From: Defluviitaleaceae bacterium
Lineage (GTDB): Bacteria; Bacillota; Clostridia; Lachnospirales; WQUN01
NCBI GenBank assembly: GCA_009786975.1
Contig: WRGX01000214.1
Span: 1-33,488 of the forward strand
DNA: 33,488 bases
Reading direction: 5' to 3'
Shown here: one piece after another, positions 1 to 33,488 of the stretch
Layout of the letters: every line of letters begins with the position of its first letter
Position numbering within the stretch: position 1 is the stretch's first letter
Program-made: the position numbers and the translations under genes
Notes under the pieces: generated by a model
Database searches by the model: none
What the model saw: the letters and a program-made list of their open reading frames with translations, nothing else
What the model was told of the DNA's origin: nothing

Positions 1-183
1 GCGTCAGCCCCTCCTTGCGTCCCTCCAGGACGCGGCGTCGGGGCTTCCTTGTCTTTCAGCAAAAATCCTCGCGTGCCAACTTCACTTTTATGCGGGATGG
101 GACACTAGGTCGCGGCGGTTTTTGCTCCTCGCATTGCGACAAAAATCCTGCGCCCAAACAGTCAAGTTATTTCCGGACAGTTC

Positions 184-996
184 CTAAATTCCGATTTTCA
201 CGAAATTTCGCCCCTTTTTCGATACTCCGCCAACCTCCAGCAACCTGGCGCGTCCCAGCCCGCGCACCGAAATCAACGCGTTTTCGCCAACGTCTTTGTC
301 CGGACGCAAACAATTTTGATGATTTAGGTTCACGCGCCCGGCAGAAATCAGTTCGGCAGCCTTTGCGCGTGACAGCCCAAACGCCGCGCACAGCACCGCA
401 TCCAAGCGCAAAGAAGCAACGGTGTCGGTTTTAATTGTCAAATTTTCCTCACGGGCAGGCAGTTCGCAGATGGGGATTTCCGACACGGTCAGTCCGACGC
501 GCCCTGCCTTGGTAAGGTTTTCGGCGATGTATTTGCTGATTTCCGGCAGACATACAAGCGTGGCAAAATGTTTGCCGATTAAAATATCGCCGATTACGTC
601 GCGTTCGATTCCGAGTGCCATAAGTGCGCCCAAAATATCGCGATGACCGAGCTTGTCCTGCGGACGATGGGATATTTTTAACGCCGCAACGATTTCGTCC
701 CGCTCACACTTTTCGTCATTCGCTGAACGCACAAATTCCTGATGAAAATTGGCCGCCCGCGTTTCTCTCTTCGAATTTTCATACTTTCCCCAATCCGGAT
801 TCGTAAAAATTGCCCGCACTCGCTCCGCGCCATCAAATCCGCCGTCGAATGTTAAAATTACATCTCGCCTCAGGGAAGATTTTACCTCCTCGGCCTCTGC
901 GGGCGTGAGAAATTTCGACGCCGCATATCCCGTTCGGATGGCCTTTTTCGCCAAATCATCCATGCGCGCGCAAGACAGGGTACGGGTTTTATTCAT
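184..996 (-). CDS. ylmH: YlmH-like RNA-binding protein with C-terminal S4 domain
   Basis: 270-aa ORF; C-terminal S4 signature LRLDAVLCAAFGLSRAKAAELISAGRVNLN; central region YlmH-like (GHRDILGALMALGIERDVIGDI). Confidence 0.85.
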   Translation of the reverse strand: MNKTRTLSCARMDDLAKKAIRTGYAASKFLTPAEAEEVKSSLRRDVILTFDGGFDGAERVRAIFTNPDWGKYENSKRETRAANFHQEFVRSANDEKCERDEIVAALKISHRPQDKLGHRDILGALMALGIERDVIGDILIGKHFATLVCLPEISKYIAENLTKAGRVGLTVSEIPICELPAREENLTIKTDTVASLRLDAVLCAAFGLSRAKAAELISAGRVNLNHQNCLRPDKDVGENALISVRGLGRARLLEVGGVSKKGRNFVKIGI

Positions 997-3379
997 ATCG
1001 AGTCACCACCTGCAAATTCGTCCAATGCCCCGGAAACATTCGGCGATATTGTTCCGTAGCGAAACGACTGTCGATTAACAACACGATGCCTTCGTCGGAT
1101 TCGGTTCGTATTACGCGGCCGGCGGCTTGAAGCACTTTGTTCATGCCGGGATACATATAGGCAAATTCATAGCCTCGGCCGTTTTTTCGATTGAAATAGT
1201 CGCGAATTTGGTCTTGGCGCGGGTTTATCATGGGGATGCCGACGCTTATTATTATCGAGCCGATTAGTCGGTCGCCTTTTAAATCGATGCCCTCGGAAAA
1301 AATTCCGCCGAGTACGGTAAAGCCGACGAGGGTTTCGGGGTTGTCGGCAGAAAATCGCGCTAAGTAGGCGGCGCGTTCGTCTTCGGTCATGTCGCTGCGC
1401 TGGGGGAGGGTTTTTATTTCGGGATGGTTTTTGTGGAAAATATCCAAGACTTTGTCCATGTAATGATATGACGGGAAAAATACGAGGTAATTGCCTTTTT
1501 TCGCGGAAACCTCGGTGTGGATTGCGCCTGCGATTGGGGCGCAGCTGGCTTCGCGGTCGATGTATTTTGTGGAAATTCCGCTGTGTACGGTTATTTTCAG
1601 CTTTGCCGGGTCGAAAGGGGAGGGGAGTGAAATTGCTGTGTCGTCGGGGGTTCCGCCCAAAATTTCGCGGTAATAATCAAGCGGCATAAGCGTCGCGGAA
1701 AACAAAATCGAGGAAATTCCGCGCGATAATCCCGCGGCGATTACGGCGGACGGGTCGAGGCAAAAAAGCGTAATGGAAAAGTCGTTTCCGCGCGTTTCGT
1801 ACAAAGTCGTAAAATGCTCGTCGTACAGCTCGGAGATTAGAACGTACATATTTGCGTCGAAATAGAGGGTCAAAATATCGCCGTAGAGTTCGCTATTGGT
1901 CGCGGACAAAGAGCGTCCGCTATTTGCATTAATTTTCAGCCATTCGCCGGCGGATTGCATGAATGTTTCGACAAGTGCGAGAAAATCTTGCGGCTCGCCG
2001 TCGCGGATTTTTTTCATGCCGACGTTGATTTGTCGCAAAATTTTTCGGAGTTCTGCCGATTGCGGATTTTTGTCCTTGAGGTGCGTGCGAATATAGCCGA
2101 ACGCGCCTTTGCGCAGGCTTGCGGTGTACATGTCGCGCACGCGGTCGGCCAAATTGTGCGCTTCGTCGATTAGGAAAACGTACTCGTGCTTTTTGTTGTC
2201 ATCAAAAAATCTGCGCAAATACACCGACGGGTCGAAAACATGGTTGTAATCGCCGACAACAAGGTCGCAAAATAACGCCGCGTCAAGCGCGAATTCATGC
2301 GGACAAACGCTGTGCTTGTGCGCATATTCGGCGATTTCGGCGGGGGTAATTAAGTCGGATGCGTTGTTTATTAAATCCCACAGTGCGTCGTTTATGCGGT
2401 CGAAATGTCCGCGCGCGTTGGGGCAATAATCGGGCGTGCAGCGCGCCAAGCGCGCGGTGGGTGCCGCGAACGTTTCCTGCGGCACCGACGAAACTTCCTC
2501 GATGCCGCACGTTCCGTCGAATCCGGACGTGCGCGGGCAAATTTTATCCTTCGCGCGAAGCGTTACCGATTTAAATCGAAGGCCGCCCGCCGCCAAATGC
2601 TTTACCGCGTCTTCCGCAACGGTTCGCGTGATGGTTTTAGCGGTAAGATAAAAAATTTTTTCGCATTTACCCTCTCCCATTGCTTTAACCGCCGGAAAAA
2701 GTGCGGAAAGTGTTTTGCCGATTCCCGTCGGCGCGGCGGCATACAGATTTTTCCGCGCGGAAACAGCGCGATACGCCATCGCCGCGAATTCACGCTGTCC
2801 CTTACGCCACGAAAACGGAAACTCCGCCGCGCGGCACGACGCGTCGCGAATTTCCTTCCAATCCCGCTCGAACCGCAACCACGCGCCGTATTTATGTAAA
2901 AGGTCGGCAAAAAAATCTTCAAGCTCCGCCGCTGTAAATTCAAATTCATATTTGCGGGTTTCCTCGGTGTCGAGCTGAAAATACGTCAACTGTACCGTCA
3001 TTTTTTCCGGCGGCGCGTCTTGCATTTTCATATACATATAGGCATAACATTTGCCCTGCCCAAGGTGCTGTTCGCGCTGATTATAAATCAAATCCAGCGG
3101 CAGAGCAGTCGTTTTAATTTCGTCGATTACAACCCCGCCGGGCGCAGAAATTATGCCGTCCGCGCGGCCTTGAATTATTACGGGGATTTGGGCGATTTCC
3201 GTTTCCAGTTTAAGCGTAACTTCCTTTTTATAATGCTCGCCCGCCGTTTTTTGTATCTTGCGATGCGCCGCCGCCCCGCGATGCATCGATGACGAATCAT
3301 TAAAACGATTGTCGATATCGCCGCAACGCAGGATTAAATCGACTATTTTGTGTACGGAAATTTTTATGGGTGATGTCAT
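989..3379 (-). CDS. Rad3/DinG-family ATP-dependent DNA helicase with N-terminal PD-(D/E)XK (RecB-like) nuclease domain
   Basis: Walker A AAPTGIGKTLSALFPA, DEAH box (FLIDEAHNLADR), Fe-S cysteine region (KICPR...CTPDYCP), C-terminal QAAGRVIRTESDEG; N-terminal GRADGII...VVIDEIKTT...QGKCYAYMY nuclease-like motif. Confidence 0.88.
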   Translation of the reverse strand: MTSPIKISVHKIVDLILRCGDIDNRFNDSSSMHRGAAAHRKIQKTAGEHYKKEVTLKLETEIAQIPVIIQGRADGIISAPGGVVIDEIKTTALPLDLIYNQREQHLGQGKCYAYMYMKMQDAPPEKMTVQLTYFQLDTEETRKYEFEFTAAELEDFFADLLHKYGAWLRFERDWKEIRDASCRAAEFPFSWRKGQREFAAMAYRAVSARKNLYAAAPTGIGKTLSALFPAVKAMGEGKCEKIFYLTAKTITRTVAEDAVKHLAAGGLRFKSVTLRAKDKICPRTSGFDGTCGIEEVSSVPQETFAAPTARLARCTPDYCPNARGHFDRINDALWDLINNASDLITPAEIAEYAHKHSVCPHEFALDAALFCDLVVGDYNHVFDPSVYLRRFFDDNKKHEYVFLIDEAHNLADRVRDMYTASLRKGAFGYIRTHLKDKNPQSAELRKILRQINVGMKKIRDGEPQDFLALVETFMQSAGEWLKINANSGRSLSATNSELYGDILTLYFDANMYVLISELYDEHFTTLYETRGNDFSITLFCLDPSAVIAAGLSRGISSILFSATLMPLDYYREILGGTPDDTAISLPSPFDPAKLKITVHSGISTKYIDREASCAPIAGAIHTEVSAKKGNYLVFFPSYHYMDKVLDIFHKNHPEIKTLPQRSDMTEDERAAYLARFSADNPETLVGFTVLGGIFSEGIDLKGDRLIGSIIISVGIPMINPRQDQIRDYFNRKNGRGYEFAYMYPGMNKVLQAAGRVIRTESDEGIVLLIDSRFATEQYRRMFPGHWTNLQVVTRYE
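2441..2465 (-). repeat. Family A repeat core, in frame inside the helicase Fe-S loop
   Basis: GCGCGCCAAGCGCGCGGTGGGTGCC, 23/25 identical to the array unit start; encodes (minus) ...APTARLAR, the same frame as array peptide VPTARLARFF. Confidence 0.75.
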
Positions 3380-3390
3380 TAATCAACTTC

Positions 3391-4083
3391 CTATACTTGC
3401 CCGTAGTAAGCGTTCGCGCCGTGTTTTCTGAGGTAGTGCTTTTGCAAAAGTTCCGTCTGCATTTGCGTGATATCGGGACGCAACATGAGATTGTGCCATG
3501 CCATAAAGGCGAGTTCCTCCAAAACAACGGCGTTATGTGCGGCGTCGAGTGCGTTTTTGCCCCATGAAAAGGGCCCGTGACTTGCGACCAAAACGGCGGG
3601 GATTTCATCGGGCGTTTCGCATGTTTCTACAATTAATCTGCCGGTTTCGCGTTCGTAATCGCCGGAAATTTCTTGCGTGGTCATAGGTCGAGTGACCGGA
3701 ATTGTGCCGTAAAAATAGTCCGCGTGCGTTGTTCCAAGTGCGGGGATTGGCATTTTTGCTTGGGAAAAAATCGTTGCGAAGCGGCTGTGTGTGTGAACAA
3801 TTCCGCCGATTTTGGGGAAATTCCTGTAAAGCTCCAAATGCGTTTCGGTGTCGGCGGAGGGTTTTAGCGTACCCTTTGTTGTTTTGCCCGTGTGGAGGTC
3901 AACGACAACCATGTCGTCCGGCGTGAGTTTTTCGTATTCGATGCCGCTCGGCTTAATCACAACAAGATTTTTCGCGCGGTCGATTCCGCTTGCGTTGCCC
4001 CACGTAAACGTCACGAGTCCGTGCTTGGGCAAAAGCATATTTGCCTCGTATACTTGATTTTTCAGCTCATTCATAAGCACCAC
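3391..4083 (-). CDS. araD: L-ribulose-5-phosphate 4-epimerase (class II aldolase family)
   Basis: 230 aa; [58 protein letters not shown] motifs. Confidence 0.9.
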
Positions 4084-5632
4084 AATTCATCTTTTTAATG
4101 GCGGCACCTTCGATACAGAGCCCGTTATCGTATTGTTGCAAAAATGTGTTAAAGCCGCTTACATCGTCGGGGTCGGGGGCTTCGCAAAGGGGATTTGCGT
4201 CGGCGAAAACATTTTTCGCAAGAAAATCTTCCAAGCTCATGTCGGAATTTTTCAAATAAGACGCCAAAATCGCTATGCCCCACGCGCCGCCTTCGCCCGC
4301 GGTTTGCATTGCATACACGGGAACATTAAGCGCGGTGGCCATCATTTTCTGCCCGACGCCCTTTGTTTTGAAAAATCCGCCGTGTCCCATAAGTCGTTCG
4401 AGGCGAACATTTTCTTTCTTCAAAACGTCCATGCCAAGCCTAAGCGTGGCAAGCGCGCTAAATAAAAGCGTGCGCATAAGATTAGGCACAGTAAAGCGCG
4501 CATCGGGCATTCGCGCCAAGAGCGGCCGCCCTTCGTAAAGCCCCACAATCGGCTCGCCCGAAAAATAGCTGTACGCCAAAAGCCCGCCGCCGTCGGATTC
4601 GCCGCAAAGCGCGGCGTTGTACAATTTGTCATAAAGCTCGCCTTGGGAGGGGCGAACGCCGAAGCGCGCAAGGGCGTCGCCAAACAAATTTACCCACGCG
4701 TCAAGGTCGGATGTGCAATTATTGCAATGCACCATTACAACGGTTTTACCCGCGGGCGTCGTTACAATATCAAGCTGATAATGTGTCTTGCTCAAATTTT
4801 TTTCAAGCACGACCATCGCGAAAACGGACGTTCCCGCCGACACATTTCCTGTGCGTTCGGCTATACTGTTTGTCGCGACCATTCCGGTTCCCGCATCGCC
4901 CTCGGGCGGACACATCGGAATTCCGCACGAAAAACTGCCCGTCACATCAAGAAGTCGCGCGCCTTTTTCCGTTAATTTACCCGCAAAATCCCCCGCGTTA
5001 AGCACACGCGGAAAAACATCTTCGATTTTAAAATTGTTAAACAAGGTGTGAAATTTTCTGCTGAATTCCGCATTGTAATCGCCGTTTTCGATTGGAAACA
5101 TGCCGGATGCGTCGCCGATTCCAAGCACTTTTTCGCCCGTAAGCATCCAATGCACATATCCCGCAAGGGTCGTCATGAACGAAATGTCTTTAACATGTGG
5201 CTCGTCATCAAGCACTGCCTGATACAAGTGCGCAATGCTCCAGCGATGCGGAATGTTGGTTTGAAAGAGGCGTATTAATTTATCGGCGGCTTTTTCTGTC
5301 GTTGTGTTGCGCCAAGTGCGAAACGGAACGAGCAATTCGCCCTGTGCATCAAATGCCATATACCCGTGCATCATCGCCGAAACGCCCATTGCCCCGGTGG
5401 TCGTCAGCTCTGTGCCGAATTTTTCCCTGAAATCTCCGCGCAAATTTTTAAAACAATCGCGCAATCCGTCCCAAATGTCGTCAAGAGCATACGTCCAAAA
5501 GCCGTCTTCAAAACGATTTTCCCACGCGTATTCGCCCGCCGCGACGGGCGCGTAATTTTCGTCGATTAAAACGGCCTTTATCCGCGTAGAACCAAGCTCA
5601 ATGCCCAAAAAAGTTTTTTCTTGATTCATCAT
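4067..5632 (-). CDS. FGGY-family carbohydrate kinase (ribulokinase/xylulokinase-like), overlapping araD
   Basis: 521 aa; N-terminal [18 protein letters not shown]-terminal [42 protein letters not shown]; 17-bp overlap with araD. Confidence 0.88.
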
Positions 5633-5811
5633 TTTCGCACCTCCTTCGGAATTTTAACATTTGTGGGCAATTTTTTCCACGTTGACAGAATTGTAACATA
5701 GCATAGTTTAGCAATTTACAAACGATTGGACACAGCGGAAGTTAGGGGAGGTTTGCGGTAATTTCAAAAGCGGTAATGGCATAACGTCAGCCGATAGATT
5801 CAGCTTTGCGT

Positions 5812-5937
5812 ACATCCGGCGAATACCCTTACTATGGCGCAACGGGAATTATTGACTATGTGCATGATTATATTTTTGACGGCGAATATGTCTTGCTTGC
5901 GGAAGATGGCGCGAACATTATTTCGGCAATCGTTTGA
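5812..5937 (+). pseudogene. hsdS: Fragment of type I restriction-modification specificity subunit (HsdS)
   Basis: Direct translation TSGEYPYYGATGIIDYVHDYIFDGEYVLLAEDGANIISAIV*, the typical HsdS target-recognition-domain motif (YPYYGA-GI--Y---YIFDGEY-L--EDGAN); no full-length ORF around it. Confidence 0.75.
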
Positions 5938-6056
5938 TTGCTTTTGCCCGCTTTACTTAGGCGCACTATGCTTTTGCGTATTTGATACTGCTCTTCCGGT
6001 TTAATTGGTGGCTCAATATCCACAGTATCATGCTCGGTGTTCTTGAAAAGTGGAAG
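5922..6056 (-). pseudogene. Possible N-terminal HTH fragment of an IS630-like transposase
   Basis: Minus-strand translation ...EPPIKPEEQYQIRKSIVRLSKAGKSNQTIAEI resembles the transposase HTH (IRKSIVRL-K-GKSN-EIAE); ends where the hsdS fragment begins. Confidence 0.3.
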
Positions 6057-6356
6057 TCAACATTTCAAATGAATCAATTATAGGTCTTACATTTTGGAGT
6101 TGGATTGAAAATATCGTGGCTTCTTGGTTGCATATGTTTTAGACGGGGGTTAGTATGATAGCGATCAGCCCTATCATAAGAAGTGTCGCCGCCGTGTCGC
6201 CGATTGTTGCGCGTGTGATAAGATATTGTTTCCACAAGGATTGTGGATTTCGTGCAGGTGCTGCGCGAAACATGGGAATAAAAATTGCAGGTCTCGCCGC
6301 TGTGTTTTGTGGTACAATGGGCTTACGAATTACAATTTTAGAACGGACAGATTTTT

Positions 6357-7580
6357 ATGGATTACACACTCATGCACAAGAATATTCCGGTTGCGGATAT
6401 GGTTATCGACGAAACCGGATTTATCGCAAAAGTGCCGAAGGTTCACGACGAACGGCATCTACCTGTTCGTATTTTCGGCGCGGGCATTGACCGTAAAGCT
6501 CTAAACGATTGGTGGCTTGGTCGCTCCATTCCCGCAAGCCGCGATGGTTTGCAGTCCGCGCTTGAAGTGATGGGACTTAGTTCGCCCACGCTTCTTATTG
6601 AAAAATGCTTCGGATTGAGCCTGTCCGACCAATATTGGATTGCGCCGAAAAATTCGGAACTGAAATGGGAAAACATAAACTTTTTCACGAACGATTTTTC
6701 AAAAGATGTTGGTGAAGCATTGTTCGGCAAAGAACCAACGGAAATAAATTTCGCGTCACCGGATAACACTTCGGACGGTTGGCTAAAAAAGAAATGGATT
6801 ATTTCCGATGGCAAGCGCGTTCTAATGAAGGGCGGAAGCGGCGTTTTCCAACAAGAGCCATTCAACGAGGTTATCTCAACCATTGTAATGAAGCGATTGA
6901 ACGTGGCGCATATCGAATACACGCTCACGTTTGACGGCGAAAAGCCGTTTTCCCTGTGTGAAAATTTCGTTACGCCCGACACGGAATTAGTTCCCGCGTG
7001 GCGTGTGAAAGAATCTCTGAAAAAAAGCAATTCGGATTCACATTTCACGCATTTTCTTCGTTGTTGCGACGAGAGCGGAATCGCAAACGTGCAATCCGCG
7101 CTAAACAAAATGCTGACGATTGACTATATAATCGCGAACGAAGATAGGCATTACAATAATTTCGGATTCCTTCGCAATGCGGAAACACTGGAATGGCAGG
7201 GATTCGCGCCGATTTACGACAGCGGCACATCGTTGTGGCATAATTCCGCAAGGGTTGGATCGAGAATCGAAAGTAAACCATTTTACACTTCTCATGACGA
7301 GCAATTAAAACTTGTGCAAAGTTTGAAGTGGTTCGACCGCGCCGCCCTTGACGGAGTAGACGCAGAAATTATTTCGATTCTCGCGCAGTCGCCCGATATT
7401 GACGAAGCAAGGCAAAACGCCATTGCCGCCGCTGTCCTCGACCGCGTAGGCAGAATTGAACAGCTTTCGCAACAAAAACCGTCGCTTGACGGAACATTGC
7501 AGTCCAACCGTGCGAAAGTTAAACCGCGTCGCACGGAACAGCCTGCCGTCCTAACGAAGAAAAATCAGCATGAAGTGTGA
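6357..7580 (+). CDS. HipA-like Ser/Thr kinase domain protein
   Basis: 407 aa; kinase-like VLMKGGSG...QEPFNEVISTIVMKRL, catalytic loop DYIIANEDRHYNNFGFLRN, metal-binding PIYDSGTSLW. Confidence 0.75.
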   Translation: MDYTLMHKNIPVADMVIDETGFIAKVPKVHDERHLPVRIFGAGIDRKALNDWWLGRSIPASRDGLQSALEVMGLSSPTLLIEKCFGLSLSDQYWIAPKNSELKWENINFFTNDFSKDVGEALFGKEPTEINFASPDNTSDGWLKKKWIISDGKRVLMKGGSGVFQQEPFNEVISTIVMKRLNVAHIEYTLTFDGEKPFSLCENFVTPDTELVPAWRVKESLKKSNSDSHFTHFLRCCDESGIANVQSALNKMLTIDYIIANEDRHYNNFGFLRNAETLEWQGFAPIYDSGTSLWHNSARVGSRIESKPFYTSHDEQLKLVQSLKWFDRAALDGVDAEIISILAQSPDIDEARQNAIAAAVLDRVGRIEQLSQQKPSLDGTLQSNRAKVKPRRTEQPAVLTKKNQHEV

Positions 7581-7599
7581 AAAACCGCTAAATATCATG

Positions 7600-7626
7600 C
7601 CCCGCTTGTTTTTTGGCGGGGTTTTG
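7600..7626 (+). terminator. Rho-independent terminator after the HipA-like gene
   Basis: CCCCGC-ttgttttttg-GCGGGG followed by TTTT, 20 nt after the stop codon. Confidence 0.6.
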
Positions 7627-7752
7627 TGTTTGTTTATCGGATGATGTAGATGGTTTTTCGGGTTTCCTTGTAGGGCTTTTCCTTCTCGCCGTGTTTTGGC
7701 TGTTTATGTACATTATCATGCATTGTTTCAGCGAGAAAAAGGGGGTTGACCA

Positions 7753-8553
7753 ATGATTTTCCACATCCTCACACTTTTCCCCGAAATGATACGGGAAGCC
7801 GCCGCACACAGCATTTTAGGGCGGGCGCAAGCGGCGGGCATAGTTGAAATAAACGCCGTAAATATCCGCGACTTTTCCGGAAATAAGCACGGGCAGGTCG
7901 ATGACGCGCCCTACGGCGGCGGCGCAGGGATGGTTATGACGGCTCCGCCGATTTTTGATGCGTATGAATATGTGGCGAAGATGTGTAGCGGAGTCGGAGA
8001 TTTTCAGAGCGAGCCTGTGCGAAGCACCGAGCGCGCGGAAAAATTCTCCCGCTCCCCGGAGGCTCCTTCCGCGAAGGCTGCCCCGCCCGTAATCTATCTC
8101 TCCCCGCAAGGCCGCGTTCTCACGCAGGAAAAAGTACGCGAACTTGCCGTAAAGCCTGAAATTATCTTGCTTTGCGGCCACTACGAGGGCGTGGACCAGC
8201 GCGTAATCGAGGAAATCGTTACCGAGGAAATTTCCATCGGCGACTATATTTTAACCGGCGGAGAACCCGCCGCGATTGTGCTTATTGATGCAATCTCGCG
8301 GCTTATTCCGGGCGTTTTGGGCAAGGAAGAATCTCATATGAACGAGAGTTTTTCCGCCGCAAACGAAAACGGCACGCTGCTTCTCGAGCATCCCCATTAC
8401 ACGCGCCCCGCTGTTTTTCGCGGTCGCGAAGTGCCGGAGGTGCTGCTTTCCGGGCATCACGGCGAGATTGCAAAATGGCGGCACGAAAAATCGGTGGAGC
8501 GGACGGAACGGCGACGGAAAGTGTGCGGGATGGGACGCGTGCCATTTGCGTAG
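7753..8553 (+). CDS. trmD: tRNA (guanine-N1)-methyltransferase TrmD with internal insertion and altered C-terminus
   Basis: MIFHILTLFPEMI, DDAPYGGGAGMVM, LLCGHYEGVDQRVIEEIVTEEISIGDYILTGGEPAA, LIPGVLGKEESHMNESF, LLEHPHYTRPAVFRG; extra segment CSGVGDFQSEPVRSTERAEKFSRSPEAPSAKAAP before VIYLSPQG. Confidence 0.93.
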   Translation: MIFHILTLFPEMIREAAAHSILGRAQAAGIVEINAVNIRDFSGNKHGQVDDAPYGGGAGMVMTAPPIFDAYEYVAKMCSGVGDFQSEPVRSTERAEKFSRSPEAPSAKAAPPVIYLSPQGRVLTQEKVRELAVKPEIILLCGHYEGVDQRVIEEIVTEEISIGDYILTGGEPAAIVLIDAISRLIPGVLGKEESHMNESFSAANENGTLLLEHPHYTRPAVFRGREVPEVLLSGHHGEIAKWRHEKSVERTERRRKVCGMGRVPFA

Positions 8554-8570
8554 TGGCTACACGCCCTAGC
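8549..8570 (+). repeat. Family C short repeat (GCGTAGTGGCTACACGCCCTAG), contains the trmD stop codon
   Basis: TAGTGGCTACACGCCCTA; near-identical to 14198-14215 and 8880-8897. Confidence 0.65.
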
Positions 8571-8576
8571 CCATAA

Positions 8577-8615
8577 AAAAAAGAGTCGGCGAGTGACACT
8601 CGCCGACTCTTTTTT
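8577..8615. repeat. Family B palindromic repeat, copy 1
   Basis: A-tract + GAGTCGGCGAGTG-A-CACTCGCCGACTC (perfect 13-bp arms, 8583-8609) + T-tract. Confidence 0.95.
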
Positions 8616-8639
8616 ACAAATGTACGTGATGCAATACGC

Positions 8640-8882
8640 TTGTTTTCCAATGAGGACAGAGATTGGGAAAATCTTGTACCGCAAAAATATGACGAAGTGA
8701 AAGTTAAATTTAAGTCTGCTTTTTTGGATTTTCTGCAAGCAGAGGAAGAATTGGCGGCAGACCCGGGGGATTTCAAAAAACGGGTCAATGCGATTAAAAC
8801 ATACCAAGCTGTGGCCGGGCTCGGCGAAGCCATAAAAAATTACCGGAGACGAAATAGACGAGCTTTTGCAAATAGGGCGTAG
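8640..8882 (+). CDS. Small hypothetical ORF, possibly a truncated gene remnant
   Basis: 80 aa from a TTG codon; the frame (…VRDAIRLFSNEDRDWEN…) continues upstream into palindrome copy 1 with no clear start, suggesting 5' truncation. Confidence 0.35.
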   Translation: MFSNEDRDWENLVPQKYDEVKVKFKSAFLDFLQAEEELAADPGDFKKRVNAIKTYQAVAGLGEAIKNYRRRNRRAFANRA

Positions 8883-8897
8883 TGGCAACACGCCCTA
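8873..8897 (+). repeat. Family C short repeat / mini-hairpin
   Basis: AGGGCGT-agtggcaac-ACGCCCTAA (7-bp arms); shares TAGTGGCNACACGCCCTA with 8550-8567. Confidence 0.55.
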
Positions 8898-9107
8898 ATC
8901 TGAAAAAGAAAAGCACAGCTACCAGCACAGCGTTGTTGATAATTTGCGTGGCAGCCGGCTTTTCTCTAAACATTTACATAGCTTTTATTATCGCGCTCGC
9001 CATGTTTTCTGTTTTCGGAAGCATGGTGAGCGTCCTTGTTTGCAGGCGAATGGGACAGTAGTCACAATCTCGACAGAAGACACCGGCAGGGGGCATCTCG
9101 TCTTTTT

Positions 9108-9587
9108 TTACTTCCCGCCGCGTGAAATTGCGGTTAGGCCGGTTCGGGCGATTTCCAGGATGCCGTAGGGTTTCATAAGTTCGATAAACGCGTTGATTTT
9201 CATTAGGTCGCCGGTTAGTTCTACGGTTATTGTTTTTGTCGAGACGTCGATTATGTTTGCGTGAAAAACGGTTGATACGTTGAAGATGTCGGGGCGGGCG
9301 GCGGCGGTTGCTTCTACTTTTACCAGGCAGAGTTCGCGGTAGATGGCGTGTTCGGGTTCGAGTTCGGTTACGTCTTGTACGTCGATGAGTTTGGCGAGTT
9401 GTTTTTGGATTTGCTCTACCACTCGTTCGTCGCCTTGTAGGGAGACGGTTATGCGGGAGTAGCGGACGTCTTCGGAGGTGCCTACGGAAAGGCTGTCGAT
9501 GTTATATCCGCGGCGGCTGAAAAGTCCTACTACGCGGCCCAGTACGCCCGGTCTGTTTTCTACCATGATTGACAATACGTGTCGCAT
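9108..9587 (-). CDS. ilvH: Acetolactate synthase small (regulatory) subunit
   Basis: MRHVLSIMVENRPGVLGRVVGLFSRRGYNIDSLSVG...; ACT domain; directly follows ilvB. Confidence 0.95.
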   Translation of the reverse strand: MRHVLSIMVENRPGVLGRVVGLFSRRGYNIDSLSVGTSEDVRYSRITVSLQGDERVVEQIQKQLAKLIDVQDVTELEPEHAIYRELCLVKVEATAAARPDIFNVSTVFHANIIDVSTKTITVELTGDLMKINAFIELMKPYGILEIARTGLTAISRGGK

Positions 9588-9588
9588 C

Positions 9589-11265
9589 TTACGCGCCTCC
9601 TTCCAATATATATTCGTCGATGCCCGCGCCGGGCGGAACCATCGGGAAAACACGTTCGTCTTCGCTTATTTCGCAGTTTATTACGCAGGGCTTGCCAAGG
9701 GCGAGTGCTTTTTTTATTGCGTCGTCGACTTCGGCGGGTTTTGTCACGTTAAACGGGGTCGCGCCGTAGGCTTCGGCGAGTTTTATAAAGTCGGTGGTTT
9801 TGCCGTGGAGCGAAGTTTGTGAATATCGGCGGTCGTAAAACATTGTTTGCCACTGGCGCACCATGCCCAGGGCGTGGTTGTTGATAATTACCTCGATTAG
9901 AGGCAATTCGTACTCGACGGCGGTTGCCAGTTCGATGTGATTCATGCGGAAACAGCCGTCGCCGGCTATATTTATTACAGGCGTTCCGGGGTTCGCGACC
10001 GCCGCGCCGATTGCCGCGCCAAGCCCGAAGCCCATTGTTCCCAACCCGCCCGAGGTTAAAAATTGGCGGGGGCGGTCGATTTTTAAATAATGGCATGACC
10101 ACATTTGGTGCTGGCCGACTTCGGTTACGAAAATCGCCTTGTCGGCGGCGAGCGCGCTTAGGCGTTGGATTACGTATTGCGGCTGTAGGAGACCGCTTTC
10201 TTTGTACCCCGGCGGGAATTTTTGTTTAAGTTCCGCGACACGGCTTGTCCATTCCGCGCGGTCGATTTTTTGCAAAAGCGGGATTAGTAATGAAAGGATT
10301 TTTTTCACATCGCCGACAAGCGAGAACGTTGTCCCGATATTTTTATTTATTTCGGCGGGGTCGATGTCGATATGCAGGACTTTCGCGCTTGGCGCGAAGC
10401 GTTTTGCGTTGCTTATTACGCGGTCGGAAAACCTCGCGCCGATTGCAATTAAAAAATCGCACTCCGTTGCAAGCGTGTTTGAGGCGGCGGTTCCGTGCAT
10501 TCCAATCATTCCGACACTGTGCGGGTCGGACGCGGGGAAACCGCCAATGCCCATCGCGCTTACGCAAACGGGTGCTTCTAAAATTTTGGCGAATTCAACA
10601 AGCTCCGCCGTCGAGTCGCCCGCGATTATTCCGCCGCCCGCATAAATCAGCGGCTTTTTCGCGGCATGAATCAGCTCCGCCGCTTCATTAAGTTGCTGTG
10701 GGGTGACGCGGGTGCTTTCGCGCAGTGCAGGGGCAGGCGTTTTTGCGGAAAATTGGCATTCCGCCGTTGCTACGTCTTTGGGAATATCCACTAAAACAGG
10801 CCCGGGGCGCCCGCTCCGCGCAATGTGAAACGCCCTGCGAATCGTGTCCGCAAGGTCGGCTACATCTTTTACGATGAAATTATGTTTTGTAATCGGCATT
10901 GTGATACCCGTTGTGTCAACTTCTTGAAAGCTGTCCTTGCCCAGCATCGGGACGGGAACATTGCCCGTTATCGCGACAATCGGCGAGGAATCCATGTACG
11001 CCGTGGCGATTCCCGTAACGAGATTTGTCGCGCCGGGACCGCTTGTGGCGAGGCATACGCCAACCTTGCCCGTTGAACGCGCATATCCGTCGGCGGCGTG
11101 GGACGCGCCTTGCTCGTGGCTTGTTAAGTAGTGGTTAATTTTGTCACTGTACTTATAAAGCGCGTCATAAATCGGCAAAACCGAACCGCCGGGATAGCCG
11201 AAAATCGTGTCTGTGCCTTGCTCGATTAAGCATTCGAGTAAAATTTCCGCTCCGCTGAGTTGCAA
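9589..11265 (-). CDS. ilvB: Acetolactate synthase large (catalytic) subunit
   Basis: GAEILLECLIEQGTDTIFGYPGGSVLPIYDAL, TSHEQGASHAADGYARSTGKVG, TPP-binding GDGCFRMNHIELATAVEYELPLIEVIINNHALGMVRQWQ. Confidence 0.96.
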   Translation of the reverse strand: MQLSGAEILLECLIEQGTDTIFGYPGGSVLPIYDALYKYSDKINHYLTSHEQGASHAADGYARSTGKVGVCLATSGPGATNLVTGIATAYMDSSPIVAITGNVPVPMLGKDSFQEVDTTGITMPITKHNFIVKDVADLADTIRRAFHIARSGRPGPVLVDIPKDVATAECQFSAKTPAPALRESTRVTPQQLNEAAELIHAAKKPLIYAGGGIIAGDSTAELVEFAKILEAPVCVSAMGIGGFPASDPHSVGMIGMHGTAASNTLATECDFLIAIGARFSDRVISNAKRFAPSAKVLHIDIDPAEINKNIGTTFSLVGDVKKILSLLIPLLQKIDRAEWTSRVAELKQKFPPGYKESGLLQPQYVIQRLSALAADKAIFVTEVGQHQMWSCHYLKIDRPRQFLTSGGLGTMGFGLGAAIGAAVANPGTPVINIAGDGCFRMNHIELATAVEYELPLIEVIINNHALGMVRQWQTMFYDRRYSQTSLHGKTTDFIKLAEAYGATPFNVTKPAEVDDAIKKALALGKPCVINCEISEDERVFPMVPPGAGIDEYILEGGA

Positions 11266-11332
11266 GGGTCATCACTTCCTTTTTGAGGTTTGAAATTACA
11301 GTTTAACAAAATTCGGGAGTATTTTCAATGGC

Positions 11333-11363
11333 GAAAAAAAATGCCCCTGCAAAAGCAGGGGCA
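11333..11363 (-). terminator. Intrinsic terminator / candidate attenuator upstream of ilvB
   Basis: Minus strand: GCCCCTGC-TTTT-GCAGGGGC followed by an uninterrupted T tract; between a promoter-like sequence (11408-11437) and ilvB. Confidence 0.65.
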
Positions 11364-11407
11364 ACAGAAAAAGGAGAGGATGTTACAGCTATCATTGCGT
11401 CCCGGAA

Positions 11408-11437
11408 AATATATCATCTTTTGGCACGATATGTCAA
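11408..11437 (-). promoter_or_regulatory. Sigma-70-type promoter candidate for ilvBH
   Basis: Minus strand TTGACA - 18 nt - TATATT, upstream of the terminator hairpin and ilvB. Confidence 0.5.
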
Positions 11438-11478
11438 CTGTTTCGAGGCGAATCAAGAATTTCATACGAGGAAAAGCA

Positions 11479-12378
11479 TCAGTGCGGGCGCGGGGGTTCG
11501 GGCGGAGTAGGGGAGGGGATTTGCGGCACTTCCAGCGAAACCCGACCGAGCTTTCCGCCGCGAAATTCATCTAAGACAGTGATTGCGGTGCGTTCGAGGT
11601 CGATGATGTTTCCCTTCATTTTAAAGCCGCGCGCGTCTCCGATTTTTTCTAAAAGCGCGAGCATGTCGCCGCTTTCGCCGGGCGCGACTTTGTAGCGGTT
11701 TTCTACGATTTTTGGGTCGAGGGCGATGAAAATTTCCAAAAGATGAGTCACGAGGGTGATTTTGTCGAAAACATTGTCGCTTATCGCGCCGGTGCAGGCG
11801 AGCTTCAGGCCCACAAGCGGGTCATCGAATTTCGGCCAAAGTACGCCGGGGGTGTCCATTAAGTCAAATTCGCCGCCGACTTTTAGCCACTGCCTGCCCC
11901 GTGTGACGCCGGGGCGGTCGGCGGTCGGCGCGCTTGCACGCCCTGCGAGACGATTTATAAAGGTGGATTTGCCTACATTCGGTATGCCCACGACCATTGC
12001 GCGAATCGGAGCGTTTATCCGACCGCGCTTTTTTTGTTGTTCGACTTTTTCGCGCATGAGATTTTTTAGCGCGGCGGTGAGCTTATTTACGGCGTTTTTC
12101 TTGTTGTTCGCCGAATTTAGGGGCATTGCAAAAAGACCTTGTTCGCGGAAATGGTTTTCCCACAAGGTCGTGATTTTTTCGTCTGCGAGGTCTGCTTTGT
12201 TTAGAAGAAGCACGCGCTTTTTGCCCTTCGCAAGGGCGTCGATGTCGGGATTTCGGCTTGCAAGCGGCACACGTGCGTCAAGGAGTTCGATTACAACGTC
12301 GATTATGCCCATGTTTGCGGCAAGCATTCGCTTCGCCTTGGTCATATGACCGGGATACCACTGAATTTGCATGTCCAT
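11479..12378 (-). CDS. rbgA: Ribosome biogenesis GTPase YlqF/RbgA
   Basis: [54 protein letters not shown] (circularly permuted GTPase); ATGA overlap with lepB. Confidence 0.94.
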
Positions 12379-12929
12379 CAGCGCACAAGCCCCACCCTGC
12401 CAAGCGGCCAAACCCGCACCCCCGCGCGCCCAACCATTTCGCGGCGCGGAATAGTCCCGACAACGGAAAACCGACTGTCCTGACTGCCGTTTCTGTTGTC
12501 GCCAAGGAGGAAAAACTGTTGCTCATCGATGGTTATCGGAAAATCCAAAAGGCCTGTTCCGCCTGTCGATTCTTCGGAAAATTCATCTTCGAGCCTTTGG
12601 TCATTTACATAAAAAAAGCCGCCCCGCAAATCGACAGAATCTCCGGGGACGGCAATTATTCGTTTTACAAAATGCTCCGACGGGTTTTCGGGGTTCGGAA
12701 ACGCCGTAATATCACCCGCGCGGGGGGCTGACACAATGTACGTAAAGCGATTCAAAATAACCCAATCGCCGTGTTCAAGGGTCGGAGCCATGGAAAACCC
12801 GTCGATATGCGCGGTTCGAAAAATAAATGCGCGCATAACAAAGAACAGCAAAACTGCCAATCCTATTAAAATCAGCCATTCCACTGCTCCTCGAAGTATC
12901 GGATTTTCTATCCGTTCAAGAAACTGCAT
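12378..12929 (-). CDS. lepB: Signal peptidase I
   Basis: [20 protein letters not shown] (catalytic Ser), [15 protein letters not shown] (catalytic Lys), [20 protein letters not shown]. Confidence 0.94.
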
Positions 12930-13297
12930 TATTTTTTCGCTTTAGAAAAAATCGCTTCCTTAACTTTCGCGGCTTTACCTATTCGGTCGCGCAGATAAAA
13001 AAGTTTCGCGCGGCGAACAATTCCGCGACGCACAACTTCGACTCTTTCGACGCGCGGCGAATGAAGCGGCCATGTTTTTTCAACGCCGATACCGCCGGAA
13101 AGACGGCGCACGGTAAATGTTTCGCGCATTCCGCCATTTTGGCGTTTAAGCACAACGCCTTCAAACACCTGAATTCTTTCCTTCGCGCCCTCAACGATTT
13201 TCGCGTGAACACGAACGGTATCGCCGACATTAAACTCCGACACCTCGGGTTTAAGCTGCGCTTTTTCAATTTCTTTAATTGCTGCGTGCATTTGCAA
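12929..13297 (-). CDS. rplS: 50S ribosomal protein L19
   Basis: [35 protein letters not shown]...[56 protein letters not shown]. Confidence 0.97.
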
Positions 13298-13384
13298 TTC
13301 TCCTTTCGAACTGATGCCCTAACCGAAGTATCATATAGCTAATAATTCCCGGTGTCAAATTTTGTGGTAAAATTATTTTTGCAA

Positions 13385-13419
13385 AATCGTTGATGTTAGT
13401 GTCACTGACCGCAACGATT
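13385..13419. repeat. Family E imperfect palindrome (diverged copy)
   Basis: AATCGTTGATGTTAGTG-T-CACTGACCGCAACGATT; 17-nt arms with 3 mismatches; about 29/35 identical to 26005-26039. Confidence 0.6.
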
Positions 13420-13509
13420 GAAAGTGAGGAAAAGTGTGAAAAATCGAAGAAGGGAACGCGGGCGACCAATTTTTAATGGCGATTTGTGCGCTCGGCGAAT
13501 GGCGAAAAT

Positions 13510-14166
13510 ATGGTTAAATTAAGCAATGATTGGGACGAATTGTTGGCGGGCGAATTTTTAAAGGAATACTATTTGACACTGCGCGAATTTTTAAAAGAAG
13601 AATACCGCTCGCGGACGATTTATCCCGATATGCACGACATTTTTAACGCACTGAAACTTACGCCATACGAAAGCGTAAAGGCGGTAATTGTAGGACAAGA
13701 CCCGTATATCAACCCCGGCGAAGCCCACGGGCTCGCGTTTTCCGTTGGGCGCGATGTGAAAATTCCGCCGTCGCTGGCGAATATCTTCAAAGAACTCGCG
13801 CAAGATGTAGGCACGCCGCCGCCCGAAAACGGGCATCTCGGGCGGTGGGCGCGTGAAGGTGTCTTGCTTTTGAACACAGTTTTAACCGTGCGCGCCGGGC
13901 AAAGTCGCTCGCACGCGAGGCGCGGCTGGGAGCAATTTACCGACGCTGTCCTCGACTTGCTGGACCGCCGCGAAAAGCCTGTCGTTTTCCTGCTTTGGGG
14001 ACGCGACGCGCAAGCGAAGGGGCGCATTATTTCCGCCAAACATCATCTTATTTTGCAAGCCGCACACCCAAGCCCTCTCGCGGGGGGCAAATTTTTCGGG
14101 TGCAGACATTTTTCCAAGACGAACGAATTTCTGCGGACGAACGGGGTAGGGGAGATTGTATGGTGA
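13510..14166 (+). CDS. ung: Uracil-DNA glycosylase
   Basis: VKAVIVGQDPYINPGEAHGLAFSV, GVLLLNTVLTVRAGQSRSHARRGWEQFTDAV, VFLLWGRDAQAKG, LQAAHPSPLAGG..FGCRHFSKTNEFL. Confidence 0.96.
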   Translation: MVKLSNDWDELLAGEFLKEYYLTLREFLKEEYRSRTIYPDMHDIFNALKLTPYESVKAVIVGQDPYINPGEAHGLAFSVGRDVKIPPSLANIFKELAQDVGTPPPENGHLGRWAREGVLLLNTVLTVRAGQSRSHARRGWEQFTDAVLDLLDRREKPVVFLLWGRDAQAKGRIISAKHHLILQAAHPSPLAGGKFFGCRHFSKTNEFLRTNGVGEIVW

Positions 14167-14197
14167 TACTTTTAAAATTACTTTTAAAATTACTTTT

Positions 14198-14215
14198 AGT
14201 GGCTACATGCCCTAA
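14198..14215 (+). repeat. Family C short repeat
   Basis: TAGTGGCTACATGCCCTA, directly 5' of palindrome B copy 2, the same arrangement as at 8550-8615. Confidence 0.6.
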
Positions 14216-14220
14216 CGTAC

Positions 14221-14262
14221 AAAAAAAGAGTCGGCGAGTGTCACTCGCCGACTCTTTTTTTT
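14221..14262. repeat. Family B palindromic repeat, copy 2
   Basis: A7 + GAGTCGGCGAGTG-T-CACTCGCCGACTC (14228-14254) + T8. Confidence 0.95.
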
Positions 14263-14271
14263 CGTGCTCCG

Positions 14272-14314
14272 GGAAACTGCTTTCGGCTTCGAGGGAATGC
14301 GTCGCCACCGACAA
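14272..14314 (-). repeat. Family A repeat, truncated copy
   Basis: GGAAACTGCTTTCGGCTTCGAGGGAATGCGTCGCCACCGACAA, near-identical to 26206-26247; lacks the GCGCGC hairpin end. Confidence 0.75.
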
Positions 14315-14383
14315 CGCCACACATGCGCACAAGTCTGCCTTATTTCCCGTCCGAATTTACCCCGAAATCTAGCCCCAGCAAAA

Positions 14384-14416
14384 CAAAAAGCCCAGAACAC
14401 AAGCGGTTTTGGGCTT
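14384..14416 (-). terminator. Probable rho-independent terminator for the histidine kinase gene
   Basis: Minus strand AAGCCCA...TGGGCTT followed by TTTGTTTT, about 150 nt downstream of the kinase stop. Confidence 0.5.
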
Positions 14417-14562
14417 CTTGAAATTGTATCCAAGCTGACGTACAATACAGCTCCGAACATTGATTCGTTGTCAAGCGGCGGTCGAAAAAATTCACCCTTT
14501 ATTTGCGCTTTATTTATACCAATATCCCGAGGTCAGCGGGGACAGTGACTTTGGCATGACTT

Positions 14563-17058
<2,496 letters not shown>

Positions 17059-17146
17059 TTGTAGCCACCTCCCGGATGCATGGAGTTTAACCGATTATGA
17101 CTGGATTTGCAATACGTGGTTTTTTGGCAGGCGTTACGACTTTACC

Positions 17147-18043
17147 TTACGACTTCACCTTCTGTAATGCCTCCAAAAAATACTCCGGAAGCGGCGAGTT
17201 AAACGCCACTTCTTCGCCCGACGACGGGTGGATAAATTTTACTTTTACAGCGTGCAAAATTTGTCCGAAGCGGCTTAGGGATTGCCGCGCCGCGCCGTAT
17301 GTTGGGTCGCCCAAAACAGGGTGACCTATGTGCGCTAAGTGGACGCGAATTTGGTGGGTGCGCCCGGTTTCGAGGCGCGCGGAGACGAGGGTGTGACTTT
17401 TGAAGCGTTCCAAAACTTCAATATATGTGACGGCGGTGCGGGCGCGCGGGGGCGATACCGCCATTTTTTTGCGGTCGCGGGGGTGTCGGCCTATTGGCGA
17501 ATCTATGCGCAGGCGGTCTTGTTGCAAAACGCCTAGGCACAATGCATTATATTCGCGATATAGCTCGTTGCGTTCGAATTGCTCCGAAATCGCGATATGC
17601 GCCGCATCATTTTTCGCAACAATCATTAGCCCCGACGTGTCCTTGTCCAGCCGATGTACGATTCCGGGGCGTGATTCGCCGCCGATTCCCGACAAATTGC
17701 AGTGAAAAACCAGCCCATTTACCAGCGTTCCAGACGAATGCCCCGCCGCGGGATGCACAACCAATCCACTGGGTTTGTCAACAACAAGCAAGTCATCATC
17801 TTCGTACACAATGTTAAGCGGAATTTCCTCCGGCTCCGCTTTCTGCGGCGCGGGTGCAGGAATTTCCAGCGAAAAAACCTCGCCCGCTTTCACGCGAAGA
17901 TTTTTGCCGATACCGTTAATCGTCAAAATTTTCTGCGCCGCGCTTCGAGACAAAATATCTTTCGTAAAATTTGCCAAAAAAATATCCGCGCGGGTGCCGT
18001 CGGCCTCCGGCGGAACTGTGATTATAATCGTGTTCGAGTTCAT
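17147..18043 (-). CDS. rluD: RluA/RluD-family pseudouridine synthase
   Basis: LLVVDKPSGLVVHPAAGHSSGTLVNGL, PGIVHRLDKDTSGLMIVAK, TGRTHQIRVHLAHIGHPVLGDPTYG. Confidence 0.93.
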   Translation of the reverse strand: MNSNTIIITVPPEADGTRADIFLANFTKDILSRSAAQKILTINGIGKNLRVKAGEVFSLEIPAPAPQKAEPEEIPLNIVYEDDDLLVVDKPSGLVVHPAAGHSSGTLVNGLVFHCNLSGIGGESRPGIVHRLDKDTSGLMIVAKNDAAHIAISEQFERNELYREYNALCLGVLQQDRLRIDSPIGRHPRDRKKMAVSPPRARTAVTYIEVLERFKSHTLVSARLETGRTHQIRVHLAHIGHPVLGDPTYGAARQSLSRFGQILHAVKVKFIHPSSGEEVAFNSPLPEYFLEALQKVKS

Positions 18044-18528
18044 GGAAACGGAAAATCCTTGATAACAAAAAATCCGACAAAAACCAGCGCGAAAACACCG
18101 ACCGTAACATACGAGTCGGCAAGGTTCCAAATTGGAAAATTGATAAAAAGAAACTGAATCATATCGCGCACAACCCCCAGTTGCACACGGTCAACAAGAT
18201 TGCCCGCGCCGCCCGCGAAAATCAAAATAATCGGCACGCGAAACGCCCAAAATTTCCTCTCAAGCGGCAACCGATGATAATACCAAGCAAGCCCGCCCAA
18301 AATCACAACTTTCATCACAGCCAGCGGCCAACGCGCATTAAAATCCGCCAAGAAACCAAAAAAAGCTCCGGGGTTTTCAAAATACGTAAGCCCCAAAACC
18401 CCCGGAATCAAAACGCGACCGACCTCGCCCTGCAAATTAGCAACAGCCCAAACCTTCAGCCACAAATCCGCCGCCAAAAGTACCGCAACCGCTACGACAA
18501 AAATAATCCAAATATAAATTTTTTTCAT
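18040..18528 (-). CDS. lspA: Lipoprotein signal peptidase (signal peptidase II)
   Basis: ADLWLKVWAVANL, LGLTYFENPGAFFGF, GGAGNLVDRVQLGVVRDMIQF, FPIWNLADSYVTVG (catalytic Asp pair); 4-bp overlap with rluD. Confidence 0.93.
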   Translation of the reverse strand: MKKIYIWIIFVVAVAVLLAADLWLKVWAVANLQGEVGRVLIPGVLGLTYFENPGAFFGFLADFNARWPLAVMKVVILGGLAWYYHRLPLERKFWAFRVPIILIFAGGAGNLVDRVQLGVVRDMIQFLFINFPIWNLADSYVTVGVFALVFVGFFVIKDFPFP

Positions 18529-18556
18529 GCACAACTCCACTGTTACGAAATCTTTA

Positions 18557-18624
18557 GGGGAGGGGGTTCTAGCCCGCGCGGCGGTTTGTGCCGTGCGGGA
18601 GTCCTGCCAAAAATCCCCCTCCCC
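18557..18624. repeat. Nested inverted-repeat element 3' of pfkA (different sequence from families A/B/E)
   Basis: Outer arms GGGGAGGGGG / CCCCCTCCCC (18557-18566, 18615-18624); inner CCCGCGCGGC-ggtttgt-GCCGTGCGGG with one mismatch. Confidence 0.7.
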
Positions 18625-18634
18625 CGAGAATTTA

Positions 18635-19762
18635 TTATCTTTCAGCGAAACTAATGCCCATAGCACGTGCAACTTTAACAAGTTCGCCATTCGGGTCAAC
18701 GGTTTTCGCGCCGCCTTTAGCGGTTTCGCCTGTTTCGCCGCTGCCGAGAACTTCCTCGAGTGTTACGGAGTCCATTTTTCCGGCTTTTAAGCAAACCATT
18801 TTGCCGAACTCGCCGTCGCGAATCATTTCGGCGGCCTTGAAGCCATAGCGCGCGGAAAGAATTCTGTCGGCGGGAGAAGTGTCGCCGCCGCGTTGGATGT
18901 GTCCGAGTACGCAGTGGCGGACCTCATGCTTGTCCTTGATGCGGGCTTCGACTTGGTCCGCGATATATTTTGCAACGCCGCCGAAACGCTCTGCGTCGGG
19001 GCTGCCTTTTACAAATTTGCTTACAAGCGGCTTGCCGTCTTCGCCGCACGCGCCTTCGGTTACGGCAACGATTGTGAAGGGTTTGCCCTGTGCGTCGCGC
19101 TCCGCGATTTTTTTAACTATGCCGTCAACGCTGTAGGGAATTTCGGGGATGATTATTACATCCGCGCTTCCCGCAATGCCTGCGTGCAGGCAAATCCAGC
19201 CTGCGGAACGCCCCATTACCTCCACGACAATTACGCGGTGATGGCTTTCGGCGGTTGTGTGCAAGCGACCGAGGTTTTCGGCGACGATGTTTACGGCGGT
19301 GTCGAAACCGAATGTTGCTTCGGTTGCGGGCAGGTCGTTGTCAATGGTTTTCGGGACGCCGATAACATTGAAGCCTCTGCGGTAGAAATCGCGCGCACTT
19401 GTAAGTGTGCCGTCTCCGCCGAGAACAACAAGTGTGTCAACGCCTTCGTTCTTCATGTTCTGAATCGCGATGTCGGAAACATCTTTTTGAACTTCCACGC
19501 CGTTTTCAACTACGGTGTAATTAAAAAGGTTGTCCTTATTCGAGTTGTAAAGAATCGAGCCGCCGCGACGCAAAATTCCCGTCGTCGAGGCGCGGTCGAG
19601 TTTTACGAAGTCGTTTAAGTACATGCCGCGATAGCCAAATTTATAGCCAATCATTTCGCAGTCGAACATGCTGTGACACGCGCGAACAAGCGTGTAAATT
19701 ACTGCGTTAAGACCGGGCGCGTCGCCGCCGCCGGTAAGCACTGCAATTTTTTTCTTTGCCAT
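18635..19762 (-). CDS. pfkA: 6-phosphofructokinase
   Basis: IAVLTGGGDAPGLNAVI, VVLGGDGTLTSA, GVPKTIDNDLPATEATFGFDTA, VEVMGRSAGWICLHAGIAGSADVIIIPE, HIQRGGDTSPADRILSARYG. Confidence 0.94.
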   Translation of the reverse strand: MAKKKIAVLTGGGDAPGLNAVIYTLVRACHSMFDCEMIGYKFGYRGMYLNDFVKLDRASTTGILRRGGSILYNSNKDNLFNYTVVENGVEVQKDVSDIAIQNMKNEGVDTLVVLGGDGTLTSARDFYRRGFNVIGVPKTIDNDLPATEATFGFDTAVNIVAENLGRLHTTAESHHRVIVVEVMGRSAGWICLHAGIAGSADVIIIPEIPYSVDGIVKKIAERDAQGKPFTIVAVTEGACGEDGKPLVSKFVKGSPDAERFGGVAKYIADQVEARIKDKHEVRHCVLGHIQRGGDTSPADRILSARYGFKAAEMIRDGEFGKMVCLKAGKMDSVTLEEVLGSGETGETAKGGAKTVDPNGELVKVARAMGISFAER

Positions 19763-20098
19763 TTTTATACCTTCCTTTTTTCGTGAAAATTTTTATGCGA
19801 GAGAGCATTATCGCATAAGATAAAGTTTTTTGCAAAGTTAACGTGCAAATCGCCGCCGAGTCGCCGTCGGTGCAGAAAAATCAAGGGGTCATCAGCTTTT
19901 TCAAAAAAAGACAATCTCCCCACCTCCGGCAAGCATTTTTCGAAATAAATTTCGTAATAATGCAGGTTGCACATCCGTGCGTTTGATTGGTGCGTTTGAT
20001 TGGTATGTTTGATTTTTCACGTAATGTTGTGTATGTCTGCAAAACATGATATCGTCCGTGGTGGTCGATAAAGTAAGGAAACATAAGGGAGACAGGCC

Positions 20099-22501
20099 AT
20101 GACTTCTACCAGCAATGTCATGTTGGAAAGACGGGGTTTAATCCGAACTTTTAACAGACTCAAAGACAATCGCATTATATATGTATGCGCTCCGGCAGGT
20201 TATGGCAAAACAGTGGCTGTTACACAGTGGATGGAAAAAGATATCCGCGCCAAAGCTATTTTCGCCATGGATGAATATGACAATAACTTAGCCGGCTTTT
20301 GCGAGCGATTTTGCATTGCACTTCGCGCTTGCCAACCTCAAAATCAAACACTTCGCGATATTATATCTCATCCTTCTTTCCAAAGTGCGCCTGAAGAATT
20401 TACCCTTCGGGCTGTTTCTGCTTTAACCGCCGGAAAACGGGCCGTACTTGCAATAGACGATTTGCATGTCATTTACAACGATGAGGTATTGAAACTCCTT
20501 CTTATTTTAATCAAGCGTCTGCCAAAAAATTTCTATATTATTTTAATCAGTCGTCACGATTTGCCTGTAGGATTTTCGGATTTATGGCTAAAGGGTCATG
20601 TCGCAAGCGTAAATACGGAGCAATTCCTCTTCACTAACGCGGAGATTATGGCGTTATGTGATAAATGCGGCAATCAAATTACACAAAAGTCAGCTGAAGA
20701 TATCGGCAAAAAAACTCATGGCTGGGCAATTGCCATAAATGCCTTTTTGCTTTTCGGCAATGAATCATTTGATAAAGTGTATGACTATCTCGATACTTTT
20801 GTACGGGAAAACATATGGGAAAAATGGGATGACACAACTCGCGGCTTCATGCTGTCTACAGCAGGCTTGCGCGAGCTTACTCCTGCGGTCTGTGAGGCAA
20901 TGACAGGCGTAATTCCCGCCAATAAATTCCTCAAGGAATTAGTGAAAAAAGGTGCGTTTATTGCACAAGCTCAAGATAAAACGTTTCACTATCATCACTT
21001 ATTTCGTCAATTTCTTCAACGTAAAATGAATGAAGAAGGCGAAGATTTTGTAAATTCTCTCTTGGAAAGGGAAGGGAATTGGCATTTGTCCCAAAAAGAT
21101 TTTTACAATGCAATTGATTGTTTCATACGATGTAAAAACCACGAAGGCATTGACAAGTGTTATGATTTATTGGAGTCGGACTCTCATCACGATAGTTATG
21201 AAATCGAAAAAATATTACCCGTATTTAAAAATCCCGAGATAAAAAATGCCTCTGAAAAGTACCCGCGCTTACTGTTTTTAATGCTTTGGTGTGCCTGTGT
21301 CGAAGGGCGCGCAGAAGATGCAGTTTCTTTTATGGACGAATTTTATATAAAATACCCCGGTTCTGTCAATGATATTTTATATTTGAAAACACCGGTAAAA
21401 TTGAGCGTGTCTATGCATATGCCCCAACTATACCGAGGAATCATTGATTTTTCCGAGTTGGCAGTTGGAGATGTGGTCGAAAATTTTATGACACTTCTTC
21501 CCAAAGAGGGATGGTTGTATGGTGAAGGCTCGCCGATGCTTGGCGAAATTGTAATATCGGGACTGTTATATGAGCAAGGTCATTTAGACAGTGCTTATCA
21601 ACACGCACTAAGCGCATTGGCGGAAATGAAAAGCTATTATACGCCGGAATCGAAGTTTTGTGCTTTTTCGGCATTGATTCTGGTGTCAGACGCTGTTGAC
21701 GAAAGTGACTCAAATGAGCACTCTAAAGCATTAGAAGCCCTTTCAATAATGATTGAACAAAACAATGCATATTACTTGACCAATAATTTTAATGCTCTTT
21801 CCATGCGCCGCAAATTTGTGTCGGGCAACGTTAAAGCCGCCAAGGAATGGATTAAGTGTCAAACTTTTGATGATGCAACTTTATGGGGGTTGTATGCAGC
21901 TTTTACAACATGCAGAGCATATATAGTTTTGTCTGAATACGACTCTGCAATCATTTTGTTGAAGAAAATTTTAAAGCCGGCAATCGCATTTAACAGACCG
22001 CTTGACATCATAGAGGCACAAATTCTTCTGGCGATTGCGTTTTGGAAAAAGAAACGGGCATACCAAAAGGATGCGCTTGAACATTTAGAAGCCGCCATTT
22101 GTGTCGCTTATCCCTATGGTTATGTACAAATGTTTGTGAGCGATGGGGCGGTGCTTGCGGGTATGTTGTGGAAATTGAAAAAACAACTTGAATACAGAAA
22201 AATAGGGGATGAAAAGATTATCAGTTTCATAAAAATGATTCATTTGAAAGTCCGTCCTTTGGCAAACAGCTTAAACATAACAGATGAATCACACGAAAAG
22301 CCCATTGTGCTAACGGATAAGCAGAGAGATGTAATGGTTTTACTTTGCCAAGGCAAGCGATACAAAGAGGCTGCCGAAATTTTAGGCGTAAAACAATCTA
22401 CCATTGTTTCACATATCGAATTAATATATAACAAACTCGACGTCACAAATCTTTCGGACTGTGTGGCGAAGGTTAACGCGATGGGTTTGTTGGCGCAATA
22501 A
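20099..22501 (+). CDS. MalT-like / LAL-type LuxR family transcriptional regulator (STAND ATPase)
   Basis: Walker A YVCAPAGYGKTVAVTQW, Walker B RAVLAIDDLHV, C-terminal LuxR HTH LTDKQRDVMVLLCQGKRYKEAAEILGVKQSTIVSHIELIYNKLDV. Confidence 0.92.
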   Translation: MTSTSNVMLERRGLIRTFNRLKDNRIIYVCAPAGYGKTVAVTQWMEKDIRAKAIFAMDEYDNNLAGFCERFCIALRACQPQNQTLRDIISHPSFQSAPEEFTLRAVSALTAGKRAVLAIDDLHVIYNDEVLKLLLILIKRLPKNFYIILISRHDLPVGFSDLWLKGHVASVNTEQFLFTNAEIMALCDKCGNQITQKSAEDIGKKTHGWAIAINAFLLFGNESFDKVYDYLDTFVRENIWEKWDDTTRGFMLSTAGLRELTPAVCEAMTGVIPANKFLKELVKKGAFIAQAQDKTFHYHHLFRQFLQRKMNEEGEDFVNSLLEREGNWHLSQKDFYNAIDCFIRCKNHEGIDKCYDLLESDSHHDSYEIEKILPVFKNPEIKNASEKYPRLLFLMLWCACVEGRAEDAVSFMDEFYIKYPGSVNDILYLKTPVKLSVSMHMPQLYRGIIDFSELAVGDVVENFMTLLPKEGWLYGEGSPMLGEIVISGLLYEQGHLDSAYQHALSALAEMKSYYTPESKFCAFSALILVSDAVDESDSNEHSKALEALSIMIEQNNAYYLTNNFNALSMRRKFVSGNVKAAKEWIKCQTFDDATLWGLYAAFTTCRAYIVLSEYDSAIILLKKILKPAIAFNRPLDIIEAQILLAIAFWKKKRAYQKDALEHLEAAICVAYPYGYVQMFVSDGAVLAGMLWKLKKQLEYRKIGDEKIISFIKMIHLKVRPLANSLNITDESHEKPIVLTDKQRDVMVLLCQGKRYKEAAEILGVKQSTIVSHIELIYNKLDVTNLSDCVAKVNAMGLLAQ
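22490..22501. repeat. 12-bp direct repeat (left), flanking the family A/B array
   Basis: TTGGCGCAATAA, identical to 22823-22834. Confidence 0.8.
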
Positions 22502-22503
22502 AA

Positions 22504-22739
22504 GCGCGCCAAGCGCGCGGTGGGCACCGGGGACATGTGTTGGCGGCGGCGCATTCCCTCGAAGCCGGGAGCAGTTTTCCGGCGTATAAAAAAGCGCGCC
22601 AAGCGCGCGGTGGGCACCGGGGACATGTGTTGGCGGCGGCACGTTCCCTCGAAGCCGGGAGCAGTTTTCCGGCGTATAAAAAAGCGCGCCAAGCGCGCGG
22701 TGGGCACCGGGGACACGTGTTGGCGGCGGCGCATTCCTA
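22504..22739 (+). repeat. Family A repeat: three tandem units with 90-bp period (third internally truncated)
   Basis: Units begin at 22504, 22594 and 22684: GCGCGCCAAGCGCGCGGTGGGCACCGGGGACATGTGTTGGCGGCGGCGCATTCCCTCGAAGCCGGGAGCAGTTTTCCGGCGTATAAAAAA. Confidence 0.97.
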
Positions 22740-22753
22740 GCGTATAAAAAAAA

Positions 22754-22782
22754 TGAGTCGGCGAGTGACACTCGCCGACTCA
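22754..22782. repeat. Family B palindromic repeat, copy 3
   Basis: TGAGTCGGCGAGTG-A-CACTCGCCGACTCA with A-tracts on both sides. Confidence 0.95.
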
Positions 22783-22822
22783 AAAAAAACACCGAGACTT
22801 ATACATAATCCCTTGCATTTTA

Positions 22823-22834
22823 TTGGCGCAATAA
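22823..22834. repeat. 12-bp direct repeat (right)
   Basis: TTGGCGCAATAA, identical to 22490-22501. Confidence 0.8.
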
Positions 22835-22950
22835 TTGAAAAATATACCCCCATGATTCCCTTTTTTTAAATCGTCGAACGAGTAGTATTAGTAAACTGCG
22901 TATGTTTTTATACTTTATGATGAATCCTTATTAATAAGGAGGAGAACTTC

Positions 22951-23493
22951 ATGGAAAAACTTAAAGGAACCAAGACCGAAAAAAACCTGCGGGAAGCCTT
23001 TGCAGGCGAATCTATGGCGTACAGCAAATATACCTATTTTGCCTCTAAAGCAAAAAAAGACGGCTACGAGCAAATTATGGGTATTTTTGAAGAAACTGCC
23101 GGCAACGAGAGAGCGCACGCCAAAATGTGGTTTAAATTGCTTTGCGGCGGTGATATTCCTTCAACCGAGGAGAATCTGAAAAATGCGGCGGAAGGCGAGC
23201 ATGAGGAATGGGCCGAAATGTACAAGCGTATGGCAAAAGAAGCCAAAGAGGAAGGTTTTGACAAAATTGCTTTTTGGTTTGAACAAGTGGGAAATATTGA
23301 GAAAGACCACGAGGAAAGATACCTCAAACTTCTTGAAAATGTGAATAACAACCAAGTCTTTCACAAAAATGAAAAATCCGTGTGGGTATGCCGAAACTGT
23401 GGCTACATTAAGGATGCAAGTTCTGCTCCGGACATGTGTCCGGTATGTGTCCATCCGCAGGCATTTTTCGAGTTGCGCGCTGTGAATTATTAA
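22951..23493 (+). CDS. rbr: Rubrerythrin
   Basis: LREAFAGESMAYSKYTYFASKAKKDGY..., EETAGNERAHAKMW; C-terminal rubredoxin-like WVCRNCGYIKDASSAPDMCPVCVHPQAFFEL; RBS AAGGAGGA. Confidence 0.95.
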   Translation: MEKLKGTKTEKNLREAFAGESMAYSKYTYFASKAKKDGYEQIMGIFEETAGNERAHAKMWFKLLCGGDIPSTEENLKNAAEGEHEEWAEMYKRMAKEAKEEGFDKIAFWFEQVGNIEKDHEERYLKLLENVNNNQVFHKNEKSVWVCRNCGYIKDASSAPDMCPVCVHPQAFFELRAVNY

Positions 23494-23685
23494 GTGTTTC
23501 CATCATTGACATTACGCGAACGGGAGGACGTAACAGTCATGTATGGCGGCACAAAAAAATAATATAAAAAATAAAAAAGGGGGGACACATATCTTCTTTA
23601 AAAGTACAATTAAAACGGCATTTTTGTACTGTTTTGTTGAGGCATATGCTTCAAAAAAATTTCAATTTGGGAGGAAGTGTTTTTT

Positions 23686-25980
23686 ATGGCAATACTGCGA
23701 AATATGAAAATCGGAGGCAAGTTGGCTTTAGGATTCGGGTTATTACTGGCACTTACGGCGATTATCACCATCGTCGGTTCATCTGCTGTTCTCAGCGTAG
23801 ACAGAGGCTACAGCGATGCATTTGATTACCCGAACGCAAGGTATGTAACACTGCGTTTGATTGACTTTGACCTTATGGACACCAGGCGTGCGGTGGCAAT
23901 GGCTGTGCTAAGCACGGGGGATCAAGAGCGTATAGACCTATATGTGGCGCAGACGAACTCTTCAAGGAGCAATATTAACGAGCATCTGGCCGAATTTAGA
24001 CAAAGCCTTGATGATGACCCCCTTTTGGACAGCGAAGTAATTGCTTTGCGCCATGTGCAAATCAACCAACTGGAAAACCTTGTTAACAGATACTTTGATG
24101 TTGACAGACCGCAGATTATTACCAACTCCAGAGCGGGTATGCAGGCAGAGGCAACGCAGGGTATACATGATTCCATATCCGGTGTATTTTTAGAAATTTA
24201 CAATACGCTTTATGAAATGTTAGGCGAGATGCAGGCACAAATGGATTCTATTAACGAAGACATTACTGCCGAAAGTATGCAAACGCTGGCTATGTTGATT
24301 GTTTTGGCTGTGGCAAGCGTGGTGCTGGGCGTAGTGGTGGCTTTGGTTATAACCAAACTTATAACCAAACCCGTATCGGAAGTAATGGGTGCACTTGAAG
24401 ATGTGTCACAGGGTAATCTTGCCGTAAATATCCGTGTCAATTCCAATGATGAGACAGGCGCATTGGCGAAAAGCGCGCAGGCCATGATTTCGACTTTGCA
24501 ACGCCTTATCAGTGACATGGACCATATGGCAAGCGACCACGATAAAGGCGAGATTGACACATTTATAAACGCCGCAGACTTTAAGGGCGAATTCGGAACC
24601 GTAGCAGACAAAATAAATGATATGATAAGTTCCGCGCTTGCCACCCAGGACAAGGTTGTTGGCACTTTTATGGAAATTGCCGACGGTAACTTTGTTGCCG
24701 ATATGGAAAAACTCCCGGGTAAAAAAGCAAAACTTAATGACGCTGTTAATGATATGAAAAATCGCGTTGGGGCTGTAAGCGGCGAGATTAATACCCTTAT
24801 CGATTCGGCCGTCAAAGGTGAACTGAACTTCAAAATCGACGAAACCCGTTACAAGGGCGATTGGCAAAAGATTATGGTTGGGTTGAATGCCATAATGGAA
24901 GCCGTATCCGAGCCGCTTGGCGCAATCGAAATATGTATGAATGAAATGAAGGCCGGCAACTTTGATTTGGAAGCCGTAGATGCAATAATCACATCAAAGG
25001 GCTTTCATGCCAATTTGGAAAATTATAACGGGTCATTTTATACCATTGTATCAGCCGTGAACGATGTTCTTACCACTACAGATTCATACATTAAGGAACT
25101 GGGAGACGTTTTGGAAAAAATGGCGGAGGGCGACTTGCGTGTCAAAATTAATCGCGAGTATGTTGGTTCATATAGTGCCATTAAGTTTTCTGTAAACAAT
25201 ATCGCCTCCTCTTTAAATAATACCATGTCGGAAATTTCTTCGGCATCCGACCAAGTATTGAGCGGTGCCAAGCAAATATCCGCCAGTGCCATGGATTTGG
25301 CAACAGGCGCATCGCAACAGGCCAGTTCGGTTGAAGAACTTAATGCATCCATAGACATGATAAATCAACAAACCAAGGATAATGCCGACAACGCCGACGA
25401 AGCCAACCGACTGTCGAAAAGTTCATCTGATAATGCCCGCGAAGGCAATGAAGCCATGAAAAAACTGCTTGAGGCCATGATACAAATCGAGGATTCCAGC
25501 AAAAATGTTTCCAGTGTCAACAAGGTCATTCAAGACATTGCGTTCCAAACTAATCTTCTTGCACTTAATGCCGCTGTTGAAGCGGCGCGCGCCGGTGAGC
25601 ACGGCAAGGGTTTTGCCGTAGTAGCGGAAGAAGTGCGCAGTTTGGCAGCGCGCAGTCAGGAGTCCTCTACGGAAACCACCGGACTTATCAACGACTCGCT
25701 TGAATATGTACAAACAGGGTCGGGCATTGCTCAATCCACCGCGGACTCTTTGGATTTGATAGTAGCAGGCGCAGACGAAGTGTTGCAGGTTATTAACAAA
25801 ATTTCAAGCGCGTCTAAGGAGCAGGCCGAAGCCGTAAACCAAGTGAGCATAGGGTTAGGTCAGATTTCTACAGTGGTACAGAACAATTCTGCCGTGTCGG
25901 AGGAAACGGCATCCGCTTCCGAGGAATTAAATTCTCAGGCGGAGCTTTTGCAACAACTGGTTTCTTATTTCAAATTGTAA
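23686..25980 (+). CDS. Methyl-accepting chemotaxis protein with multiple HAMP-like segments
   Basis: N-terminal TM and 4-helix-bundle-like sensor, second TM, HAMP; signalling hairpin KVIQDIAFQTNLLALNAAVEAARAGEHGKGFAVVAEEVRSLAARS. Confidence 0.96.
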   Translation: MAILRNMKIGGKLALGFGLLLALTAIITIVGSSAVLSVDRGYSDAFDYPNARYVTLRLIDFDLMDTRRAVAMAVLSTGDQERIDLYVAQTNSSRSNINEHLAEFRQSLDDDPLLDSEVIALRHVQINQLENLVNRYFDVDRPQIITNSRAGMQAEATQGIHDSISGVFLEIYNTLYEMLGEMQAQMDSINEDITAESMQTLAMLIVLAVASVVLGVVVALVITKLITKPVSEVMGALEDVSQGNLAVNIRVNSNDETGALAKSAQAMISTLQRLISDMDHMASDHDKGEIDTFINAADFKGEFGTVADKINDMISSALATQDKVVGTFMEIADGNFVADMEKLPGKKAKLNDAVNDMKNRVGAVSGEINTLIDSAVKGELNFKIDETRYKGDWQKIMVGLNAIMEAVSEPLGAIEICMNEMKAGNFDLEAVDAIITSKGFHANLENYNGSFYTIVSAVNDVLTTTDSYIKELGDVLEKMAEGDLRVKINREYVGSYSAIKFSVNNIASSLNNTMSEISSASDQVLSGAKQISASAMDLATGASQQASSVEELNASIDMINQQTKDNADNADEANRLSKSSSDNAREGNEAMKKLLEAMIQIEDSSKNVSSVNKVIQDIAFQTNLLALNAAVEAARAGEHGKGFAVVAEEVRSLAARSQESSTETTGLINDSLEYVQTGSGIAQSTADSLDLIVAGADEVLQVINKISSASKEQAEAVNQVSIGLGQISTVVQNNSAVSEETASASEELNSQAELLQQLVSYFKL

Positions 25981-26001
25981 AACGGGCAATTGTTAATTTT
26001 G

Positions 26002-26042
26002 AAAAATCGATGATGTTAGTGTTACTAACATCATCGATTTTT
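26002..26042 (+). terminator. Family E palindrome acting as a likely terminator of the MCP gene
   Basis: AAAAATCGATGATGTTAGT-gtt-ACTAACATCATCGATTTTT, perfect 19-bp arms, T-rich 3' side, 21 nt after the stop codon. Confidence 0.85.
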
Positions 26043-26053
26043 TTGTGGGCCGA

Positions 26054-26128
26054 GGAATTGCTTCCGGCTTCGAGGGAATGCGTTGCCGCCGACATGTGTC
26101 CCCGGTGCCTACCGCGCGCTTGGCGCGC
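26054..26128 (-). repeat. Family A repeat (inverted relative to the 22.5-kb array)
   Basis: GGAATTGCTTCCGGCTTCGAGGGAATGCGTTGCCGCCGACATGTGTCCCCGGTGCCTACCGCGCGCTTGGCGCGC. Confidence 0.92.
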
Positions 26129-26152
26129 TTTTTTATTGCCATGAAACCGTGC

Positions 26153-26196
26153 AAAAAAAACGAGTCGGCGAGTGACACTCGCCGACTCGTTTTTTT
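26153..26196. repeat. Family B palindromic repeat, copy 4
   Basis: A8 + CGAGTCGGCGAGTG-A-CACTCGCCGACTCG + T7. Confidence 0.95.
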
Positions 26197-26205
26197 CAGC
26201 CAACA

Positions 26206-26281
26206 GGAAACTGCTTTCGGCTTCGAGGGAATGTGTCGCCGCCGACATGTGTCCCCGGTTCCCACTGCGCGCTTGGCGCGC
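26206..26281 (-). repeat. Family A repeat
   Basis: GGAAACTGCTTTCGGCTTCGAGGGAATGTGTCGCCGCCGACATGTGTCCCCGGTTCCCACTGCGCGCTTGGCGCGC. Confidence 0.92.
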
Positions 26282-26318
26282 AAATTTTAACTTTTCGAGC
26301 GGTAAATAGTATGATATA

Positions 26319-28448
26319 GTGAAACTGGTGATTTTTGTGAGGAAAAAGAAAAATGTTTTTGATGTTTTAGTTGGCTCGGCGTTGATGGTTATTGTTGGAA
26401 TTATGCCGCTTATTGCAAGGTTGTCGTGGCGGCCGCTTCCTCCGGAGCTTTCAAATTTGCTTCACGGCGAGGGGTACGTGGACTTTTTGTCGTATTGGAA
26501 GGGTATTTTTGTGCTTATTCCCGCGTTTGCAATCGCGCTTTTCTTTATCGGCGACATTGTTACGCGTGGGAAAATGCCGAATTTGCGCGAATTTTTTAGG
26601 AAACCGTATGTGGTTTTTTCATGCGTGTTTCTTATTTTTATGCTTATTTCTGCCGTGTTTGCCACGTTTTCGGGGCTTGCACACACGGCGTGGCTGGGCA
26701 CGTATCACCGCGACGAGGGCGCGTTTATGTGGATTGCGTATTTTATCGTCTTTTTCGCGGCGATACATTTTGCGCGTGAAATTGACAATGCGAAGCATGT
26801 TTTATACGCGCTTGCGTTTTCGTCAATAATTATGGGCGTGATTGGGATAAGCCAGTTTGCGGGCGCGGATTTTTTCGGAACGGGCGTGGCGGCGTGGCTT
26901 ACAACGGTGGGGACGCCGTTTTTCGACCAACGCCACGAGATTGATATCGCGTTCGAAATCGCGTACGGCACGCTTTTTAACCCGAACACTTTTGGCAAAT
27001 ACACGGCGATGGCGAGTCCGATTTTGCTTGTTTCCGCCGTAACGCTGTTTATTTCCGCGGCGCGCCAAGCGCGAATTGGACACCGAAGCGGCGTGTCGAG
27101 TGCGACGAATTCTCTCAAATCCGGATTCGGGGCCGGATTCAATGTCCGCCTTATCGGCGTCGCCGCGATTGTTTTTGTTGCGGGATTACTTATGCTTTTC
27201 GGCGTTTTTGCAAGCAGCTCGCTTGGCGGATTAATTGGAATTATCACCGCGCTGGGCGTGCTTGTTGTGACTTTGCTTGCATTCGGAGTAGCTTTTTTGC
27301 GACGTTCAGAAGAAAAAATTTCGACGGCACAAAAATTTACGATTAAAATTGCGGCGGCATCGTCGGTCGGTTTGATTTTAATTTTCGGTTTTACAATCCT
27401 GTTTTTCCCGCCTCTTAACGAGCGCGTGACGTTTTTAGTTGAGCGAATCGGGCGCGAAATGGCCGCCGACACGACGGAAATGCAGAACTATGTGTTTGAC
27501 GAAAACATGATGACAGTGTACGGCGAAGACGGAAAAATTTTGAGCATGACGGTGCATGGGCGCGAGGGCGATTGGCTGACCGTGCGCGACGGAGCGGGCA
27601 ACGTTGTTCCGCCCGCAAGCCGAACCGAACCGCTCCCGCAGCACCCCGACGAAATTGACGCGGGACTGCCGCCCGAGCCGGCGGTTTACACCTTCGAAAT
27701 TCCGGGCTATCGCACAGTGACAATTCGCCACTCGCCGCAAAACTTCTCGTATCATCACGCACGCGGCGGCATGGCATTTTTCATGGCGTATCAAAACGGA
27801 CGCCTCCACGGCATACACGGCGTTTTGCACATGGACAGAATTTTTGACGTTCGCCCCGGCCAAACCCTCGATTTGCACCGCGAAACCCCTGCATGGGGCT
27901 TCGAAGGCCGCGAAACATGGGGTTCAAGTCGCGGATATATTTGGTCGCGTTCCTTGCCGATGATGCCCGCGCGCACAATAATCGGCAGCGGTCCCGACTC
28001 CTTCATCAATGTTTTCCCGAACGGCGACATGGTTGCGGGCTGGCGATACTTCAACAATCCCTATCAAATCGTCGATAAAGCGCACAACTTTTTCATACAA
28101 ACATGGATAACAACCGGTGGAGTTTCCGCCCTCGCCCTGCTCGCACTCTTCGGATACTATTTATTCACAACACTTCGCTCGTTAATAAAATCCAAAGACG
28201 AACCCATTTTTTCGTTCGGCCTGCGCCTCGGCCTGCTTGCAGGCGTCGCCGCGTACTGCATGGCGGGAATGGCAACCGATACGACAATCGGCTCTACGGG
28301 CGTGTTTTTTGTTCTGCTGGGCGTGGGTTACGGGCTTAACGGCTTCGCGGCTAAGACCTTGGGGGCTGTGCCCCTCTCGCGCGACGAGCGCGCCGGCCGG
28401 ATGACCGGGTCGGCCCCATCCCCCCGCAAGGGAACACAGTCCTCTTGA
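26319..28448 (+). CDS. O-antigen ligase / Wzy-like multi-pass membrane protein
   Basis: 709 aa, many TM segments; LFNPNTFGKYTAMASPILL, GSGPDSFINVFPNGD, DKAHNFFIQTWITTGGVSALALLALFGYYLF; RBS not clear. Confidence 0.82.
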   Translation: MKLVIFVRKKKNVFDVLVGSALMVIVGIMPLIARLSWRPLPPELSNLLHGEGYVDFLSYWKGIFVLIPAFAIALFFIGDIVTRGKMPNLREFFRKPYVVFSCVFLIFMLISAVFATFSGLAHTAWLGTYHRDEGAFMWIAYFIVFFAAIHFAREIDNAKHVLYALAFSSIIMGVIGISQFAGADFFGTGVAAWLTTVGTPFFDQRHEIDIAFEIAYGTLFNPNTFGKYTAMASPILLVSAVTLFISAARQARIGHRSGVSSATNSLKSGFGAGFNVRLIGVAAIVFVAGLLMLFGVFASSSLGGLIGIITALGVLVVTLLAFGVAFLRRSEEKISTAQKFTIKIAAASSVGLILIFGFTILFFPPLNERVTFLVERIGREMAADTTEMQNYVFDENMMTVYGEDGKILSMTVHGREGDWLTVRDGAGNVVPPASRTEPLPQHPDEIDAGLPPEPAVYTFEIPGYRTVTIRHSPQNFSYHHARGGMAFFMAYQNGRLHGIHGVLHMDRIFDVRPGQTLDLHRETPAWGFEGRETWGSSRGYIWSRSLPMMPARTIIGSGPDSFINVFPNGDMVAGWRYFNNPYQIVDKAHNFFIQTWITTGGVSALALLALFGYYLFTTLRSLIKSKDEPIFSFGLRLGLLAGVAAYCMAGMATDTTIGSTGVFFVLLGVGYGLNGFAAKTLGAVPLSRDERAGRMTGSAPSPRKGTQSS
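27058..27140 (+). repeat. Diverged family A repeat, in frame inside the O-antigen-ligase-like CDS
   Basis: GCGCGCCAAGCGCGAATTGGACACCGAAGCGGCGTGTCGAGTGCGACGAATTCTCTCAAATCCGG; encodes ARQARIGHRSGVSSATNSLKSGFGAGF versus array frame ARQARGGHRGHVLAAARSLEAGSSF. Confidence 0.65.
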
Positions 28449-28519
28449 ATCGGGATGCATGGGCGAGCAGCCCGCCTTCAGGCGGACGACCGATCCCTAA
28501 CATTGCGAGTGCGGCAGGA

Positions 28520-29347
28520 GTGCGTGAAATTTTTTCGCGTTACGGTTTGCGTGCGAAGAAGAAGTTGGGGCAGAATTTTTTAATTGACGCACATGTGCTT
28601 GGTAAAATAATCGCCGCGGCAAAAATTGAGCCGGGCGATTTTGTTTTGGAAATCGGGCCGGGCATCGGCGGCATGACGCAGGCACTTTTGGCGGCGGGCG
28701 CGAATGTCGGTGCGGTCGAACTCGACAAACAGCTCGTGCCGATTTTGGAGGAGCTTTTCGCAGGGGAAAATTTTCGCGTGATACAAGGCGACATATTAAA
28801 AATCAACCTAAACGACAGTTTTTTTTCAAAAAAAATCGCCCCCGAGAGCTTAAAAAAACCCAAAGCCGTCGCGAATCTTCCTTATTATATAACCACGCCG
28901 GTGATTTTCGCGCTTTTGGAAAGCGGTGCGTTTGAGTCGATAACGGTGATGGTGCAGAAGGAAGTCGCGCGGCGGTTAAGCGCGGGACCGGGTACGAAGG
29001 ATTACGGTTCGCTGTCGCTTGCGGTGCAGTATCACGCGGACGCGACCCTTGTTGCCAATGTGCCGTCGAATTGCTTTATGCCGCGCCCGGCGGTGGATTC
29101 TGCGGTTGTGCGGCTGGATATTTTGCCTGCGCCGCGCGTCGGCGTCGACCGTGAAAAATTGTTCAAGACGATTCACGCGGCGTTCGGCAAGCGGCGCAAG
29201 ACATTACTTAATGCGCTGGATTCGGAATTTGCCTGCGAAAAGACCGAGCTTGCGGAGATTTTGCGCGCTTGCGACATCGACCCGCAAACACGCGGCGAAG
29301 TCCTGAACATTTTCGAATTTGCACGATTATCGGAGGCGTTGCCATGA
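28520..29347 (+). CDS. rsmA: 16S rRNA dimethyladenosine transferase RsmA (KsgA); start uncertain (annotated ORF opens at 28445)
   Basis: AKKKLGQNFLIDAHVLGKI, VLEIGPGIGGMTQALL, VANLPYYITTPVIF, VQKEVARRLSAGPGTKDYG; upstream residues MNRDAWASSPPSGGRPIPN do not look like the family; in-frame GTG at 28520. Confidence 0.92.
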   Translation: MREIFSRYGLRAKKKLGQNFLIDAHVLGKIIAAAKIEPGDFVLEIGPGIGGMTQALLAAGANVGAVELDKQLVPILEELFAGENFRVIQGDILKINLNDSFFSKKIAPESLKKPKAVANLPYYITTPVIFALLESGAFESITVMVQKEVARRLSAGPGTKDYGSLSLAVQYHADATLVANVPSNCFMPRPAVDSAVVRLDILPAPRVGVDREKLFKTIHAAFGKRRKTLLNALDSEFACEKTELAEILRACDIDPQTRGEVLNIFEFARLSEALP

Positions 29348-30144
29348 ATGCGTTTACATTAAAAATCATCGCGCTTGTCGCTATGTTTATCGACCATATC
29401 GGCATCGTTATGCCCGAATTTTTTGGGCTTTCGCCGGGGATGAATATTTTTCGCGTAATCGGGCGGGTTTCCTTTCCGATTTTTGTGTACCTGATTGCCG
29501 AAGGTTTTCGTCACACAAAAAGCCCGGAAAAATTCCTTTTGCGGCTCGGCGCGTTCGCCGTAATTTCCCAAATCCCCTTCGACCTTGCCTTCAACGCGCA
29601 AATAAATTTTTTGGCGGATACCAACATCTTTTACACGCTGTTCCTCGGCGGCGCGGCTATTTTCGCTTACGATTACATCGCGCGCGGCGAGCGAAGCGAA
29701 CCTTACCCGCGCCACCGAGGACATGTGTCGCGGGCAACGCGTTCCCTTAAAACCGGAGACAGCGAATTTCCAAAAGGCTGGCGCGGGCTTGTCGCGTTTC
29801 TTCCCGCGTGCGCATTTTTAATCCTCGCGGAGGTTTTTTCCGCCGATTACGGCGGGTACGGCGTGGCATTTATCTTTTTTATGTACTTGATAAAGCCGCT
29901 GAAATGGCGGCTTGCGGCGATGGCTTCCCTGTGCCTTTGGCAATATGAGGGTACAATTCGCGCTATTTTTGAAGGGCACGACGTCCCCGCAATTTTTATC
30001 TGGATGATTCCCGTGACCCTTATTCCCGTTGTGTTTTTCGCGCTTTACAACGGCAAGCGCGGACCCGGCTTGAAGTGGCTTTTTTACGCGGCGTACCCCG
30101 CGCATTTGCTTATTTTGTTTGCGGTTGTTTCGTGGGTTTTGTAA
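29344..30144 (+). CDS. TraX-like membrane protein
   Basis: MNAFTLKIIALVAMFIDHIGIVM...FRVIGRVSFPIFVYLIAEGFRHTKSPEKFLLRLGAFAVISQIPFDLAF. Confidence 0.85.
   Translation: MNAFTLKIIALVAMFIDHIGIVMPEFFGLSPGMNIFRVIGRVSFPIFVYLIAEGFRHTKSPEKFLLRLGAFAVISQIPFDLAFNAQINFLADTNIFYTLFLGGAAIFAYDYIARGERSEPYPRHRGHVSRATRSLKTGDSEFPKGWRGLVAFLPACAFLILAEVFSADYGGYGVAFIFFMYLIKPLKWRLAAMASLCLWQYEGTIRAIFEGHDVPAIFIWMIPVTLIPVVFFALYNGKRGPGLKWLFYAAYPAHLLILFAVVSWVL
29708..29767 (+). repeat. Diverged family A repeat, in frame inside the TraX-like CDS
   Basis: CGCCACCGAGGACATGTGTCGCGGGCAACGCGTTCCCTTAAAACCGGAGACAGC aligns with GGGCACCGGGGACATGTGTTGGCGGCGGCGCATTCCCTCGAAGCCGGGAGCAG; encodes RHRGHVSRATRSLKTGDSEF. Confidence 0.75.
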
Positions 30145-30156
30145 AAAGGGGGATGG

Positions 30157-30405
30157 CTACACAAGAACGCTGTTGTAATACAGCTCGTCGGGGCATATGT
30201 CTTGGCCGTGCAGCCATGCGACGCTTAATCCTGCCGGTTTCACCGTGTTAAACAGCACGGGATTTTTGAGTTCTTCAAAAGGTTTGAAATCGAGATAAGG
30301 CTTTACATCAAACAGACGCTTTTCGTCGTTGCTGAAAGTTACGAGCAAAGTGCAGTCCTTTTGCGGCGTTACATTCACGGCCTTGGGTCGAATCATAAAA
30401 ATCAC
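30157..30405 (-). CDS. DUF2442-like small protein
   Basis: 82 aa: VNVTPQKDCTLLVTFSNDEKRLFDVKPYLDFKPFEELKNPVLFNTVKPAGLSVAWLHGQDICPDELYYNSV. Confidence 0.8.
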   Translation of the reverse strand: MIFMIRPKAVNVTPQKDCTLLVTFSNDEKRLFDVKPYLDFKPFEELKNPVLFNTVKPAGLSVAWLHGQDICPDELYYNSVLV

Positions 30406-30668
30406 CTAAGCCCTTCTATTTTAATAATTTCGCCATTTTCGTTCCACGCTTTCCACGCGGCGTTTAACTCGTCGCCGTGAAGCAATGTCCACGCTTCAAC
30501 GAGCTTTCTTTGTTTGCGTGGCAAATCGCCCTCAATGAGGTTTGCCTCGAAATCATAAATCGCTTCAAATTCGGCGTATTGTGCGTGAAAATGCGGCATG
30601 TGATGCTTTACGCCAAACTCCTTGTAGATGTAAATTAAAATCCCGTAAAAGTGAGATAACATAGGCAT
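30402..30668 (-). CDS. DUF4160-like small protein
   Basis: MPMLSHFYGILIYIYKEFGVKHHMPHFHAQYAEFEAIYDFEANLIEGDLPRKQRKLVEAWTLLHGDELNAAWKAWNENGEIIKIEGL; 4-bp overlap with the DUF2442 gene. Confidence 0.82.
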   Translation of the reverse strand: MPMLSHFYGILIYIYKEFGVKHHMPHFHAQYAEFEAIYDFEANLIEGDLPRKQRKLVEAWTLLHGDELNAAWKAWNENGEIIKIEGLR

Positions 30669-30908
30669 TTTAAATTTCCCCTTTTGTTTGGAAAAAATTA
30701 TTGCATCTGCCGCACGATATGTGCTAAAATGCATTTGCTACAGGAACAATGGCGGTAGCAGTCGTGAGGTGTCGCCAAACACCCCACGACGAGTGTGATG
30801 TGCTATTTTCCATCGACACCCTCCAACCCGCACATTTGCGTGCTTTTATTTTTCATCTCACCTTCAAACCCACATTTTCTAACATTTTTTCTAACACTTA
30901 TCCGGCTT

Positions 30909-31826
30909 TTAATTCTCGCCTAACGCGGAGGTTAAGCCGCGTATCATCTTGCCTTTGTTTCGTGGGTCAACGTGACTGTACAGGTCTGCTGTTGTCTTGT
31001 AGTTTGAGTGGCCCAGCCAGTCCTGTATCTCCTTCATGGAGTATCCTAGAGCCAAAAGCAACGTCCGATAACTCGAATCGGTCTTTAGCGTGTTACTAAT
31101 GATATTTTCACATTTTCCCTCAAGCGAAACCCTTACAATCTTTTGGCGCACGGTTAAAGTTCCGTTGACCAAATCCAATGAACTCCACTGCAAGCCAATC
31201 GCTTCCGACCTTCTAAGCCCAAAATATGCTGCGATAAATACGGGAACTTCAATTGACGTTCCTCTGAATAACGCCAACAATCGTTTAATCTCGTCGGCGT
31301 TGTAAAATTCGGCTACATATCTTTTACTTTTAGGCTTGTCTACCCAATCGCAAGGATTTACCTTAATCAGCTTGGATTTGTACGCATGATTTAAAGCCGT
31401 TCGTATCATCGCGTATTGCCGGATTACGGAATTCGGGTTAAGCCCTTCGGAAAGTTTTAAATCGCAATAGTCCTGTATTGTTTCCGACTTAATGTTGCCG
31501 AGAGTTAGTCCCGTTTCTCTAAAAAACGGATAGACGTGTTTTTTTAGATTGAAAACATTAGTTTCATGGGTTTTCGGCTGAACATTTTTACGATGAAGCT
31601 CGACCCATTTAACCATGTAATCGCAAAACAGCACTTTTGACGGCTCGCTATATCCCTTTTCTCCGCACTCCGCTAAAAACACGTTTAGTTGATGTTCCGC
31701 CTTGCGCTTGTTGCCTTTTACGGACAATTTCGTGGAAATCCATTTTTGCTTTCGATTTCCTTCGGCATTTTTGGTGTTAATCACCATGTAATACGTGTCA
31801 CCTTTTATTTGCAAACTGCCTGTCAT
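30909..31826 (-). CDS. Tyrosine recombinase/integrase of integrative-element type with an internal deletion in the catalytic domain
   Basis: SAM-like core-binding domain, AAYFGLRRSEAIGLQWSSLDL, then SSYRTLLLALGYSMKEIQDWLGHSNYKTTADLYSHVD; the HxLRHxxAS segment is absent. Confidence 0.9.
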   Translation of the reverse strand: MTGSLQIKGDTYYMVINTKNAEGNRKQKWISTKLSVKGNKRKAEHQLNVFLAECGEKGYSEPSKVLFCDYMVKWVELHRKNVQPKTHETNVFNLKKHVYPFFRETGLTLGNIKSETIQDYCDLKLSEGLNPNSVIRQYAMIRTALNHAYKSKLIKVNPCDWVDKPKSKRYVAEFYNADEIKRLLALFRGTSIEVPVFIAAYFGLRRSEAIGLQWSSLDLVNGTLTVRQKIVRVSLEGKCENIISNTLKTDSSYRTLLLALGYSMKEIQDWLGHSNYKTTADLYSHVDPRNKGKMIRGLTSALGEN

Positions 31827-32053
31827 AGCATCTCGCTCCTCTCTTGACAGGGCAATTTGCCCGTTGCGGTGACATTATAACATTCCTCGTTGATGTAATC
31901 TATTAGAAATTGCTTAGGTATCTTAATCAATTTGCCCATGCGAAAATGCTTAACTTTTCCGCTGTTTATAAGAACATATGCCATTTTGTTGCTTACCCCT
32001 AATGCGTTTTTCATATCGGCTATGGTTAGAACATCGGGAAAATCAGCGAACAT
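31823..32053 (-). CDS. Excisionase-like small HTH DNA-binding protein
   Basis: MFADFPDVLTIADMKNALGVSNKMAYVLINSGKVKHFRMGKLIKIPKQFLIDYINE; overlaps the start of the integrase. Confidence 0.8.
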   Translation of the reverse strand: MFADFPDVLTIADMKNALGVSNKMAYVLINSGKVKHFRMGKLIKIPKQFLIDYINEECYNVTATGKLPCQERSEML

Positions 32054-32580
32054 GGTAATCACCCTCTCGATTAAAAGCTCATTTTTGCACAAGGGCAGAC
32101 TTCGCCCTTATGCAATATCAACCTTTAATAAGGAAGAAAAATTTTCAGCCAATTTGCCCTGCGTCCCGACTGCGGGAATATCTCAAACCATCGCGGGTAG
32201 CGATGTCATGCATAGCCAATCGGTCGCCGGTTGTAAGCCGTCGCGCCGATTCGCCGCTCTCCGAGGTTCTCTCCGGAGCCGCCCCCATTGCCGGGGACGC
32301 TTTTAACGCACGGGCTGTGGCTGGGCGGAAGTATTCGATTATCCGACTGAGTTTCGTCGCCGTGTTTTACCAAGACACGTTCGGGGTGTGTGTTTTTTCG
32401 CTCGCGCTACTGTGGCTTCGCGGTTGTGGCGACACATTCCCGCAGCTAATCCCTATGGTTGGGGAACAGCCGGATATTGTATTTGAGATACTGTGTATGA
32501 CCGAGTAAAAGTCGGTATTTGTCTTGTTGCGGGAGAAACTGCCTGTTACGGAGGCTTCCACACACGGGCAATAATCACAC

Positions 32581-32868
32581 TTAGCCCACCTTTCCATCCA
32601 ACGCTTCATCTATTTGTTTTTTATTTCGATACGAACCATGAATCATAACAATTTTCACAAGACGTTCAGCTAATGGCTTGTCCACAAATAAAACTGCTTC
32701 TAAAATTGCCTCTTGGTCTGCGTTCGACAAGTGACCTTTATAAATATTTTTTTCTTGCACCAATCGAACGCCGCCGCCACGACCGGGATATGTTTCAATA
32801 TTGTAGTCGAGCGTGAGGGCATCTAAGTCGTAGAAAATTGTTCTGCGACACGCACCAACGGAAGCGGA
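32581..32868 (-). pseudogene. 5'-truncated HTH (HTH_11-like) transcriptional regulator fragment
   Basis: Minus translation ...GACRRTIFYDLDALTLDYNIETYPGRGGGVRLVQEKNIYKGHLSNADQEAILEAVLFVDKPLAERLVKIV...; the first part of the HTH is missing at the junction near 32868. Confidence 0.5.
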
Positions 32869-32871
32869 CTT

Positions 32872-33389
32872 ATGCCCGTGTTGGTTCTGATAGAAGCATC
32901 CATCATGTATATTATTTTTGCCAACATATGTAAAATTCGCTTCAAGAAAATTGAAATTGCGCTGACAATCTTGGCGATGTCGGTTTCCATTTTTTTGGCC
33001 TTTGCTCTGATTCCTTTCATGCCGATTGCTTCTTTGGCGGGCAACGCTTTCTGCACAATAATCATGGTACTCGCAACATACCGAAAGACGAAGGCATTTT
33101 CGATTAGCGTTTTTTATGCGATTTTTGCCAATATAATCGCCCTGCTCTCGGCATCTGTTTCGAGTGCGGCTTCGGATTTCGTATTTGGAGGGCTTTACGA
33201 ATATTTCGAGAGGACGCTCGTTTTGGATGCGTGGGTGTTTTATATCCCTCATGCAGCAATGATGTTCGGCATCGCCTTCGCCCTCTCTCGCTTCGTTGGA
33301 AAAATGTATCACACAAAAGTCGCACAGCTTGACGATTCTACAAAAAAATTCATAGGAAAGTTTCTTGCCGTCAGCTCCGGAATAACGCT
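32872..33389 (+). pseudogene. N-terminal membrane portion of a sensor-kinase-like protein, truncated at its 3' end
   Basis: MPVLVLIEASIMYIIFANICKIRFKKIEIALTILAMSVSIFLAFALIPFMPIASLAGNAFCTIIMVLATYRKTKAFSISVFYAIFANIIALL...; AgrC-like TM layout; reading breaks into the IS66 fragment. Confidence 0.5.
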
Positions 33390-33488
33390 ATGCGTGGCGC
33401 AGAATCAAGCAGTGCCATGTTTTCCATCGCCGAAACCGCAAAGGAAAATGGGCTTAATCCTTTCCGATACTTCACTTTCCTTTTGGAA
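33390..33488 (+). mobile_element. IS66-family transposase fragment (runs off the window)
   Basis: Translation MRGAESSSAMFSIAETAKENGLNPFRYFTFLLE matches the conserved C-terminal IS66 transposase pattern (RGA-SSA--YSI-ETAKENGLNP--YL-YLFE). Confidence 0.8.

Follow-up and report, generated by a model that had tools for sequence, protein, structure and literature searches.

Palindromic elements that code for protein are familiar chiefly from Rickettsia and Wolbachia, both of which are intracellular and have reduced genomes. The Rickettsia palindromic elements (RPEs) are short dispersed hairpin-forming repeats that occur in frame within conserved protein genes, where they are tolerated, and they have been treated as selfish (PMC2229807, PMC10969869); the RPE-bearing guanylate kinase of Rickettsia is both translated and active (PMC2229807). 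Some MITEs, namely ERIC and the 107-bp Correia element, are also known as in-frame fusions (PMC2229807). The palindromic amphipathic repeat coding elements (PARCEL) are coding tandem repeats with dyad symmetry, described from Mollicutes among others, which carry a 25-aa motif with conserved hydrophobic residues and are located in ORFs lacking assigned functions (PMC2996958). Here a repeat designated family A is examined in the window (the whole stretch of DNA analysed, 33,488 nt) and in related genomes, taking as the starting point a copy located inside a helicase gene.

The host gene (989-3379, minus strand) encodes an XPD/DinG-type Fe-S DNA helicase of 796 aa with matches to the Pfam families Helicase_C_2, DEAD_2 and PDDEXK_1, the N-terminus being a PD-(D/E)XK domain that accompanies the XPD/DinG helicase core. 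The motifs GIGKT (Walker A), DEAH and QAAGRVIR (motif VI) are intact, as are the four Fe-S cysteines C281, C314, C319 and C359, which occupy invariant columns in the orthologue alignment. The family A copy (2441-2528, plus strand) runs antisense to the gene and is read in frame as SGFDGTCGIEEVSSVPQETFAAPTARLAR between the first and the second Fe-S cysteines, the insert-derived peptide including SGFDGTCGIEEVSSVPQETFAAPTAR. It was recovered at 20.3 bits (nhmmer, E=1.3e-4 over 0.41 Mb) with a profile built from 76 near-full copies from which the helicase copy had been excluded, and it covers model positions 1-67 with about 21 nt of extra sequence in its middle. The preliminary description had reported that positions 2441-2465 are identical at 23 of 25 nucleotides to the start of the family A unit, and that the same frame gives APTARLAR in the helicase and VPTARLAR in the array; both observations were reproduced, the first with the unit at 22504. 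The match that it had placed in the first 25 nt is real but more extensive, spanning nearly the whole 65-nt core up to position 2528. No other in-gene copy in the window is as diverged, and taken alone this one is only moderately above the threshold.

The comparison with orthologues, which were matched in 19 of the 41 genomes searched plus 80 genome contigs, indicates that the segment is an addition to the helicase. Almost all orthologues read KIC-x6-C-x4-C, and in a 40-sequence alignment the spacing between the first two cysteines is 6 residues in 36 sequences and 7, 8 and 10 in one each, versus 32 in the window (Cys281-Cys314), while the C2-C3 and C3-C4 spacings are essentially constant. The loop of XPD/DinG Fe-S helicases thus has about 6 residues and that of the window helicase 32; the preliminary description had given a much shorter spacing for relatives and had considered that orthologues might carry a loop of similar length, but the loop is short in all 39 of them. 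It had also suggested looking for a close relative lacking the insert, and such a relative exists: the nearest one (L072 in genome G003, 75% identical) lacks it and reads KICPAHREGQACTPDSCP where the window reads KICPRTSGFDGTCGIEEVSSVPQETFAAPTARLARCTPDYCP, therefore 24-26 residues have been added. A predicted structure, likewise suggested, gave an AlphaFold model with a mean pLDDT of 87.5, in which residues 285-312, covering the insert, form the longest stretch with pLDDT below 50; according to this model, the insert is the longest disordered segment of the protein. The best Foldseek match of the model is the Finegoldia magna DinG (PDB 9kqh), which shares with the window helicase the fold, the motifs and the four cysteines. 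The aligned stretches of the two proteins stop at residue 283 and restart at 287, implying that the loop of the F. magna enzyme is short as well.

Two additional in-frame copies were detected in the window. One of them (27060-27129, plus strand, E=6.6e-12) lies within a gene for an O-antigen-ligase-like membrane protein (26319-28448) and is read as ARQARIGHRSGVSSATNSLKSGFG, and the orthologues of this gene in G009, G003, G001 and G008 do not contain it. The other (29688-29771, plus strand, E=3.1e-8) is read as GERSEPYPRHRGHVSRATRSLKTGDSE in a TraX-like gene (29269-30144) whose nearest orthologue (L219, 75% identical) has 13 fewer residues at this site and lacks the repeat sequence. The intergenic copies comprise a tandem array of 2.6 units with an exact 90-nt period (22504-22737, plus strand; TRF and repeat search), two full-length units on the minus strand (26039-26128, nhmmer E=9.2e-22, and 26192-26281, nhmmer E=7.6e-24) and a partial unit corresponding to model positions 35-90 (14258-14313, minus strand, nhmmer E=2.5e-12). 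A second repeat, family B, is present at 8576-8615, 14221-14260, 22748-22787 and 26155-26194; it is a near-perfect, terminator-like 27-nt palindrome (GAGTCGGCGAGTGNCACTCGCCGACTC) placed between A and T runs. Of 48 family B copies in the genome sample, 27 had a family A copy no more than 60 nt away, where 5% would be expected, and one occurs in frame within the gene for the 23S rRNA methyltransferase RlmD (SRRVSLADSF).

The family A consensus is 90 nt long and contains a conserved core of 65 nt; units occur alone or are repeated head to tail with a period of exactly 90 nt. The consensus is predicted to fold into three hairpins (z=-3.9 as DNA and -4.3 as RNA); across 50 copies the first hairpin was paired in 99.7% of cells and the second in 90%, with modest base-pair covariation. 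No terminal inverted repeats were recognised, as the unit begins with GCGCGCC and ends with CCCATAAAAAA, which are not complementary, and no pairing between the two ends of the 90-nt unit was found in the folds. Neither was a target-site duplication recognised, and the junctions examined in the helicase and RlmD fall in variable loops. That the core is open in all six frames was considered as a special feature and discarded, since the same holds for 13% of base-shuffled and 32% of dinucleotide-shuffled sequences. A first DNA search returned 92 copies and missed known diverged ones (e.g., those at 2441 and 27060 in the window), for which reason profile searches were adopted; these detected about 131 copies in 0.41 Mb (0.33 per kb), a sample made up of the window and parts of the longest contigs and representing about 18% of the genome, which extrapolates to roughly 700 copies in the genome. 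Of the 41 genomes searched, the source genome (G000), G003 and G009 carry the element and G002 has traces of it, these four belonging to one genus, in which G001 and G004-G008 are free of it; in the sister species G003 it is a diverged version with a unit of about 63 nt. A full copy adjoining a family B palindrome was also observed on a 7.5-kb inovirus-like contig encoding a Zot/pI assembly ATPase (L231:3139-3228, minus strand), which suggests that the element can ride on phage, a possible vehicle between cells.

With RPEs, family A shares the in-frame insertion into conserved protein genes whose orthologues lack the insert. The RPE, however, is a single stem-loop 105-146 bp long that bears a terminal inverted repeat of 12 bp, whereas family A is a unit of 65/90 nt with three hairpins; in addition, family A differs in its host phylum (Firmicutes), in the many orientation and phase combinations that it uses and in the formation of head-to-tail arrays within genes (three copies in RlmD, five in dihydrofolate reductase, DHFR). 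Because its architecture differs in the three hairpins, the lack of terminal inverted repeats and the tandem growth, family A is called RPE-like in behaviour and is not classified as an RPE, the likeness being drawn from the published description of how RPEs behave. Family A resembles REP/RAYT elements and GTAG/CGTC-tagged palindromes in being small, palindromic, high-copy and often clustered, but it has no GTAG/CGTC end and is abundant in genes, and a Y1 (RAYT/IS200) transposase (PF01797) was not detected in the element-bearing genomes G000 (92% complete), G003 and G009, control genomes being positive. RAYT was consequently rejected as the mobiliser in this genome. Like the MITEs (ERIC, Correia, RUP, BOX), family A is small and apparently non-autonomous; unlike them it lacks terminal inverted repeats, and a target-site duplication was not recognised. 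Finally, it produces coding tandem repeats with dyad symmetry, as PARCEL does, though in this case a DNA element interrupts known housekeeping enzymes and does so in several frames.

The insertion into genes is not restricted to the window, and the helicase copy is one among dozens of in-frame cases across the genome. Of the about 131 sampled copies, 34 are flanked on either side by coding sequence that shares their open frame, with roughly 30 lying in frame inside genes. In-gene classification (based on the codon usage of the flanks) and gene calling around the copies are heuristic, and exact counts are approximate; most copies in G000 are not inside genes. The in-gene copies use all six orientation/phase combinations. 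In both species taken together, 51 clusters are flanked on either side by coding sequence of the same strand, and 46 of these keep the frame and leave it open, whereas random lengths would do so in one third of cases (p=4e-17). The named hosts in G000 include PriA, RecN, PurH, RlmD, Ogg, MurJ, NspC, an AmmeMemoRadiSam enzyme and a TarA-like glycosyltransferase, and those in G003 include dihydrofolate reductase, DNA polymerase III delta', UvrC, TrmK, a UvrD/AddA-like helicase-nuclease and a short-chain dehydrogenase. In alignments with relatives the insert is cleanly absent from PriA, RlmD and the O-antigen ligase, and in NspC and MurJ the same loop holds different inserts; presence or absence among relatives was also compared for RecN.

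Several of these genes contain more than one unit. RlmD bears two separate repeat blocks (L151:7365-7634 and L151:8220-8537), one of which, with three tandem copies, is located directly after the SAM-binding motif. The dihydrofolate reductase of G003 contains five tandem in-frame units (L209:3278-3553), amounting to about 92 extra residues, and a nucleotidyltransferase-family gene (PRK13670; L143:15026-15629) has three separate family A inserts in two orientations. Among the in-gene copies of G000, 27 have the orientation of the gene and 7 the opposite one (p=0.0008), and the helicase copy belongs to this minority.

Altogether, it is very likely that the helicase insert is a copy of a high-copy, hairpin-forming and apparently non-autonomous element whose tolerated in-gene copies would be translated as mostly disordered segments, with a behaviour similar to that of RPEs. 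The element may be copied to new sites by transposition or another copying process. Insertion would be more or less indiscriminate, and selection would purge gene-breaking copies, leaving in-frame survivors in tolerant loops; persistence within a gene would thus demand a length and frame that leave the protein open as well as a loop that accepts the extra sequence. The surviving inserts would be translated as flexible, mostly disordered additional segments. The insert in the helicase is probably translated and the enzyme probably still works. The element is best read as selfish DNA.

Other explanations were weighed against this one. It is unlikely, though conceivable, that a dedicated process spreads the element and amplifies it within essential genes by lengths exactly divisible by three (about 63 and 90 nt), so that a single bacterial lineage would keep enlarging its proteome with new peptide segments; in an extreme form of this proposal the segments would be skipped or removed and the enzymes would stay active. 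That the inserts represent a recruited peptide domain with a selected function at the protein level, such as nucleic-acid binding, and spread by usefulness is quite improbable: they are richer in Arg (12% vs 7%) and in His than the rest of the same proteins, and the same-strand bias would fit such a domain, but the six orientation/phase combinations yield unrelated peptides, the hosts are as diverse as MurJ and the O-antigen ligase or PurH and DHFR, and most copies in this genome lie outside genes.

The helicase loop could also be an ordinary lineage-specific expansion that resembles the GC-rich repeat by chance or through codon usage, a reading to which the diverged middle of the copy, the 21-nt gap needed to align it and the small variation in loop length among relatives (6-10 residues) lend some support. 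Nevertheless, when the codon order of the helicase gene was shuffled 1000 times (2.4 Mb), the best score was 10.1 bits vs 20.3 for the copy, so codon usage, which the preliminary description had raised as a possible cause, can be rejected. Moreover, an exact 21-mer, GCGCGCCAAGCGCGCGGTGGG, occurs at 2441, 22504, 22594 and 22684 and was absent from all of 100 dinucleotide-shuffled versions of the window, the two ends of the core both match, at the very place where the orthologue alignment shows the insertion, and there are many similar in-gene cases. Chance is already contradicted and we consider it very improbable; together with the short loops of the orthologues, the codon-shuffle result supports the original reading of an in-frame family A repeat in the Fe-S loop that is absent from relatives.

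Removal of the segment after transcription, or its bypassing by ribosomes, as in self-splicing or translational bypassing, would give a protein without the insert. The stable RNA hairpins of the element and the proximity of some inserts to catalytic sites (after the SAM motif in RlmD, in the Fe-S loop of the helicase) could be accommodated by this mechanism, which is nonetheless highly unlikely: no Rfam family was matched in the window, the open frames that are kept would be needless if the segment were removed, the inserts are located at variable loops and the Rickettsia guanylate kinase is translated and active with its RPE (PMC2229807). Chimeric joins at repeats are conceivable in a fragmented metagenome-assembled genome of 219 contigs, some of which end inside repeats, but with the frame kept in 46 of 51 cases, in-gene copies that are diverged and not identical, and the same pattern in the independent MAG G003, an assembly artefact has a negligible probability.

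The open-access literature searched contains no report of such elements in termite-gut Firmicutes, nor in Firmicutes. Based on bin naming and neighbouring hits, the habitat of the host is probably the termite gut. The behaviour known from RPEs is here encountered in Firmicutes, with many copies of the element and in genes that include those for DHFR, UvrC, PriA and PurH. For annotation purposes, the inserts account for odd gaps in domain matches in these genomes, and the dozens of natural pairs of proteins with and without an insert provide material for probing which protein loops accept arbitrary sequence. The occurrence of RPE-like behaviour in this phylum suggests that selfish DNA is turned into protein sequence by a recurrent route.
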